64,000 bases of DNA from an uncultured Spirochaetaceae bacterium (lineage in GTDB: Bacteria > Spirochaetota > Spirochaetia > Sphaerochaetales > Sphaerochaetaceae): assembly GCA_944389105.1 (NCBI GenBank), contig CALXLD010000046.1, positions 1-64,000 of the forward strand, read 5' to 3'. The translations under genes were made by a program, and so were the position numbers. The notes under the pieces were generated by a model. That model saw only the letters and a program-made list of their open reading frames with translations, made no database searches and had not been told where the DNA came from. Positions 1-64,000 of the stretch are shown here, piece after piece (position 1 is the stretch's first letter; the number at the start of each line of letters is the position of its first letter).

Positions 1-2
1 CT

Positions 3-443
3 TCCGCCTACCTCTCATCTGCCTATTCCTCCCCGCTATGGTCACTATACCTTTCTACCCTTGAGACGCTGCTCTATCCATTGGGAGTGAACATATATGA
101 CTTCGCGTATATGCTTGAGGAAGGATCTGATACAATGCTGTCCTCAGCTGATGGATTCATCCCGATTATCCACTCAAGGAAGAGGCTTCTTGGCGTCATA
201 CAGAGGATGATGAGGGAGAATACGGGATCCGGCATGTGCAGGGCTGAAATGGCAAGGAGGATGGGAAGGGAGAGATCTGGGGTTAATGTTGACTTCAGGA
301 GCAAGGCAGGGACGATAACGATGCACAAGGTTGAGGAGTATGCTGCGGCTGCGGGGCTTAAGGTAAGCGATGTATTCAGGAGGTATGCAGAGCTTTATCC
401 AGAGGATGCGGACTATGAAAGATATCCTGGAACAAACCCTTAA
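3..443 (+). CDS. C-terminal part of a tandem helix-turn-helix (XRE-like) protein, cut by the window edge
   Basis: The frame is open from base 3, so the gene starts outside the window. The first visible stretch, LSTLETLLYPLGVNIYDFAY, looks like the last helices of a Cro/C1-type HTH. A second HTH-like segment follows: RAEMARRMGRERSGVN, then TITMHKVEEYAAAAGLKVSD. This gives two XRE-like units in tandem, ending in an acidic tail (YPEDADYERYPGTNP). A phage- or plasmid-type regulator is likely, but no target can be named. The internal TTG at 81 is an unlikely start because coding sense continues upstream of it. Confidence 0.6.
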   Translation, partial: SAYLSSAYSSPLWSLYLSTLETLLYPLGVNIYDFAYMLEEGSDTMLSSADGFIPIIHSRKRLLGVIQRMMRENTGSGMCRAEMARRMGRERSGVNVDFRSKAGTITMHKVEEYAAAAGLKVSDVFRRYAELYPEDADYERYPGTNP

Positions 444-777
444 GGTTTGGTTTTCCTGCTTTGATATTAACCATTAGGTGTTATTCCCAGCTATTTCCCT
501 CTGATTGACCACGATAATCAGGTTTTCCATCCATTTCAGAGATAACCCTGAATACCGTAAAATTCCGGTTAGCGATCACCACATTTTTCGGCTATCTGAA
601 AAAGTTCGTTGAATATCTTGTATAGAATAATCGCACCCTTTATATGATGACTGGCTGATTGCTTTGGTTCTCTGTAATTGTCCTCAATATTTTCTCCGTT
701 GTCTGAAACAGTTCTTTTGCCTAAAACAAACGCACATTTTGCATTCTTGGGATATTATTGAGCAGAGCATCTCATCA
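444..777. other. Intergenic stretch with a possible gene remnant on the minus strand
   Basis: No gene with a start and ribosome binding site is visible. On the minus strand, bases 754 to 569 are open for about 60 codons with protein-like composition (it includes VLGKRTVSDNGENIEDNY and HHIKGAIILYKIFNEL). It has no start codon and begins right after a stop, so it may be a remnant of a decayed gene. I do not recognise the family. The rest of the stretch shows no clear structure. Confidence 0.3.
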
Positions 778-1180
778 TTATAGATTCATGAACTGTGCAG
801 GCGTCATGACTCTCGGCGTCTTGATTCCAGAGTCAAGAAAGTCCTTGTCACCAGTCAGCAATATATCTGCCCCAGCCTGGATTGCAGCTCTTAGAATTGG
901 ACGGTCGCAATAATCTCTGATTAAATCTTCCTTGCCGTTTTCTTCCTCAGGAACAGGCACAACATCAAGAACAACAAGAGCTGCAGATAGGAAATGATCG
1001 AGAGAATCGATTCTGGAAGGGAACTTCCGGTAGAAAACCCTTTTCATCTCGTCGATATTCTGTTCGCATACAATTGCCTTATTAGGAAATGAAACAGCTT
1101 TTGTGTATGCCAGAAATGGGACACTGTTCGGGAAAAGGGCGGCGGAGATGAAGAATATTCGTATCAATCAGGATTTTCAT
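778..1180 (-). pseudogene. PIN-domain toxin, broken by a one-base frameshift near its start
   Basis: PIN toxins are metal-dependent RNases with four conserved acidic residues. The expected N-terminus MKILIDTNI (with catalytic Asp6) is encoded from the ATG at 1180. It continues one frame off, as FISAALFPNSVPFL, and ends in the typical C-terminal half (DRPILRAAIQAGADILL, TGDKDF). One surplus base around 1151-1155 separates the frames; removing it gives 133 aa. The ATG overlaps the 3' end of the antitoxin gene, as is normal for such pairs. The gene is either truly inactive or carries a sequencing error. The downstream frame alone lacks the first catalytic Asp. Confidence 0.8.
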
Positions 1181-1445
1181 TTGTATCGTTCTCTTTTCGC
1201 ATTTCGGAAACGAGCCTGACTACATCATCATCCGCTTTAAGCCCCGCTTTATCGGCTTCTCCCTTCATCTCCTGCTGAAGCACCTGCATAGCATAGACTG
1301 CGGAATTGACAATACGAACCGTATTACCCTCCACAATGAATGAAACTCTGTCTCCGTTTGAAACTCCGAGAACGTTTCTCACATCCTTCGGGATAGTGAC
1401 CTGGCCTTTAGCCATCACTTTTGCATTATCAATGAAAGTAGCCAT
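1164..1445 (-). CDS. AbrB/SpoVT-type antitoxin
   Basis: A 93-residue protein whose N-terminal half carries the swapped-hairpin AbrB signature (AKGQVTIPKDVRNVLGVSNG, then DRVSFIVEGNTVRI). The charged C-terminal half should bind and neutralise the PIN partner. The ATG at 1445 was chosen because GGAGG lies 8 nt upstream; the in-frame ATG at 1460 has no comparable site. The 3' end overlaps the toxin start by 17 nt, so the pair is one operon. A near-perfect dyad upstream (1472-1489) is the likely autorepression site. Confidence 0.88.
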   Translation of the reverse strand: MATFIDNAKVMAKGQVTIPKDVRNVLGVSNGDRVSFIVEGNTVRIVNSAVYAMQVLQQEMKGEADKAGLKADDDVVRLVSEMRKENDTNENPD

Positions 1446-1471
1446 TATCAATGCCTCCATAAAGCAGGTAT

Positions 1472-1489
1472 AGTAGGGAAATCCCTACT
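1472..1489. promoter_or_regulatory. Dyad operator of the AbrB/PIN operon
   Basis: AGTAGGGA and TCCCTACT form an 8-bp perfect inverted repeat around a 2-nt centre. The dyad ends about 27 nt before the antitoxin start, among AT-rich bases that could hold the promoter. Autoregulation by AbrB-type antitoxins is well established, so this is the likely binding site (inference). Confidence 0.6.
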
Positions 1490-1528
1490 TATATTTTAAA
1501 TGACAACTGGAAAAAGACAAGACAGCCA

Positions 1529-1645
1529 TCAGATATCGCAGAACGAGTACGAAGCTGAAGGCTTCTCCGCAGCTTCATCAGCACTAGCATACAATGCTGA
1601 TGCGATAAAAACAAAAACGAGAATAAGCACTATTGGTTTATGCAT
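1529..1645 (-). CDS. Small secreted peptide (38 aa), or the start of a truncated exported protein
   Basis: The ATG at 1645 lies inside the 3' end of the PAP2 gene and is preceded by AGGAGG at 5 nt, one of the best ribosome binding sites in the window. The product starts with a classic signal peptide (hydrophobic VLILVFVFIASA, likely cleavage after ALYASA). It then has only about 15 more residues, ending SASYSFCDI, before a TGA. It is translationally coupled to the PAP2 gene. It could be a real small exported protein or the 5' stump of a deleted gene. The family is not recognised. Confidence 0.5.
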   Translation of the reverse strand: MHKPIVLILVFVFIASALYASADEAAEKPSASYSFCDI

Positions 1646-2187
1646 TTCTTCCTCCTCTGTTTTCTGTATCGTCTGATACACCATAAAGCAAAAGAACCAC
1701 ACCATATCCCGATCTGTCCGCAGAAAATCCCGATAAGCATCCCCGCTGCCACATCCGAAGGGTAATGGACAAGAAGATACATCCTTGAAAAAGCAATCAG
1801 GGAAGCAAGAAGGAATGCTGGTATGAACAGCCTCGGCTTCTCCTTCAGCGTCCAGGCTGCAGCAAAAGATGACGCAGTATGGCCTGAAGGGAATGAATAG
1901 TCAGCGGGGGCCGTTATCAGAAGCTCTATTCCCCTATCAAGCAGAAATGGCCGGGGCCTTGCAACAGCCAGCTTCAGCACATAGGTGGCAGAAGCAGCGA
2001 TTATCAGAGCAAAAACCATCGATACCCCAGTTTTCCGTGTTTCCGGCTTTACCAGCAGAACAATGCATAGCAGAATCCAGATCATCCCGCCATTGCCAAG
2101 CCAGGTTATAAAAACGAAGAACCTGTCCAGAAAAGCACATGCAATGGAATCATGCAGCATTTTAAGCATACCTAATTCATACAGCAT
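1630..2187 (-). CDS. PAP2-family membrane phosphatase
   Basis: A 185-residue membrane protein with all three PAP2 phosphatase motifs: KLAVARPRP, the PSGHT motif in SFPSGHTASSFAAA, and SRMYLLVHYPSDVAAG. Four to six hydrophobic helices place the active site at the outer membrane face. Family members remove phosphate from undecaprenyl diphosphate, phosphatidate or phosphatidylglycerophosphate; the exact substrate cannot be told. The ATG at 2187 has AAGGA 8 nt upstream; an ATG at 2205 is also in frame. It overlaps the upstream membrane-protein gene and follows a glycosyltransferase, which suggests a role in envelope lipid metabolism. The C-terminus is Arg/Lys-rich. Confidence 0.9.
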   Translation of the reverse strand: MLYELGMLKMLHDSIACAFLDRFFVFITWLGNGGMIWILLCIVLLVKPETRKTGVSMVFALIIAASATYVLKLAVARPRPFLLDRGIELLITAPADYSFPSGHTASSFAAAWTLKEKPRLFIPAFLLASLIAFSRMYLLVHYPSDVAAGMLIGIFCGQIGIWCGSFALWCIRRYRKQRRKKCINQ

Positions 2188-2566
2188 CACGAATTTCCTT
2201 TTCATGTTTCTGCCATCTCTTCAAAGCAAGAACGGCAAGAGCACCGAAAACCAGCCCAGATAACACCATCAGTATTTTTCCTTTTCCCATCTGTTCTGAC
2301 ACCTGCCACATATAAATGGCAGATATCACATTAGTAACTATTGCGGTTATAAGAAAATAGATGGAGAAGATTCTTATAAAGGCACACAGAGTGTATGGCA
2401 GGAAGAAAGAAGCAGGCCCAATGGCTATAAGGACAGATTCCTCATTGCCGCAAAGGAAATAGACAATCAGCGCAGCTATCACTGAATATGCAAGCAGTGC
2501 AGCAAATACAAAGAGCATCAGATTTAATAGCGAAACTGCGCTGACTGCCCTTATACCCTCCTTCAT
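2177..2566 (-). CDS. Small polytopic membrane protein of unknown function
   Basis: 129 residues with three to four predicted membrane helices (around LMLFVFAALLAYSVIAALIV, the FLPYTLCAFIRIFSIYFLI segment, and ILMVLSGLVFGALAVLAL), followed by a basic tail. The start is set by a 4-nt ATGA overlap with the glycosyltransferase stop (2563-2566), which implies translational coupling. It sits between a GT4 glycosyltransferase and a PAP2 phosphatase, so it may support glycolipid or lipid-carrier handling (inference). No family was recognised. Confidence 0.75.
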   Translation of the reverse strand: MKEGIRAVSAVSLLNLMLFVFAALLAYSVIAALIVYFLCGNEESVLIAIGPASFFLPYTLCAFIRIFSIYFLITAIVTNVISAIYMWQVSEQMGKGKILMVLSGLVFGALAVLALKRWQKHEKEIRDAV

Positions 2567-3756
2567 CGGGTTATCTCCCAGCGCATCGGGCAATGGAATC
2601 TTGCTTTCTCTTCCGCCCACAGCGAGATTCTGTAAATATCCTCTGCAATTTCCGCAAATGATGGAACACTGTATCTTTCTGCGGTTTTCCTGGCATTATC
2701 CTTCAGTTCATTGAACCTATTCCGGTCCGCCAGCATATAAGACACAGCTGCCCTGAATTCATCCTGATCAGAATACTGGAACCCATTGAATCCATTTGCT
2801 ATAACCCCATCCACAACCGGATCATGCCTGCATATCACTGGCAGTGATGAAGCCAGTGCCTCTACCAGGCACAGGCCCTGCGTCTCGCTTGTCGAGGCAA
2901 TCACGAAAGCATCCGAGAGATGATAGTACTCCTGAATATTCTCAGGCGGTATCATTCCAGCAAATACGACCTTGTCTCCAAGTCCAAGCTTTTCTGAAAG
3001 CTCCTTCACCTCAGGCATATATGGTCCATCGCCTGCGATTATCAGCTTAATATCCAGATCAGATAAGGCTGCCATGAAGCTGAGAAGCTCATCTATGTTC
3101 TTCTCCTTCGCAACGCGACCTACGAAAAGGAGTCTGAATGAACCATCATCGAGATTATGCTGTTTGCATAGCTCTGCAATCCTATCGGAATCATTGAAGC
3201 TGCTGAATCTCTGCAGGTCCACTCCGGATGGAACGACGAAGCACATCTTGCTTATGCCATATCCGGCAACAAGCCTTGCGGTCTTCGATGATGGTACGAT
3301 AAGCGCTGAAGACCGCTTTGCAGCATACCTGTATATGAATCTGGAGAATCCCTTTCCGAGGAAATCCGGGATAAAGCAGTAGCGTGTATAGTGCTCATAA
3401 TCAGTATGGAAAGTATGGATTATCGGGGCACCGCATCTCTCTGAAATCTTCCTGGCCATCCTGAATGTACTGAACTCACACTGCGAATGGATAACATCAG
3501 GCTTCCAGTCAAGGATCCTGCGGAGAATGGACTTGTCCATTCTGAGGGAGAATCTTGCCTTCTGATAAACAAAGCTGCAGTTATGTGCTGCCTGATACAG
3601 CACATTTCCTTCTGTATACGACCGGTTCTGCTGGGAGAGTGTGAGGATTTTCACCTCATGGCCTCGTTCTTCAAGTCCTTTCATAAGGGCAAGAACAGAA
3701 GAAACAACACCATTTACTGCCGGGATGTACCAATCAGTTGTTATAAGTATTCTCAT
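2563..3756 (-). CDS. GT4-family glycosyltransferase, likely diacylglycerol glucosyltransferase
   Basis: A 397-residue GT-B enzyme. The N-terminal acceptor domain starts MRILITTDWYIPAVNGVV and holds HTFHTDYEHYTRY. The C-terminal nucleotide-sugar domain has LLFVGRVAKEKNIDELL, IAGDGPYMPEV and the EX7E motif in ETQGLCLVEA. This layout resembles bacterial 1,2-diacylglycerol 3-glucosyltransferases that make membrane glycolipids at the cytoplasmic face. The ATG at 3756 follows GGAGG at 7 nt; the ATG at 3780 does not. It leads a three- or four-gene run with the membrane protein, PAP2 phosphatase and small secreted peptide. A tandem OmpR-type site lies upstream (3817-3834). The donor and acceptor are inferred. 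Confidence 0.88.
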   Translation of the reverse strand: MRILITTDWYIPAVNGVVSSVLALMKGLEERGHEVKILTLSQQNRSYTEGNVLYQAAHNCSFVYQKARFSLRMDKSILRRILDWKPDVIHSQCEFSTFRMARKISERCGAPIIHTFHTDYEHYTRYCFIPDFLGKGFSRFIYRYAAKRSSALIVPSSKTARLVAGYGISKMCFVVPSGVDLQRFSSFNDSDRIAELCKQHNLDDGSFRLLFVGRVAKEKNIDELLSFMAALSDLDIKLIIAGDGPYMPEVKELSEKLGLGDKVVFAGMIPPENIQEYYHLSDAFVIASTSETQGLCLVEALASSLPVICRHDPVVDGVIANGFNGFQYSDQDEFRAAVSYMLADRNRFNELKDNARKTAERYSVPSFAEIAEDIYRISLWAEEKARFHCPMRWEITR

Positions 3757-3816
3757 ATTCTTCCTCCGCTTCATCTTCATAGTCGGAGGAATTTCTTATC
3801 TGGGTTTTTACAATAA

Positions 3817-3834
3817 TTAAACTTCAGTTAAACT
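3817..3834 (-). promoter_or_regulatory. OmpR/PhoB-type direct repeat upstream of the glycosyltransferase
   Basis: On the minus strand AGTTTAA is repeated exactly with a 4-nt gap, giving an 11-bp period. This is the spacing used by OmpR-family dimers. The site ends 60 nt before the glycosyltransferase ATG. Matching elements precede the zinc phospholipase-like gene (4797-4825) and the sensor kinase (6980-6997). Confidence 0.6.
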
Positions 3835-3854
3835 CAGACCCCTGTATATTTCCT

Positions 3855-4178
3855 TCAGCTTCTCCCCGATTCAAGGAAAATCAGCACAGAACCGCAGCAT
3901 ATGCCTAGGTAGTTCAGAATGAATCCGGTAACCGATCCGAACAGCAGGACGCCGCAGAGACAGCTTATTCCCCCAGGGATTATGGGTATAACTACCTGGA
4001 TTACCTGGATAAGGAAAAAGACAACTGGTCCATACAGCCCTGTACCTTCAATAAAGCTGGCCATTTTCCCGCTATCTGTGAGTATGCCGGCTCTGTATAA
4101 AGCAACGAAGAAAACAGTCAAAAGGCCGATTCCTATGAATGGAAGTATCCTGCAAAGGCTTCTGAAAGAGAGTTTCAT
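3855..4178 (-). pseudogene. Truncated VTT-domain (TVP38/TMEM64, DedA-like) membrane protein
   Basis: The ATG at 4178 overlaps the upstream stop as ATGA. The sequence has a first membrane helix (LPFIGIGLLTVFFVALY) and then the VTT signature region (VVIPIIPGGISCLCGVLLFG, followed by LNYLGICCGSVLIFL). It ends after 107 residues in LESGRS, whereas family members are about 200-240 residues and continue with another conserved half. No continuation appears in the other frames before the glycosyltransferase gene, so the 3' half seems deleted. VTT proteins are lipid scramblases or flippases. A functional short form is possible but less likely. Confidence 0.65.
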
Positions 4179-4744
4179 GGTATTTCCACAGAAGGTACCG
4201 TAAGACATGCAATCTCCTTTCCCGCCAAAGCGCAGGCAACTGCAGAAGAGACAGAGACAATATAGAAAGCATCCGCCTCCATAGTGTTTTCAGCTTTCAT
4301 ATACTCATCATGTTTTCTGCTTATGTAGCAATGGTCTGGGCTCTCCTCATCCTGCTGCAATGGTATCAGGCCCTCTTTCAGGGACTTTCTAAGCACTTCT
4401 TCCAGACCATCCTCATAGAGCATATGCTCCCTTAGGGTGCCGGAAAAGCTTCTGTTATGAGGGAATGTGAATGAATCAGCAATATAATGCATGAGCTTTC
4501 CAAGCCTGTAACTCTGCACTATTCCAGAGCCTCTTCCTTCCCTGAGCTTTTCAAGAACATGCTGGATACGTACGATCATGTTGTCATAATCATGTCCATG
4601 GAGCTTTCTTCCATGGAACGATCCTTTCAGATACGTCGGCAATGCGATATCAGGCTCAATAGAGCCGAAAATGAATGCAATCCTTCTTACGGAGATTCCC
4701 CTGAGAAGGAATACCGAAAGCATGAGATGACTTCTCAAGTTCAC
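4175..4744 (-). CDS. Zinc-dependent phospholipase C-like protein
   Basis: 189 residues resembling the zinc-dependent phospholipase C fold seen in many short bacterial proteins. Candidate zinc ligands lie in FGSIEPDI, KLHGHDYDN, GKLMHYIADSFTFPHN and SPDHCYISRKHDEY. There is no signal peptide, so it acts in the cytosol or at the inner membrane face. The start is the GTG at 4744, with GGAGG 8 nt upstream. The stop overlaps the truncated VTT gene. Three 11-bp-spaced repeats lie just upstream (4797-4825), next to the end of the response regulator gene. Enzymatic activity is inferred from the family only. Confidence 0.75.
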   Translation of the reverse strand: MNLRSHLMLSVFLLRGISVRRIAFIFGSIEPDIALPTYLKGSFHGRKLHGHDYDNMIVRIQHVLEKLREGRGSGIVQSYRLGKLMHYIADSFTFPHNRSFSGTLREHMLYEDGLEEVLRKSLKEGLIPLQQDEESPDHCYISRKHDEYMKAENTMEADAFYIVSVSSAVACALAGKEIACLTVPSVEIP

Positions 4745-4796
4745 TTTGCTGCCTCCTGTTTCCGCAATCAGGATGACAGCAGCCTTTAAAAGATAA

Positions 4797-4825
4797 GAAA
4801 ACAGAATATAAACAGCAGATTAAAT
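4797..4825 (-). promoter_or_regulatory. Triple 11-bp direct repeat, OmpR-type site of the phospholipase-like gene
   Basis: Read on the minus strand, ATTTAAT, TGTTTAT and TGTTTTC follow each other with 4-nt gaps (starts at 4825, 4814 and 4803, period 11). The array ends 52 nt before the GTG start and overlaps the last codons of the response regulator gene. It resembles the two-copy sites at 3817-3834 and 6980-6997. Confidence 0.55.
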
Positions 4826-5512
4826 GCCGAACCGGTACCCTGCACCCCAGACAGTCTGTATGTATTCAGGATGGGAAGGGTCAGCTTCCATTTTTTCCCT
4901 CAGGCGATTTATATGAACAGCGACAGTTGCATTATCCCCCATCGCATCAAGCCCCCAGATCCGTTCATATAGATCTTCCTTGGAGAAAACCCTGTCAGCA
5001 TTCGTCATGAGGAAAAGCAGCAGTTCATACTCCTTGTTCTTGAGGGGAATCTCCTTGCCTTTCACATAGCATCTATGGGTCTCGGTATTCAGCATCACGT
5101 CCTTTATGCATATTTCCGATCTTATCTCACTTTGGCCTTTAAGCCTTTCGCACTGTGCCAGATGCGACCGTACGCGTGCAACTAGCACAGAAGGAGAAAA
5201 GGGCTTTTCAATATAATCATCAGCACCGAGACCTAACCCCCTTATCTTGTCTATATCCTCTCTCTTCGCTGTAACCATCAGAATCGGGATATCAACTTTC
5301 GTACGGAGTTCACGGCATATTGAGAATCCGTCCATTGAAGGGAGCATGACATCAAGAAGGATGAGATCATATCGTCCGCTTTTCCCTTCCTCAAGACCAG
5401 CTTTTCCATCTTTCACGATATTGATGCTGAATCCTGCCAGTTCAAGATAATCACGTTCGATTGCGGCTATATCCTCATCATCTTCTATTATCAGAATGTT
5501 CTTCACATCCAT
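4820..5512 (-). CDS. OmpR/PhoB-family response regulator
   Basis: 230 residues. The receiver domain has the acidic pair in IIEDDEDIA, the phosphoryl-acceptor Asp54 in LILLDVMLPSMDG, the Thr of MVTAKRED and the Lys of YIEKPFSP. A winged-helix effector domain follows (ending GDNATVAVHINRLREKME, then IQTVWGAGYRFGI). The ATG at 5512 has GGAGG 6 nt upstream. The start overlaps the 3' end of the kinase gene by 35 nt, so the two form one operon. OmpR-family dimers bind 11-bp direct repeats; three such elements occur close by, including one upstream of this operon. Confidence 0.96.
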   Translation of the reverse strand: MDVKNILIIEDDEDIAAIERDYLELAGFSINIVKDGKAGLEEGKSGRYDLILLDVMLPSMDGFSICRELRTKVDIPILMVTAKREDIDKIRGLGLGADDYIEKPFSPSVLVARVRSHLAQCERLKGQSEIRSEICIKDVMLNTETHRCYVKGKEIPLKNKEYELLLFLMTNADRVFSKEDLYERIWGLDAMGDNATVAVHINRLREKMEADPSHPEYIQTVWGAGYRFGI

Positions 5513-6947
5513 CTTTTTCCTCCTCAAGGTCTATGACGATAGCAAGACCGCCATATGCACTCCTCTCCGCATGGATGCTTCCACCCATCCGCTCTGCCAT
5601 TTTCCTGGATATGGCAAGACCAAGACCGCTTCCAAGCGATGGATTGCTCCTGGCTTTATCGCCTTTATAGAAAACATCGAAAAGGCAGGCATATTCCTCG
5701 TCGCCAACTCCAGGTCCATCATCGGAGAGGATCAGCGAGACAGTACCATTATTCTCAGCCATCTCAATCCACAGATGACCTTCTTCATTCTTCTTGTATC
5801 TTACACTGTTATCAGCAATATTCGAGAGAATCCTCTGCAGAAGCGTCTCATCAGCCTTTACCCTGAATTCCGCATCAGGGACACAGCATTTTATCCAAAG
5901 CCCCCGCCCTTCGTATTCAAGACGATATCTCTCAGCAAACGATCTGACAAAAAGCCCAAGGTCAATAACTCTGATATCTGCAGGATAATCGCTCATATCA
6001 AGCTTGGAGAAAAGGAAGAGCTGGGAAACAAGGGCATCTATATCCCTGACCTTTGTCTTTATGACTTCAAGATAGCGGCTTCTCATCTCCGGAGTAGAGG
6101 CTACCCCATCCTCCAGACCTTCGACATAAGCCTGTATTGAAGTCAGAGGAGACCGAAGATCATGGGAAATCCCTGCAATGAGCTCCTTCCTGCTTTCCTC
6201 ATCCTTCTGTGTCCTGCAGATAAGCTCCTTAAGCTTCTCAGCCATTTCATTGAAAAGCGTGCATACCGGAGTAAATTCATCATCCCTGCTATATGAGATC
6301 CTGAAATCAAGATTTCCCTCTCCAAGCTGTTTTGCACCGCGGGAAAGCTCTCTCAGTGGATTGGCAATACGTGCGAAAAGCGATTTTATGATGAAATGGT
6401 TCGTAAGATAAACGGAAAGGAAAATCGTGCATATAAGAACAACCCAGGTAAAGGCCGCAACCATATGGAAGGCCCTTGTCTCCATGTCCTGAATAGCTGC
6501 GAAAAGGAATACCTCATAAAATCCGTCATCCATCTGGAACTCAGCCTGATACAGATTCATGCCGCCTGCTGAAATGATTGCCTCATTGTCTGAAATTCCC
6601 TCAACAGCTTCCAGCATCTCGCTGTCCTTCATCTCGCTCAGACCATAGGAATAGATTTCAGTCCCATCCTTCATGACAACAAGATACATGGTATTGGCAT
6701 CAATGAGATCCGGAAGCGACGATGAAGGATCGCCAAGGCTTGATTCCTCAATCCCATCACGGACATGAGAGATTGCTATGCGGGCAAGCCAGTTGAAATC
6801 CGCTGTATCATCGACCCCTACCCCTGAGCCATGATGTATTACATGCCACAGAAGACCTACACAGCACAGCCCTGCCAGTGCAGCTGCCATTACAGGAATG
6901 ACAATCATCATAAGATTGGAAATCATCAGCTGTTTACGGATATTCAT
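5478..6947 (-). CDS. Membrane sensor histidine kinase
   Basis: 489 residues. A first membrane helix (about 10-35) is followed by a periplasmic sensor region of about 125 residues, a second helix (about 162-186), a HAMP linker, and a HisKA domain with phospho-acceptor His262 in GISHDLRSPLTS. The HATPase domain has the N box NIADNSVRYK, the G1 box LSDDGPGVG and the G2 box GSGLGLAISRKMAERMGG. It pairs with the downstream response regulator. AGGAGG precedes the ATG. A TGTTTAA/TGTTTAT repeat 33-50 nt upstream suggests autoregulation. The signal is unknown; the neighbours suggest envelope lipid status. Confidence 0.96.
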   Translation of the reverse strand: MNIRKQLMISNLMMIVIPVMAAALAGLCCVGLLWHVIHHGSGVGVDDTADFNWLARIAISHVRDGIEESSLGDPSSSLPDLIDANTMYLVVMKDGTEIYSYGLSEMKDSEMLEAVEGISDNEAIISAGGMNLYQAEFQMDDGFYEVFLFAAIQDMETRAFHMVAAFTWVVLICTIFLSVYLTNHFIIKSLFARIANPLRELSRGAKQLGEGNLDFRISYSRDDEFTPVCTLFNEMAEKLKELICRTQKDEESRKELIAGISHDLRSPLTSIQAYVEGLEDGVASTPEMRSRYLEVIKTKVRDIDALVSQLFLFSKLDMSDYPADIRVIDLGLFVRSFAERYRLEYEGRGLWIKCCVPDAEFRVKADETLLQRILSNIADNSVRYKKNEEGHLWIEMAENNGTVSLILSDDGPGVGDEEYACLFDVFYKGDKARSNPSLGSGLGLAISRKMAERMGGSIHAERSAYGGLAIVIDLEEEKDGCEEHSDNRR

Positions 6948-6979
6948 GTAAGCCTCCTAATACATAATCGTACAGGAAG

Positions 6980-6997
6980 ATAAACAGGAATTAAACA
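6980..6997 (-). promoter_or_regulatory. OmpR-type direct repeat upstream of the kinase-regulator operon
   Basis: On the minus strand TGTTTAA and TGTTTAT are separated by TTCC, an 11-bp period, ending 33 nt before the kinase ATG. The element fits autoregulation of the two-component operon. It shares spacing and core (GTTTA) with the sites at 3817-3834 and 4797-4825. Confidence 0.55.
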
Positions 6998-7007
6998 AAG
7001 TTCTCCG

Positions 7008-7034
7008 TTGACGGATTTCCGACATAGATATAAA
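7008..7034 (+). promoter_or_regulatory. Candidate promoter of marR
   Basis: TTGACG at 7008-7013 and TATAAA at 7029-7034 are 15 nt apart, somewhat short of the usual 17. The MarR-type dyad at 7043-7060 would cover the transcription start. Confidence 0.4.
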
Positions 7035-7042
7035 AAAGAAAA

Positions 7043-7060
7043 TAGTTGTACATACAACTA
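7043..7060. promoter_or_regulatory. MarR operator
   Basis: TAGTTGTACATACAACTA is an 8-bp perfect inverted repeat around CA. Size and symmetry are typical of MarR-family operators. It lies 14 nt upstream of the marR start and just after the predicted -10, so the regulator should repress its own operon. Confidence 0.75.
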
Positions 7061-7074
7061 AATTCAGGTGCGAT

Positions 7075-7524
7075 ATGGACAGAACAAAACGTCAGATCAC
7101 AAAAATAGCCAGAGAAGTCCAGAACTATGTAAGGATAAGCATGAAAATACAGGGAGTCGGATCCGGTGAGTGCGATATCCTGCATCTTGTGAGGAAGAAT
7201 CCCGGGATAAGCCCAGCAGCAGTAAGCCAGACACTCATGATGGATAAAGCTGCAATAGCGAAAAGAGCTGCGAATCTCGAAGCAAAGGGCTTTCTGAGAC
7301 GAGAAGCAGACAAGCATGACAGGAGAAAGCAGCATCTGTTCGCAACCGAGAAATGCGAGGAAATAAAGAACTCCAGAACAGAGCTGGAGGCAGGATTCTA
7401 CAGCTGGCTGCTGGAAGATATTCCGGAAGAGCAATCGGTACAGTTCATAACAGTACTTGAGAAACTCTATGAGAAATCAAAAGCTGAAAGCAGGGCCGGT
7501 TTCCCGCATCTTATTCAGGACTGA
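7075..7524 (+). CDS. MarR-family transcriptional regulator
   Basis: 149 residues with the MarR winged-helix fold: N-terminal dimer helix, HTH (LVRKNPGISPAAVSQTLMMD, then KAAIAKRAANLEAKGFLRR), and the wing residues EADKHDRRKQHLFAT with the conserved D-x-R. It reads into a DMT-family transporter gene 8 nt downstream, so it probably controls export of, or resistance to, a small ligand. A perfect dyad directly upstream is the expected operator. The ligand cannot be told from sequence. Confidence 0.93.
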   Translation: MDRTKRQITKIAREVQNYVRISMKIQGVGSGECDILHLVRKNPGISPAAVSQTLMMDKAAIAKRAANLEAKGFLRREADKHDRRKQHLFATEKCEEIKNSRTELEAGFYSWLLEDIPEEQSVQFITVLEKLYEKSKAESRAGFPHLIQD

Positions 7525-7532
7525 GACTGTAT

Positions 7533-8408
7533 ATGTGGGTTCTATTCGCATTCGGTTCCGCACTCTTCGGAGGTATTACATCGATACTCGCAAAATGCGG
7601 AATAAAGGAAACAGACAGCAACGTAGCTACAGCAATCAGGACTATAGCCGTATTCCTCTTCTCATGCCTTATGGCGGCTATAACAGCTTCTCCTGAAGAC
7701 GGAGGGATAAGCGCCAGATGCTGGGTATTTCTTATCCTGTCCGGACTCTCCACAGGAGCTTCCTGGCTCTGCTATTTCCGGGCATTGCAGATAGGAGATA
7801 TAAACAAAGTCGTACCGATAGACAAATCAAGCGCGATCATAACAATGATCCTTGCAATGATTTTCCTTGGCGAGAGCATAACCATAGCAGGAGCTGTCTC
7901 GATTGTCCTGATCGGTGCCGGAACATTTCTCATGATAGAGAAAAAGGACGGTACTCTGAGTAAATCGGACACAAAATCCACATGGCTTATATACGCATTG
8001 TTCTCTGCCCTATTTGCAAGCCTTACTTCAATCCTTGGCAAAATAGGAATAGAAGGAATAGATTCGAATCTCGGGAGTGCAATCCGGACAGGAATCGTCC
8101 TGATTATGTCATGGGCAATAGTATTCATCTCCGGAAAGAAATCGGAGATAAAAAGAATTTCAGGAAAGGAACTTATCTTCATAATCCTCTCCGGGGTTGC
8201 AACTGGAGCCTCATGGCTCTGCTATTACAGGGCACTTCAGGAGGGACCGGCAAGTGCAGTCGTACCTATTGATAAGCTCAGCATACTCATCACAGTCATC
8301 TTTTCCCGGCTTGTATTTAACGAGCATCTATCAGGGAAAGCTGCAGCAGGTCTTGCCATGCTTACAGGCGGGACGCTTCTTATGGCGATGGGTACAATCC
8401 TTGAATGA
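7533..8408 (+). CDS. EamA/DMT-superfamily transporter
   Basis: 291 residues, about ten membrane helices, built from two homologous EamA halves. Each half repeats the same landmarks: GGITSILAKCGIKETDSNVA versus ASLTSILGKIGIEGIDSNLG, then GASWLCYFRALQIG versus GASWLCYYRALQEG, then VVPIDK in both. The duplication is unusually clear. The gene is cotranscribed with marR, which suggests a metabolite or drug exporter induced by its substrate. The direction of transport is inferred. Confidence 0.92.
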   Translation: MWVLFAFGSALFGGITSILAKCGIKETDSNVATAIRTIAVFLFSCLMAAITASPEDGGISARCWVFLILSGLSTGASWLCYFRALQIGDINKVVPIDKSSAIITMILAMIFLGESITIAGAVSIVLIGAGTFLMIEKKDGTLSKSDTKSTWLIYALFSALFASLTSILGKIGIEGIDSNLGSAIRTGIVLIMSWAIVFISGKKSEIKRISGKELIFIILSGVATGASWLCYYRALQEGPASAVVPIDKLSILITVIFSRLVFNEHLSGKAAAGLAMLTGGTLLMAMGTILE

Positions 8409-8582
8409 ATCACGGCTTATGCTGATAGCAGCTGGTAGAGATACCTTAAATAATATCCGGATAATCCGAATGATTACTCATGAAATACCAAGCATACGGC
8501 ACTGTCATCAGGATTGAGTAAATCCATTTGCATATGAATGGAACGCAGGTGCATGAATTGCAATGAATCCGGCTATGCGGAT

Positions 8583-8617
8583 TTTGACTTTGTCAAATTC
8601 ATTTTATTGAATATAAT
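8583..8617 (+). promoter_or_regulatory. Promoter with overlapping dyad for the first AAA/DUF4143 gene
   Basis: TTGTCA (8590-8595), 16 nt, TATAAT (8612-8617) is a strong promoter. The -35 lies inside an inverted repeat, TTTGAC-TTT-GTCAAA (8583-8597), a plausible repressor site. The ATG at 8639 follows AGAGGAATAATC. The upstream part of this 230-nt gap (8409-8582) shows nothing clear. Confidence 0.55.
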
Positions 8618-8638
8618 GATTTTCACAGAGGAATAATC

Positions 8639-9832
8639 ATGAAAGAATATATTAAACGGTGTATTGACCTTGACAGAATCCTTAATCGTAAATCTGTATT
8701 TCTCATCGGTCCGAGAATGTGTGGAAAGTCGATGTACGTAAAAAATGAAATCAGAGAACCTGTGCTCTACTGGAATCTGCTTTCCAATACTCTCTACTAC
8801 CGCATTATACGCAATCCTGCCCTTCTAGAAGAAACATTGAAAGCTGAAGGTCTTACGGAAGGACTAGTAGTCATTGATGAGATTCAGCGTGCCCCTCAGC
8901 TTCTATACACAGTCCATCAGTTCATTGAGGATACGGGTCTTGTGTTCCTGATGACAGGATCAAGCGTGAGAAAGCTGAAGACAGGAGGAGTCAATCTTCT
9001 TGGGGGACGTGCTCTTGAGAAGAAACTGCATCCTTTGTGCTATCCAGAAATAAAGGACAGAGACGATTACTGTCTCGAAAAGATATTCAAGACGGGGCTT
9101 CTGCCTGAGATGTACCTTCATCCAGAGGATGCTGATGAAGCTCTTGAAGCATATGAAGGACTGTATCTGGAAACTGAAATCCAGCTTGAAAATGAAGTCA
9201 ATAATCTCCCCGGTTTCATCAGCTTTCTTGAGAAAGCTGCACTCTCAAATGGACAGCAGATCAACTTCTCTGCATTCGCTTCCGATTTAGGCGTAAGCCG
9301 TCAGGCAATAAAGACATGGTACAGGATTCTTCTCGACACATTGATGGTCAAGGAGGTCAGGCCATATGGGAAGACAAAGAAAAGAAAGGAAACATCATTC
9401 TCTCGTTTCTATTTCTTCGACGTTGGAATCGCAAGAAGCATTTCACATATGACAGTCCCTACAGATACAATGACAGAATATGGCACTTTCTTTGAGACTT
9501 ATATTGCAATGGAGCTTGCTGCTTATATCGATTACTCCGGACTGCACAATACAGAACTCACTTATTATCGTACCAGTGACGGAAAACGCGAAGTAGATTT
9601 CATAATCGGGGATGAGGCTGCAATTGAAGTCAAAAGCGCAAAAGCCATTACGGATAGGCATCTTGCAAATATTAGGGAACTTAAGAAAGAAGGCATATTC
9701 TCAAGCTATATTGTGGTATCACGGGAAGAAAGCCCACGAATGCTTGATGATGGCATTCTAATACTTCCATGGAAGGATTTCCTTGATCGTCTCTGGAATG
9801 GGAAGATTATATGGAAACAGTATCACCAATAA
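8639..9832 (+). CDS. AAA ATPase with C-terminal DUF4143 domain (copy 1)
   Basis: 397 residues. The N-terminal P-loop ATPase has Walker A GPRMCGKS, Walker B LVVIDEIQRAP and sensor motif LMTGSS. A winged-helix-like middle follows (FASDLGVSRQAIKTWYRIL), then the DUF4143 region with a PD-(D/E)XK-like core (REVDFIIGDEAAIEVKSAK). Such proteins are common, often in several copies, and their role is not established; a nucleic-acid or toxin-antitoxin-like role has been suggested for the family. Here it faces a paralogue (9833-10999) tail to tail with no gap. Confidence 0.88.
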   Translation: MKEYIKRCIDLDRILNRKSVFLIGPRMCGKSMYVKNEIREPVLYWNLLSNTLYYRIIRNPALLEETLKAEGLTEGLVVIDEIQRAPQLLYTVHQFIEDTGLVFLMTGSSVRKLKTGGVNLLGGRALEKKLHPLCYPEIKDRDDYCLEKIFKTGLLPEMYLHPEDADEALEAYEGLYLETEIQLENEVNNLPGFISFLEKAALSNGQQINFSAFASDLGVSRQAIKTWYRILLDTLMVKEVRPYGKTKKRKETSFSRFYFFDVGIARSISHMTVPTDTMTEYGTFFETYIAMELAAYIDYSGLHNTELTYYRTSDGKREVDFIIGDEAAIEVKSAKAITDRHLANIRELKKEGIFSSYIVVSREESPRMLDDGILILPWKDFLDRLWNGKIIWKQYHQ

Positions 9833-10999
9833 TCAGATGATTTTTCCATCCCAGAGATCCGAAAGGAAATCCCTATATGGTAAAATCAGGATTCCATTAT
9901 CAAGAAGCTGCGGATAATCCTCCCTGCACACAAGGATATACTTTTCCATCAGTCCTTCTTCCATAAGAGCCTTCAGCCCTTTCAGATCTCTTGCCGATAC
10001 GCGTTTTGCCGCTTTCACATCAACAGCAATCTTTTCTTTGATGATGAAATCGACTTCCTGACCACTCTGTGCATGCCAGTAAGATAGCCCTTCCCTATCA
10101 AGACCGGAATAGTCAAGATAACTGCGGATTTCCATTGCAATATAGTTCTCAAGATACCGTCCGAATTCCGCAGTCCCTTCCTCTATTGCGGACAGCCCCT
10201 GGAGTTTTCTGGCGACTCCCACATCAAAAAGATAGAACTTGCTTGACGCATTCGGTTTCCTTATCTTCGTCTTTCTGTAGGGAGGGACCTCAGAACCGAT
10301 CAGCGTATCGACAAGAATACGATACCATTCACGGACACTGACACCGCTTATCCCAACATCACGTGCTACATTCTCATAGTTTATGATCTCTCCGCTTTCT
10401 GTCGCAGCTATTCTTAAGAACTCCCAGAATGGAGGAAGATTCCTCACTTCCCGTTCAGCCTCAATCTCCTCCCTCACGTAGAGGCCCACATAATCAGAAA
10501 GAAAGCTTTCATAATCATCACCACTGAATGCAGCAGGAAGGAGCCCCGATCTGAATATCCTGTCAATGGAAATATCCAAATCCTTTATCTCTGGCCATAC
10601 GAGGGAATGGAAATTGAGCCTAGCGGCCCTGCCGCCGAGCAGGTTCACACCTTTCTTCTTCAGCTTTCTTGCACTGGAGCCCGTAAGAAGAAAATGGATA
10701 TCTGTCTCCTCAATGAGAATATGTACTTCATTGAGAAGATCCGGAAGCCTTTGGATTTCATCGAGAACGACAACCCCATCATTGATTTCTTTTGCCCTCA
10801 GAGTATTCTTCAGAAGCGAAGGGCGCACTGAAAGATCACGATAAAGCTCGCTATCCAATAAAGTCCATGACAGCCTTGGCTCAGCAAGCTGATTCTTTAT
10901 GTATGAGGATTTTCCTGTCTGTCTAGGGCCGAAAAGAAAGAGAGATTTCTTCTCCAGCCTTTTGCCAATATCAGCTACTCTTTCAATATATTTGCTCAT
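9833..10999 (-). CDS. AAA ATPase with C-terminal DUF4143 domain (copy 2)
   Basis: 388 residues, clearly homologous to copy 1 throughout: Walker A GPRQTGKS, Walker B VVVLDEIQRLP, sensor LLTGSS, HTH-like VARDVGISGVSVREWYRIL and nuclease-like core QEVDFIIKEKIAVDVKAAK. The two genes converge with stop codons adjacent and share the ending LW(N/D)GKII. GAGGAG lies 6 nt before the ATG. A TTGATT-N16-TAGACT promoter and two 22-bp direct repeats lie upstream (11045-11098). Function is unknown. Confidence 0.88.
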   Translation of the reverse strand: MSKYIERVADIGKRLEKKSLFLFGPRQTGKSSYIKNQLAEPRLSWTLLDSELYRDLSVRPSLLKNTLRAKEINDGVVVLDEIQRLPDLLNEVHILIEETDIHFLLTGSSARKLKKKGVNLLGGRAARLNFHSLVWPEIKDLDISIDRIFRSGLLPAAFSGDDYESFLSDYVGLYVREEIEAEREVRNLPPFWEFLRIAATESGEIINYENVARDVGISGVSVREWYRILVDTLIGSEVPPYRKTKIRKPNASSKFYLFDVGVARKLQGLSAIEEGTAEFGRYLENYIAMEIRSYLDYSGLDREGLSYWHAQSGQEVDFIIKEKIAVDVKAAKRVSARDLKGLKALMEEGLMEKYILVCREDYPQLLDNGILILPYRDFLSDLWDGKII

Positions 11000-11044
11000 C
11001 CAACGCTCCTCAGATATAGAAAGTCTAATAGAAAAGTCGCTAAA

Positions 11045-11098
11045 ATCAAAGTAATACTTTAGGATTTTTAAAAAATATCAATGTGATACTTCAGGATT
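11045..11098. repeat. Two 22-bp direct repeats upstream of AAA/DUF4143 copy 2
   Basis: Bases 11045-11066 and 11077-11098 match at 19 of 22 positions (ATCAAAGTAATACTTTAGGA and ATCAATGTGATACTTCAGGA, both then TT), with a 32-bp period. Each centres on a partial dyad around AATACTT. They lie just upstream of the promoter of the leftward gene and look like operator iterons. Confidence 0.55.
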
Positions 11099-11247
11099 CT
11101 GAATATTTTACCAAAATAAACATTGCCTGATATGCCATGACCGAAATTCCTCAATGTCCTATCTACAGATTTCCATAACCCTTTAAACATTTTATCCGGC
11201 AGCAATCAGGTTTTCTTTTTATACAATAAAAACTTCTTTATTCTGGA

Positions 11248-11276
11248 TAGTTTTTACGGATTACCAGTAAAAACTA
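11248..11276. promoter_or_regulatory. 10-bp inverted repeat ahead of AAA/DUF4143 copy 3
   Basis: TAGTTTTTAC and GTAAAAACTA form a perfect 10-bp dyad around a 9-nt centre, 48 nt before the ATG at 11325. It is AT-rich with no T-run after it, so an operator is more likely than a terminator. Apart from this dyad and the repeats at 11045-11098, nothing clear is seen between 11000 and 11324. Confidence 0.55.
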
Positions 11277-11324
11277 TTGATATTAAGGAGTTTTTTGGGT
11301 TCAATACAAATAGGAGGAAAAGCC

Positions 11325-12524
11325 ATGATTGATCGTCCGAAATATCTTGAAACTCTTAGAACTTATCGAGACGTGCCACTTGTGAAGATACTCGCAGGAA
11401 TCCGCAGATGCGGAAAATCCACAATCCTTGAGATGCTTAAATCTGATCTTCTGAAAGATGGAATCAGAGAGTATCACATAATCTTTATACGCTACACATC
11501 AGAAGAGCTTGATGATGGCATGAAGGCCAAGGACATGTACTATGATATCAAAACACGTATGGCTGATGGCGGACGATATTACCTCCTTCTTGATGAAGTC
11601 CAGGAAGTCGAAGGCTGGGAAAAAGCTGTCAACAGCCTTCTAGAAAATGCAGATACAGATATCTATGTAACAGGTTCGAACTCCAGACTCATGCCCAGTG
11701 AGATCTCGACATATCTCTCAGGCCGATATGTCTCCATTCCTGTCTACACGCTCTCATTTGCAGAATATCTTGACTTCAGGAAGAATCCATCACTTCCCGT
11801 CAGGCAGATGCTGAATGAGTATCTCCGCTTCGGAGGTTTTCCGATTATTGCTCTTGGAAACTTTGATGAGCAATCCAGCTATCAGATAGCTGAAGGCATA
11901 TACAATTCTGTTATCACCAACGACATAACGAGGCGGCACAACATCATGAACTACGACCTTTTCAACAGGGTTGTGAGATTCATCATCGAGAATGTAGGCA
12001 GGACATTCTCAGCAAATGCAATCGTGAAGTTTCTCAAGAGCGAAGGGCGTTCACTTTCAGCTGAAGTTGTCTACAACTACATTGAATGGCTTGAAAAAGC
12101 TTTTATCATCTACCGCTGCCAGAGATATGACCTGCAGGGAAAATCTGTACTTAAGACACAGGAGAAGTTCTATCTGGCAGATGCTTGTCTGAAATACTGC
12201 ATGATGGGTTTCAATCCCAAAGCCATCTCTGCAATGCTTGAGAATGTGATGTACTTTGAGCTGAAGAGAAGAGGCTATGAAGTCTATATCGGCAAGAATG
12301 AGGCAAAGGAGATAGACTTTGTGGCTGTAAGGAGAGATGAACGCATCTACATTCAGGTATGCCGCAATATGCCGGAGGAATCAGACAGGGAGATTGCAAA
12401 CCTTCTTGAGATCAGGGATCATTATCCTAAATACGTGGTGACGCTGGATGAGCTGGCTAGCGGGAATATCAATGGAGTAAAAATCGTCCATATGGCGGAT
12501 TTCCTCCTCAGCAGCGATTATTGA
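11325..12524 (+). CDS. AAA ATPase with C-terminal DUF4143 domain (copy 3, divergent subfamily)
   Basis: 399 residues. Walker A is AGIRRCGKST, Walker B YLLLDEVQEVEGW and sensor YVTGSNSRLM. The DUF4143 part ends in a nuclease-like core (KNEAKEIDFVAVRRDERIYI). It belongs to a different subfamily from copies 1 and 2 (RYTSEELDDG insert, LRFGGFP motif). The ATG at 11325 has AGGAGG 7 nt upstream. Its stop is followed in the same frame by the tail of an RND pump gene, so it appears to have replaced most of that gene. Function is unknown. Confidence 0.88.
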   Translation: MIDRPKYLETLRTYRDVPLVKILAGIRRCGKSTILEMLKSDLLKDGIREYHIIFIRYTSEELDDGMKAKDMYYDIKTRMADGGRYYLLLDEVQEVEGWEKAVNSLLENADTDIYVTGSNSRLMPSEISTYLSGRYVSIPVYTLSFAEYLDFRKNPSLPVRQMLNEYLRFGGFPIIALGNFDEQSSYQIAEGIYNSVITNDITRRHNIMNYDLFNRVVRFIIENVGRTFSANAIVKFLKSEGRSLSAEVVYNYIEWLEKAFIIYRCQRYDLQGKSVLKTQEKFYLADACLKYCMMGFNPKAISAMLENVMYFELKRRGYEVYIGKNEAKEIDFVAVRRDERIYIQVCRNMPEESDREIANLLEIRDHYPKYVVTLDELASGNINGVKIVHMADFLLSSDY

Positions 12525-12692
12525 GACATCTTTCCACTAGAACTGACTACAGGAGCGTTCCTGACACTTCTCCTTTCACCGACACTCTATATGCTTTTCA
12601 ACAAGAAGCGTGCAGAGAAGGTCGACAGTTCTGAATCGCTGCAGAACCAGATACTTGAATACAGCGCCAGGCTGCGTGAAGGAACCCTTTAA
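12525..12692 (+). pseudogene. 3' remnant of an RND efflux transporter gene
   Basis: Directly after the AAA gene stop, the same frame stays open for about 55 codons. It encodes LTTGAFLTLLLSPTLYMLFN, then KKRAEKVDSS, and stops at 12692. This matches the last membrane helix and cytosolic tail of RND pumps (AcrB/MmpL type). No start and no upstream part exist, so it is a scar of a deleted transporter gene. Confidence 0.6.
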
Positions 12693-12722
12693 GGATTTTT
12701 AAGGCTAACCCCAATAGCATCT

Positions 12723-12756
12723 GCTGGCTGGATTGGATTCCGGCCAGCTTTGATTT
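12723..12756 (+). terminator. Hairpin terminator after the AAA gene and RND scar
   Basis: GCTGGC (12723-12728) pairs with GCCAGC (12743-12748), with further partial pairing inside, and is followed by TTTGATTTT. It fits an intrinsic terminator for rightward transcription. Confidence 0.5.
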
Positions 12757-12763
12757 TGCCTAT

Positions 12764-13972
12764 TCAGTCTTTAATCTGCATTACATCCCTGCGATAGGCT
12801 TTCAATCCTCTCGCCAGGCATTCAGCAGCCATTACCAGTTCTTTCTCATTGAGGACATAAGCAATTCTTGCCTGCTGCTTGCCAAGCCCTGGAGTAACAT
12901 AGAAGCCCTCAGCAGGAGCTATCATCACAGTGCATCCTTCGTAGGAGAAATCCCGGAGCATGTAAATAGCGAACTTCTCTGCATCGTCGACAGGAAGATC
13001 TACGACAAAGTAGAAAGCTCCTTTAGGCAGGCTGCATCTGACACCAGGGATTCTCTGCATCCTGGAAATAAGTACATTGCGCCTTCGCTCGTACTCTGCC
13101 CTGACATCCTCGACATATTCATCAGGAGCATTTAAAGCAGCAGTAGCTGCTACCTGCTCGACAGCAGGAGGACAGAGCCGTGCCTGTGCAAGCTTCAATG
13201 CAGATTCAAGGACTTCCCTGTTCCTTGTAACTATTGCACCGATTCTTGCTCCGCACATCGAGAAACGCTTTGAGAAGGAATCTATGCAGATAACCCTGTC
13301 CTGATATTCCGGAAATGAAAGGATCGACGTAAAGCTCTTGCCATCATAGCAGAACTCCCTGTAGACCTCATCGACAACAAGGAAGATATCATGCTTGCGG
13401 CAAAGCTCAAGAAGCCCCCTGAGCTCTTCCTGGGAATAGACATGCCCTGTCGGATTATTCGGAGAGCATAGCATTATGCCCATCGTCTTCTTGTTTATCC
13501 TTTTCTCGAATTCCGCAATAGAAGGAAGAGCGAAATTATCATCGGAAGATGAAGTGACAGGACGCAGCGTCACCATTGCTATGTTCGCGAATGTAGCTAC
13601 ATTCGTGTAATAAGGCTCAGGGATGATGAACTCATCATATGGATCGCAGAGGGTCATGAACACAAACTGAATAGCTTCAGACCCGCCTGTTGTGATCATG
13701 ATATCATCCTGGCTTACCTTAAGACCATATTTAGCATAATAACGGACAAGACCACGGCGGAGAGCAACCTCACCTTCGCTTATTCCATACTCTATGATAT
13801 CACGGTCAAATCCTCTGATAGCCTCCAGGGCTTCCTTAGGTGTCTTTATATCCGGCTGCCCGATATTGAGGTGAATGACATGAATACCCTTCTCCTCGGC
13901 ATCCCTTGAGTATGGTACAAGACGTCTTATCGGCGAACACTGGAAGCTGGAAATCCTGTTGGACATCTGCAT
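12764..13972 (-). CDS. Class I/II PLP-dependent aminotransferase
   Basis: 402 residues of the aspartate aminotransferase fold. Landmarks are HLNIGQPDIKTP, TTGGSEAIQF, the cofactor region CSPNNPTGHVYS, VVDEVYREF, the PLP lysine in DSFSKRFSMCGARIG, and a C-terminal Arg in QARIAYVLN. GGAGG precedes the ATG at 13972. Substrate specificity (Asp, Ala or aromatic) cannot be told. It lies 11 nt after prs and is probably cotranscribed with it. Confidence 0.92.
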   Translation of the reverse strand: MQMSNRISSFQCSPIRRLVPYSRDAEEKGIHVIHLNIGQPDIKTPKEALEAIRGFDRDIIEYGISEGEVALRRGLVRYYAKYGLKVSQDDIMITTGGSEAIQFVFMTLCDPYDEFIIPEPYYTNVATFANIAMVTLRPVTSSSDDNFALPSIAEFEKRINKKTMGIMLCSPNNPTGHVYSQEELRGLLELCRKHDIFLVVDEVYREFCYDGKSFTSILSFPEYQDRVICIDSFSKRFSMCGARIGAIVTRNREVLESALKLAQARLCPPAVEQVAATAALNAPDEYVEDVRAEYERRRNVLISRMQRIPGVRCSLPKGAFYFVVDLPVDDAEKFAIYMLRDFSYEGCTVMIAPAEGFYVTPGLGKQQARIAYVLNEKELVMAAECLARGLKAYRRDVMQIKD

Positions 13973-13983
13973 GATAAGCCTCC

Positions 13984-15264
13984 TCAGTCCTGACTTGATT
14001 CCTGGATAAGCGGCGCGCTTGGATTAGCCTGGGACGTGTCGATAAGCTTCTGGATGAAGCGGCGGTTATCGAGGAGAGGAGAAATGGAACGTCCATGATG
14101 CAGACGTGAGATTACCCTTGCAAAGAGCTCTGTGACATCTGCCTGTACAAACCATTCCTTTTCAAGAAGCCCCTTTCCCTGATAAACGGCATTCGTTCCG
14201 ATGATTCTCCAGAAAACGCCTTCCTTATAAGCCGCATCGAAATTCTCGATTGCGTTGCCGTTGAAGAATGGCAGGGAAACCATGCAGATTATCTTCTTTG
14301 CACCGCGGTTCATAAGCTCGCGCATAGCGATGATCATCGTTCCGCCTGTCGCGATCATGTCATCAGCCATCAGAACTGTCTTGCCTTTGACATCTCCGAG
14401 GAGGTTGATGCTCTTGATGTTCGTATTCTTGGCATCGCGGCTGACTATCGAATAGTCACGCTCCTTGTAAAGCATTGCAAGCGGCCTGTGCAGTCCCTGT
14501 GCATAGAATTTGTTTCTTGAGACAGCACCTGTATCAGGAGAAACAACGACAAGATCCGGATCTGAGAAATCAATAAGCTTCCGTAAAGCTATAAGCGTCT
14601 GATATGAGCCATGGAGATTCTCCAGATGACATGTCGTGAATGCATTCTCTATCTCACGTGAGTGGATGTCGAGGGTGATGATACGCTCAACTCCCAGATT
14701 CTCGCAGAAATGCGCGAACATAGCTGCTGTAAGAGCCTCCCTTCCAGCTTTCTTATGCTGTCTTGCATATGGATATGTAGGAAGGACAAGCGTTACGGAA
14801 AGAGCTCCTGCGAGCTTTACTGCATGGATTGTAGTAAAGAGGAACATCAGATGGTCATTCACGCTCAGCGGCTGGGGCTCATCAAGCCCTGCAACCTTAA
14901 TAGGCGCTGAATTTGACACATCATGGATGATATATACATTAAGACCTCTTACCGGATCGATGATCTCTGCCTTCTCCTCGCCGTTTGCAAAGCGTGTGTA
15001 TTTGACATTTATTGTCAGATCAGGGCAATGGAACGCAGTCGGCAGCTTCCCCGCAGGTATCTTCCGGCTATCCAGATCATCGATGAGCGTTACCGCTTTC
15101 AAGAGTTCCTCATCCGTCATTCCATGGCGTTTTGTGAGGACTTCCGACAATTTCTCGTAGCGATCGATGTAGAGACGTCTTAGGTGCTTTACTACCTTTC
15201 CGGTGAAATACTCTGAGCCCGGACCTGCGATGACTCCGAGCTTGTGGGGTTTGATGATGCTCAT
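13984..15264 (-). CDS. prs: Ribose-phosphate pyrophosphokinase, long form
   Basis: It makes PRPP from ribose 5-phosphate and ATP for nucleotide, His and Trp synthesis. The core motifs are present: RFANGE, PYARQHKK (flexible loop), LDIHSREIENAF, SPDTGAVSR and the PRPP loop ADDMIATGGTM. At 426 residues it is about 110 longer than the common enzyme, with an N-terminal insertion (about 25-85) and a C-terminal extension; long variants are known in spirochaetes. The ATG has no Shine-Dalgarno sequence. A TTGAAA-N17-TAGAGT promoter ends 6 nt before it, so the mRNA may be leaderless. The aminotransferase gene follows closely. Confidence 0.93.
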   Translation of the reverse strand: MSIIKPHKLGVIAGPGSEYFTGKVVKHLRRLYIDRYEKLSEVLTKRHGMTDEELLKAVTLIDDLDSRKIPAGKLPTAFHCPDLTINVKYTRFANGEEKAEIIDPVRGLNVYIIHDVSNSAPIKVAGLDEPQPLSVNDHLMFLFTTIHAVKLAGALSVTLVLPTYPYARQHKKAGREALTAAMFAHFCENLGVERIITLDIHSREIENAFTTCHLENLHGSYQTLIALRKLIDFSDPDLVVVSPDTGAVSRNKFYAQGLHRPLAMLYKERDYSIVSRDAKNTNIKSINLLGDVKGKTVLMADDMIATGGTMIIAMRELMNRGAKKIICMVSLPFFNGNAIENFDAAYKEGVFWRIIGTNAVYQGKGLLEKEWFVQADVTELFARVISRLHHGRSISPLLDNRRFIQKLIDTSQANPSAPLIQESSQD

Positions 15265-15270
15265 ACCGCA

Positions 15271-15299
15271 ACTCTATTACAATAAGGTTGCCTTTTCAA
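15271..15299 (-). promoter_or_regulatory. prs promoter implying a leaderless mRNA
   Basis: TTGAAA (15299-15294), 17 nt, TAGAGT (15276-15271), then only TGCGGT before the ATG. Transcription starting 7 nt after the -10 would begin at the start codon. The same -10 hexamer TAGAGT occurs at infA and at the poly-G promoter (48894-48899). The rest of 15300-15489 shows nothing clear. Confidence 0.6.
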
Positions 15300-15489
15300 G
15301 AACGGATTGGCAAATGCTCAGTCTTACATGACATATACGTTACAAAAAGCATGTGTATGTAAAATCTTATGGACATATTCCCTGATATAGGAACTAGAAT
15401 ACCGTCCAATGTTAAAAAAATATTAGAAAAGGTTTAATTCCGAGCGATGATTATTCCAACCATCCCTGCCCTCTGATAGCTTTCTCAGT

Positions 15490-17025
15490 ATGAGAGGGAC
15501 AGTTTTGACACTTCTGCGTCTGGCAGGCGCTTCGGCTCTGCTTATATTTGGAGTAAGGCTTCTTTCAGAAAGCCTGAGAAAGGGAATCGGGCGTAAGATA
15601 GGGAACTTCATCGGCATGCTGGGCTCAAACAGCTTTATGGCATTCTTTGCAGGAGTTCTTCTGTCACTTCTTATAGGATCGTCCTCTGCAGCCGTCTCAC
15701 TATCCGTAGCAGCTTCCGGAGCTGGAGTATTCACGCTGCTGCAGAGTATCGGAGCAGCAATCGGCTCGGACTTAGGTGCAACTATATCATTCTGGATATC
15801 ATCGCTGAGAGGATTCAATGCCAGCATGCTCATCCTTGCCCTCCTCTTCATCGGCCTTTCGCTTATTGCGTTATGCAGGAAGAAGAAAATCAAGGAAAGC
15901 GGAGAGATAGCAATCAGCATAGGAATAATATTCCTGGCAATATCGGTCTTCCAGATGCCGATCTTTCCTGGATTCCAGCTTCCCCGGATAAACGGAATCC
16001 TTGTTTCCACTGCAGCAGGAATTGGCCTTGGCCTTATCACGCAGTCAAGGATCTCAGCGCTTATGATCATCCTCGCGCTTTCCTATCAGGGACTCTTCGG
16101 AAAATGGGAAGGAGCTGCATTATCAATCGGAATAAATATCGGAGCATCGGCAATTGCCCTCATCGCTTCGCTGGGAACTGAGAGAAGCGGCAGAAGGACT
16201 GCAGCAGCTTTCACGATATACAGACTCACATCTTCAATTCTTTCCCTTATTCTCATAAACCCTCTTTTCCTGCTGACAGAGAGGATAATCCCGGATGGAA
16301 GCGTCTCTTCCTTCCTGACTGTCTTCAATACGCTTGCGATCATCCCAGGTCTTATCGTATTCCTCCCATTTGAAAGGAAATATGCTGCCTTAATAGAGAA
16401 AATCATCCCTGACAGCAGAGAGACAGCAGAAGATTACACCTTCCCCTCCTCCGCAGAATATGAGGATGAGGTAAGAAAACTCAGCATGCTTTCCTGCCAG
16501 ATGTTTTCAGAGTACGAGAGCTTCGCGATGTGCAGCGACATGGAGAGAGATGTTGTCAAGCTGCTTGAAAGCGAGGCGGGATATGCATCCAGGATGCAGG
16601 AAGAACTCATGAAAGCAGCCTCATCGCTTCCTGACACATCAAGAAGCAGAATGGTTTCGGTAATCTCGGAACTGGGAGGAATTACAGCTTCGATCCTGAA
16701 TATGGCAGGACTTGCGGAAAAGCGCATCGAGAGCCAGCTTGAATTCACTGATATGGAACGTGCAGAAGCTGAGATGGTGACAGCAAAACTCGGCGAATAT
16801 ATAGACCTGACGCTGCCAGACCCTCTTTCAGTCAATTACAGCCTTGTGCTCAGCAAGAGGAAGGATATCAGAGCCACAATTGCGGCAATAGAAGAAAGCA
16901 TCAAGGAGAATCCAGATGATGCCAGGATGCAGATTTATATCCTTTCCATGCTCAGAGAAGCTAAGAGAATCACCGAAAGCGCATGGAATATTGCAGAAAC
17001 AGGATTCAGAGAATCACCTCTGTAA
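15490..17025 (+). CDS. Na/Pi-cotransporter-family (NptA/YjbB-like) membrane protein with PhoU-like tail
   Basis: 511 residues. About nine membrane helices form two inverted Na/Pi-cotransporter repeats (residues about 1-300). A cytosolic helical PhoU-like tail follows (about 315-511, coiled, acidic). The QSSS motif normal in both repeats is altered: the first reads IGSSSAAVSLS, the second ITQSRISALMII. Transport chemistry may therefore differ from phosphate uptake. It converges on argH with a 20-nt overlap of the 3' ends. No phosphate-regulon genes lie nearby. Confidence 0.85.
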   Translation: MRGTVLTLLRLAGASALLIFGVRLLSESLRKGIGRKIGNFIGMLGSNSFMAFFAGVLLSLLIGSSSAAVSLSVAASGAGVFTLLQSIGAAIGSDLGATISFWISSLRGFNASMLILALLFIGLSLIALCRKKKIKESGEIAISIGIIFLAISVFQMPIFPGFQLPRINGILVSTAAGIGLGLITQSRISALMIILALSYQGLFGKWEGAALSIGINIGASAIALIASLGTERSGRRTAAAFTIYRLTSSILSLILINPLFLLTERIIPDGSVSSFLTVFNTLAIIPGLIVFLPFERKYAALIEKIIPDSRETAEDYTFPSSAEYEDEVRKLSMLSCQMFSEYESFAMCSDMERDVVKLLESEAGYASRMQEELMKAASSLPDTSRSRMVSVISELGGITASILNMAGLAEKRIESQLEFTDMERAEAEMVTAKLGEYIDLTLPDPLSVNYSLVLSKRKDIRATIAAIEESIKENPDDARMQIYILSMLREAKRITESAWNIAETGFRESPL

Positions 17026-18370
17026 TACCGGGAACAAGCGCAGAATAGACACCCTGCAGCCTGCTGCTTTCATCTGAAACCCTTTTCCTGAGCGCTGAAA
17101 GCCATGAACGGTCCTTCTCGATTCCGAGATTGCCGGTTGTTCCCACGCTTGCTCTCTTCTTCAGAGATTCAACAGGATCTTCTGCCTCTACGCTCTCAAG
17201 ATCGAGTCCCACCGACCTGTAGCTGTCGCGGAAATTTCCTCCGGAAAGAACCTTCTCCATAACGCGGTCAGTTGCATATAGCTCGGGGACGCAAGCCTTT
17301 TTAAGGGCTTCAGGATGAACTGTGAGGTTATCCACCATCTCTGTCATGATCAGAACAAGCTCCTCTGTGGTCCTATATCCCTCAATAAGAGGTTCCTTAG
17401 TATCCTGGAAATCCCTGTTATATCCTGATGGAAGTGCTTTTATTATCGCCTTAACGCGCATTGAGCATGACCCGATAAGAGCGGTTCTTGAACGGGCGAG
17501 CTCAAGTCCGTCAGGATTCTTTTTCTGCGGCATTATCGAAGAACCTGTACAGAGTTCCCTTGGAAGGGAGAAGTAACCGAATTCCGGAAGAGTGAAAAGC
17601 ATCAGGTCCTGCGCAAGTTTGGAAAGAGTAAGGGCAATATATTCAGCATGATCAAGGAAGAACGCCTCAAACTTTCCTCTTGAGTTATTCGCATAGAGAA
17701 CATTGTTCTGAACTTTTGCAAAACCCATCAGGTTGGCAGTGTATTCCCTGTCGAGAGGCAGCGTCACCCCATAAGAGGCAGCGGCCCCAAGCGGGCTCTG
17801 GTTAAGAACATCGTAAAGGCTCAGAAGCATACCAGTCTCTTCCAGGAGCTCCTCAGCAAATGAAAGCGACCACAGAGCCACGGAAGAAGGCATGGCAATC
17901 TGCATATGCGTGCGCCCAGGCATCGGCACATCCCTATTCTTAGCCAGCTCAATCAGTGAGGCAGCAGATCCAAGCGTTGCTTCGGAGAGTTTTAAAGAGG
18001 CTTCTCTCATGTAGATGCGAAGCGCAGTCTGGACCTGATCATTGCGGCTTCTGCCTGTATGGATCTTCTTTCCGGCCTCTCCCGCCTTCTCTGTAAGATA
18101 TCCTTCTATGGCAGTGTGGCAGTCCTCGTCGGAGATGGTGATCGGAAAAGCATCCCGCTTTCTGAGTTCTGCAATCTCCTTAAGACCATCAAGAAGAACC
18201 CTGCATTCTGACGATGAGAGTATTCCTATCCTTTCCAGCCCACGTGCATGAGCTGATGATCCGATAAGATCAGAGAGTACAAGCTCCTCATCATTTATAT
18301 AATCATTACGAACGGTGAAATGCTCCATCATTGAATCGAGCGTGTAATTTTTCTGCCAGAGTTTTGCCAT
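17006..18370 (-). CDS. argH: Argininosuccinate lyase
   Basis: 454 residues of the fumarase/aspartase superfamily. It cleaves argininosuccinate to arginine and fumarate. Motifs are KKIHTGRSRNDQVQT, PGRTHMQIAMP and the signature GSSIMPQKKNPDGLE with the catalytic Ser loop; the C-terminal region GTTGNLGIEKD is present. No argG or other arginine gene is adjacent, so its partners lie elsewhere or it serves citrulline salvage. There is no Shine-Dalgarno sequence. A dyad (18371-18388) abuts the start codon and overlaps the -10. Confidence 0.95.
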   Translation of the reverse strand: MAKLWQKNYTLDSMMEHFTVRNDYINDEELVLSDLIGSSAHARGLERIGILSSSECRVLLDGLKEIAELRKRDAFPITISDEDCHTAIEGYLTEKAGEAGKKIHTGRSRNDQVQTALRIYMREASLKLSEATLGSAASLIELAKNRDVPMPGRTHMQIAMPSSVALWSLSFAEELLEETGMLLSLYDVLNQSPLGAAASYGVTLPLDREYTANLMGFAKVQNNVLYANNSRGKFEAFFLDHAEYIALTLSKLAQDLMLFTLPEFGYFSLPRELCTGSSIMPQKKNPDGLELARSRTALIGSCSMRVKAIIKALPSGYNRDFQDTKEPLIEGYRTTEELVLIMTEMVDNLTVHPEALKKACVPELYATDRVMEKVLSGGNFRDSYRSVGLDLESVEAEDPVESLKKRASVGTTGNLGIEKDRSWLSALRKRVSDESSRLQGVYSALVPGITEVIL

Positions 18371-18407
18371 AGAGGTAATTTAACCTCTTTTGGCCCGTTA
18401 ATGGCAA
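18371..18407 (-). promoter_or_regulatory. argH promoter with overlapping dyad operator
   Basis: TTGCCA (18407-18402), 18 nt, TTAAAT (18383-18378), then 7 nt to the ATG. AGAGGTAATTTAACCTCT (18371-18388) is a 6-bp inverted repeat around 6 nt that covers the -10 and touches the start codon. A bound repressor would block both RNA polymerase and the ribosome site. It does not resemble a canonical ARG box. Confidence 0.5.
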
Positions 18408-18481
18408 TGTTTCAGCAGGCAGCTATGGAATATTCGGGGAAAAACCTGACAGGATTGGGCAGAAAAGCTGAATAAGCTTAT

Positions 18482-19432
18482 ATGAAAGCTTTATTGATCG
18501 CGGCTGCAATAGCAGTAATACTCTCATCCTGCCCATATGGCAGCATAAGAACATTTGATGCCTTTTACGGCAAGGACAAGGAAGTACCGAAGCTGCTGGA
18601 ATACGAACTGATCGGGAATTCATCAATGCACCTCGTATACAGCGAGGAAGTATCCCTTCTGGATATTGAGCTTGATGGCAGGAAACTCAGCTATTCCATG
18701 CATGGCACAGCTTTCCTGGTTCCGTTCCAGAGGGAAATAGAAAGAGGAGAAGCTGCAAGTTTCTTGGTAACAGCTGCAGATGCTGCCGGAAACACAGCTA
18801 GAGCCTCAATCGATGTAGTCGGGAAGAACCTTGAGATACCGGAAGCCGTCATAAACGAAGTATCAGTGAAAGGGACTTCATCATCTCCTGACAGAATAGA
18901 AATCCTCTTTCTCGAAGATGGCAGCTCTGCTGGAATGATAGTCTCGGATGGGCTTATCGGAGAGGAAAACCATCATTTCATCCTCCCTGATATACCTGTA
19001 GGAAAAGATGACCTGATACTGATCTACTGGGACCATGAGAGCGGAAGCTATGACCCGGTTTATGACAACGGCAGAACCGGATACATCCTCTATGCAGGAA
19101 GCGATACAACTCTGTCCGGAACAAATGGGGCGATACTCCTCTATAGGGAAATGGATGGAGAGATCGAAGATGGAATGATATACACGACGGGAGAAAGCGA
19201 GCTGTCCGAAGGATATGGGTACAACAGGACAATGAATGCCGCGAAGAAGCTGATTCTTCTTGGCGAATGGGAAGGAGATCCAGTTCCCTCCTCATCTGTA
19301 ACTTCCAGCAGAGTCATTGCAAGACTTCCGGGAGGGCAGGATACAAACAGTGCCTCGGACTTCTTCATAACGGAAGCAAGGAAATCCACATTCGGAACGA
19401 TAAACCAGTATTTTCCATATGAAGAAGAGTGA
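18482..19432 (+). CDS. Predicted lipoprotein with lamin-tail-like domain
   Basis: 316 residues. The leader MKALLIAAAIAVILSSC has a lipobox-like LSSC. An Ig-like N-terminal segment follows (about 35-120, ending in AADAAGNTARASIDV). Then comes a beta-rich region resembling lamin-tail domains (AVINEVSVKGTSSSPDRIEI, then DLILIYWD, GAILLYREMDG and SEGYGYNRTM). Such domains occur in secreted bacterial proteins, often with nucleases. No catalytic domain is visible here. It is expected at the outer or periplasmic membrane face. No Shine-Dalgarno sequence precedes the ATG. Confidence 0.75.
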   Translation: MKALLIAAAIAVILSSCPYGSIRTFDAFYGKDKEVPKLLEYELIGNSSMHLVYSEEVSLLDIELDGRKLSYSMHGTAFLVPFQREIERGEAASFLVTAADAAGNTARASIDVVGKNLEIPEAVINEVSVKGTSSSPDRIEILFLEDGSSAGMIVSDGLIGEENHHFILPDIPVGKDDLILIYWDHESGSYDPVYDNGRTGYILYAGSDTTLSGTNGAILLYREMDGEIEDGMIYTTGESELSEGYGYNRTMNAAKKLILLGEWEGDPVPSSSVTSSRVIARLPGGQDTNSASDFFITEARKSTFGTINQYFPYEEE

Positions 19433-19437
19433 ATCAA

Positions 19438-19470
19438 GGCTGATGCTCCATTGCTTAGAAGCATCCAGCC
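19438..19470. terminator. Bidirectional hairpin between the lipoprotein gene and ssb
   Basis: GGCTGATGCT (19438-19447) pairs with AGCATCCAGCC (19460-19470) with one bulged C. On the plus strand TGTTTTC follows. It sits in the 43-nt gap between two converging genes. Confidence 0.55.
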
Positions 19471-19475
19471 TGTTT

Positions 19476-19910
19476 TCAGAACGAGTAGAAAACCTCTACC
19501 TCACATGCACTGTCGCTTTCATTGTTCTCATCCTCAAGGATCTCGGTTGTGGGCTTCTCCCCTTCCTTTGCCTTCTTCGCCCTGAATTCAAGATGGTTTG
19601 CGACAATTTCTATCGACCTTCTGGTACTGCCATCGCTGGAGACCCATCTGCAGAGACGAAGTCTTCCTACTGTGCGGCATTCCATACCTTTCGAAAGCTT
19701 ATCAAGGCACCTGTCTCCAAGCGAACCCCAGCATTGCACAGGAATGAATACCGTCTCCTGCGCTTTCTCACCATTTCTGTCAACATAGTAGCGGTTGCTT
19801 GCTATATCGAACTTCACGAGCCTCACGCCATCAGGCGGATCCGAGAGGGATATCTGCCTCGGTTCGGAGACAAGAATACCTTCCAGCAAAACACTATTAA
19901 GATGATTCAT
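19476..19910 (-). CDS. ssb: Single-stranded DNA-binding protein
   Basis: 144 residues. The OB fold is recognisable: MNHLNSVLLEGILVSEPR, VRLVKFDIASNRYY, QETVFIPVQCWGSLGDRC, LSKGMECRTVGRLRL, and SIEIVANHLEF near residue 100. The C-terminal tail is short and acidic (EDENNESDSACEVE) and ends VFYSF, not the usual DDDIPF tip that recruits repair proteins. GGAGG precedes the ATG at 19910. It is oriented away from pyrH. Confidence 0.88.
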   Translation of the reverse strand: MNHLNSVLLEGILVSEPRQISLSDPPDGVRLVKFDIASNRYYVDRNGEKAQETVFIPVQCWGSLGDRCLDKLSKGMECRTVGRLRLCRWVSSDGSTRRSIEIVANHLEFRAKKAKEGEKPTTEILEDENNESDSACEVEVFYSF

Positions 19911-19941
19911 GATTCATCCTCCTACCATCTATACATCCCAA

Positions 19942-19971
19942 GTGGCAGATACGGCTAAGTTCTGGTAGAAT
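19942..19971 (+). promoter_or_regulatory. pyrH promoter, probably leaderless
   Basis: GTGGCA (19942-19947), 18 nt, and an extended -10, TGG-TAGAAT (hexamer 19966-19971), then 6 nt to the ATG. No Shine-Dalgarno sequence is present. Confidence 0.5.
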
Positions 19972-19977
19972 ATTTTC

Positions 19978-20670
19978 ATGAAACTTACTGTATTATCTGT
20001 CGGAGGATCGATCATCTCCCCCGATAAAGTAGATTACATTTTTCTTTCTGCATTCAGAGATATGATACTCTCCCACCTTGCGTCCCATGAGGATGAGAAA
20101 CTTATTTTCGTAGCTGGGGGCGGTGCACCTGCCAGGGTTTATCAGGATGCGCTGAGGAGAATCAGACCTGATGCAGAAGCTGAGATGCAGGACTGGCTCG
20201 GAATAAAAGCAACGCATCTCAATGCAATGCTCCTAAAAGCAGTGTTCGGTGCATTATGCCCCTCTGATGTTGTCACGGATCCTACAGATCCTGACCTTGA
20301 ATTCAATGGAAGGATTCTAGTAGCGGGAGGATGGAAACCAGGTTTCTCAACAGATACAGATGCGGTATATCTTGCAAAAAGGTTCGGGGGAAAAACCGTA
20401 ATCAACCTTTCAAATATAAAGAAAGTATACACCGACGATCCAAGGAAGAATCCGGATGCAACCCCGATTGACAGTATCTCCTGGCATGATTTCAGAAAGA
20501 TGGTCGGAGATGAATGGAATCCTGGACTCAATGCCCCGTTCGACCCGATTGCTTCCCGTATCGCTGACGAGAGCGGCATGACAGTCATTGCCGCTGACGG
20601 AAGGAATATAGAGAACACGAGAGCAATCCTCGAAGGAAAGCCCTACGAAGGGACTACGATCGGTGCTTGA
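19978..20670 (+). CDS. pyrH: UMP kinase, archaeal/spirochaete type
   Basis: 230 residues of the amino-acid-kinase fold; it phosphorylates UMP with ATP. Motifs are the N-terminal SVGGSIISP, FVAGGGAPARVYQ, GGWKPGFSTDTDAVYLAK and INLSNIKKVYTDDP. The sequence fits the short archaeal-type UMP kinase, a form known from archaea and spirochaetes and distinct from the common bacterial enzyme; this supports the taxonomic guess. The 3' end overlaps the converging radical SAM gene by 17 nt. Leaderless expression is likely. Confidence 0.92.
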   Translation: MKLTVLSVGGSIISPDKVDYIFLSAFRDMILSHLASHEDEKLIFVAGGGAPARVYQDALRRIRPDAEAEMQDWLGIKATHLNAMLLKAVFGALCPSDVVTDPTDPDLEFNGRILVAGGWKPGFSTDTDAVYLAKRFGGKTVINLSNIKKVYTDDPRKNPDATPIDSISWHDFRKMVGDEWNPGLNAPFDPIASRIADESGMTVIAADGRNIENTRAILEGKPYEGTTIGA

Positions 20671-21586
20671 GCGAAAGGAAGAAGGGATCAGGATCGGCAA
20701 ATGAGGCTGGGAAAGGAACATCCCTGGTAAAGTCCGGAATCCAGAGGATATCATCATCGGATGGATCCTGCATAAAGCCATCATCTATACCATAGACCTC
20801 CATCATATCGATAAGGAGGTCATATTCTTCATCCGTCATCTTACTGAATCCCGGATCGCCCTTCGGAGGGACAAACTGCGTCATCAGGGAGAGGTAGAAA
20901 TTGTCTTTATACCGTTCGGAGAAGACACGAAGAAAATCCAGCGTGGATTCAAGCTCCCCAGGAAAAACAAGATGGCGCAGAAGAGTGCCCTTCATTTCTG
21001 ACAGATCCGTCCTAGGATGCCATTTCTTCACTGCATCAAGAAGAGGAATTATCACATCAGCATACTGCGCTCTTCCGCAGAACTTCGATGCAGTTTTACG
21101 GGAGAGTGTCTTGCAGTCAAGCAGATAGATATCAATGTACTTATCAATCTCAGAAAGCGCCGCAGCCCGCTCATAACCAGAGCTGTTCCAGACAACTGGA
21201 AGGGAAAAACCTTCTCTCTTTGCCATCTGGAGCGCTTTTATAATCGAAGGGATGAAGTGCGTGCCAGTTACGAGATTAAGCGTCGCAGCTCCATCCTTCT
21301 CAAGCGAAAGCATCAGCGCAGCAAGCTCCTCATCAGATATCTCAATACCGAGATTCATCCCATCCGATCCTGATATCTGGCGATTCTGACAGTATTGGCA
21401 ATGCAGAGGGCATCCTGTGAAGAAGATCATTCCTGATCCATGCTGCCCTGTTATAGGGGGCTCTTCTCCCCTATGGAGACCAGACCAGGCAATGCGGACC
21501 TTATCGCTCTGGCCGCAGATTCCCCTCGATACATGCCTGTCAACCCTGCATAGATTCGGGCATAGCTCACACTTTGAATAATCCAT
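20654..21586 (-). CDS. Radical SAM protein, pyruvate-formate-lyase-activase-like
   Basis: 310 residues. An N-terminal cysteine motif (CELCPNLCRVDR, then GICG) precedes the radical SAM core with CX3CX2C in TGCPLHCQYCQNRQ. The glycine-rich region, LNLVTGTHFIPSII, DIYLLDCKTLS and a C-terminal LMTQFVPP follow. This matches PflA-like activases of the COG1313 type, whose substrates are mostly unknown. The start at 21586 is just before the first Cys motif; in-frame codons upstream are low in coding sense. TGC-TATTAT ends 6 nt before the ATG, so the mRNA may be leaderless. It is divergent from the patatin gene. Confidence 0.85.
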   Translation of the reverse strand: MDYSKCELCPNLCRVDRHVSRGICGQSDKVRIAWSGLHRGEEPPITGQHGSGMIFFTGCPLHCQYCQNRQISGSDGMNLGIEISDEELAALMLSLEKDGAATLNLVTGTHFIPSIIKALQMAKREGFSLPVVWNSSGYERAAALSEIDKYIDIYLLDCKTLSRKTASKFCGRAQYADVIIPLLDAVKKWHPRTDLSEMKGTLLRHLVFPGELESTLDFLRVFSERYKDNFYLSLMTQFVPPKGDPGFSKMTDEEYDLLIDMMEVYGIDDGFMQDPSDDDILWIPDFTRDVPFPASFADPDPFFLSLKHRS

Positions 21587-21592
21587 ACCCGG

Positions 21593-21655
21593 ATAATAGC
21601 ACAAAGATCGGATAGCCACATCCTGATTGACCGCATCTGCAAGTTTGTAGAGAAT
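21593..21655. promoter_or_regulatory. Divergent, apparently leaderless promoters
   Basis: Leftward: extended -10 TGC-TATTAT (hexamer 21598-21593), 6 nt before the radical SAM ATG. Rightward: TTGACC (21627-21632), 17 nt, GAGAAT (21650-21655), 7 nt before the patatin ATG. Neither gene has a Shine-Dalgarno sequence. Confidence 0.5.
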
Positions 21656-21662
21656 AAGCTGT

Positions 21663-22796
21663 ATGGCAATTCTCAGACGGGAAAAGGAGAAAAAGACAGA
21701 GAGAAGACTGATACTCTCAATAGATGGCGGCGGAATGAGGGGTATCATTCCCTCATGGATACTCGGACGCATCAATGAAGAGCTCCGTAAAAAAGGAGAC
21801 AGACGCCCTCTCTACTCTCATTTCGACCTGATCGCAGGAACAAGCACAGGAGCCCTGATTGCCGCTTCGATGTCAATTCCGACAGAAGGAACCTCGTTGC
21901 CGAAAGAAGATACAGAGGAAAGCGAGGTATACCAGGAACGAATTGAAGGAAGATTCTTCAAGAAAACAATAAGGACATTCAAAGGCTGCATCATACCATC
22001 GGCAGATCCCTCCTCCTTCACAACATTCTATATTGAGAACGGAGCAAGGATATTCCCGCAGAAAAGCGTAGGAGCAATTATCGGGCCGCTCTTCACAGAT
22101 AAATACAGCGGCACGGAATACGAACATTTCCTGCAGGGACTTTATGGGAATGCAACGATGGGAGAGCTGATGGTTCCAACAGCATTGCTATCATATTCTT
22201 CCGATAATGGTATCATATTCCCAATAACAAGCTGGGATACTCCAGAATTCATGGTCTGGGAAGGAGCAAGGGCAAGCTCTGCAGCTCCACTGTACTTCCC
22301 TCCATTCTCAAAAACATATAAGGAAAGGAAATACAAGCTGATAGACGGAGGGGTGGCGGCAAACAATCCATCGCTTGTTGCCTATGCGCTTGGAAGAAAG
22401 CTCTACCCTGCTGCATCTGAATTCGAAATCCTGAGCCTTTCGACAGGAGCTCCTATATATAAGACACATGAACAGCTTGGAGGTGGACTCACCGGCTGGG
22501 GAAAGGAAATTTCCAGGATCTTCCAGAATGCTGAACTTCAGGTGGCAGATACCGTACTGCCAGCTATTTCCGGCTTAAAGTATACAAGAATCTGGTCTCC
22601 GGCCCTCGACAGGAAGATCAAGCTGGATGAAACCGGGAAAGAAAGCATCAGGACGCTGCTAAGTGCCGCTGCAAGAATCTATGAGGATAACAAAGATGCA
22701 ATAAGCGCCTGGGTTGAAATGCTTGCCTCTTCTCCTGTATCGGACATGGTAAGACTCAGAGGCCGCGAAGAATCCCATCAACCTTTGCTGCCATAG
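21663..22796 (+). CDS. Patatin-like phospholipase
   Basis: 377 residues. The catalytic dyad is clear: oxyanion loop DGGGMRG (about 21-27), nucleophile Ser61 in AGTSTG, and the Asp of LIDGGVAANNP (about 225). There is no signal peptide, so it is cytosolic or membrane-associated. Related proteins hydrolyse membrane phospholipids; some (CapV) are effectors of CBASS phage defence, but no CD-NTase gene is adjacent. The 3' end overlaps the converging nucleosidase gene by 41 nt. A general lipid acyl hydrolase role is the safest call. Confidence 0.9.
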   Translation: MAILRREKEKKTERRLILSIDGGGMRGIIPSWILGRINEELRKKGDRRPLYSHFDLIAGTSTGALIAASMSIPTEGTSLPKEDTEESEVYQERIEGRFFKKTIRTFKGCIIPSADPSSFTTFYIENGARIFPQKSVGAIIGPLFTDKYSGTEYEHFLQGLYGNATMGELMVPTALLSYSSDNGIIFPITSWDTPEFMVWEGARASSAAPLYFPPFSKTYKERKYKLIDGGVAANNPSLVAYALGRKLYPAASEFEILSLSTGAPIYKTHEQLGGGLTGWGKEISRIFQNAELQVADTVLPAISGLKYTRIWSPALDRKIKLDETGKESIRTLLSAAARIYEDNKDAISAWVEMLASSPVSDMVRLRGREESHQPLLP

Positions 22797-23313
22797 CCTC
22801 GCGCATAGTGCGGAGATTATAGCCATAGTCCCCAAGTGTGATCTTCTCTCCGACTATATCAGTGATGAGCTTCACTGCATAACATGGGATTTTTCTGAGA
22901 TATGCAGATAGCGCAACTCCATATGCTTCCATATCCGCAGCATCGGAGAGAGAGCTTCTCTCAGAAGCGAAACGTCCCGATGAGGAGAGGACAAGGGATG
23001 AGCTGCTATCAAGAGCTATCGCGCTCAATGAAGCACGGGATGGAAGCAGTGTGGAACCCGGAGGAAGATAGAATGCAGAAAGATCGCTGTCCGGTGTTAT
23101 GACCTTTGCAAAAGAAGCGACATCCCCTATCTTCAGCTTTCCCATGCTTCCTGCACTGCCTACGGAAAACACGACATCAGGCTTATACTCTGCAATTGCA
23201 TATGCCGCAGCAGCTGCAGCCAGTATGGGACCGACTCCAGAAACGATCTTGATGCACTCATCGCCGAAAGGCTTGAGTTCCGCTTTGTCCGAAGCGACAA
23301 GAAGGACTTTCAA
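22756..23313 (-). CDS. Nucleoside phosphorylase-superfamily protein (nucleosidase-like)
   Basis: 185 residues of the PNP/MTAN fold: KIVSGVGPILAAAAAAYAI, VFSVGSAGSMGKLKIGDV, and the C-terminal ADMEAYGVALSA segment with the ribose-binding Met-Glu, then AVKLITDIVGE. It is shorter than typical MTA/SAH nucleosidase (about 230). Purine or futalosine-type substrates are possible. The start overlaps the pyridoxal kinase stop as ATGA, so they are cotranscribed. Confidence 0.85.
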   Translation of the reverse strand: MKVLLVASDKAELKPFGDECIKIVSGVGPILAAAAAAYAIAEYKPDVVFSVGSAGSMGKLKIGDVASFAKVITPDSDLSAFYLPPGSTLLPSRASLSAIALDSSSSLVLSSSGRFASERSSLSDAADMEAYGVALSAYLRKIPCYAVKLITDIVGEKITLGDYGYNLRTMREAMAAKVDGILRGL

Positions 23314-24128
23314 AGCATTCTCCTTCTTATCTCATCCATTACAGGAGAAAGCATTATCCCAAGTCTCCTTTCGCGCTTCAGTCTTTTAGATGAGGATACA
23401 GCTAATGTAGAGATTTCGGTGGCATGCCCGACTGAACCGAAGAAACTCCCGCCTTTTACAATGAGGCCGAAAAGCAATGAGGCGAAAAGATCACCTGATC
23501 CGGGGTATGAGACACAAAGGTCATCATACTGGAAAAGCCTTATCTCTTCTCCATCCCACGCAGCATTGCCAAGTCCTCCGGCAATAAGAGGAATACCTGT
23601 TATAACGCCTCTCTTAGGTCCCAGTGATCTAAGCACCGAAATCTGGTCTTTTATCGCGCCAGGCCCCTGCTTTGAAAATCCATCATCCATTCCGGTGAGC
23701 AGCATGGCTTCAGTGAAATTGGGAGTAATAACATCAGCTTTCCTGACAAGGGAGAGCATCTCGGAGCAGAGCTCCCTGCTGACTGTCTGGTAAAGCTCGC
23801 CGTTATCCCCCATTACAGGATCAACAAGAAGAAATGAGGAGAAACGCGATGCAGCGTACCGGACAGTCTCTATCTCCTCAGCTGAACTGAGGAAACCTGA
23901 GTAAACACCATCAAAGGAGAGCCCAAGATGCTCAAAACGCGCAAGGATCTCCTTCATCGCATTATGCTCATCCTCGACGAAAATATCCTCAAAGCCATCC
24001 GTCTGGGTCGAAAGAACAGCTGTAGGAAGTACAGCTGTCTCAACACCAAGCGCTTCCAGTACAGGAAGCACTACAGTCAGCGAAGACTTTGCATAGCAGG
24101 AAAGATCATGTACAGCCAGAACAGCCAT
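23310..24128 (-). CDS. pdxY: Pyridoxal/pyridoxamine kinase
   Basis: 272 residues of the ribokinase-like fold, salvaging vitamin B6 by phosphorylation. Motifs are LPTAVLSTQTDGF, VDPVMGDNGELY, ITPNFTEAMLLTG and the catalytic PGSGDLFASLLFG. Its ATG shares one base with the hexokinase stop (TGATG), and its stop overlaps the next gene, giving a tightly coupled operon. The symbol is by similarity; PdxK is the alternative. Confidence 0.88.
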   Translation of the reverse strand: MAVLAVHDLSCYAKSSLTVVLPVLEALGVETAVLPTAVLSTQTDGFEDIFVEDEHNAMKEILARFEHLGLSFDGVYSGFLSSAEEIETVRYAASRFSSFLLVDPVMGDNGELYQTVSRELCSEMLSLVRKADVITPNFTEAMLLTGMDDGFSKQGPGAIKDQISVLRSLGPKRGVITGIPLIAGGLGNAAWDGEEIRLFQYDDLCVSYPGSGDLFASLLFGLIVKGGSFFGSVGHATEISTLAVSSSKRLKRERRLGIMLSPVMDEIRRRML

Positions 24129-25420
24129 CAGATAGCAAGTCCCGCTATTGCCGCTCCAAGCGTCGGAGAATTGTCTATGTTCACAATCTCATAATACCTG
24201 CCATGTTTCTTTTCCAGAAGCTCATCCAGATAAAGACGTGTATAGAACTCAAGGAATGCTGTCTTATAGAATGTCGTTCCATCTGCGTTGATAACCACAG
24301 GAAGCCTTGGCTCTGTTCCTTCTCCGGAGCGGAGGACAGCCGCTGTAAGATTCACTGCAGTAAGCTTTCCAGCTCTCTCAATCACAGCCTTGATTATCTT
24401 ATAAAGAGCAGTTGCATCTTCTTCGTTGTCGGCAACAGCCTTTACAAGGTCATACTCCTTGTTGTGGCAATCCTCAAGATAATGGCTCATTCTCGTAGTA
24501 TCGAGAGGAAGATAAGCCTCAAAGCGTTCGCCGAATTCTTTTGTAAGAACCCCTTCCTTAACCGCAGCCTTTATTACATGCTCTGCAAAAGGACCAAGAT
24601 AGGCTCCGCTTATCTTCTTCTCAAACCAGTATTTACCTGGATCCTTAGTTCCGCTTACAAATTCTCTGTCAAGATCCCCCAGATCAAGAGCAAGACATCC
24701 GGATTCAACATTGATTATCTCCCTTCCCTCGGAAAGGCTGATCTTGCCTATTCTGCTGTTCTTCTCGGTATAAGCTGTATTTGTACCTGTTCCGAGAATG
24801 AAGCCAATATAAGAAGAAGCGTAATCAGGACGCTCTGCCTTAGCTGCAAGAAGCGTTGCGACAGTATCATTGACAACAGCAACCTTCTTCTTCGAGACAT
24901 CATGGCCACGCCTCTGAAGCTCTGCAAGCAGATTCTTTCCCAGCGGCTTGCCTATAACTTCCGGAGCCTTTATCTCCTTTGAGAAGACAATAGGGACGCC
25001 ATCATGGTCTTCGGTGATTCTGGCAGCATATGAAAAGCAGAATCCTATTCTGTCGCTTTTATCAATAAGGCGCTCGATATTATCTGCAAGGATTGAATAG
25101 AAAGCTGAAGCGCTGACTTCCTCTTTCACCCCAGGCATTCCAACTTTCCTGAAATCGGAGATTACAGGTTCCTTGTTCTCATCGAATGTAACAAGGCATG
25201 TGCGGAAATTGGTTCCGCCTGCATCCATGACTATCACGCTCTCGCCTGGGATAATCTCAGCATCAGGTGAGACATATGTCGGTATCATCTGGAGCGAACC
25301 TGAATCCTCCTTTTCAAGTCCCTTCTCCATCTCAGAGAGGATGAAATCAAGTGCCTTATCCTCATCAACTGCCGATGGAGAAATCATATGTCTCTCAAGA
25401 AATTCCTCAGTCCTTCCCAT
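24128..25420 (-). CDS. Hexokinase, eukaryote-type family
   Basis: 430 residues. Motifs of the classical hexokinase family are present: phosphate-1 loop VMDAGGTNFR (Asp66), FCFSYAARI, the catalytic Asp in VAVVNDTVATLLA, phosphate-2 ILGTGTNTAY, NVESGCLALD, and the adenosine site DNSPTLGAAIAGLA. This family is rare in bacteria but known in spirochaetes. It feeds glucose 6-phosphate into glycolysis; enolase is also in the window. GGAGG lies 5 nt before the ATG. It leads pdxY and the nucleosidase gene. Confidence 0.93.
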   Translation of the reverse strand: MGRTEEFLERHMISPSAVDEDKALDFILSEMEKGLEKEDSGSLQMIPTYVSPDAEIIPGESVIVMDAGGTNFRTCLVTFDENKEPVISDFRKVGMPGVKEEVSASAFYSILADNIERLIDKSDRIGFCFSYAARITEDHDGVPIVFSKEIKAPEVIGKPLGKNLLAELQRRGHDVSKKKVAVVNDTVATLLAAKAERPDYASSYIGFILGTGTNTAYTEKNSRIGKISLSEGREIINVESGCLALDLGDLDREFVSGTKDPGKYWFEKKISGAYLGPFAEHVIKAAVKEGVLTKEFGERFEAYLPLDTTRMSHYLEDCHNKEYDLVKAVADNEEDATALYKIIKAVIERAGKLTAVNLTAAVLRSGEGTEPRLPVVINADGTTFYKTAFLEFYTRLYLDELLEKKHGRYYEIVNIDNSPTLGAAIAGLAI

Positions 25421-25429
25421 TATATCCTC

Positions 25430-26068
25430 CTAAGAACCGAAAGAGATGACAACTGGTTCAGTCTCTATTGGCTCATTATTGATCTTAAGGTTCTCAGAGT
25501 AAACTGTCACAGCTCTTCCGTCCATACCCTGTATAAGCAGATTGCCTTCTACGACACAGCCATTTCCAATAGCGGTACCTGTCACCATCAGGGAAAGGGA
25601 TAACCTGGCGCTATACCGGCTCCAGTCAACATCGGACAGGAGATCCGGAAGCGTGGCTACACCACCATCGACAAGGCGCACAGAACCATCGAGGATAACG
25701 TCGCCGGCTTTGTATTCCCCGCTATTGAGATATCCTGGCAGCTCACCGTATCTGAGAGTCTCTCCCCCGTATGAAAGCGCCAGCTTCCCGATAATCGCAC
25801 TTACATCAGATCCGAAAAAAGACAGAGAACTGGAATAAGTGAAGACATCTGAGCGCACAAATGAGATACGGAGCGGCAAGACACCATCACCATGTACCGT
25901 ATCTACTCCCTGCAACGCTATGCGCGGCACTGCAAGATCCGCAGTTATTGCCGAGACAACTCCGTCACACACCCCTTCTAGAGCTATCAGGCCAGTATCA
26001 TCCACCGCTGCTGATACAGAACAACAGAAGACCAGTAAAACCATGATAAAAGCTAATGCTTTTCTCAT
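25430..26068 (-). CDS. Exported protein of unknown function
   Basis: 212 residues with a signal peptide (MRKALAFIMVLLVFCCSVSA, cleavage likely after VSA). The mature part is beta-rich, without cysteines except one, and has no recognised domain. Landmarks are DGVLPLRISFVRSDVFTYSS and LVDGGVATLPDLLSDVDWSR. GGAGGG precedes the ATG. It ends 9 nt before the hexokinase gene and may be its operon partner. A periplasmic or outer-membrane location is inferred. Confidence 0.75.
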   Translation of the reverse strand: MRKALAFIMVLLVFCCSVSAAVDDTGLIALEGVCDGVVSAITADLAVPRIALQGVDTVHGDGVLPLRISFVRSDVFTYSSSLSFFGSDVSAIIGKLALSYGGETLRYGELPGYLNSGEYKAGDVILDGSVRLVDGGVATLPDLLSDVDWSRYSARLSLSLMVTGTAIGNGCVVEGNLLIQGMDGRAVTVYSENLKINNEPIETEPVVISFGS

Positions 26069-26134
26069 TGTTCAGCCCTCCATTCCATAAAGCAATTTTA
26101 GCAATACGGAAACTGCTCTGCAACGAAAAAACGC

Positions 26135-27412
26135 TTATTCAGCGCTCCTGAAGGCATCCAGCTCCTTATCCACATTTCTGTCGTCAACCTTATAAAGCAG
26201 AAGACCGCCTACAGCAAAAAGAATGATAAGCGAAAGGATTCCATAGCGCTGCTCTCCGGTAATCAAGGTTACGATTCCAAGAAGCAGCGGTCCGATGATT
26301 GCCGCGAACTTTCCGAGCATATTGAAAAATCCATAGAACTGGGATGCCTCCTCCTGCGGGATAAGACGCGTATAATACGATCTTGAGAGTGCCTGTATAC
26401 CTCCCTGGAAAAGGCCGATGCAGACTGCAAGAATATAGAACTGCGTCTCATTTGACATAAAGAAGCCGAAACAGGCAATTACAGTGTAGCCTCCGATGGC
26501 TACAAGGAGGGCATTCTTTATTCCGACCCTATGGCCGAAGATATTATAGAGAAGAGCTGCAGGGAATGCCACGAACTGTGTAATCAGAAGAGCTACTATC
26601 AGGCTTGATGTCGTGAAGCCGAGAGCTGTTCCATAATCAGTTGCCATTCTTATTATCGTGTCTACTCCATCGATATAGCACCAATATGCTACAAGGAAGA
26701 GTGCGGTATTCTTCAGCTTCTTCAATGAAGTGAGCGTTTTCCTGACGGCTCCGAAACCATCTTTGACAGCCTTGCCGAGGCTAAGCTTCTCCCCTCCTTC
26801 TTCCTTGACGAATATAAAAAGAGGAATCGTAAAGACAATCCACCAGATTCCGACCATCAGGAAGGAAACCTTCACAGCTGTTATTTCGTCCGGAAGGCCG
26901 AAAGCTGAAGGGAAAAGATACATCAATACATTGATAAGGAACAGAAGACCGCCCCCGATATATCCAAGTCCATACCCCAGAGAGGAGACGAAGTCGACTT
27001 TCTTTTCCGAGGCAACGGATGGAAGGAGGGAATCATAGAATGTATTTGCTCCGGCAAACCCGACATTAGCGGCAATATAGAATATCATTGCGACAGGCCA
27101 CAGTCCCATCGAGACCCAGAAAAGGGCTCCTGTCATCACGGCACCAAGAAATGCGAACAGGATAAGAAGCTTCTTTCTGTAGCTTCCCCTGTCAGCAATA
27201 GCGCCAAGAACCGGTGCGCATATGGCTACAATAAGTGATTCAATTGAGTTTCCAAGGCCAAGGAAGAATGTGCTTGTCGCACTATCTGAACCATATGACC
27301 AGTACTGAGAGAAGAATATAGGGAAGAATGCTGCCATAACCGTAGTGGCAAATGCACTGTTCGCCCAATCATACAAAGCCCACGCAAATATTTCTTTTCG
27401 GGAATCTTTCAT
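26135..27412 (-). CDS. UMF1/Atg22-family MFS transporter
   Basis: 425 residues, twelve membrane helices. The start KEIFAWALYDWANSAFATTV is the hallmark of the UMF1 family (related to vacuolar Atg22). LGAIADRGSYRKK is the MFS loop 2-3 motif. GLFQGGIQALSRSYYTRLIP lies in the second half. The substrate is unknown; amino acid or small-metabolite efflux is suspected for the family. The TTGTAC-N17-TAGAAT promoter leaves a leader of only about 3 nt. Confidence 0.9.
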   Translation of the reverse strand: MKDSRKEIFAWALYDWANSAFATTVMAAFFPIFFSQYWSYGSDSATSTFFLGLGNSIESLIVAICAPVLGAIADRGSYRKKLLILFAFLGAVMTGALFWVSMGLWPVAMIFYIAANVGFAGANTFYDSLLPSVASEKKVDFVSSLGYGLGYIGGGLLFLINVLMYLFPSAFGLPDEITAVKVSFLMVGIWWIVFTIPLFIFVKEEGGEKLSLGKAVKDGFGAVRKTLTSLKKLKNTALFLVAYWCYIDGVDTIIRMATDYGTALGFTTSSLIVALLITQFVAFPAALLYNIFGHRVGIKNALLVAIGGYTVIACFGFFMSNETQFYILAVCIGLFQGGIQALSRSYYTRLIPQEEASQFYGFFNMLGKFAAIIGPLLLGIVTLITGEQRYGILSLIILFAVGGLLLYKVDDRNVDKELDAFRSAE

Positions 27413-27421
27413 AACGGTCCG

Positions 27422-27450
27422 ATTCTACGTTTTCTTCCCCTCTAGTACAA
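27422..27450 (-). promoter_or_regulatory. Promoter of the UMF1 transporter gene
   Basis: TTGTAC (27450-27445), 17 nt, TAGAAT (27427-27422), then 9 nt to the ATG. There is no Shine-Dalgarno sequence. Confidence 0.5.
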
Positions 27451-27490
27451 TTGAGAGTATATTAAGAAATAGTTAATAAAGGAGAAATAA

Positions 27491-27856
27491 ATGATTATCG
27501 CAGCAACTTTCGACAAGGAAACCGGAAATATCTTCCAGCATTTCGGAAGAACGGAGGTTTTCCGTATCTATACAATCGAAAACGGACACGTGACCGGCAA
27601 GAAAGATGTAAGTGCAGCTGAGACAGGAGGACACAGCGCATTGGCACCATTTCTAAAGGACAGCAATGTAGAAGCACTTATCGCAGGAGGAATCGGCGGA
27701 GGCGCAAGAACTGCACTTGCCTCATGTGGAATAAAGCTGTACCCAGGTGTGAGCGGCAATGCTGACGAAGCAGCTGAAGCCCTTGCAAATGGAACACTTG
27801 AATATGATGAGAATGCAACATGCCATCATCATGATGGAGAGCATCAGTGCCACTGA
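27491..27856 (+). CDS. NifB/NifX-type iron-molybdenum cluster-binding protein
   Basis: 121 residues of the dinitrogenase Fe-Mo cofactor biosynthesis fold: IIAATFDKETGNIFQHFGRT, HSALAPFLKDSNVEALIAGG and IGGGARTALASCGIKLYPG. The tail is His/Cys-rich (CHHHDGEHQCH), a likely metal site. No nitrogenase genes are present; such stand-alone proteins are common in anaerobes. AAAGGAG precedes the ATG. Its 3' end overlaps the CoA-disulfide reductase gene by 10 nt, which suggests a joint redox or metal role. Confidence 0.9.
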   Translation: MIIAATFDKETGNIFQHFGRTEVFRIYTIENGHVTGKKDVSAAETGGHSALAPFLKDSNVEALIAGGIGGGARTALASCGIKLYPGVSGNADEAAEALANGTLEYDENATCHHHDGEHQCH

Positions 27857-29520
27857 GAAAACCAATAAAAGTCCTCATAATAGGAGGAGTTGCAGGCGGC
27901 GCAACCGCTGCAGCAAGACTCAGGCGCCTTAATGAGGATGCCCATATAATAATAATCGAGAGAAGCGGCTTTATCTCATATGCCAACTGCGCTCTTCCTT
28001 ACTACATCGGCGGAGTAATAGAGGAAAAAGAAGAGCTTACCCTTCAGTCACCGCAGAGTTTCTGGAGGCGGTTCAGGATAGAAGCCAGGACAGATCAGGA
28101 AGCCATCTCAATAGAGAGAAGCAGAAAGGAAGTAAGAATAAAGGATCTTACAACAAATGCCGAATATGTAGAAAACTATGACTATCTGATACTATCTCCT
28201 GGTGCAGAGGCTATCATTCCTCCCCTTCCCGGTGTTGATAGCAAACGGATTCTCACTCTCAGGCACACAGAAGATGCCTTCTCGATAAGAGAACATGCAG
28301 AGAAATTCGGGAAAGGAAGCGCTGTCGTAATCGGCGGTGGTTTCGTAGGACTTGAAAGCGCTGAGAATCTCCGGGAAATGGGTATGGATGTCACGCTTAT
28401 CCAGCTTACGGATCATGTAATGCAGCCCTTTGATGACGACATGGCTTCTTTCCTGCATCGTGAGATGAGAAAGAACGGGATAAACCTCCGCCTGAAAACA
28501 GCAGTCACAGGATTCGAAGACGGAGAGGATGGGTTCTTTGTCTTAGCCGGAGACGAGAAATTCAAGGCTGATTTCGCCATCCTTTCGGTGGGAGTAAGAC
28601 CAGATACAAAAATCGCCAGGGAGGCAGGTCTGGAAACTGACAGAAGAGGCTCGATCATTGTTGATGACACAATGAAGACCTCCGATGATTACATCTACGC
28701 CGCAGGAGATGCCGTATCAATCCTGAACAGAGCTTCCGGAACATATGGAATGATAGCTCTCGCAGGCCCTGCGAACAAAGAAGGAAGGATTGCAGCAGAT
28801 AACATTGCAGGACTAGAGAGCCACTACAGAGGAAGTACCGGAGCATCAGTTCTGAAGCTCTTCTCGCTGACTGCGGCCGCTGTAGGAATCAATGAGGAAA
28901 CAGCCAGTGCAATGGGCATGGATTATGATACTGTCTTCACGCTTCAGGGGAATCATGCTGCTTACTATCCTGGTGCCGAATCGATAATGCTCAAGGCAAT
29001 ATACGAAAGGAAAACAGGAAGAATCCTTGGAGCGCAGGCTGTTGGACGAAGCGGAACGGACAAGCGCATCGATACCTTGTCAATGGCTGTAGCCTATGGC
29101 CTGAATGCCGATGACCTTGCCTCAATGGATATGGCATATGCACCACCGTATTCATCAGCAAAGGATCCGGTCAATATAATCGGATACATAGCTGGAAATA
29201 AGCTACGAGGTATTCTTGAGGAGTTCTCTTATAAAGACATCCCATCAATTGACTTCTCCAGGGAAATGCTCATAGATCTCAGGACAGAAAGCGAAACTGC
29301 CCGGGGCATGATCGATGGAGCAATAAACATTCCTCTTGATGAGCTGAGGGACCATCTTGATAAGCTGGACAGATCCAAGACCATACTCGTCTACTGCAGA
29401 AGCGGACAGAGAAGCTACATCGGAGCAAGGATACTTGAAGGCCATGGATTCAGGGCGAAAAGCCTCTCCGGAGGGTATATGCTTTACGAGAGTGTCATGA
29501 ATGACAGGAAGAATCGCTAG
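27847..29520 (+). CDS. CoA-disulfide reductase-like flavoprotein with C-terminal rhodanese domain
   Basis: 557 residues. The FAD site is VLIIGGVAGGATAAARLRR. The redox-active Cys48 lies in SYANCALPYYIGG (single-Cys type as in CoA-disulfide reductase). The NAD(P)H site is AVVIGGGFVGLESAENL, and the second FAD motif DYIYAAGDAV. A dimerisation domain follows, then a rhodanese domain (about 460-557) with active Cys in VYCRSGQRSY. It probably reduces CoA-disulfide or persulfides and helps in oxygen or sulfur stress. The start is a GTG inside the NifX-like gene, with GGAGA 6 nt upstream. Confidence 0.92.
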   Translation: MPLRKPIKVLIIGGVAGGATAAARLRRLNEDAHIIIIERSGFISYANCALPYYIGGVIEEKEELTLQSPQSFWRRFRIEARTDQEAISIERSRKEVRIKDLTTNAEYVENYDYLILSPGAEAIIPPLPGVDSKRILTLRHTEDAFSIREHAEKFGKGSAVVIGGGFVGLESAENLREMGMDVTLIQLTDHVMQPFDDDMASFLHREMRKNGINLRLKTAVTGFEDGEDGFFVLAGDEKFKADFAILSVGVRPDTKIAREAGLETDRRGSIIVDDTMKTSDDYIYAAGDAVSILNRASGTYGMIALAGPANKEGRIAADNIAGLESHYRGSTGASVLKLFSLTAAAVGINEETASAMGMDYDTVFTLQGNHAAYYPGAESIMLKAIYERKTGRILGAQAVGRSGTDKRIDTLSMAVAYGLNADDLASMDMAYAPPYSSAKDPVNIIGYIAGNKLRGILEEFSYKDIPSIDFSREMLIDLRTESETARGMIDGAINIPLDELRDHLDKLDRSKTILVYCRSGQRSYIGARILEGHGFRAKSLSGGYMLYESVMNDRKNR

Positions 29521-29528
29521 GCGATTCA

Positions 29529-29537
29529 TGCTATTAT
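29529..29537 (+). promoter_or_regulatory. Extended -10 ahead of sbcB
   Basis: TGC-TATTAT (hexamer 29532-29537) lies 7 nt before the sbcB ATG. No clear -35 and no Shine-Dalgarno sequence are seen, so a leaderless transcript is likely. Confidence 0.45.
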
Positions 29538-29544
29538 TACATTT

Positions 29545-30939
29545 ATGAAGACTTTTCTCTGGTATGATCTGGAAACATTCGGCCTTAATCCCCGCTACGA
29601 CAGGATTGCACAGGCTGCAGCAATAAGAACGGATATGGATTTCAATCAGATCGGGGAGCCTATAGTGCTATACTCAAGGCTCTCCCCTGATTATCTTCCG
29701 ACCCCTGACTCATGTCTTATAACGGGAATAACACCCCAGGAAGTGAACGAGAGAGGAATCCCAGAAGCTGAGATGATAGAACGGCTGAGAGCGGAATTCA
29801 TGGTTCCTGAGACTATTGCTGTCGGATACAACAACATAAATTTCGATGATGAGGTAATAAGATCGACCCTCTACCGTAATCTGTATGATCCGTTTGAGCG
29901 CGAATATCGCAACAAATGCTCACGCTGGGACATAATCAATCTTGTCAGGGCAACAAGGGACCTTCGTCCCGACGGCATAGTCTTCTCAAAGCTTAATGAT
30001 GAGACAAATGCCCCATCCTTCAAGCTTACTGATCTCACAGAAGAGAACAATATCGAGCAGATAGGTGCTCACGATGCCCTCGTAGATGTAAGGGCGACAA
30101 TTGCCATAGCGAAGCTGATAAAAGAAAAGCAGCCAAAGCTTTTCCAGTGGGCAATTACCCATCGTTCGAAAAACGAGATCTCGAAGGAAATAAAAGTTCT
30201 AAACCACATCCCATTCCTTCACACATGCCCGCTGTTCGTATCAGAGAAAGGAAATACTCACCCCCTTCTTCCTCTTTTCTATGAAGCGGAGAAGTCTGCG
30301 GCGCTGTACTGCTTCGATCTGACGCATGAGATACCAGAGAGCGCAAAGGGAAGCTATCAGGAAACGGGAATAATGCGCCTGATGATCAACAGATGCCCAT
30401 TCATTGCCCCGATAAGCACGCTCGATACAGCAAGCGAGCAGCGTCTCGGATTCACGAAAGCCTGGATATGGGACAAGGCAAGCAAGGCTGTAGCATCACC
30501 GGTACTGTCGAAGGAATCGATTCTTTCAGCAAAAGAACCTTATGAGGAAAGCGCAAAGGATCCGGACCTTACAATCTACAGCAGCTTCACTTCAGATCAT
30601 GACAAAGGTGTAATGGCCTCAATCAGGGCAATGAAGCCGGAGGAAAAGCTCCGCAAGGGAGAACACCTCTTTGACGATGACAAGTACCACAAGCTCCTCT
30701 GGAGGCAGGTCGGAAGGAACTGGCCCGAAGCACTTTCTGAAAAAGACAGGGAAAGCTGGAAGAATTTCTGCGCGCTCCGCCTGATAAACCCGCCAGTGGA
30801 AGGAACTCCTACCTATGAACTCTATATGAGGAATGTAGAGGAAAAACTTGAAAGTACGGATACAGACTATAGGGACAAGGAAATACTTCTCAGGCTTAAG
30901 GAATATGGAGAGGAGCTTTTCGACAAAGTTATAAAGTGA
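29545..30939 (+). CDS. sbcB: Exodeoxyribonuclease I
   Basis: 464 residues. The DEDD exonuclease core has ExoI FLWYDLETFGLNPRYDRIAQ, ExoII GYNNINFDDEVI and ExoIII IGAHDALVDVRATIAI. The SH3-like and C-terminal helical ExoI domains follow (YHKLLWRQVGRNWPEALSEK). It degrades single-stranded DNA 3' to 5' in repair and recombination. It is the first gene of a run with prfA, prmC and rel. Confidence 0.93.
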   Translation: MKTFLWYDLETFGLNPRYDRIAQAAAIRTDMDFNQIGEPIVLYSRLSPDYLPTPDSCLITGITPQEVNERGIPEAEMIERLRAEFMVPETIAVGYNNINFDDEVIRSTLYRNLYDPFEREYRNKCSRWDIINLVRATRDLRPDGIVFSKLNDETNAPSFKLTDLTEENNIEQIGAHDALVDVRATIAIAKLIKEKQPKLFQWAITHRSKNEISKEIKVLNHIPFLHTCPLFVSEKGNTHPLLPLFYEAEKSAALYCFDLTHEIPESAKGSYQETGIMRLMINRCPFIAPISTLDTASEQRLGFTKAWIWDKASKAVASPVLSKESILSAKEPYEESAKDPDLTIYSSFTSDHDKGVMASIRAMKPEEKLRKGEHLFDDDKYHKLLWRQVGRNWPEALSEKDRESWKNFCALRLINPPVEGTPTYELYMRNVEEKLESTDTDYRDKEILLRLKEYGEELFDKVIK

Positions 30940-30953
30940 TATAAAGATTTGCA

Positions 30954-32024
30954 ATGTCCGAATTAACAGATAAGCTAGAAGGATTCAGAACCCAGCTTGA
31001 AGAGCTTGATCAGAAGCTCTCCGGCGAAGCTCTGAATGATATGAATCTATACAAATCGCTGATGCAGGAAAGGTCTCACCTTGCACCTGTCGTAGACAAG
31101 CTTATGGAGATGCGGAATCTTGAGAAAGAGATTGAGGATTCCAAAGAGCTCATAAAAGCCGGGGAAGATCCGGAGCTTGTTGAAATGGCGAAAGAGGAAC
31201 TCGGGAATCTTGAAAAGGATTACGAGACAAAGGAAAAGGAATGCAGGATTCTCCTGATACCGCCAGACCCGCTGGAAGGAAAGAACATTATCATGGAAAT
31301 CAGGGCTGGAACAGGTGGAGATGAAGCCTCTCTCTTTGCTGCTGACATATTCCGCATGTATTCCCATTATGCAGAGAAGCAGAGATGGAAGATGGAAATC
31401 ATGTCATCCAGTGAATCAGGTATCGGAGGATACAAGGAAATAGTCGTCTCCATTTCCGGAAAGGATGTCTATGGTTCACTGAGATTTGAATCCGGCGTCC
31501 ACAGGGTACAGCGCGTCCCTGAGACAGAATCCGGCGGAAGAATACATACATCTGCCATCACTGTCGCAGTTCTTCCGGAAGCAGAGGAAACTGATATAGA
31601 GATAAGGCCGGAGGATCTCAGGGTCGATGTCATGAGAGCAGGAGGCCCTGGAGGACAGTGTGTAAACACTACCGATTCAGCAGTCCGTCTTACGCATATA
31701 CCTACAGGTCTTGTCGTAATCTGCCAGGACGAGAAGTCCCAGATAAAGAACAGAGCCAAGGCCATGAGGGTTCTCAGGGCAAGACTCTATGAGCTTGAAG
31801 AGGCAAAGAAGCAGAAGGAAAGAGCAGATGCCAGACGCAGCATGGTCGGTTCAGGAGACAGATCGGAGAGAATAAGAACATACAACTTCCCGCAGAACAG
31901 GGTCACGGACCATCGCATAAATCTCACTCTCTACAAGCTTGATTCCATCATGGAGGGGGATCTTGACGAGCTTATAGATGCCCTTAAGCTTGCAGCTGGC
32001 GAGGAGGCGCTTAAGGAAGCGTGA
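30954..32024 (+). CDS. prfA: Peptide chain release factor 1
   Basis: 356 residues, normal length. The GGQ loop reads [19 protein letters not shown]. The stop-codon recognition region reads [15 protein letters not shown]; the P-x-T tripeptide (here PET, where PAT is usual) marks RF1 and not RF2. It terminates at UAA and UAG. The gene follows sbcB by 14 nt. TATAAA ends 8 nt before the ATG and no Shine-Dalgarno sequence is evident. PrmC, which methylates the GGQ glutamine, is encoded next. Confidence 0.97.
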
Positions 32025-32845
32025 CACTCTCTGCCCTCAGGAAGGAGCTATTAGGGAAAATCGACCAGGTTGATGCCAGAATAATAGTACGCCTTGCAAC
32101 AGGTCTTGATGAAATCCATCAGATAACCGAATCCGGAATGGAGATAAGCAAGGAAATGTACGATAAGGCGGAATCCCTTCTAAGGATGAGACTGGAGGGA
32201 ATACCAATGGCCTATATTACAGGAGAAAAGGAATTCTTCGGCCATACCTTCCATGTAAATCCTTCAGTCCTTATACCCCGCCCCGATACCGAGACACTTG
32301 TTGAAACGGCCATAAAGCTGGCAAGGAACTTCAGAGAGCCAAGGATACTTGATTTATGTACCGGGAGCGGAGCTGTCGGAACATCAATAGCTTATGCTCT
32401 CAGCAGGGATGTTGCTATTTCAGACCTTTCAGAAAATGCTTTGAAGATCGCAGCAGAGAACTATCTCCGCATTACAGGAAAGCAGCCAGATGCCAGACTC
32501 GGCAATCTTCTTGCTCCATGGAAGGGTTCTGTTTTTGATATCATAGCTACAAATCCCCCATACCTTACTGATAAATGGTATGAGGAAACGGAGATAAGCG
32601 TAAAGAAAGAACCTGAGATGGCATTTCTAGGAGGCGGAGATGATGGGCTGGCCATTATAAGGGAAATTATTGCATCAAGCCCGGATTTTCTTTCACCAAA
32701 TGGCGTTCTTGCCATAGAGTGCGACTATCGGCAGATAGAAATATGTGGTAGTCTTCTTAAAATAAATGGATTTTCCGATATCCATATAGTAAAAGATCTT
32801 GGCGATAAGGAGCGTGTGATATATGGCAGAAGACTTCCCGAATAA
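32021..32845 (+). CDS. prmC: Release factor glutamine methyltransferase
   Basis: 274 residues. The N-terminal helical domain (about 1-75) binds the release factor. The SAM domain has [19 protein letters not shown] and the substrate motif [23 protein letters not shown] is typical. The GTG start overlaps the prfA stop as GTGA, giving direct coupling with its substrate gene. The 3' end overlaps rel by 23 nt. Confidence 0.95.
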
Positions 32846-34838
32846 AGAATTAGTCGACAAATTCGTGAAGAAGATCATACGCTACAGCGATGATGACAAG
32901 AACAAAATCGCTGCCGCTGCTGTTTTTGCTGCCAAAAAGCACGGAGATCAGAAAAGGAAGACGGGAGAACCATACATCATCCACCCAATGGCTGTTGCGG
33001 AAATACTGATGCAGATCGGGATGGATGCAGACACAGTCTCTGCAGGGCTTCTCCATGATACGCTGGAAGATACAGACACAACAGAAGAAGAGCTAGCAAC
33101 AATCTTCGGCAAAGAAGTCGGGGAAATGGTCCAGGCTGTAACGAAAATCTCCAGGATTACGGACGAGAAATCAATCCAGGAAGCAGAGACCATAAAGAAG
33201 ATGTTCTTCGCAATGTCGAAGGATCTCAGAGTCATTCTCATAAAACTGGCAGACAAGCTCCATAACATGAGGACAATCGAAGGATTGTCTCCGGAAAGGA
33301 AAAGAGCATTTGCAGAGGATTGTCTCGACATCTTCGCGCCGATTGCAGACAGCCTTGGTATGCAGACTATAAAAAGCGAGCTTGAAGACCTCTCGCTCAA
33401 GGCTCTGAAACCGGAATCCTATGATTATATCAATGGTTATCTGCTTGAGAAAAAAGGAGAGATGACTGCTTATATCAAGCAGGTATCAAAGGCAATCGCC
33501 GAAGCCTGTGCCAAGGCTGGAATCAACGACATAGAGATTACAGGCAGAGTAAAGCATGCTTATTCCATCTATCAGAAAATAAAGAAGAGGAAGAAGGAAA
33601 TCGATGAAATCTACGATATCCTAGGAATAAGGGTTATCTGCCAGACAACGGTTGAATGCTATACGATTCTTGGTGTCATCCACTCGATGTGGATCCCTAT
33701 CGAGGGAAGATTCAAGGACTATATTGCAATGCCAAAGGCAAACAACTATCAGTCTCTGCACACTACAGTCCTTGGTCCGCAGAACAGGCATCTGGAAATC
33801 CAGATAAGAACCCAGGAAATGCACAAGACCGCAGAGGAAGGCGTTGCCGCACACTGGGCCTATAAAGCAGCCTCAGGCTCCGAGTCCGGGACCTGGAAAA
33901 CCGTAGATTCAATCAACTATCAGAAGATAATCAGAAAGATCAAGACCTGGTCAAAGGAAATAGCCCAGAGCGAGGACTTCATGGATGAAATCAAGAATGA
34001 ACTTCTGAAGGATTCCATCGTTGTCTTCACTCCTCAGGGACATGTCATAGAGCTTCCTGTCGGTTCAACCGCACTGGATTTTGCATACAAAGTCCATACG
34101 GAAATCGGGAACCACTGTTCAGGAGCAAGAGCTGATGGTTCGATAATTCCTCTCAATAGGCCCCTTGGCAATACCCAGATCGTCGAGATCATGACAAGCC
34201 CCAATGCCCACCCTAACCAGCAGTGGCTTGAATATGCCCAGACAACATCGGCAAAGAAGAAGATAAGGGCATGGCTTAACAAGAATGAGCAGACAAACCT
34301 TCCGATAGCTCAGCCTAAGAAGCAACAGCAGCAGCCAAGCGCAGCGATGGAGAACGCAAAGAAAATCATTCCATCAATGCAGGGGCTCCGATTCATTTCC
34401 CATGAAAAGAAAGGTACTGTGATTATCGGAGAGAACAGCAACATACTCTTTGACTTCGCTAAATGCTGCAATCCGGTACATGGTGATGATATTGTTGCCT
34501 ACATCACAAGAGGAAGAGGCTATGTCATCCACAAAAGGGACTGCCCTAACCTTGCAAACATGCCGGAAGCCGAGGAAAGGATCGTACCTGTCGAATGGGA
34601 TAGTCAGGAACTTGTGAGAAGATTCTCAGTAACTGCCAAATTCAACTCAGAGCTTTTCAGTGAAATCGATAATGCAGTACGAAAGCATAACAGCCACCTG
34701 ATACAGGGAGCTCTTGATGTATCACCAGAGGGCCTTGTCGGAACATTTACAATAAGCGCAGACAACGAAGAAGCAATGAAGAAGACAACCCAGGCTATAA
34801 GGCAGATTCCTTCGATAATCAAAGTGCAGGGAGTATAG
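32823..34838 (+). CDS. rel: Bifunctional (p)ppGpp synthetase/hydrolase
   Basis: 671 residues in the full RSH order: HD hydrolase with His78-Asp79 in LLHDTLEDTDTT; synthetase with GRFKDYIAMPKANNYQSLHT, where the R-F-K-D charge pattern is that of bifunctional enzymes; TGS (VVFTPQGHVIELPVGSTALD); a zinc-finger-like CCNPVHGDD...RDCPN segment; and C-terminal ACT. A Gln-rich linker (KKQQQQP) is about residue 500. It adjusts ppGpp during starvation. It is the last gene of the sbcB-prfA-prmC run. Confidence 0.96.
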   Translation: MAEDFPNKELVDKFVKKIIRYSDDDKNKIAAAAVFAAKKHGDQKRKTGEPYIIHPMAVAEILMQIGMDADTVSAGLLHDTLEDTDTTEEELATIFGKEVGEMVQAVTKISRITDEKSIQEAETIKKMFFAMSKDLRVILIKLADKLHNMRTIEGLSPERKRAFAEDCLDIFAPIADSLGMQTIKSELEDLSLKALKPESYDYINGYLLEKKGEMTAYIKQVSKAIAEACAKAGINDIEITGRVKHAYSIYQKIKKRKKEIDEIYDILGIRVICQTTVECYTILGVIHSMWIPIEGRFKDYIAMPKANNYQSLHTTVLGPQNRHLEIQIRTQEMHKTAEEGVAAHWAYKAASGSESGTWKTVDSINYQKIIRKIKTWSKEIAQSEDFMDEIKNELLKDSIVVFTPQGHVIELPVGSTALDFAYKVHTEIGNHCSGARADGSIIPLNRPLGNTQIVEIMTSPNAHPNQQWLEYAQTTSAKKKIRAWLNKNEQTNLPIAQPKKQQQQPSAAMENAKKIIPSMQGLRFISHEKKGTVIIGENSNILFDFAKCCNPVHGDDIVAYITRGRGYVIHKRDCPNLANMPEAEERIVPVEWDSQELVRRFSVTAKFNSELFSEIDNAVRKHNSHLIQGALDVSPEGLVGTFTISADNEEAMKKTTQAIRQIPSIIKVQGV

Positions 34839-34912
34839 CTTTAACACAGTTCATGCAAAAAACCTGAGATGACAATCTACAAATTCTGATCAAACTATCC
34901 ACAATCTTTTAA

Positions 34913-34941
34913 GTGACATAAAAACACTTTGAATATATTAT
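34913..34941 (+). promoter_or_regulatory. Promoter of the poly-G lipoprotein gene
   Basis: GTGACA (34913-34918), 17 nt, TATTAT (34936-34941). GGAGG (34950-34954) lies 9 nt before the ATG at 34964. Confidence 0.6.
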
Positions 34942-34963
34942 TCGAAAGCGGAGGTGTTTTTCT

Positions 34964-36697
34964 ATGCTTAATCGTAAAAGCTTCAGATTAGGGAAAACCA
35001 GTTTTTTACTTATAATACTCGTATTTATCTTTGTAGGGGGGGGGTGTAAACAAGTAACATATCTTCCACCGATTCCTGTCACAAGAACATGGACAGTGAC
35101 TATTTCGCCAAATCCATCCGGAATTATTGATGATCTTACTTATACACAAAGTACAGCTAATGATTTTATTTTCCCAGATATTTCAGCAGATGGATATATT
35201 TTTTACCATTATGAGACATCCGATGGAACAATTTATTATCCAGGCGACAGTCTCTCCTATAGCGGAACCAAAAATATAGAAATAACTGCAAGGTTTATAC
35301 AATCAACACCAATAGAACCTGCGGACCCTTCATCAGGAATATCAATAAGAACGATTATTTCAGAAAAGAATGGAGAGCCCGTTGCGTTAAGTCTACCAGA
35401 GAATGAATATACAGAAACAGACCCAATTCAAATCGCGGATAATCAGATTGTAATTATTGAAGGAAACGATTCAGCACAAAACAATCTTAGCCAAAGCCGT
35501 GCGGTTTCCAATTCTAAAAAAGTGACAAGGATCATAGGAACATTTGAACTTGGAACTGGATCTACTTTAATCCTTCGAAATATAGGACTTTCCTCTACAA
35601 CCACAGGAGACTACCTTATATCAGGTACGGCAGGAGGAGTATCAATAGAAGTTGATGATTCAATCCTAACAACTCCATCTGGCGGACGGGCGATAAACGT
35701 AGCAGTAGAATCAGATTATGATTCACCTGTAAGTGTAATCGCAAAAGACTCTACCATAGAAATGGTAGGACAAAATGCAAGGGGAATTAATATCGATGGA
35801 GATGTATCTCAAAATATGATACCAGGAAAAATGCTTACAAATGCCTCTCTTATCCTCGACAATACGGAATTAATAGAACGGACAGACGCAACAACAACCG
35901 ATGGAATGGTATATGCAATAAATCTATTCAGGATTGATCAAGCTGATTTATCAATTATCAATGGAAGCCGGATTCAGATTGATAGTAAATATTACTATGG
36001 ATTCAGGTTCTATCATGTAGGAAATTCAGAAACAGAAAGTACTATTACAATCGATAATTCCTATATAAAAGCCTGGTCCTCTTTCTATATTCAAGCCAAT
36101 TCAAAAAATATTCGCGGATATGTTACAGATAGTACACTGGAAGGAATTAATCAAAGTGATGGCTCTTCTGATTCATTTGCTACTGTTGCAATAGATTCAA
36201 GCTCCGATTGCAATGTCACACTAGAAAACTCTACAATCATATTCACACAGCAAGGACTTGCAGAACAGCAAGCAGCAGCAATTTACTATTATGATAATAC
36301 AGGGCTTTCAGGTGGAAACTCCATAGAATTTGTCAACTGCGATTTTGAAATTTCCGTACCAGGAGGAGAACTTCCTGCAGTGCAAGCATATTATGACAAC
36401 TTTATAACATGCAACGGCACTTCAATTTCACCACGAATACCTAACCGGATCTCAATTGACAATTCTTCGTTAAATTCTCTGATATCACAAGGTTATACCT
36501 TCTCTAGCGAAACATTCTATTACAGTATAGACCCAAGCTTTGGTGATGATATTTCAGGAGAAGACAAAGATGGATATACCAGAATTCCATATAATAAGTC
36601 ATGCCTCTACAATCCAGCCATAGGAAGCGCAAATAGAGAAAGAGATAATAAGAGTTATCAAAATCAGCAAACAGTTATGCTTTTGGATATAAACTAA
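34964..36697 (+). CDS. Phase-variable lipoprotein with beta-helix-like repeats
   Basis: 577 residues. The leader (hydrophobic SFLLIILVFIFVGGGC) ends in a relaxed spirochaete-type lipobox. An Ig- or listeria-repeat-like domain follows (about 45-110: WTVTISPNPSGI to SLSYSGTKNIEITARF), then a long region of parallel beta-helix-like repeats (about 180-500) with phrases such as SIEVDDSILTT, LILDNTELIE and VTLENSTIIF. It is AT-richer than its neighbours (accessory character). A (G)9 run lies in the signal peptide codons; 8 or 10 G give stops within a few codons. A surface adhesin or glycan-binding role is inferred. Confidence 0.85.
   Translation: MLNRKSFRLGKTSFLLIILVFIFVGGGCKQVTYLPPIPVTRTWTVTISPNPSGIIDDLTYTQSTANDFIFPDISADGYIFYHYETSDGTIYYPGDSLSYSGTKNIEITARFIQSTPIEPADPSSGISIRTIISEKNGEPVALSLPENEYTETDPIQIADNQIVIIEGNDSAQNNLSQSRAVSNSKKVTRIIGTFELGTGSTLILRNIGLSSTTTGDYLISGTAGGVSIEVDDSILTTPSGGRAINVAVESDYDSPVSVIAKDSTIEMVGQNARGINIDGDVSQNMIPGKMLTNASLILDNTELIERTDATTTDGMVYAINLFRIDQADLSIINGSRIQIDSKYYYGFRFYHVGNSETESTITIDNSYIKAWSSFYIQANSKNIRGYVTDSTLEGINQSDGSSDSFATVAIDSSSDCNVTLENSTIIFTQQGLAEQQAAAIYYYDNTGLSGGNSIEFVNCDFEISVPGGELPAVQAYYDNFITCNGTSISPRIPNRISIDNSSLNSLISQGYTFSSETFYYSIDPSFGDDISGEDKDGYTRIPYNKSCLYNPAIGSANRERDNKSYQNQQTVMLLDIN
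35036..35044 (+). repeat. (G)9 tract inside the lipoprotein signal peptide
   Basis: Nine G encode Gly-Gly-Gly just before the lipobox Cys. With 10 G the frame reads GTG TAA; with 8 G it reads GGT GTA AAC AAG TAA. Each length change of one gives a stop codon, so slipped-strand mispairing would switch the protein on or off. Confidence 0.85.
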
Positions 36698-36717
36698 TCC
36701 ATTACTGAAATTCAAAA

Positions 36718-36750
36718 AATGAGGTTGCTTATATAAAAAGCAGCCTCATT
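36718..36750. terminator. Strong hairpin terminator between converging genes
   Basis: A 13-bp stem (AATGAGGTTGCTT with AAGCAGCCTCATT, one G-U pair) and a 7-nt loop. On the minus strand TTTTTTG follows, so it mainly ends ppaC transcription; it can also serve the lipoprotein gene. Confidence 0.8.
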
Positions 36751-36765
36751 GGTAAATAAACACAA

Positions 36766-38397
36766 TTACTCCTCAAGCACTCTCAGTATCTCAGGAAGGA
36801 GCTGTTTCTTTCTTGAAAGTACACCTGGAAGGTTGTAAATTCCATCTTCGATTCTCTCATAAATCAGATAATGGCTCTTTTCAAAAGGTGTCATCAGAAG
36901 AACTGAATTTCCCTTGATTACATCGGAGATAAGCAGCATACACCAATCCAGGGCTTTCTCTTCTCTTATCCTCTCCAATGTATCCAGATACCTTCCACTT
37001 ATATCAGGTACTTCCATAAGGGACATGACCTCAACCTGTCCGATTGCAAATCTCACACCCTTCTCTGTATATGATTTCATATCACCTGTGATTACCTTCT
37101 CAGGATCTCTTTCAGAAAGAGAGGAGCCATCAGAGAAAAGCTCACGCCCGAAAGTTTCATAATCCTCAACACCGCTTATCTCGCAAAGCCGCCTTGCTAC
37201 ATGTTCATCATAGCTTGTGGTAGTTGGGCTTTTGAGAATAACTGTATCGGCAGTAAGTCCTGAAAGCAGCACCCTTGCAGTAAGAGGGTCTATATCCACG
37301 CCCCACTTCTTGAACTGCTCGTAAATAATCGTGCAGGTAGAACCAAGAGGCTCTGAGACAATATAAATAGGTGTCTTCATCCGAGGTGGAGCAAGACGGT
37401 GATGATCAAGAATCTCCGTAATCTCTGCATCCTCTATTCCCTGCACGCTCTGCTCTACCTCGTTATGGTCAACAAGGATAAGACGCTGTCTGGGCTTGTC
37501 AAGGAAGCAACGTCTGGTGACAAATCCTGACCATTCACCTTTGTCGAAAACCGAAAACCCTCTGTAGCCGCTTTCCTGAAGTTTCTTCTTTGCCTCATCA
37601 AAAAGCATTGAAGATTCAATGCACATATCAGGATCTTCCTCTGGCAGGATATCAGAAACAGGTGTCGAAAGCCTGAGAAGCCGAAGCGTCTCAACAGTAT
37701 CAAGCAGTGAAAGATAGACAAAGCCATTGAATGAGGAGAAATCAATATCCATCCTTGAAGGATCCGTAACCCCTGTTATGACAATACCTGGAAGCTGCTC
37801 CTCTATTGCAGTCTTCAGGTGCTCCTTACGATATCCAATTACCAGTACTGGCTTATCTACAAGCCTTTCAAGACGATCTCTGTATACCTGATACTCCATG
37901 GCACCAACCATATATGGAGCTCTTACTTTCGTAGCATTTCCCCTTTTCAGGAACTCTCCCTCGATGACCCTTTCGATATTCTCTTCAGATAGCAGATACT
38001 TCTGCCTTATTGCTCCGCTGTTCTCCCTCAGGAAAAACCCATTGATGTCATCAGCTGAAAGCAAGCCTTTATAAACACCATCATCCATTACAGGAACGAC
38101 TGATGGTCTTTTTCTCTGGAAAATATCCATCAGAAGATACAGAGGATCGGATGACGAGACAGTATCCACAGGCTTTCTCTGGACCTCTCCTACTCTGGTC
38201 CTTACATCACGCAGAAACCGCGGCAGCTCAATACCCATTTTAGCAAATGCATTTTTTGTGTTGCCATTTGCGGTGCCAAGCATTACTGGTATATATTCAT
38301 TGCTGCTATCTATTCTGTTTTTCAGCACGGCATAGGAATATGCAGCGCAGACTGAATCCATATCCGGATTCCTGTGTCCTGTGATATATATTCTCAT
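36766..38397 (-). CDS. ppaC: Manganese-dependent inorganic pyrophosphatase with CBS-DRTGG insert
   Basis: 543 residues of the DHH family II pyrophosphatase. The metal motifs are GHRNPDMDSVCAAY, LILVDHNE and ILDHHR. Between the N-terminal half-domain and DHH continuation lie CBS motifs (RPSVVPVMDDGVYKGLLSAD; later GYRGFSVFDKGEWSGFVT) and a DRTGG-like domain (DKPVLVIGYRKEHLKTAI). Such enzymes are controlled by adenine nucleotides. The C-terminal DHHA2 domain is present. The ATG has TAACAT 6 nt upstream and no Shine-Dalgarno sequence. Divergent from rpiB. Confidence 0.94.
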   Translation of the reverse strand: MRIYITGHRNPDMDSVCAAYSYAVLKNRIDSSNEYIPVMLGTANGNTKNAFAKMGIELPRFLRDVRTRVGEVQRKPVDTVSSSDPLYLLMDIFQRKRPSVVPVMDDGVYKGLLSADDINGFFLRENSGAIRQKYLLSEENIERVIEGEFLKRGNATKVRAPYMVGAMEYQVYRDRLERLVDKPVLVIGYRKEHLKTAIEEQLPGIVITGVTDPSRMDIDFSSFNGFVYLSLLDTVETLRLLRLSTPVSDILPEEDPDMCIESSMLFDEAKKKLQESGYRGFSVFDKGEWSGFVTRRCFLDKPRQRLILVDHNEVEQSVQGIEDAEITEILDHHRLAPPRMKTPIYIVSEPLGSTCTIIYEQFKKWGVDIDPLTARVLLSGLTADTVILKSPTTTSYDEHVARRLCEISGVEDYETFGRELFSDGSSLSERDPEKVITGDMKSYTEKGVRFAIGQVEVMSLMEVPDISGRYLDTLERIREEKALDWCMLLISDVIKGNSVLLMTPFEKSHYLIYERIEDGIYNLPGVLSRKKQLLPEILRVLEE

Positions 38398-38442
38398 GCT
38401 GTAATGTTAAACTGAAAAACAGACACATGGAAGGAGAAATCT

Positions 38443-38883
38443 ATGAAGGTCGTCATTGCAAATGATCATGGAGGAGTTGAACTCGCAAAGAAAATCATCA
38501 GCCACCTTGAAGAGAGAGGCATTGAATACAGCTACCTTGGAACTGCTTCGGAAGAGAGCGTCGACTATCCTGACTATGCGGAAAAAGCTGTTATTGAATA
38601 CAGGAAGGGCGGCTATGACTTCGGAATCCTTATCTGCGGAACAGGAATCGGGATATCAATATCTGCAAATAAAATGAAAGGAATCAGATGTGCGCTTCCT
38701 CAGAATTCATATGCATCTGAAATGACAAAACGCCATAACGATGCCAATTTCATCGCTTTCGGAGGAAGAGTTGATTATCCAGAGCCTGTCGAGAAGATAC
38801 TCGACGCCTATATTGATGCCTCATTCGAAGGCGGCCGTCATCAGAAGAGAATAGACAAAATGATGGCTCTTCAGAACGAATAA
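38443..38883 (+). CDS. rpiB: Ribose-5-phosphate isomerase B
   Basis: 146 residues of the RpiB/LacAB fold. It interconverts ribose 5-phosphate and ribulose 5-phosphate. Motifs are VIANDHGGVELAKKI, YDFGILICGTGIGISISANK (Cys/Thr active-site loop), MTKRHNDANFIAFGGR and a C-terminal GGRHQKRIDKM. GGAGAAATCT precedes the ATG. It supplies substrate for PRPP synthetase encoded elsewhere in the window. The 3' end overlaps the converging exported-protein gene by 13 nt. Confidence 0.96.
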   Translation: MKVVIANDHGGVELAKKIISHLEERGIEYSYLGTASEESVDYPDYAEKAVIEYRKGGYDFGILICGTGIGISISANKMKGIRCALPQNSYASEMTKRHNDANFIAFGGRVDYPEPVEKILDAYIDASFEGGRHQKRIDKMMALQNE

Positions 38884-39395
38884 TCCCTCCAGGTGCCTCT
38901 TACATAGTAATCGATGGAGATAAGGGAGAACATTATGACTGCTTCATTGTTCACAGCATCGTATCCGATTCCGGTCTTCAGGATCCTTTCCCTTCTTCCT
39001 GATACAGGAGTTCCTATGGCAAGAGGCGTTATGGACAAAATCGGGCCAGCACCATTATTGTCCGTACGATAGAATCCGCCTATCGATACAAGCGTATTCA
39101 GTCCGCTTCCTGCTATCTTGGATGCTGTGGAGCGGGCACCAAGCAACGATAAAGTAAGATCAAGACCGAGCATGTTTGACATGAAAGGCTCCGGCACAAG
39201 CTCTGACACCCCCCAGATATTCATCTCAAGGCGTGATGTAAGGCCGACATTCACTCCGTATGAAAAACTTATCCCCTTCTCAGGCCATTTATATGACGAC
39301 TGGCCAAATGAAAGAGATACATCAAAGTGATCTCCAGCGCTCACGGAGGAGAGAAGAGCAAGGAAAGCAAAGATGAATACAGCAGATTTCTTCAT
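38871..39395 (-). CDS. Exported beta-rich protein, probable outer-membrane protein (1)
   Basis: 174 residues with a signal peptide (MKKSAVFIFAFLALLSSVSA). The mature part has alternating hydrophobic strands typical of small outer-membrane barrels (FDVSLSFGQSSYKW, SFSYGVNVGLTSRLEMNIWG, and the end FSLISIDYYVRGTWRDYSF). AGGAGG precedes the ATG. It is the last gene of the five-gene run that starts with the dihydropyrimidinase. The family is not recognised. Confidence 0.75.
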   Translation of the reverse strand: MKKSAVFIFAFLALLSSVSAGDHFDVSLSFGQSSYKWPEKGISFSYGVNVGLTSRLEMNIWGVSELVPEPFMSNMLGLDLTLSLLGARSTASKIAGSGLNTLVSIGGFYRTDNNGAGPILSITPLAIGTPVSGRRERILKTGIGYDAVNNEAVIMFSLISIDYYVRGTWRDYSF

Positions 39396-39405
39396 TACAG
39401 CCCTC

Positions 39406-39900
39406 CTAGAAAAAGTATGAGAATCTCATCACATACATCCCCCACCCCCACTTTTCTGAAGTGAACGAGTAAAGCGCATATGGAGAAAGGAACTCGTAGA
39501 CGAAATGAGTATCCTGGAATGTAAACGGAGAGAGTCCGAAAACAATACTCCATTCATTTCCCAGCCTATACTGAGCCCCAGCCATCATCGCAGGAGCCCA
39601 CAGCACCTGATTGCTGAATATCCAGGGGAACGGATGATTAAGCAATATAAACAGCGGGGATGAAACAGTCATTGCAACCCCCTCAAAGAACGGGGAAACC
39701 GGAGAAAGGTCCACAGAAACAGAGATATCTCCTGTATGAAGTTCTTTAGAAGGAGAGAAGATTGCTGAAATAGTGAGGCCACCATAATGCCCTGTAGGAG
39801 TCGCAGCCCCGACTGGTGCAAGCGAATACCCGAAAGAAGGGACAGCAAAAACAGGAAATGACAATGAGAGGAACAACAGGACCACAGCTATTTTCTTCAT
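39406..39900 (-). CDS. Exported beta-rich protein, probable outer-membrane protein (2)
   Basis: 164 residues. The ATG at 39900 has GGAGG 5 nt upstream and lies 1 nt after the phospholipase D gene stop. Signal peptide KKIAVVLLFLSLSFPVFA; then strand-like segments (HYGGLTISAIFSPSKEL, GDISVSVDLSPVSPFFEG), ending in the aromatic SEKWGWGMYVMRFSYFF, a C-terminal Phe typical of barrel proteins. It is followed by a gene of similar design (38871-39395), so the two may form one barrel system. Confidence 0.75.
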   Translation of the reverse strand: MKKIAVVLLFLSLSFPVFAVPSFGYSLAPVGAATPTGHYGGLTISAIFSPSKELHTGDISVSVDLSPVSPFFEGVAMTVSSPLFILLNHPFPWIFSNQVLWAPAMMAGAQYRLGNEWSIVFGLSPFTFQDTHFVYEFLSPYALYSFTSEKWGWGMYVMRFSYFF

Positions 39901-39901
39901 C

Positions 39902-41164
39902 TCAGCCTCCGAACAGCATGAAAAGATACGCGAGGGAACTACCCTCTTCATCGCGAAGCTTCTCAGCTTCCTCTATTGAAATATTCCTGGAGATCCCAGC
40001 TATCTCATCAGTATGCTTCTCCAGGAGCTCAGCAAGCTCCTGGCTATCCACAACCAGAGCAAGCTCCTCGGACAGCGACATGGAACGGAAGTTGAAATTC
40101 GAAGAACCTATGACAACATATCTGGAATCCACGATCATCAGCTTCTCATGAAGAAGGGGCAGGACTTGTCCACTTTCATCAGCTATCGAAAGGAAAACAT
40201 CACATCCTGTTGCTTTCATGAGATTCGGCAGTTCCTGATAGATTCCGCTTGCTGCATATCCTCTGAGATCTACCGGCATGATCATTCTGATATAAACACC
40301 GCGCTCCCGGGCAGTTCTCAAAGCGCTTTTCATGTTATTATCAAGGGCCGGAAGATATGGAAGTATGATTATGTTCTCTCTGGCGCTTCCTATCAGGGAT
40401 GCATACATCGCAGCAATACCATCTGTGGAAACCAGGTATGCAGGATACTCCCCACCATCATCAGGACGGACATGGAATTCATCAGGAGCTATTTTATCAA
40501 CGCTCACCTCATTCCAGAGCATGACAAACTCATCCTTCAAAGCCGCAGCAAGCGATGGAGAATCAAAGAGATACATACTATCCCGCTGGGTTTCTCCTTC
40601 CCCCGCTCCAAGCGAGATGTAATTCATATTCATTCCGCCTATTGCGGCTTTATCACCATCAACGACAACAAGCTTCTCATGATCGCGGAGAACGATTGTA
40701 GCAGGATTGAACAGATGCGTAACCGTAAGCGGATTGTACTCAGCAAGATGTATTCCGCTCTGTCTAAGAAAATACAGAGGTGTCATATACTTCTTGGACT
40801 CAGTCATGTCAAAAGAGGAAATCCCATCCATGAGGAAATACACACGGACACCTCTCTCTGCAGCATCCATCAAGGCTCCATACATATCCTCTAGCGCCGG
40901 AGAATCAGAACCAAGGAATGTAGACACAAGTATATAATCTTCAGCTTCTTCGAAAAGCTCCGTGAGCCTGTGAAGCCACTCAGTGCCATCAAAATAAACC
41001 TCAGGAAATGGCACTGAAACACTGACAGCTCCTATTGAAGAAAGCTTTTTCTCAACAGGAGTTTCCACACTAAGCAATTCAGATGAAGTAAATGCCTTTG
41101 TACTGCTGCATGATGTGATGAAAAAAGCAACAAGCAGGAGCAGAATCAATCCTGAACGACGCAT
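39902..41164 (-). CDS. Phospholipase D/cardiolipin synthase-like lipoprotein
   Basis: 420 residues. The leader RSGLILLLLVAFFITSC has a lipobox-type ITSC. Two HKD motifs mark the PLD fold: RDHEKLVVVDGDKAAIGGMN and LHEKLMIVDSRYVVIGSSN. The layout is like ClsC/ClsB-type cardiolipin synthases, but membrane anchoring by a lipid outside the cytosol would be unusual. The first base follows the fusion gene stop directly. It may remodel envelope phospholipids. Confidence 0.9.
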   Translation of the reverse strand: MRRSGLILLLLVAFFITSCSSTKAFTSSELLSVETPVEKKLSSIGAVSVSVPFPEVYFDGTEWLHRLTELFEEAEDYILVSTFLGSDSPALEDMYGALMDAAERGVRVYFLMDGISSFDMTESKKYMTPLYFLRQSGIHLAEYNPLTVTHLFNPATIVLRDHEKLVVVDGDKAAIGGMNMNYISLGAGEGETQRDSMYLFDSPSLAAALKDEFVMLWNEVSVDKIAPDEFHVRPDDGGEYPAYLVSTDGIAAMYASLIGSARENIIILPYLPALDNNMKSALRTARERGVYIRMIMPVDLRGYAASGIYQELPNLMKATGCDVFLSIADESGQVLPLLHEKLMIVDSRYVVIGSSNFNFRSMSLSEELALVVDSQELAELLEKHTDEIAGISRNISIEEAEKLRDEEGSSLAYLFMLFGG

Positions 41165-42313
41165 CTACCGCATTGTAGGGAAAATAAAAGGCATCGGCAA
41201 TAGCTCTGAGAACTGATATTTAACAGGCTCTGTCTTCGGAGTGACAAGAATAATCCTAGTCTCCGGTCTTGCAAATTCCGCAATGACCTGCAGGCAGATA
41301 GCACAAGGAGGCGCAGGCGGATCGTCATCTGAATAAACAACAAGCATATCTATCCCGATAACTCCTTCTGAAGCCACCGCTGTCGTTATCGCATTTCTTT
41401 CAGCGCATATTGTACCGCCATAGGAGGAATTCTCGACATTGCAGCCGGGATAGATTCTTCCTGTAGCAGCAGAAACAACAGCAGCCCCGACTTTGAATCC
41501 TGAATATGGCGCATAGCCATTCTCCCAGGCTTTCCGTGCAATTTCCACCGCCCTCTTCTCCGTGAAAAAGAACGGCATTTTCCTTTTAAGAGGTTTAATC
41601 AGGTTCGCACCATATCTTACAGCATCTGAAGGCTGGCTATAATCAAACAGCATAGCCTCAAGCTCCTCAGACGATGAAAAAGAATGGATGGCGGATAAAT
41701 CAGAGACAACACAGTCAGCTCCTGCTGCCTCTGCGCTTGCTCCATCAATAGTCGTCATCATTGATACTACTCTGCACCCTGCCTTCTTTCCGCTCTCAAT
41801 GCCGCCGGCAGAATCCTCGAAGACAACGGAAACATCGGAAGAGACACCAAGCTTTATCATCGAAAGCTCATATATGTCCTTCTCCGGCTTATTCCTCTTG
41901 ATATCAGCGCCTGTCGCAATGAAGTCAAAATCTGTTTCCTCCAGCCCTATCCCCTTGATATTAGCCGAAACCTTCCAGGCAGGAGCCGAAGATGCGAGAG
42001 CAGTAAGAAGACCTGCTCTTTTTGCATTCCTGACTATTTCAGTACCGGGAAGCGCTATATTGCGGCCTTTGATCAGCTCAGTATAACGTTTCTGGAAAAA
42101 TGCAGATGCCTCTTCATATGAATAATCGGAAATACCTAGGTTCTCTGCCCCTTTATCAAAGAAAAGCCTCTCTCCGCAGCCAAGAGCATTGCTGAAAGTT
42201 TCTCTTGTGGCTTTTCTGCCAAGTGATTCAAAATACTCGATTCCGATCTGGATAGAAAGATCCTCAGAATCCGCAAGGACACCATCCATATCAAAAAGAA
42301 GTGCTTTTATCAT
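41165..42313 (-). CDS. Fusion of HAD phosphatase and cytidine deaminase
   Basis: 382 residues. Residues 1-225 form a beta-phosphoglucomutase-like HAD hydrolase (DMDGVLADSE, SSAPAWKVS, Lys in KRNKPEKDIYE, VFEDSAGGIESGKKAG). Residues about 250-382 form a complete zinc cytidine deaminase (APYSGFKVGAAVV, GCNVENSSYGGTICAERNA, PPCAICLQV). The two parts are joined without a stop. The HAD part may dephosphorylate a nucleotide before or after deamination (inference). The start overlaps the dihydropyrimidinase stop as ATGA. Confidence 0.9.
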   Translation of the reverse strand: MIKALLFDMDGVLADSEDLSIQIGIEYFESLGRKATRETFSNALGCGERLFFDKGAENLGISDYSYEEASAFFQKRYTELIKGRNIALPGTEIVRNAKRAGLLTALASSAPAWKVSANIKGIGLEETDFDFIATGADIKRNKPEKDIYELSMIKLGVSSDVSVVFEDSAGGIESGKKAGCRVVSMMTTIDGASAEAAGADCVVSDLSAIHSFSSSEELEAMLFDYSQPSDAVRYGANLIKPLKRKMPFFFTEKRAVEIARKAWENGYAPYSGFKVGAAVVSAATGRIYPGCNVENSSYGGTICAERNAITTAVASEGVIGIDMLVVYSDDDPPAPPCAICLQVIAEFARPETRIILVTPKTEPVKYQFSELLPMPFIFPTMR

Positions 42314-43677
42314 CTCTTAGCCCTCAGATATTTGCCATCACCATTGAGTCCGAGGTATATATTATCTCCCATAATCAGACGACCTCTGAGATAGGTCATG
42401 ACAACCTTTCCCGTAACATTGAATCCCTCATACGCAGAGTATCCGGAAGCTGAGTGGATTGTGTCTTTGGAGATTGTCCAGCTGTATTCAGGGTCAAACA
42501 GAGTTATATCAGCATCAGTGCCAACTTCAAGGGAGCCTTTCTCCGGATACAGTCCGAAGATTTTAGCAGGTCCGGTTGAAAGCAGGTTCACTATCTGTGA
42601 CATCGTAAGCCTTCCGCCAGACATTCCGAAAGTATGGATAAGAGGCAGAAGTTCCTCTGTCCCCGGGATTCCGGGATATATGCTGCGGCAGTCATCGCTT
42701 GAAAGCTTCTGTTCCCTTGTGAACGAACAGTGATCAGTCGCGACAACCTGTATTTCCCCATTTATAAGAGCTTCCTGCAAAGCCTCGTTATCTTCTTCAT
42801 CCCTCAAAGGCGGTGTCATTACATAAAGAGGGCCATCCTCACCTTTCAGCTTCTCCCTTGTCAGGAAAAGGTAATGAGGCGTTGTCTCAACAATAACCTT
42901 CACTCCTTCCATTCTAAGCTTCCGGACACTTTCAAGCCCTTTCTTTGAAGACAGGTGAACAATGTAGATCGGCATATCAAGTTCCTGAGCAATACCGCCA
43001 ACATATTCAATAGCAGCAGCTTCTGCCTCTGCAGGACGGAGCGAAGCATGATCAATTGGCTTATATGTTCCTTTCCATGAAGAAGAGAGCTCTGTGACAA
43101 TCTTGTCATCTTCGCAATGGACAGAGACCATCAACCCAAGTTCCTTTGCATCGCGGAAGATTGTCTTGAGCTCTTCCCTGTCATCAACAAGGTAGCCAAC
43201 ATCCTTGTATGTCGTGAAGATCTTCAATGTCCCGATTCCAGCTCTCTTTATTGACTCAAGCTCTTTCTTAATATCGGGGCGGTACTTATAAACGCCCTGA
43301 TGAAGAGCGTAATCAATAGCCATCGGAATCATTTCCTTTCTTCTCTGATGAAGCGAATCAAGAAGGGAAACTTTGTTATCATCTGCAAAATCGACAACCG
43401 TCGTAACACCACCGAATGCAGCCAGTCTGGAACCTTCTGCAAAAGAATCTGCCGTTACAGTTCCTCTTGAAACCAGATGGTAATGAGTATGTGCGTCTAT
43501 GATGCCTGGAAGCACACAAAGCCCATCTGCCCTGACAACTGTTGTATCATGGGGAAGCGTAGAGTAATCAATCGATGGGGCAACTCTCTTGATCTTCGAT
43601 CCAGAGATCAGAATGTCATAATGCCTCATCCATTCTGTATCAACAACAAGTCCATTTTTAATCAGTATGCTGCTCAT
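42310..43677 (-). CDS. Dihydropyrimidinase-like amidohydrolase
   Basis: 455 residues of the cyclic amidohydrolase family. Metal ligands lie in GIIDAHTHYHL, the carboxylated Lys in TLKIFTTYKDVGY, VSVHCEDD, YIVHLSSKKG and VVATDHCSF. A dihydropyrimidinase/hydantoinase role fits the neighbouring cytidine deaminase; allantoinase is an alternative. No Shine-Dalgarno sequence; TTGCTT-N17-TATGCT ends 6 nt before the ATG. It heads the run to 38871. Confidence 0.92.
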   Translation of the reverse strand: MSSILIKNGLVVDTEWMRHYDILISGSKIKRVAPSIDYSTLPHDTTVVRADGLCVLPGIIDAHTHYHLVSRGTVTADSFAEGSRLAAFGGVTTVVDFADDNKVSLLDSLHQRRKEMIPMAIDYALHQGVYKYRPDIKKELESIKRAGIGTLKIFTTYKDVGYLVDDREELKTIFRDAKELGLMVSVHCEDDKIVTELSSSWKGTYKPIDHASLRPAEAEAAAIEYVGGIAQELDMPIYIVHLSSKKGLESVRKLRMEGVKVIVETTPHYLFLTREKLKGEDGPLYVMTPPLRDEEDNEALQEALINGEIQVVATDHCSFTREQKLSSDDCRSIYPGIPGTEELLPLIHTFGMSGGRLTMSQIVNLLSTGPAKIFGLYPEKGSLEVGTDADITLFDPEYSWTISKDTIHSASGYSAYEGFNVTGKVVMTYLRGRLIMGDNIYLGLNGDGKYLRAKR

Positions 43678-43683
43678 ACTACA

Positions 43684-43712
43684 AGCATACTACTTCAAAC
43701 CAAAGCAAGCAA
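43684..43712 (-). promoter_or_regulatory. Promoter of the pyrimidine operon, probably leaderless
   Basis: TTGCTT (43712-43707), 17 nt, TATGCT (43689-43684), then TGTAGT and the ATG. No ribosome binding site is present. Confidence 0.5.
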
Positions 43713-43731
43713 AAGGATTTGAAATGAAGAA

Positions 43732-43759
43732 AGGGCTACCGCAAAACCGCGATAGCCCT
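43732..43759 (-). terminator. Terminator of the beta-helix lipoprotein gene
   Basis: AGGGCTA (43732-43738) pairs with TAGCCCT (43753-43759), with an inner CGC/GCG pair. On the minus strand it is followed by TTCTTCATTTC. Confidence 0.65.
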
Positions 43760-43778
43760 ATCCAGCAACTGGATTTCA

Positions 43779-45227
43779 TTAATTCATTGCATTTATCAGA
43801 GTAGACAAATCCAGATCAATTTTATCAATGCTTATTGATTCAACCTTGCAGTTTCCCCAAGCGGTAAAACCGCATCTGTAAATGGGGTCTACAATGCCTA
43901 TTGATTTAATACCTGCAACATTTCCATTGATCATAACAACAATCTGGTTTTCTGCTACTGCCATGACTACACTAGCTATACCTTCCTTAGAACCGGAGAT
44001 CTCTTTGATTCCTTCCCCACTTGGAGTTGGATTATTATTCTGTCCAAAGAGATTTCCACCAATTGATAGATTTCCTGTAAGATCAGAATACTTCAGTGTC
44101 ATGAGATAAACATCACCAGCTTTTACGGTGTTATCAAAATACTGAGTTGTAGAACCAAAGTTAATTGAGGACTGTGTTCCGAAATAGAAACCTATTCCAC
44201 CAGAAGACAGATCAAGCTTATGATCATCAGTAACGGTACGCACATCGGAACCTGTTCTATTGTAGTAGCTGTCGGTGAAGATTTTATAATCATCCGCATT
44301 ATCAAAGAATGACTTGTCTACAACCTTATCAACAGGCATCCATGCCCAGCCCTTAACTTTGCCGTTTGCATTATCAATAAAAACTGGCTTATACCCTGCA
44401 GGCATTGTGATCCTGCTCTGATCTGCTGCCGCATAATCCGAAGATGTCGCAGAAGAAGATCCATAATTTTCAGCAACAGCTTCCTGCCAGACATAATCAA
44501 AACCAGAAGCACTGCTTAAATCAACACTGGAAGCTTCATGATTTGGGCCACCGTCAAGTCCATTGATCTGTATAACATCAGCATCCTGATACCAAGAAGA
44601 GCCAGCTGCGTCTATCTTGCCAGTTATCTTAACATTCTCAGAAGAGGAAATGCTGATAGGAGCTTTCAGACATTCATCAATAGTGAAATTGCTGATTGTC
44701 ACATTCTTTGCAGTATGGATATTAAGGCCAGCTGTCTTATTTCCTGTTTTGATTGTAACATTCTCAAGAACTATTCCGGATGGAGCGCTAGCAAGGTTGC
44801 CATCACCACTGCCAATGAGAAGTGCAAACGAAGGCTCCTCTGCAGATCCGCTTCTCATGTTCGGATTCTCAGGAACAATGATCGTAAGATTCTTGATAGT
44901 TACACTGCCCTTATTGATAGTGAGTATTCCCTCATTAGAGGAAGCAGAAGATGCTTCCAAGGTAATAGAATTCTTGTTTCCATCGATTGTTGCACCTTCA
45001 GGAATTACAAGCGGCTTCTCAAGCGTGAATGAGCCTGAAAGATATACATCTTCTCCGCTACTCAGCGCTGATTCGAGACTACCTGTATCTGAGACAGGAG
45101 TTCCATCGGGCTTCTGTGATGGAGGAAGAACGCCAGGGAATCCTCCTGGATATGCCGGATTGCTGCAAGCAGCAAAGGCGAAGAGCACAACAAAGATGCT
45201 CAGAATAATCATAACTGTCTTTTTCAT
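43779..45227 (-). CDS. Lipoprotein with beta-helix-like repeats (2)
   Basis: 482 residues. Leader MIILSIFVVLFAFAAC with a clear lipobox (FAAC). A Pro-rich linker (PGGFPGVLPPSQKPDG) is followed by a right-handed beta-helix-like region (about 50-220; SGSFTLEKPLVIPEGATIDG, LTINKGSVTIKNLTIIVPEN, VLENVTIKTGNKTAG). A Ser/Asp-rich C-terminal beta domain follows. The start resembles a glycan-binding or pectate-lyase-like surface protein, but no catalytic residues are identified. The ATG lacks a Shine-Dalgarno sequence; TTGACA (45268-45263) is a possible -35. Confidence 0.85.
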   Translation of the reverse strand: MKKTVMIILSIFVVLFAFAACSNPAYPGGFPGVLPPSQKPDGTPVSDTGSLESALSSGEDVYLSGSFTLEKPLVIPEGATIDGNKNSITLEASSASSNEGILTINKGSVTIKNLTIIVPENPNMRSGSAEEPSFALLIGSGDGNLASAPSGIVLENVTIKTGNKTAGLNIHTAKNVTISNFTIDECLKAPISISSSENVKITGKIDAAGSSWYQDADVIQINGLDGGPNHEASSVDLSSASGFDYVWQEAVAENYGSSSATSSDYAAADQSRITMPAGYKPVFIDNANGKVKGWAWMPVDKVVDKSFFDNADDYKIFTDSYYNRTGSDVRTVTDDHKLDLSSGGIGFYFGTQSSINFGSTTQYFDNTVKAGDVYLMTLKYSDLTGNLSIGGNLFGQNNNPTPSGEGIKEISGSKEGIASVVMAVAENQIVVMINGNVAGIKSIGIVDPIYRCGFTAWGNCKVESISIDKIDLDLSTLINAMN

Positions 45228-45742
45228 ACAGCGACCAAGGATACAGCAATACCACCACTATGTGTCAATATAGTATATTTTTGTTTCATCTTAGCAAATT
45301 ATTGATTATGGTTTACCAGTGTAAAACAATAGAGTATTTAAAATACTAAAATTAAATACATCGATGATAATCAAACATATCTGCGCTTTTCGGGGTTCCA
45401 GAAGGAAATAATGTTTGCGCTTTTTCTTAGAAACCATATTGAGCAATAGAATAAAAAGCAAATGAAAAACCCTATTAAGATATAGAAAAAGATTTTCTTA
45501 TGCTGAAAGCAAAACAAATATGAATAAGTGTGAAAACATCAACGAAAATCAGAACATTTAATATGATACATTCAAGAAACGCTTTGGAAACCGCATTGCT
45601 GAATCATTTGTGATATCACCAAAACCATACAGCCATAATGAAAAAGGCTACAACATACCTTCTTATATTGTTCCCTGGCTATTCTAATGCAATCAGGGCT
45701 GACATCTGCCAGCCCTGACTAATTAAAGATTCATTTTATGAA
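45228..45742. other. AT-rich intergenic region with a terminator at its right end
   Basis: 515 nt with no supported gene on either strand. Near 45263-45268 lies a leftward TTGACA, possibly the -35 of the 43779-45227 gene. At 45694-45717 there is a hairpin (see next entry). The middle is low-complexity AT-rich sequence, and I see no repeats or RNA signature in it. Confidence 0.6.
45694..45717 (-). terminator. Terminator of beta-helix lipoprotein (3)
   Basis: CAGGGCTG and CAGCCCTG form a perfect 8-bp stem around 8 nt, 26 nt after the stop of the leftward gene. The T-run after it is weak (ATTGCATT). Confidence 0.5.
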
Positions 45743-47299
45743 TTACAACGGGAAGTTTCCTTCAAGAACCATTGCTTTTCCATTGAATACAGCACGACAG
45801 CTCAAATCATTAGTGCTGAATTTAGCAACTGTCGGGTTTGTTATACTCCAGGTTGAATTATCTTTCTGAAGTACAAGCGCTGGTTCAAATCCACCTTTAA
45901 TACTTTCTATTGCAGCGACGGCAGAACCTGAATCACCTTCGAGCTGCACGCCCGCAGACTTCACTTCCCATCCTGTCACTGTGAAAGAATTACCTGATTT
46001 TGTTCCAGTCAGAGTTAACTGAATATCTCCGGTCATTGTATAGCAATCTGTTTTTAGAAGACTAGTATAGCTATACTGGAAGCCTGCTAGTTCTATATCC
46101 ATTGCTATTGAATTATCATCCACAACTGGTGCATCTTTAACCGTAATTGAGCCTCTTTCTGGATTATCAGTCCAGGAATACGCTGTACCAACATTTGCTA
46201 ATGCACCATTAATTCCATTGAATATTCTTTGATGCATTATAGAGATGGCATAATTCAAAGCCTCAAGACTTTCTGCATCGGTTGCAGCCGGAACAAAAAA
46301 TCTTCCTTCCTCTTTTTCTGGCGTTGTTATAGAAATTGCTTCATATTTATCAAGACCAGAGATAATATGCCCATTTGGAACTTCTTTGTATTCTGCTCCT
46401 GTCCAGATTGAATCCGTCACATAAATAGATGGGATATTCTCAATTCCATCAAATATTACATTACAGCCGTTAATATAGCTTTCATTATTGTCCCAGTTAA
46501 TCTGAACCGCATATCCCCATGCACCTGTAGCAAAATTACAGTTTCTGATAACAAGCCCAGTAGATTCTGCTATTGCAAGTGAATCATTGGCAGGAGTACC
46601 TTTAACAGTAACATTCTCAATAACTGCATTCTCAGTAAAATGGAAATTAATCCCCTTTGCTGCACCATTGCCACAGTCAATTGTCACATCCCTTAATGTC
46701 ACGTTACTTACAGGGCTATCTGCCGTTCCAGATACTTTAATAACATTATAGGTATTAGCCCTTCCTGCATTTCCAGTAACATTAAAATTCAGACCTTCGA
46801 TCACAACATTGTCTGATGCAATAGCAAAAAGACTCTGCCCACTGATAGCATCTGTCGAAGTCAACTGAATTGTAGTATCTCCATCACCTATCAATTTAAC
46901 ATTGTCTGCATCAATAGAGAACTGTGACAATGTAATTGGTGTTGAAGATCTCAGAAGAACAGTTTCTCCGCCTTCAAGAGAACTAAGGATATCACTAGCT
47001 TCTGTAGCATCATCAACAAGCTCTGCTATTGTCAGGGTTGCAGAATAGGAACCGTAATATACAGTCACAACTTCTCCAGCTACAGCATCCGAGGGGACTG
47101 TGATTGATACCGTTGTGGAAGATCCATTAGAACCCACTAATGTTCCTGTAATGACTTCTCCTGCATATGCATATTCTGGAACTTCAAGTTCATAAGTAAC
47201 AGGATAACCACCTATTATTGCTCCTGTATACTCTGGCGAACATGCCACTATCATAAGGATAGCAAGCAATCCCAGAAAGTATTTTAATGATTTTTTCAT
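45743..47299 (-). CDS. Lipoprotein with beta-helix-like repeats (3)
   Basis: 518 residues. The ATG at 47299 has GAGGA 8 nt upstream; an ATG further up (47326) lacks a site. Leader KKSLKYFLGLLAILMIVAC with lipobox IVAC. An Ig-like part (EYAYAGEVITGTLVGSNGSS) is followed by beta-helix-like repeats (IEGLNFNVTGNAGRA, VTLRDVTIDCGNGAAKG, VIENVTVKGTPANDSL). A C-terminal globular part ends in a distinct beta domain (FNGKAMVLEGNFPL). It is probably the third gene of the poly-G operon, reached through a hairpin at 47328-47352. Confidence 0.85.
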   Translation of the reverse strand: MKKSLKYFLGLLAILMIVACSPEYTGAIIGGYPVTYELEVPEYAYAGEVITGTLVGSNGSSTTVSITVPSDAVAGEVVTVYYGSYSATLTIAELVDDATEASDILSSLEGGETVLLRSSTPITLSQFSIDADNVKLIGDGDTTIQLTSTDAISGQSLFAIASDNVVIEGLNFNVTGNAGRANTYNVIKVSGTADSPVSNVTLRDVTIDCGNGAAKGINFHFTENAVIENVTVKGTPANDSLAIAESTGLVIRNCNFATGAWGYAVQINWDNNESYINGCNVIFDGIENIPSIYVTDSIWTGAEYKEVPNGHIISGLDKYEAISITTPEKEEGRFFVPAATDAESLEALNYAISIMHQRIFNGINGALANVGTAYSWTDNPERGSITVKDAPVVDDNSIAMDIELAGFQYSYTSLLKTDCYTMTGDIQLTLTGTKSGNSFTVTGWEVKSAGVQLEGDSGSAVAAIESIKGGFEPALVLQKDNSTWSITNPTVAKFSTNDLSCRAVFNGKAMVLEGNFPL

Positions 47300-47327
47300 A
47301 ACATCATTCCTCAAAGAATCAAACATA

Positions 47328-47352
47328 AAGCTCCACCATTTCAGTGGAGCTT
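47328..47352 (-). terminator. Hairpin between the HTH gene and beta-helix lipoprotein (3), terminator or attenuator
   Basis: AAGCTCCAC and GTGGAGCTT form a perfect 9-bp stem around 7 nt. On the minus strand TTATGTTTG follows, so termination may be partial. It lies 29 nt upstream of the downstream gene and leaves no room for a full promoter. Confidence 0.6.
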
Positions 47353-47372
47353 CAAATTTTGCCAGTTCTGGG

Positions 47373-47564
47373 CTATCTGGCTCCCCTACTTGCCCAGGAT
47401 AAATCTCCTACAGCATATTTCCGCTTATATTCCCGAACTGTATATACATTCAATCCGGCAATCTGAGCAACTTTTTTATATCCGTATCCCTGCTCAAAGA
47501 GCTTAAGGCACTCCCGACGTTTAACGTTTGGAATCCTTTTCCTGAGGGACGTTGTTTCACTCAT
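47373..47564 (-). CDS. Small helix-turn-helix protein
   Basis: 63 residues. The ATG at 47564 has GGAGG 5 nt upstream. The core KRRECLKLFEQGYGYKKVAQ, then IAGLNVYTVREYKRKYAVG, is an HTH of the type seen in IS3 OrfA-like and Hin-recombinase-like DNA-binding domains. No transposase catalytic part or inverted repeats lie around it. It is the middle gene between two lipoprotein genes, so it may be a regulator or a domesticated remnant. Confidence 0.75.
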   Translation of the reverse strand: MSETTSLRKRIPNVKRRECLKLFEQGYGYKKVAQIAGLNVYTVREYKRKYAVGDLSWASRGAR

Positions 47565-47626
47565 TTCGCCCTCCTCAGAACGAGGGTCTGCAAATCTAAT
47601 CGATAAACAGACCCAAGAACTCAAAG

Positions 47627-48862
47627 TCAAACTACACCATCGAGAACTACGGAGTAAGACTTATCAAAAGCAACTCCACCAACATATCCATATACTCTGA
47701 TTGAATATGTCTCATAATCCGTGTAATCAGAAAGATCAACTGGGCTCAGAGTGTAGTAATTCTTTGCATCTGTTGGATTACCTGTACCATTCCAGAAACT
47801 GACAGTACCGGTAGCATTTGTTCCACTGAGCATCTTTGCACTTACAGTTATAGACGGTGTAGTTCCCTGTGCTGAATAATCGATATTGTCGAGTGTATTC
47901 ACACCTGTTACCGTTATGGTCTCTGGATCAACTGCATCTTCTCTTACTGGAACACTGAAAGTAGCAGTTCTAGTAAGGTTCTGGATACCATTAGCTCCAA
48001 CATACTTCACACTTACAGGAATTGCAGATGTTGTATCAGCTGTTGCTATATAAGTTGCAATATTACCTGCCTGATATGAACCAGAAATATTAAGGAACCG
48101 AATACCAGTGTCTGAACCAAATGCTACAGTCTCTCCTCCCTGATATGTCAGAGCGAGATAAAGTCCTTCTGTCTCATTGTCTGTTCCGACGTTAGTTGCC
48201 CATTTAGCAGCATTGTGTCCACTAACTCCTGCATACAGAGTATAATCCTCAGTCATAGCAGATACGAGTGATAATACAAGGTTTTCCTGAACATCGATAG
48301 TATAAGTATCTGTCATTTCACCAAAGGAAACAACAACATCCTTATCCTCTCCAGCAGTCCAATCTTCCTCTAAGGCAAGATTAAAATCAACCTGATCGTT
48401 AGCAATTACCTTAGAACCACCTTCATACTCAGCTGTTACAACAATACCTGTTTTATCGATGTCACGAGTTGTAGGAAGAGCCTTTCCGTTTACATCTGTA
48501 CCCGCTGGAAGCACAGCATAGTAAACAGCTGTTGATCCTGTTGCATCTACAGAAAGCCCTGTGATGTCTTCAAAATCAACTACAACACTGTTAGCAACAG
48601 GCATACCCATATAAGTCATAGTATATCTATTGCTTCCGGCTGGATAAAATGCAATCTTACTTGCATCAATAGAAACAGCTTCTCCAAGGTTTGTGTATCC
48701 TACAAATGAGAATCCATCAGCTGTAGGAGTTTCACCATCTACATACACAGCTGTCTGTGTTGCTTCAATTGAGTATACCATTCCGCTTGGTGTATTGTTG
48801 TCACATGCAACAAAACCAAACAGCATAAGTGCACACAGCACTCCAATGAATACTTTTTTCAT
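47627..48862 (-). CDS. Lipoprotein with Ig-like repeats under a poly-G promoter
   Basis: 411 residues. Leader KKVFIGVLCALMLFGFVAC with lipobox FVAC. The mature part contains Ig-like (bacterial Big-type) repeats, e.g. SIEATQTAVYVDGETPTADG, GIVVTAEYEGGSKVI and ETITVTGVNTLDNIDYSAQG. GGAGG lies 9 nt before the ATG. The promoter has a (G)9 run between -35 and -10, so expression is likely phase variable. It is followed by the small HTH gene and beta-helix lipoprotein (3). A surface-exposed role is inferred. Confidence 0.85.
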   Translation of the reverse strand: MKKVFIGVLCALMLFGFVACDNNTPSGMVYSIEATQTAVYVDGETPTADGFSFVGYTNLGEAVSIDASKIAFYPAGSNRYTMTYMGMPVANSVVVDFEDITGLSVDATGSTAVYYAVLPAGTDVNGKALPTTRDIDKTGIVVTAEYEGGSKVIANDQVDFNLALEEDWTAGEDKDVVVSFGEMTDTYTIDVQENLVLSLVSAMTEDYTLYAGVSGHNAAKWATNVGTDNETEGLYLALTYQGGETVAFGSDTGIRFLNISGSYQAGNIATYIATADTTSAIPVSVKYVGANGIQNLTRTATFSVPVREDAVDPETITVTGVNTLDNIDYSAQGTTPSITVSAKMLSGTNATGTVSFWNGTGNPTDAKNYYTLSPVDLSDYTDYETYSIRVYGYVGGVAFDKSYSVVLDGVV

Positions 48863-48893
48863 CGTATTCTTCCTCCAAAGATTTTCTGGCTTT

Positions 48894-48924
48894 ACTCTAC
48901 CCCCCCCCGGTTCAGTTTTGTCAA
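48894..48924 (-). promoter_or_regulatory. Phase-variable promoter with (G)9 spacer
   Basis: TTGACA (48924-48919), 19 nt, TAGAGT (48899-48894). The last nine spacer bases are G, so the spacing is 19 with 9 G, 18 with 8 and 17 (optimal) with 7. TAGAGT also serves as -10 in the infA and prs promoters here. A leader of about 25 nt with GGAGG leads to the ATG at 48862. Confidence 0.8.
48900..48908 (-). repeat. (G)9 tract in a promoter spacer
   Basis: Nine consecutive G on the minus strand (C on the plus strand), directly upstream of the -10. Together with 35036-35044 these are the only G/C homopolymers of 8 or more noticed in the window. Confidence 0.9.
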
Positions 48925-49046
48925 TTGTTTTTTCTTTAAAATACGAAAATTCATTGAAGGCATATAAATGAATATCAGGATATTTGTTTGCTATTAAAGC
49001 AATAATCGTGGTTTTGCAATTATGGACAAAAAGCTGCAGAAACAGA

Positions 49047-49070
49047 CAAAGACCCGTTTCCGGGTCTTTG
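49047..49070 (-). terminator. Terminator of the sugar ABC permease operon
   Basis: CAAAGACCCG and CGGGTCTTTG form a perfect 10-bp stem with a 4-nt loop. On the minus strand TCTGTTTC follows. It lies 26 nt after the second permease gene. Confidence 0.8.
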
Positions 49071-49095
49071 TGAGCAAGTAGTTTTTATATTTGGC

Positions 49096-49923
49096 TTAGC
49101 CTTTAACGCCGCTTGATACTTCAGAGCTCATGATCTGGCGGTTGAAGATTATGAAGATAATCAGAACCGGAATCATTGTGAGGACAGAGAAGGAAAGAAG
49201 CGCTGACCAGTCTACAGCCTCTGCGCCGCTGAGGGTTCTCAGCTGGAGCTGGAGTGTGTACTTGTCCGGATTAGTCAGTGCAAGGAGAGGCCATACGTAA
49301 TCATTCCATCTCCAGCGGAATGAGAAGATAGCAAGGATAGCTATCTGGCTGCGGCAGAGAGGAACCATTATCTGGACAAAAGACCTTCCTTCATTAGCTC
49401 CATCGATTCTGGCTGCTTCAAGAAGCTCATCAGGTATTGATATGAAGAACTGCCTCATGAGGAATACACCAGTCATTGTACCTACTGTTGGAATGATAGC
49501 TCCCCAGAGAGAGTTATAGAGACCAAGGTTGAGAATGACTGTGAAGCTTGGCGACATGATAACCTCTGTCGGAAGCATGGTTGTTGCAAGCATACACATA
49601 AAGAACACTGAAAGCCACTTGTAATGATATTTTGCAAGTGCAAAACCGCACATACAGCTCATTATCAAGGTGATGACAGTAGCAAAGAATGTAATGAATG
49701 CTGTGTTGTATGTAGCCCTGAAAACGTTATATCTCGAGAATGTGGAAATATATCCGGACAGTGAGAAATCCTTCGGGAAGAGCGTAAGAGGGAATGTGAA
49801 AAGCTCAGAGCCGGGCTTGAATGAAGAAAGTACAAGCCATACTACAGGGAATACCCAGATAAGAGCAAAAAGAAGCGAAACAACTGACTTCACAATAACC
49901 GAAGTTTTAGATACCTGCATCAT
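49096..49923 (-). CDS. Sugar ABC transporter permease (MalG/UgpE type)
   Basis: 275 residues, six membrane helices. The EAA loop reads ELLEAARIDGANEGRSFVQI with the conserved Gly before MVPLCRSQI. The family is CUT1 (oligosaccharides, glycerol phosphate). It starts 1 nt after the partner permease gene. No ATPase gene is present; such systems often share one encoded elsewhere (MsmK/UgpC type). Confidence 0.94.
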   Translation of the reverse strand: MMQVSKTSVIVKSVVSLLFALIWVFPVVWLVLSSFKPGSELFTFPLTLFPKDFSLSGYISTFSRYNVFRATYNTAFITFFATVITLIMSCMCGFALAKYHYKWLSVFFMCMLATTMLPTEVIMSPSFTVILNLGLYNSLWGAIIPTVGTMTGVFLMRQFFISIPDELLEAARIDGANEGRSFVQIMVPLCRSQIAILAIFSFRWRWNDYVWPLLALTNPDKYTLQLQLRTLSGAEAVDWSALLSFSVLTMIPVLIIFIIFNRQIMSSEVSSGVKG

Positions 49924-49924
49924 A

Positions 49925-50815
49925 TCAAGCCTCCTCCTGCTTTGCGTTCATCCTTGTCTGTACAAACGAAATAATAAGGAGAACGACGAAAAGAATCATA
50001 GAAGCAGCAGATGCATAGCCATGTCTGTTCCTTGTGAATCCTGTCTGGTAGATATACTGGATCATATAGGTTGTCGCTGTACCAGGACCGCCATTTGTAA
50101 GTGTCTGGACCATAGCGAAGACCTTGAATGCGTTGATCGTAGATGTAAGGAGAATCATGAAGGTGACAGGTTTGAGAGAAGGAAGCGTAATGCTTCTGAA
50201 TCTCTGCCAGGCGTTTGCACCATCGATTGTCGCCGCTTCATAAAGATCAACAGGGATCTGCTTGATACCACCAAGGTAGATAAGCATGTTTACACCACAC
50301 CCGGACCATACAGTTGCAATGATTGTTGTCCAGAATGCAGCTGCAGGTGTCGAGAACCAGCCGACACTCGGCAAGCCCATTGAAGTGAGGACATAATTAG
50401 CTACTCCGAAGGATTCACCGAAAATCCACTTCCATGTAACACCGACCATGATTGTCGAAAGAAGAGTTGGCCAGTATACAAGAACTCTTGTAATCGAGTT
50501 TCCCTTGATCTTCTCATCATTCAGAAGAAGAGCAAGGAAGAGAGATACAATCATGCCAAGCGGAACGGAAACAACTACATAGAGTACTGTATTCCAGAAA
50601 ACCGAATAGAACTGGCTGTCATGGAACAGGTTAATGTAATTCTGCAACCCGATGAAATCCATATTCCTCCATCCATCATAGTTGGTGAAGGAGTAATAAA
50701 GACCGATTACTGCAGGCCACAGAAAGAATATGATAAAGAAAATGATATTGGGTGCACAGAACAGAAGCGCCCACCCCTGGTTTCTATCCAAGGGGTTCTT
50801 CTTTTTTCTACTCAT
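49925..50815 (-). CDS. Sugar ABC transporter permease (MalF/UgpA type)
   Basis: 296 residues, six membrane helices; the start is RKKKNPLDRNQGWALLFCAP. The EAA loop reads VDLYEAATIDGANAWQRFRS. It pairs with the following MalG-type permease. GGGAGG precedes the ATG. A leftward TTGACA (50855-50850) and a TTGCT/AGCAA dyad lie upstream. The binding-protein gene lies 2.6 kb away beyond an oppositely oriented gene. Confidence 0.94.
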   Translation of the reverse strand: MSRKKKNPLDRNQGWALLFCAPNIIFFIIFFLWPAVIGLYYSFTNYDGWRNMDFIGLQNYINLFHDSQFYSVFWNTVLYVVVSVPLGMIVSLFLALLLNDEKIKGNSITRVLVYWPTLLSTIMVGVTWKWIFGESFGVANYVLTSMGLPSVGWFSTPAAAFWTTIIATVWSGCGVNMLIYLGGIKQIPVDLYEAATIDGANAWQRFRSITLPSLKPVTFMILLTSTINAFKVFAMVQTLTNGGPGTATTYMIQYIYQTGFTRNRHGYASAASMILFVVLLIISFVQTRMNAKQEEA

Positions 50816-50849
50816 ACGACCTCCCTTTAGTTATGAAGTTTAGCAGAAC

Positions 50850-50887
50850 TGTCAATCCAATCAACAAAATCGTTGCTTTTATAGCAA
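50850..50887. promoter_or_regulatory. Divergent control region of permeases and the large enzyme gene
   Basis: TTGACA on the minus strand (50855-50850), 16 nt, then TAACTA, is a possible permease promoter. TTGCT-TTTAT-AGCAA (50873-50887) is a small dyad between the divergent genes and could bind a sugar-responsive regulator. No regulator gene is nearby. Confidence 0.4.
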
Positions 50888-50952
50888 ACAATCATTGTAG
50901 ATTTTGCGATACTCACTACTCGCACAGCTGTTTAAGGGTTATTATTCTGCAC

Positions 50953-53382
50953 ATGCAGCTATCATATGAGATAAAAACAAATGAGAGCCTGTCACACTGG
51001 CTATATACAGGAATCGGGAAGAAGGGAATCGAAGCCCCTATGTCGTCTTTCTATGCCCCGGTCAACATGGGAGAGGCATATGTCCAGATTGTCTATCCCC
51101 AGAGAAAGTGGTTTCTTTCAGGCCATGACCTCGGGAAAATAGGAAGATACGAAGGAGATTATCCGAACATCTACTTCCCTTTTGAGGATTCCAAGGTAAA
51201 TTTCTCAACTGCGATAAAGACGACAACACATATCTGGACCTATCTTAAAAGCGATATAACAGTGCCAGAAAACGGGGACTATCCTTTTTCTATCGCAACA
51301 TGCGGCGGCCTCAAGCTGTGGGTTGATGGAAAAGAAGCCCTTATCCATGCACCATATGACAGGAACATCCCGCACAGCAGGGAGTTCTCCTTATCTCTAG
51401 AGGCCGGAAGCCATACATTCGAGATCTATGCAGATGAGCTTGCGGAAAGAGATGTGTTCTTCTACTTTGATTTCATCTACAAAGGAGATGCTGCAATAGA
51501 GCAGGCTGTGGAGACTTCTGAGGATCCTCTGGCTATACATCAGGCAGAGTCTTTCCTCGCAAGCCTATCCATGACAAGGACGACATACTGCTATGGCGGC
51601 ATAGAGGCTGAATTCGATACATCAATGCTTGATACCCCGCTTGTTCTCAGCGTAAGGAACGTAGGAGAACAAGAGCTCAGCTTCACCATAACAAAAGGAA
51701 TGACCTGGCTGAAGCTTGCAGAGTATTTCACAACCTTCTTCAGCGGAAAAGCTGAATTTACAGTCAGGATCGGAAATGCTGCAATTACAAGGAAGATCCT
51801 CTATTCCACTGCGCCAAGGCATCTGAGGGAGCTTCCCATTCATCAGAGCATAGAAGAAAGGAAAGCAGAAGCTATATCGTTCCTCTGCAGCAACGGCAAC
51901 CATCTGATGCCGCATGCAATGGTGATAATGGAAAAAACCGGGTATGTCACAGATGAAGCAAGAAGCTATATCGAGAAAAGCCTTGATTCAATAGAACGGA
52001 GGGAGGACTGTGCGGACTTTGTGCTTGCCCCTATGATCTGGAGCATGAAGAAGTACAGGGATATCTATCCGGAGGATCTTTACAGCAGGATGAAGGAAGC
52101 TGTGCTCTCATTCAGATACTGGATTGACGAGAAGGGAAACGATGCGATGTGGTACTTCTCGGAGAACCATGCATTCCTTTTCCATGTATCGCAGTACCTG
52201 GCAGGAAACCTCTTCAAGGACGAAATCTTCACAAACAGCGGAAGAAAAGGTGACGAGGTAATGAGGACGGGACGATCACGTCTTGTTACATGGTTCAGGA
52301 ATTTCAGTCTTTACCACTATGCAGAGTGGAACAGCGCTTCCTATTTCCCTGTTGATCTTATAGGACTCTTCTCGCTCTATGAATCGGCTCCGGAGGATGA
52401 TATCAGGGAAAAAGCAGAAGATGCGCTCGATTACACCTTCACAGTCATAAGAGACAACACTTTCCATGGAATCATGTCATCTTCTTTCGGAAGAGCATAT
52501 GAGGGAAATGTAAAGGCAAAGGAACTGAATGAACCATCGTTCCTATCCTACATAGCATTCGGAGATGGAAAAGCTGTAGCCCATGGAGGTGCCGCAGCAC
52601 TCTTCTCGCTATCCTCATATGTTCCACCCATTGAGAAAGACGAGGAAAAAGAGGATGAGCTTACTACACTGCTCTGCGTTCAGGGACTTGAGCCGGTGTG
52701 GACTTACAGAGCATCCTGCCGCGATTATTCAATCTCCTCGGCGCTTTCATTCAAACCATTCAGGCATGGGCACCAGCAGCATATAATGGACGTAATGCTT
52801 GGAAGAGAGGCAACGCTCTTTGTAAATCATCCGGGAGAGAAAGCCTACAGCGGAGAAAATAGGCCATCATACTGGGCTGGAAACGGTACCCTTCCTCTTG
52901 CGCTCCAGTATAAAGCCCTCCTTGTCCTTCTTTTCGATATCGAGGAGAAAGAAGTGGTCAAATATATCCATGCATACTTTCCTACCTGGTTCTATGATGA
53001 ATGGTCCATTGATGGCCACTATGCATTTGCACGTTCCGGAAACGGCTATGCAGGACTCTACTTCTCCTCTGTTCCGCATCTCACAACAGTGGGAATGAAC
53101 AGAATGAGGGAAATAATCGCAGAAGGAGAAAAGCAGCTTGTCATCGTAAGATGCTCAAACAGTGCAGAGACAGGAAGCTTTGATAACTTCAGAAAGCTTT
53201 TCACTGAAGCGCACGCTGAATATAAAGACAGCACGGTAAGCTTCAGCGATTTCAGCTATGGCCTTGTCAAAGCCGGAAGCGGCATACAGACCGAAGTCAA
53301 TGGCAAGGTAATCACATGGGAGGATTCTGCTCTCTATCAGAGGAACAAGGAACCTATGGAAAAACCTTGTACTGCTAACTGA
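50953..53382 (+). CDS. Large cytosolic protein, probably carbohydrate-active (lyase/hydrolase-like)
   Basis: 809 residues, no signal peptide. The N-terminal third is beta-rich and resembles a sugar-binding sandwich (ENGDYPFSIATCGGLKLWVD, then GKEALIH and LEAGSHTFEIYADEL). The middle (about 310-560) is helical with conserved aromatic and His residues (MWYFSENHAFLFHVSQYLAG, WFRNFSLYHYAEWNSASYFP), like the toroid of polysaccharide lyases and related enzymes. The C-terminal part is again beta-rich (HQQHIMDVMLGREATLFVNH, AGLYFSS). It lies inside a sugar ABC importer locus, so it may act on the imported oligosaccharide. The exact family is not certain. The ATG at 50953 is the first one after coding sense begins. 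Confidence 0.75.
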   Translation: MQLSYEIKTNESLSHWLYTGIGKKGIEAPMSSFYAPVNMGEAYVQIVYPQRKWFLSGHDLGKIGRYEGDYPNIYFPFEDSKVNFSTAIKTTTHIWTYLKSDITVPENGDYPFSIATCGGLKLWVDGKEALIHAPYDRNIPHSREFSLSLEAGSHTFEIYADELAERDVFFYFDFIYKGDAAIEQAVETSEDPLAIHQAESFLASLSMTRTTYCYGGIEAEFDTSMLDTPLVLSVRNVGEQELSFTITKGMTWLKLAEYFTTFFSGKAEFTVRIGNAAITRKILYSTAPRHLRELPIHQSIEERKAEAISFLCSNGNHLMPHAMVIMEKTGYVTDEARSYIEKSLDSIERREDCADFVLAPMIWSMKKYRDIYPEDLYSRMKEAVLSFRYWIDEKGNDAMWYFSENHAFLFHVSQYLAGNLFKDEIFTNSGRKGDEVMRTGRSRLVTWFRNFSLYHYAEWNSASYFPVDLIGLFSLYESAPEDDIREKAEDALDYTFTVIRDNTFHGIMSSSFGRAYEGNVKAKELNEPSFLSYIAFGDGKAVAHGGAAALFSLSSYVPPIEKDEEKEDELTTLLCVQGLEPVWTYRASCRDYSISSALSFKPFRHGHQQHIMDVMLGREATLFVNHPGEKAYSGENRPSYWAGNGTLPLALQYKALLVLLFDIEEKEVVKYIHAYFPTWFYDEWSIDGHYAFARSGNGYAGLYFSSVPHLTTVGMNRMREIIAEGEKQLVIVRCSNSAETGSFDNFRKLFTEAHAEYKDSTVSFSDFSYGLVKAGSGIQTEVNGKVITWEDSALYQRNKEPMEKPCTAN

Positions 53383-53405
53383 GAAAAGTTCTTTTTCCCT
53401 AAAAG

Positions 53406-53432
53406 AATAGCCCTGCGGTCTGCAGGGCTATT
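53406..53432. terminator. Bidirectional terminator
   Basis: AATAGCCCTGC and GCAGGGCTATT form a perfect 11-bp stem with a 5-nt loop between two converging genes. The minus strand continues CTTTTAGGG, the plus strand ATAATC. Confidence 0.85.
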
Positions 53433-53451
53433 ATAATCAGATTCCATCAGA

Positions 53452-54708
53452 TCATTCGTAGAGATCTTCGTATGTCTCAAGGAATGTTCTTGTTGTGATA
53501 TCGATGACATCATCAACTGAAATCTCTCCAGCAATTGCTCTTGCAAGGTTGTCACGGATGACATTTCCTGGGTCCTTTCCAACATAGGACTGCTCGATAG
53601 CTCTATCGTCCTCTGGAACTGTAGAAGAAGCATTGAGCTCCTGTACGAAGATATCAAGACCTGGAACATCATAATCAACTTCGATTCCGCGGACACCTGG
53701 GAGATAGTTTCCATCCTTGCAGTACTGGATGTAGTTCTCTGGCTCGAAGAACCAGCGGATGAACTCACAAGCTGCCTCTTCCTGACCTGTTCCGTCGAAT
53801 GCATAGAGATAGTTACCGCCAAGACATGTTGCGATTCTTTCATCCATTGGCATAAGAACCGGGATCCACTCAAAGTCTGTGATGTTCTCTGTGTAATCTG
53901 TGATTACCCAGTTACCAGCAAGGTGTGCTGCAACTCTTCCGGTCTTGAACATCTGCTGAGCATTCTCTGTTCCAAGACCTGCAGATACTGAAGAATAGCC
54001 ATTCTCGTAGAGAGAAAGGAGGAACTCAAGACCTTCTTTTGTAGCCGGGCTGTCGAAAATCAGGTGCTTGGGATCTTCTGGATCGAACTCCTGCATACCG
54101 AACTGATAAAGAACAGTCTTGATTCTCTGCTGTGAGTAATCAATAACAAGACCGTAGTCAAGGTCGCCCTGATTAGCTGCCATTACCTGGTCGAGAGCTG
54201 CAAGGAACTCATCCCATGTCCATCTGTCTTCCTCTGTAAGAGGATAGGAAACACCAGCTTTATCGAATGCTGTCTTGTTGATGATAAGACCTACTGCTGT
54301 TGCGTTTACTGTTCCCGCATAGAGGCTACCATTTACAGCACCATTCATTACGAAATCATCATTTGTGAGATCTCCGATCTTTCCATCGAGAGGATATGCA
54401 AGGTCATTGTACTGAACGAAGTGACCAGAGCGGATAAGAGCAGGAAGGTCGCCTGCCATAGCTCTGTTCTGGATCTGTGTCTGCATATCGCCATAGGCAA
54501 TCTCATTAATATAAACTTCGATTCCCTTATCAGCATATTCAGCGTTGAATCTCTCAACGGCCTTAGCCATTGCCCCCCCTTCGAGTGTATCATCAGAAAG
54601 AAGGATTTCAAGACGTTCTACACCGTTAGAGGATTCACTGCTTCCCCCAGCCCATACGCCTGTCAGCAGGACAGCAAGGACAAGAAATGCTGCTAAAACT
54701 TTCTTCAT
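53452..54708 (-). CDS. Extracellular sugar-binding protein of the ABC importer
   Basis: 418 residues. The leader VLAAFLVLAVLLTGVWAGGS lacks a lipobox Cys and is followed by GSSES, a form common for spirochaete periplasmic binding proteins. The mature protein has the family 1 solute-binding fold (MAKAVERFNAEYADKGIEVY, then LPALIRSGHFVQYN, TGRVAAHLAGNWVITDY, FIRWFFEPENYIQY). It should deliver an oligosaccharide to the two permeases encoded on the same strand beyond the large enzyme gene. The coding strand contains a G7 run (54573-54579). Confidence 0.94.
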   Translation of the reverse strand: MKKVLAAFLVLAVLLTGVWAGGSSESSNGVERLEILLSDDTLEGGAMAKAVERFNAEYADKGIEVYINEIAYGDMQTQIQNRAMAGDLPALIRSGHFVQYNDLAYPLDGKIGDLTNDDFVMNGAVNGSLYAGTVNATAVGLIINKTAFDKAGVSYPLTEEDRWTWDEFLAALDQVMAANQGDLDYGLVIDYSQQRIKTVLYQFGMQEFDPEDPKHLIFDSPATKEGLEFLLSLYENGYSSVSAGLGTENAQQMFKTGRVAAHLAGNWVITDYTENITDFEWIPVLMPMDERIATCLGGNYLYAFDGTGQEEAACEFIRWFFEPENYIQYCKDGNYLPGVRGIEVDYDVPGLDIFVQELNASSTVPEDDRAIEQSYVGKDPGNVIRDNLARAIAGEISVDDVIDITTRTFLETYEDLYE

Positions 54709-54752
54709 ATGGTTTCTCCTTTTATATTCCTAATCGCTAGTCTACCCCAGTA

Positions 54753-54823
54753 TCAGGGGTCATTCTACTCTCATATTGCCTTTCTGCTTTGCAATATGCA
54801 GATTTTTTGCGGATAACCCCTGA
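54753..54823. promoter_or_regulatory. Nested dyads upstream of the binding-protein gene
   Basis: The outer pair TCAGGGGT (54753-54760) and ACCCCTGA (54816-54823) encloses an inner pair CATATTGC (54772-54779) and GCAATATG (54791-54798), all perfect. The element fills most of the 135-nt gap between glyA and the binding-protein gene. It may be a looping operator for the sugar locus or a structured leader; no T-run marks a terminator. Confidence 0.5.
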
Positions 54824-54843
54824 CTGTCTTATATAAAAGAACA

Positions 54844-56361
54844 CTATCTAGCGTCTGAGATAGAGAATTCTCTTTCAAGGAATTCAAGATCAAGCTCTGG
54901 ATACAGCAAGAAGCGTCCAAGAAGGGATTTCACCCTTTCCCTTGCCTCTGCCATCACCTCTTCCGGAGCCTTTGCCTTATTCTTTGAAAGCTCGCCTGCC
55001 CTCTCTCCTTTTGTGAGCTTCACAGGATGTGCATTTCTCAGTACAAGCGCAATCAAGGAAGCAACTTCCTCCATCTCTGCTTCTCCCATTCCCAGCGTTG
55101 TGAGTGCAGGAGTTCCTATTCTCAGGCCGGATGTATACCAAGGACCGTTTGAGTCGAAAGGAAGCGCGTTTCTGTTCAATGTTATCCCGCACTCGCGCAA
55201 CAGGCTTTCTGCCTGCCTGCCGTTGAGCCCGAATGGCCGGACATCAAGGAGCATCAAGTGGTTATCAGTGCCTCCTGTTGCCACAGGAATCCCCTCTTTT
55301 ATACAGGCCGTAGCAAGGGCTCTGGCATTCTTTACTATATTTGAAGCGTACTCCCTGAACTCAGGCTTCTCAGCCTCTTCGAAAGCCACAGCTTTAGCAG
55401 CCATGACATGAGGAAGCGGTCCACCAAGCACAAGAGGACAGCCTTTGTCGACAGCCGATGCGAATTCCTCCTTGCAGAGGATCATGCCACCGCGTGGACC
55501 ACGGAGCGTCTTATGCGTCGTTGTCGTCACTACATCCGCCCACTGGACCGGATCATAATCTCCTGTAAAGACCTTTCCGGCGACAAGTCCTGCAAAGTGA
55601 GCCATATCAACCATGAATACAGCACCATGTCTGTGGGCTATTTCAGCCATCCGATGGAAATCTATCGCCCTAGGATAAGCTGAATAACCGGCGAGAAGGA
55701 TCAAAGGCTTTATCTCTGCAGTAAGATGCTCGATTTCATCATAATCCAGAAGCCCGGTGTTCTTATCGACCGTGTATGAATATGCATCGAAAAGCTGTGC
55801 GGAAATATTCTGCCTGTATCCATGGGTAAGATGCCCGCCGGAATAGTAATCAAGACCAAGAAGCCTCTGGTTATGAGTAGCCTCCCTGATCCTGTTCCAG
55901 TCGTCACGGCTCATATCTGAAGGATTCCTGATCCCGATTTCCTCGAAAACCGGCATCTCGACACGCTGGCTGAGTATAGCCCAGTATGCACAGAGGTTGG
56001 CATCTGCCCCGGAATGCGGCTGCACATATGCGTGATCTGCACCGAAGAGGCGTTCTGCACTCTCCGCAGCCTCCGCTTCTATGGCATCGACGTTCTCGCA
56101 CCCCGCATAGAATCTATGGAACGGGAAACCCTCTGAGTATTTATCTGTAAGAAGATTCCCCATTGCTGCCTGAACAGGGAGGGATGAATAATTCTCGCTA
56201 GCTATAAGCTTAAGATGCGTCCTCTGGTCTCTCAGCTCCCTGACAATTGAAGAAGCTACGCTCGGGGATCCCTTCGCTATAAGCTCCAGCGACGATGTAT
56301 ACATGATCATGCCGGGATTGATTTCCTTCCCGCTCCTGAGATAGTCATTCAAGGCACTCAT
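54844..56361 (-). CDS. glyA: Serine hydroxymethyltransferase, long form
   Basis: 505 residues; it interconverts serine and glycine with tetrahydrofolate. Motifs are LIASENYSSLPVQAAMGN, QPHSGADANLCAYWA, AVFMVDMAHFAGLVAGK, the PLP lysine in VTTTTHKTLRGPRGGMI, and GLRIGTPALTTLGM. It is about 85 residues longer than the common enzyme, with an N-terminal extension and an insertion near residues 160-220 (RNPSDMSRDDWNRIREATHN). Long forms are known from chlamydiae and spirochaetes. The ATG at 56361 has AAGGAG upstream; the upstream in-frame start lacks one. Confidence 0.95.
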   Translation of the reverse strand: MSALNDYLRSGKEINPGMIMYTSSLELIAKGSPSVASSIVRELRDQRTHLKLIASENYSSLPVQAAMGNLLTDKYSEGFPFHRFYAGCENVDAIEAEAAESAERLFGADHAYVQPHSGADANLCAYWAILSQRVEMPVFEEIGIRNPSDMSRDDWNRIREATHNQRLLGLDYYSGGHLTHGYRQNISAQLFDAYSYTVDKNTGLLDYDEIEHLTAEIKPLILLAGYSAYPRAIDFHRMAEIAHRHGAVFMVDMAHFAGLVAGKVFTGDYDPVQWADVVTTTTHKTLRGPRGGMILCKEEFASAVDKGCPLVLGGPLPHVMAAKAVAFEEAEKPEFREYASNIVKNARALATACIKEGIPVATGGTDNHLMLLDVRPFGLNGRQAESLLRECGITLNRNALPFDSNGPWYTSGLRIGTPALTTLGMGEAEMEEVASLIALVLRNAHPVKLTKGERAGELSKNKAKAPEEVMAEARERVKSLLGRFLLYPELDLEFLEREFSISDAR

Positions 56362-56437
56362 TTCATTGCTCCTTTTTGTGAGGATGCGCTTTAGAAAAAG
56401 CTTATGCAAGAGCTCTGAGCACAACTTCTTATGGAGA

Positions 56438-56466
56438 TTGACAGCTTTTTCAATTATATATAGAGT
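56438..56466 (+). promoter_or_regulatory. infA promoter
   Basis: TTGACA (56438-56443), 17 nt, TAGAGT (56461-56466), with a leader of about 55 nt to infA. It supports TAGAGT as a functional -10 hexamer in this genome. Confidence 0.65.
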
Positions 56467-56528
56467 ACAGAAGGTTTTATTACGGCCCTGCCATATTCAG
56501 GAAAAATGGCAGAAAAAACGGAGATACA

Positions 56529-56747
56529 ATGGCAAAAGAAGAAGCAATTGAAGTAGAAGGAGTAGTAAAAGAAGCTCTCCCGAACACAATGTTCCGCGTG
56601 GAGCTCACAAACAAGCTCGTAATCCTTGCCCATCTTTCAGGAAAGATGAGGAAGCATTATATCAGAATCGTACCTGGTGACACTGTAAAAGTCGAGCTTT
56701 CACCATATGATCTGACAAAAGGAAGAATTGTCTACAGAGAGCGTTAA
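56529..56747 (+). CDS. infA: Translation initiation factor IF-1
   Basis: 72 residues, the full family length. The OB fold is clear: [59 protein letters not shown]. It occupies the ribosomal A site during initiation. GGAGATACA precedes the ATG. Here it stands alone, away from ribosomal protein genes. Its TAA overlaps the TAA of the converging Smr gene in a shared TTAA. Confidence 0.97.
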
Positions 56748-57991
56748 GCTTTAAGGATTACCCAGAGCGCTCCTGCGCCACCAGCAGATTGCGGAGCGCT
56801 GCCCTTTTCCCTTGCTGCACCGGATTCATCGAGGACTTTTATAGCAACATCGCGGAGTACTCCGATACCGTCCTCGCTATGCAAGCCTTTGCCTGTTATT
56901 ATTGAGATTTTCCGGAGATGGTTCTTCACGCACTCATCGATGAATGCGCGCACCTGCTTCTCTGCTTCCGTTGCAGTATACCCATGCAGATCCAGCGTGG
57001 TCTGGGGCAGCATTGCCCTTAGCTTATTGATTGTCAGCTCCGGCTTCTGCTCAGCTGCATCACCTTTTTCTCTGAGAATCTCATCGAAGGTCTTCTCGCT
57101 TTTCTTCTCATAATCAGAGAGAATCGCAGAAAACGGCTTTGCCTCCCTCTTTTCATCAGGGATTTTATTTCCGCCGAATACGGACCAGACAGCTTCAGGT
57201 GAACGCTTCTCACCCTCGCTCTCGGCTTTGAAGAAGCTGTCAGAAAGCGGCTTTTCCTCTTTCTCCTTCTTCTCTTCCTTCACCTCTGATTTCGGCTCTT
57301 CAGCCTTCTTCGGCCCCTCATAGGCAGAAAGAATCTCTGCAAAGGACTTTGTTGGGTTATAAGGCTTGGAGACTCGTTTTATCTCAGCTTTCTCCTCCTC
57401 AGCCTTTTTCTCTTCCGCTTTTCTTACAAAGTTCTCATTCCTTCCGCCGAAGATTGACCATGAAGCTTCTGGAGCAGCCTTCTCCTCATCATTCTCCTTT
57501 CTGAAAAGAGGTTTCTCATCAGGGACAGCTTCGCTTTCCTTCTTTTTCTGTATAGGTTTCTCAGGGGTTTTCACACCCTCATAAGAAGCAAGGATATCGC
57601 CGAACGATTTAGTCGGCTTATATGTGCTCTTCTTCTGAGGAGCATCCGGAGCCTTCTTATGCTTTACAGGAGTTTTTCCTTCCCATTTATCGAGGATAGC
57701 GCCGAAATCAGTCCTAGAGGCTGCTATTTCGGCTTTTCTTGCCTTCGATGGCAATGTATAAGGGTTTCCAGTATGCTCGTAAGCATAAAGAATATCTGCA
57801 AAAGATGATGACGGATTATACCCCTGCACTATCTCTGAGGGTTTCCTGGGAACAGGCTTTACTATTTTCTTCTTCTTTTCCGGTTCCTTCTTCTCTACAA
57901 GCTTAATTGAAGCAAATGGAGAGACTATCTCATCATCTTTCTCATTCAGGCGGCGTCTGATATCAGCCGCCCTGGTCTTCTTCCTTCCCAA
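56744..57991 (-). CDS. Smr-domain protein with repeated short motifs
   Basis: 415 residues. The C-terminal Smr domain (about 330-415) has [29 protein letters not shown] and [11 protein letters not shown]; Smr domains are nucleases or RNA/DNA-binding modules. Residues 1-320 are charged and disordered-looking, with two kinds of repeated motif: F-x-x-I-L-x-x-Y/W-E (residues 64, 96, 130, 217, 287; weaker at 302), and PEA-x-WS-I/V-FGG (174, 265). Lys/Glu-rich linkers separate them. The repeats look like docking motifs for a partner. It follows the CBS-ACT gene by 3 nt. Confidence 0.9.
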
Positions 57992-57994
57992 TTA

Positions 57995-58639
57995 TCACAC
58001 TTCCCTGACATCAAGGATTTCGGAAACGAAGGGTTTGATGATTTCTACAAGATCTTCAATGGTGCAGCCCTGCACCTTGATTGTGCAGATTGCGTTCGTA
58101 GGATCGGTTCCTGCAAAAGTGCCAAATGAGATTATATCAAGGCCCTTGTCTGCAAGTGCCTGGCTTATTCTCGCAATTGTACCGGGCTTATCCTCAACAA
58201 GGAACGAAAGCCTTACACCATAGTGGCGTGCTCCGAAGAGTTCAAGCAGGATGCGGAACATATCGCTTTTAGTGACAATTCCGACAAGCTTTGAACCATT
58301 GACGACAGGCAGACAGGAAAGGTCCTGATCGCTCATAAGCCTGGCAGCTTCCTCAACTGTCGTATCTTCCGTGATAGTCACAGGATCCTTTGTCATGAGC
58401 TTCCGTACTGTCAGCTTTGACAGGAGATAAGCCATCTCATGTATAGAAAGGCTTGATGCAGGAGAAGGGGATGCATGAAGTATATCCTTCTCTGTAATGA
58501 CACCAACCAGATTCTTATCCTTATCCAGAACAGGCAGACGATGAACCTTCTCCCTCTTCATAAGATCGGATGCTTCACCAATTGACATATCAGGCGTAGC
58601 CGTAACGGGATTTCTAGTCATTCTTCTTGCAATGATCAT
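57995..58639 (-). CDS. CBS-pair plus ACT-domain protein (AcuB-like)
   Basis: 214 residues. Two CBS domains (ARRMTRNPVTATPDMSIGEA, VHRLPVLDKDKNLVGVITEK; VRKLMTKDPVTITEDTTVEE, LSCLPVVNGSKLVGIVTKSD) bind adenosyl ligands. The C-terminal ACT domain (VRLSFLVEDKPGTIARISQA) usually senses amino acids. The combination acts as an energy or metabolite sensor. GAGGAGG precedes the ATG. It shares a short operon with the Smr gene. The target is unknown. Confidence 0.93.
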   Translation of the reverse strand: MIIARRMTRNPVTATPDMSIGEASDLMKREKVHRLPVLDKDKNLVGVITEKDILHASPSPASSLSIHEMAYLLSKLTVRKLMTKDPVTITEDTTVEEAARLMSDQDLSCLPVVNGSKLVGIVTKSDMFRILLELFGARHYGVRLSFLVEDKPGTIARISQALADKGLDIISFGTFAGTDPTNAICTIKVQGCTIEDLVEIIKPFVSEILDVREV

Positions 58640-58781
58640 CTTTCATGCCTCCTCTCCGATACATTAATAATAACGCTCATGCGGCTAATTTGAAAGAATC
58701 TTAGACTAAACTCTCATCATTTCCAACAGAATTCGATGGTTTAAGTTAAGCTTATGTGAAAAATACGGCAACATAGAAAAG

Positions 58782-58821
58782 AGAAAAGGCAGCATATGAA
58801 TACCATACACTGCCCTTTTCT
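58782..58821 (-). terminator. Enolase terminator
   Basis: AGAAAAGGCAG (58782-58792) pairs with CTGCCCTTTTCT (58810-58821) with one bulged base; on the minus strand CTTTTCT follows. It lies 17 nt past the eno stop. The remaining gap to 58640 shows nothing clear. Confidence 0.65.
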
Positions 58822-58837
58822 GAACTAGATGACAGAA

Positions 58838-60142
<1,305 letters not shown>

Positions 60143-60188
60143 CTAAACTTGATATAGTTACAGATAATATCTTCTTAAACCATCCAAA

Positions 60189-60235
60189 AGTCAAGAAAAG
60201 GGCTGAAGAAGGGAAAATTAATCCTAATGGATTAA
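60189..60235 (-). promoter_or_regulatory. eno upstream region with dyad
   Basis: TTGACT (60194-60189) is a possible -35; TATTAT lies 19 nt further on. TTAATCC-TAAT-GGATTAA (60218-60235) is a 7-bp perfect dyad just upstream of it, in a position suited to an activator. Confidence 0.4.
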
Positions 60236-60302
60236 ACGTCATCAAATATATGCAGATTCAGGAATTGTTGTTTTTATGGCCTGCCGAGGCTATACAGAAT
60301 CA

Positions 60303-61439
60303 TTACATTCTATCCAGCACAAGCGCGCTTTCATCATGGCCAGTACCTGGATAGAAGTCAAAGACAGCTGCTTTCATTATCCTGTACCCCTCCATTTTAG
60401 AGACATCCCTTGCAAGTGTCGAGCTGTTGCAGGAGACATAGATTATCCTATCAGGCTTCCATGAAACAATCTCCGAAAGCGCCTCAGACGAAAGACCTGT
60501 CCGGGGAGGATCAACTATTACAGTATCGACATGACGTCCGTTTTTTCTGCCCCAGAGAGCAACATCAGCCGTGAATGACAGCGCAGAAGGTGCATTAAGC
60601 TTTGAAAGGGAAAGACATTCCTTATCTCTCTCTACAGCGTATACCCTCTTTCCAGTCCCCTCGAACAATGCAGAGAATGTCCCGACCCCGCTGTAAAGAT
60701 CCATTATCGTCTCCCCCTGGGCATTTTCCCTGACAAAGGAAAGAAGTGCTGGAAGGACGGAGGGATTCGACTGGAAAAACACCGAAGCATTCAGTACATA
60801 CCTGATACCTGAAACAGATATTGAAACAGCTTCATGGCCAAGGGAAACGCCATCATCCCCATCAAAGGCTCTTATCTCAGCATGTCCCGTACCTCTTCTG
60901 AGTGCATTCATGAACATCGCTTTTCTTGCTTCATCAAGCAGCTTCCTGCCATCTGAGAGAAGCTCATTCAGGCGTTCTGATATAGCTGGACAATGCCTGA
61001 CGCTTACAATCTCAGAAGACTTCCTTCCAAGAAAACCCCAGTTCCTTGAAGGATAATCCACATGGAAGCGAACCCTTCTTCTATACCCTTCGAAGCTACC
61101 GTAATGAACCTCTATAACCTCAGGAAGGGAATCGGCTTTTCCGATACGGATAAGATTATCTGCAAGGACAGCCTTTTTTATCTCCGCACTGTCCTTCTCT
61201 CCAACTATCTGGAAATCACAGCCGCCGCATATTCCATAGTAAGGACAGACGGGCTCCTTCCTCACAGGAGAAGCATTTATTATCCCTGCAGCTTCAGCAA
61301 TTGAATAACCGCTTCTGGATTCAATGATACGGCACTCGGCAGTTTCTCCTGGAAGCACGCCACGGACAAGAATCACCTTGCCGTCATCATGGGCAACACC
61401 CAGGGCATCCGTCGCCATCTTCTCAATTGTCAGGACCAT
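60303..61439 (-). CDS. 23S rRNA (uracil-5-)methyltransferase, RlmD/RlmCD type
   Basis: 378 residues. An N-terminal TRAM-like domain is followed by the Fe-S cluster cysteines in CPYYGICGGCDFQ and VRHCPA. The SAM domain has MDLYSGVGTFSALF, the catalytic region VDPPRTGLSSEAL and IYVSCNSSTLARD with the nucleophilic Cys. Whether it modifies 23S rRNA or tRNA T-loop cannot be decided. Its start overlaps pepF by 10 nt. Confidence 0.9.
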   Translation of the reverse strand: MVLTIEKMATDALGVAHDDGKVILVRGVLPGETAECRIIESRSGYSIAEAAGIINASPVRKEPVCPYYGICGGCDFQIVGEKDSAEIKKAVLADNLIRIGKADSLPEVIEVHYGSFEGYRRRVRFHVDYPSRNWGFLGRKSSEIVSVRHCPAISERLNELLSDGRKLLDEARKAMFMNALRRGTGHAEIRAFDGDDGVSLGHEAVSISVSGIRYVLNASVFFQSNPSVLPALLSFVRENAQGETIMDLYSGVGTFSALFEGTGKRVYAVERDKECLSLSKLNAPSALSFTADVALWGRKNGRHVDTVIVDPPRTGLSSEALSEIVSWKPDRIIYVSCNSSTLARDVSKMEGYRIMKAAVFDFYPGTGHDESALVLDRM

Positions 61440-63130
61440 CTGCCAAGCCTCTCGATATAATCTGCAATAACATCAATACCCCTCTTCCAGAATCCGGCAT
61501 CTGTTATATCCTCACCCGCAGTCATAGCAGCATCAGATGCCTGCATCATGCCAGTGCATCTCAATACATGCTTATAGGTATCGGAAAAGCCTTTCTCATC
61601 TTTTCTTGAATAAAGAGAGAGCGCAAACAGCTCTCCAAAGGCATATGGATAGTTGTAATAGGAAAAATCAGCAGAGTAATAATGGGACTTAACGGCCCAC
61701 ATGTATTTATGCTTTATACCCAGTGCATCCCCATAGGACTTCTCCTGTGCAGAAAGCATCAGCTCCGACAGCCTGTCTGCGCTTATCTCGCCGCTTTTTC
61801 TCTCTTCGAATACGGAACGCTCAAAAAGGAATCTGGAATAGATATCGACGATAACCTGCGCTGCAGACTGCACAAATGCCTCTATCACGGCAAGCGCCTC
61901 ATCTTTTCCCGCAGAGGAAAGAACGCTATCAAAAACGAGCATCTCGCCGAATATCGAAGCAGTTTCAGCAAGTGTCATAGGATAAGAGGAAAGCGAAGGC
62001 GGCAGATCCCTGACAACTGAATCATGGTAAGCATGGCCAAGCTCATGGGCAATCGTGGCTACGCTGTCATAGCTTCCATCGAAATTGCAGAACACCCTGC
62101 TCTCCTTTGCTATGGGGAAAAAGACATCATAGGCACCACCTGCCTTTCCCTTTCTAGGCTCTGCATCAATCCACCCTGAGTCAAATGCTGATTCTGCGAA
62201 TGCTCCCATTTCAGGGGAGAAGGAGGAATATGAAGAAACGACAATCCTTCTTGCCTCATCAAAGGAATATGCTTTCGAAGCATTTCCTACAGGTGCGAAC
62301 AAGTCAAAGAAATCAAGTTTATCAAGCCCAAGAAGCCTTGCTTTGATCTCAAAGTATTTTCTGAATACCGGAAGGGAATCAACGATTGCGGAAATAAGGC
62401 CATCAAGGATCTTTCCATCGATGGCAGATGCGAAAAGAAAACGGTCCAGAGGATCATTCCAGCCCCTTTTCCTTTCCAGGAGGAGCACAGTTCCCTTTAC
62501 ACCATTAAGCGAAGCTGCAAGCGCCGTCTTATGTTCCTCCAGAAGAGCAATCTCCTCCTGATATGCCATCTGCCTTACCGCTCTGTCATGATCAGAAGCA
62601 AGAAGACGGAGCTCTGTCAGAGTCCTGCCTCCCCTTGATACTGTTGCGGTAACATTCTGCATCAATCTTTCCCAAGCGGATGAACCAGAACGTGAAAGCT
62701 CTGCAGCAAGTGCTTCTTCTTCAGCACTCATCAGATGGCTTTCCTCTATAAGGATATCCGAAAGATATTTTCTGTAATCCGCAAGCGAGGGATCCGAGAA
62801 CTCCTCCCTTCTTCCTGCTGCTGCACGTATGAACGCATCCTCTGCCCTCTGATAAGAAACAGCAGCTTCCTCTGCCGCTGCAGAGGCTTTGAGATACTCC
62901 GGATTCTCCGTATCGGTAGATAAAACAGAATCAGCGTAGGCTGTAAGATTTATTACAAGACTGTCACCCTTGTCTTTCAATGCTATGAGTTTTTTCAGCG
63001 GAACATCCGAAGACGACAGCTCAATCAGATTATCCCTGATCTCAGCAAGTTTCTTTATATCAAGGCGGAATTCCTCTGAATCCGGCGACGGATAGATTCC
63101 AGTCATATCCCAATGCGGCAATCTGTTCAT
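61430..63130 (-). CDS. pepF: Oligoendopeptidase F (M3 metallopeptidase)
   Basis: 566 residues. The zinc site is ATIAHELGHAYHD with the distal Glu in LAETASIFGEML. The helical N-terminal domain is typical (LTAYADSVLSTDTENPEYLK). It cleaves cytosolic peptides of roughly 7-17 residues. The ATG at 63130 has no Shine-Dalgarno sequence but a TTGGCA-N17-TATCAT promoter ending 6 nt before it. The RNA methyltransferase gene follows in the same operon. Confidence 0.95.
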   Translation of the reverse strand: MNRLPHWDMTGIYPSPDSEEFRLDIKKLAEIRDNLIELSSSDVPLKKLIALKDKGDSLVINLTAYADSVLSTDTENPEYLKASAAAEEAAVSYQRAEDAFIRAAAGRREEFSDPSLADYRKYLSDILIEESHLMSAEEEALAAELSRSGSSAWERLMQNVTATVSRGGRTLTELRLLASDHDRAVRQMAYQEEIALLEEHKTALAASLNGVKGTVLLLERKRGWNDPLDRFLFASAIDGKILDGLISAIVDSLPVFRKYFEIKARLLGLDKLDFFDLFAPVGNASKAYSFDEARRIVVSSYSSFSPEMGAFAESAFDSGWIDAEPRKGKAGGAYDVFFPIAKESRVFCNFDGSYDSVATIAHELGHAYHDSVVRDLPPSLSSYPMTLAETASIFGEMLVFDSVLSSAGKDEALAVIEAFVQSAAQVIVDIYSRFLFERSVFEERKSGEISADRLSELMLSAQEKSYGDALGIKHKYMWAVKSHYYSADFSYYNYPYAFGELFALSLYSRKDEKGFSDTYKHVLRCTGMMQASDAAMTAGEDITDAGFWKRGIDVIADYIERLGRWS

Positions 63131-63136
63131 GGCAAG

Positions 63137-63165
63137 ATGATACAACTGCCTGCGTTTTTTGCCAA
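63137..63165 (-). promoter_or_regulatory. pepF promoter, leaderless type
   Basis: TTGGCA (63165-63160), 17 nt, TATCAT (63142-63137), then CTTGCC and the ATG. This is one of the cleanest leaderless arrangements in the window. Confidence 0.6.
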
Positions 63166-63177
63166 ACAGCCCTATGC

Positions 63178-63838
63178 TTATTGTCTGCCAAGCCTGCTCT
63201 TCAGCTCAGCTTTCACTTTTTCCAGATCCGGAGATGTCAGAAGAGGAAGCAGATCAGTGACTTCCTCGGGAACTTTGTCCCACCATCTGAACTCCTCAAG
63301 AAGTGATATAAGCTCATCATCGAACCGCTTCTTTATCAGCCTGGCTGGATTTCCGCCAATAACGCTGTATGGGAGGGAAACTCTTCGTGACGACGGAATA
63401 AGCGGCAGCTATGCAGCCATCACCGAGGTGTACACCAGGCATCACGACAGCCTCATGTCCAATCCAGACATCATTCCCGATTACTGTATCCCCTTTATGG
63501 GGAAGCTCTTCAATATGGGGTGTGCTTCTCTCCCTCCAGACTCCTCCCATAACATTAAATGGATACGTTGTTACGCTGGAAAGCCTATGATTGGCAGCAC
63601 CCATGATGAATACAGACCCCTCTGCAAGCGAACAATACTTCCCGATGATCAGATGATCACCAAAGAACGGGTAATTGATAAGAACATTGTTCTTCTCCCA
63701 CCCCATAGGATCCTTTGTATCATCATAATATGTATAGTCTCCGATCTTTATGTTCTCTGCCTTCACTATATTTCTGAGAAAGACAGTAGTTCCATATTCA
63801 TTCGGCATTATCGTTTCTGAATCTGGTATAAAAGACAT
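63178..63838 (-). pseudogene. Xenobiotic acetyltransferase (CatB/Vat-like, hexapeptide repeat), frameshifted
   Basis: The left-handed beta-helix enzyme reads normally from the ATG at 63838 (KIGDYTYYDDTKDPMGW, FGDHLIIGKYCSLAEGSVFI, MGAANHRLSSVTTYPFN, NDVWIGHEAVVMPGVHLGDG) to SVVTKSFPP. The expected ending then lies in another frame: YSVIGGNPARLIKKRFDDEL, then LISLLEEFRWWDK, stopping at 63178. One surplus base near 63371-63382 (GGGAGGGAAA on the plus strand) explains it; corrected length is 219 aa. In the uncorrected frame the protein ends early at 63317. Either a sequencing error or recent inactivation. Confidence 0.85.
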
Positions 63839-63844
63839 TGTTCC

Positions 63845-64000
63845 TCACTCAATCACAGTGTATCCGGCATCCTTCAATGCCATTACAGCTTTTTCCATAT
63901 TCTCGCTCTTAACAAGTATGTAGTCAGTATTGTAAGTGGAGATTGCGAATATTCCGATTCCGGCAGCAGCAAGAGATGAGGAAATCCCGGAAAGAATGCC
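63845..64000 (-). CDS. ACT-domain protein, C-terminal part (cut by the window edge)
   Basis: The last 51 codons are visible. GILSGISSSLAAAGIGIFAI, then STYNTDYILVKSENMEKAVM and ALKDAGYTVIE, is the typical end of ACT-type amino-acid sensor proteins of the COG3603 kind. The stop lies 6 nt before the acetyltransferase ATG, so the two are likely cotranscribed. Confidence 0.8.
   Translation of the reverse strand, partial: GILSGISSSLAAAGIGIFAISTYNTDYILVKSENMEKAVMALKDAGYTVIE

Follow-up and report, generated by a model that had tools for sequence, protein, structure and literature searches.

Poly-G phase variation has been studied mainly in pathogens. In Treponema pallidum, poly-G tracts of ~7 to 11 residues lie in the promoters of genes for surface proteins, among them tp0126 and tprE, tprG, tprJ, and tprL, and in tp0126 the tract is placed between the −35 and −10 elements, for which a total spacing of 17 nt is optimal (PMC7864442). 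A poly-G tract between the −35 and −10 elements of Neisseria porA likewise alters spacing and transcription (PMC7864442). A different arrangement, in which the homopolymer lies in the open reading frame and only every third tract length leaves the gene ON, is described for Neisseria hmbR and hpuA and for Campylobacter (PMC3786947, PMC8355987).

Here, we analyzed a 64,000-nt stretch of DNA (the window) from an uncultured gut spirochaete, which we place in Candidatus Ornithospirochaeta, as that genus is defined by the genome collection, because a Candidatus Ornithospirochaeta stercoripullorum contig matches one relative (G034) without a difference over 2,965 bases. An earlier note on this DNA had singled out a (G)9 tract in a lipoprotein signal peptide as an on/off switch and had called poly-G slippage an established mechanism, including in Treponema, for which the T. 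pallidum work provides the precedent (PMC7864442). We concluded, with a probability of about 0.88, that this tract is a phase-variable contingency locus that changes by slipped-strand mispairing and that it is one of ~20 lipoprotein poly-G switches in the genome. The reading of the tract as a switch in the earlier note was supported, and it is extended here as to the number of such loci.

The target tract lies in a reading frame, as do those of Neisseria hmbR and hpuA and of Campylobacter, whereas the T. pallidum tracts lie in promoters. The proteins also differ. T. pallidum switches Tpr and OmpW proteins, whereas the genes here belong to a gut genus that is uncultured and encode lipoproteins; and whereas the reading-frame tracts of Neisseria and Campylobacter are found in haemoglobin receptor genes and largely in surface-modifying genes, respectively, the tract in this genome is situated within or next to a lipoprotein signal peptide. 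Furthermore, porA is one major porin gene, whereas here the same promoter layout is common to many lipoprotein genes. The poly-G mechanism (textbook knowledge) and the poly-G promoters of T. pallidum are already known; what is apparently new is a genus-wide set of lipoprotein switches in gut spirochaetes that includes both promoter and frame switches, and this set of ~20 is of more interest than the target gene alone. In the literature searched (open-licence papers, mostly not as full text), phase variation was not linked to Ornithospirochaeta or Bullifex.

An in-frame G9 tract in a predicted lipoprotein gene

The target gene (positions 34964 to 36697, forward strand) is predicted to encode a 577-amino-acid lipoprotein and is preceded by a Shine-Dalgarno-like GGAGGTG (34950 to 34957, forward strand) upstream of its ATG at 34964. 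A weak promoter-like site, GTGACA-17-TATTAT (34913 to 34941, forward strand), was found by consensus match, and sites of this type occur in numbers close to those in shuffled sequence. Past the stop codon we noticed by eye an inverted repeat, AATGAGGTTGCT...AGCAGCCTCATT (36719 to 36755, forward strand), which may be a terminator or a 3′ hairpin, and which neither the terminator scan nor the repeat scan reported.

The protein begins MLNRKSFRLGKTSFLLIILVFIFVGGGCKQ, so that its N terminus can be read as MLNRKSFRLGKTSFLLIILVFIFV-GGG-C. The signal peptide has a basic start (MLNRKSFRLGK), a hydrophobic core, and the sequence VGGGC, which conforms to the spirochaetal lipobox with Cys28 as the predicted lipidated residue, and this cysteine is invariant in a comparison with three homologues. 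The Gly at position −3 is not typical of a lipobox, so that lipidation is likely but not certain. The protein matched no Pfam or NCBIfam family, and a single-sequence structure model consisted mostly of strands at low confidence (mean pLDDT, 38). Such a model is too weak to identify a fold; the description of the protein as beta-helix-like in the earlier note is weakly supported, and we regard a beta-helix fold as a guess. We infer that the lipoprotein is surface exposed.

As the earlier note had stated, the G9 tract (35036 to 35044, forward strand) encodes a glycine triplet, Gly25 to Gly27, that directly abuts the predicted lipobox Cys28. Reading the frame at 8, 9, and 10 G confirmed the consequences claimed for single-base changes: at 9 G the codons GGG GGG GGG are in frame and the gene is open (ON), at 10 G the tract reads GGG GGG GGG GTG TAA and translation meets a stop immediately, and at 8 G it reads GGG GGG GGT GTA AAC AAG TAA, with the stop four codons on. 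Gains or losses of two G also stop translation, but gains or losses of three (6 or 12 G) leave the frame open, so that a change silences the gene unless it adds or removes G in threes. By frame reading, therefore, a single-residue change at this position is predicted to alter expression. Such a run of glycine codons is unusual here, since GGG accounts for only 59 of the 443 glycine codons in 14 genes of the window. The window as a whole is not extreme in G runs, with 7 overlapping G7 words compared with a mean of 3.6 in its dinucleotide shuffles.

The target gene lies between a spoT/relA gene on its left (32823 to 34838, forward strand) and, on its right, an inorganic pyrophosphatase-like gene (36766 to 38397, reverse strand), which we take, from general knowledge of such sequences, to be of the DHH type and which served as a synteny marker. 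In 15 of 18 relatives (counting those with both neighbor genes in the stretch examined), the spoT and pyrophosphatase genes end within ~40 bp of each other with no lipoprotein gene between them, whereas in the window they are separated by a 1.9-kb piece carrying the target gene (34839 to 36765). The other three relatives (L244, L245, and L248) have different pieces at this junction, and the target gene was absent from it in all of the relatives checked; consequently, these relatives offer no syntenic orthologue in which to follow conservation of the tract. To judge from this comparison, the junction accepts inserts, and the target gene appears to be an insertion specific to this lineage. A repeat scan found no convincing repeats flanking it, and a search of viral contigs with the target protein and the promoter pattern returned nothing, giving no link to phages and no variants from the same species.

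Long G tracts are concentrated at lipoprotein genes

We counted G/C runs by pattern across the genome (2.13 Mb in 47 contigs). Overlapping G6, G7, G8, and G9 words numbered 169, 82, 50, and 25, respectively, from which, together with the listed places, we derived exact runs of 6, 7, 8, 9, 10, and 12 residues numbering 55, 7, 6, 15, 3, and 1. The homopolymers thus exceed chance length: 19 runs of at least 9 residues were observed, compared with ~0.1 expected by simple decay (the step from 6 to 7 being ~0.13), and the distribution peaks at 9, which random decay would not produce.

These runs are placed mostly on lipoprotein genes. An automatic rule that called for a lipoprotein ORF start within 160 bases of the tract tied 18 of the 25 runs of at least 8 residues to lipoprotein-gene 5′ ends, and the number rose to 20 by hand with the addition of L048:4001 and L048:6804, lipoprotein genes whose out-of-frame state had hidden them from the rule. 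By comparison, the same link was found for 5% of random sites within the window, for ~2% of those drawn from other loci, and for 1 of 25 G/C5 runs; the binomial probability of 18 in 25 at a 5% background is ~1e-18.

These counts bear on an alternative explanation, that the target tract is no more than a stable stretch of three GGG codons for glycine within a signal peptide, with no regulatory meaning. Glycine is acceptable at lipobox positions −1 and −2, the gene as assembled is open, and MutS is present, all of which would suit stable codons. That explanation nevertheless seems very unlikely to us, as it leaves unexplained the genome-wide excess and peak of 9-G runs, their concentration at lipoprotein 5′ ends, and the OFF alleles of its sister loci and homologues described below.

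We also asked whether the abundance of tracts might stem from a missing MutS. Loss of mismatch repair speeds slippage in some phase-variable bacteria, but MutS is present throughout the genus, so that this cause is not supported and high slippage rates of that origin are not expected.

Candidate switches in promoter spacers and in reading frames

About half of the tracts in the genome sit in promoter spacers with the layout TTGACA-N-Gn-TANNNT, mostly with spacers of 17 to 20 nt. A TANNNT box directly follows 16 of the 25 tracts of this genome, and for tracts from nine further species the figure is 34 of 61, compared with 4 of 173 shorter G runs. The window itself holds one, a second G9 tract (48900 to 48908, reverse strand) that lies 13.9 kb from the target tract and had been missed in the earlier note. 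It lies within the putative promoter TTGACA-AAACTGAACC-G9-TAGAGT (48894 to 48924, reverse strand; boxes assigned by consensus only; spacer, 19 nt), ahead of the gene for a 411-amino-acid lipoprotein (MKKVFIGVLCALMLFGFVAC; 47627 to 48862, reverse strand). With its poly-G between the putative −35 and −10 elements, this tract, also from a spirochaete, shares the anatomy of tp0126 and is probably a transcriptional switch. By analogy with tp0126, for which 17 nt is the optimal spacing, many 9-G promoter alleles with a 19-nt spacer may be low or OFF.

A small ORF with an HTH-like end (KKVAQIAGLNVYTVREYKRKY; 47373 to 47630, reverse strand) lies between two lipoprotein genes in this region and is possibly the remnant of a mobile element.

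Other tracts lie inside the 5′ end of an ORF, in the signal-peptide region, as in the target gene. Within the one assembly, the frame is ON at the target gene, L039, and L047 and OFF at L046 and L048:6804 (both ON at 8 G) and at L048:4001 (ON at 10 G), and the OFF alleles keep a long intact frame downstream. ON and OFF sister loci side by side are what phase variation predicts, although, as the genomes are metagenome-assembled, some of the OFF calls could be assembly errors.

The intact frames downstream of OFF alleles are predicted by phase variation and also fit the alternative that slippage by RNA polymerase or the ribosome yields some full-length protein at every tract length, such that the tract tunes the amount of protein rather than switching it on and off. 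Long homopolymers are slip-prone for polymerases generally, which lends this explanation some weight. It is unlikely, however, given that promoter spacers hold about half of the tracts, and there slippage on the message would have no coding effect.

Tract length in homologues and relatives

The earlier note had suggested comparing tract lengths in related genomes, and they are not all nine G, although the homologues compared are distant and come from other species. Homologues of the target protein in other species are 26 to 28% identical over the aligned length and show three switch layouts and several tract lengths: in G023 a G11 tract in the signal peptide closes the frame (OFF), in G033 a C10 tract does so (OFF), the frames of both being open at 9 or 12, and in G008 a G9 tract lies in a promoter spacer. 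Length variation with ON and OFF alleles, as expected of a contingency locus, is thus found among sister loci and distant homologues, rather than within one gene of one species.

A closer comparison was provided by five promoter-leader modules from three species, whose flanks are near identical and whose tracts have 8, 9, 9, 10, and 10 G; in four of the five, the 100 nt downstream are identical. Where the flanks agree, tract length is the only difference. This finding weighs against the idea, which concerns the promoter tracts only, that the G run is the operator of a CsoR/RcnR-type repressor and not a length switch. Operators of that type do contain G tracts, but length here ranges from 8 to 12 and changes while the flanks stay identical, and the intragenic tracts have no such context, so that we give the operator explanation very little credence.

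The proteins encoded at the modules have a common signal peptide, past which they diverge. As a side observation, promoter, leader, and signal peptide at L065, L067, L074, L121, and L131 are identical over at least 100 nt across species and paralogues, while the mature lipoproteins differ, a pattern that suggests modular exchange of leaders among lipoprotein genes.

Across the genus (48 species), every species had at least one G9 word, with a range from 1 to more than 50. Of 248 genomes in the class, 33, representing 12 of 101 genera, contained the pattern TTGACA-N7-12-G8-N0-4-TANNNT, and its reversed control gave one match in all. The layout was also found in G220 and G058, which are few-contig genomes from other genera. 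The assembly under study is fragmented and several tracts lie close to contig ends, as might be expected if tract length were a consensus or sequencing artefact of metagenome assembly; the recurrence of the same architecture in many independent assemblies, and in the few-contig genomes, makes such an artefact scarcely credible.

Proposed mechanism and significance

In the phase-variation reading, slipped-strand mispairing during replication would add or remove a G in the target tract. At a tract length not divisible by three, translation would end no more than four codons past the tract, ahead of the mature protein, leaving a cell without this surface lipoprotein until a later slip restored expression; reversible switching within a population is our inference. 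With ~20 poly-G switches of the promoter-spacer and frame kinds, single cells may show different sets of lipoproteins. The rate of slippage, the exposure of the proteins at the surface, and a benefit in escape from immunity or phages are presumed here.

A broader reading, for which we would offer slightly less than even odds, is that the gut spirochaetes of this genus possess a combinatorial system of ~20 independently switching lipoproteins that combines promoter-spacer and frame switches, with a promoter-leader module (identical over at least 100 nt across species) set on ever-changing mature proteins. Because the tract of the target lies inside its lipobox, in-frame changes of length (VGGC with 6 G, GGGC with 9 G) might alter lipidation as well.

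Poly-G switching would in this case belong to a genus of gut spirochaetes known through metagenomic sequence, with most of the long G tracts of the genome placed on lipoprotein genes. If confirmed, the system would offer ~20 switchable surface proteins with which to ask what drives switching in the gut (host immunity, phages, or niche change). It would also give warning that surveys of gene presence in such genomes present a wrong picture of surface protein expression.

Similar tracts at other genes

In the same genome, a G9 tract lies just upstream of a PapD-like (periplasmic chaperone-like) gene (L040), whose counterpart in another species (L166) has G10. Another spirochaete genus (g66 of family f24; genomes G164, G214, and G220) has up to ~10 TTGACA-N-poly-G-TANNNT promoters per genome.

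About 20 assemblies of Lachnospiraceae and other Clostridia (L089 to L141; Dorea, Sellimonas, Roseburia, Coprococcus, and others) carry TTGACAAAANNNNACC-G8-11-TATAAT-like promoters. Found with a stricter form of the pattern, these mostly have TATAAT-like boxes and precede genes for secreted and other proteins; they are possibly an undescribed set of switches in gut Clostridia.

Finally, one genome (G018) has two tracts in genes of a different kind. A helicase-like ORF (ACGTGKTYTSL...; L194) contains a coding G10 tract, is out of frame as assembled, and would be open at G9, so that it is possibly a phase-variable restriction or defence gene. An HsdS-like specificity gene (L192) has an in-frame G9 tract, and in-frame poly-G tracts in specificity genes are known from phase-variable restriction systems.
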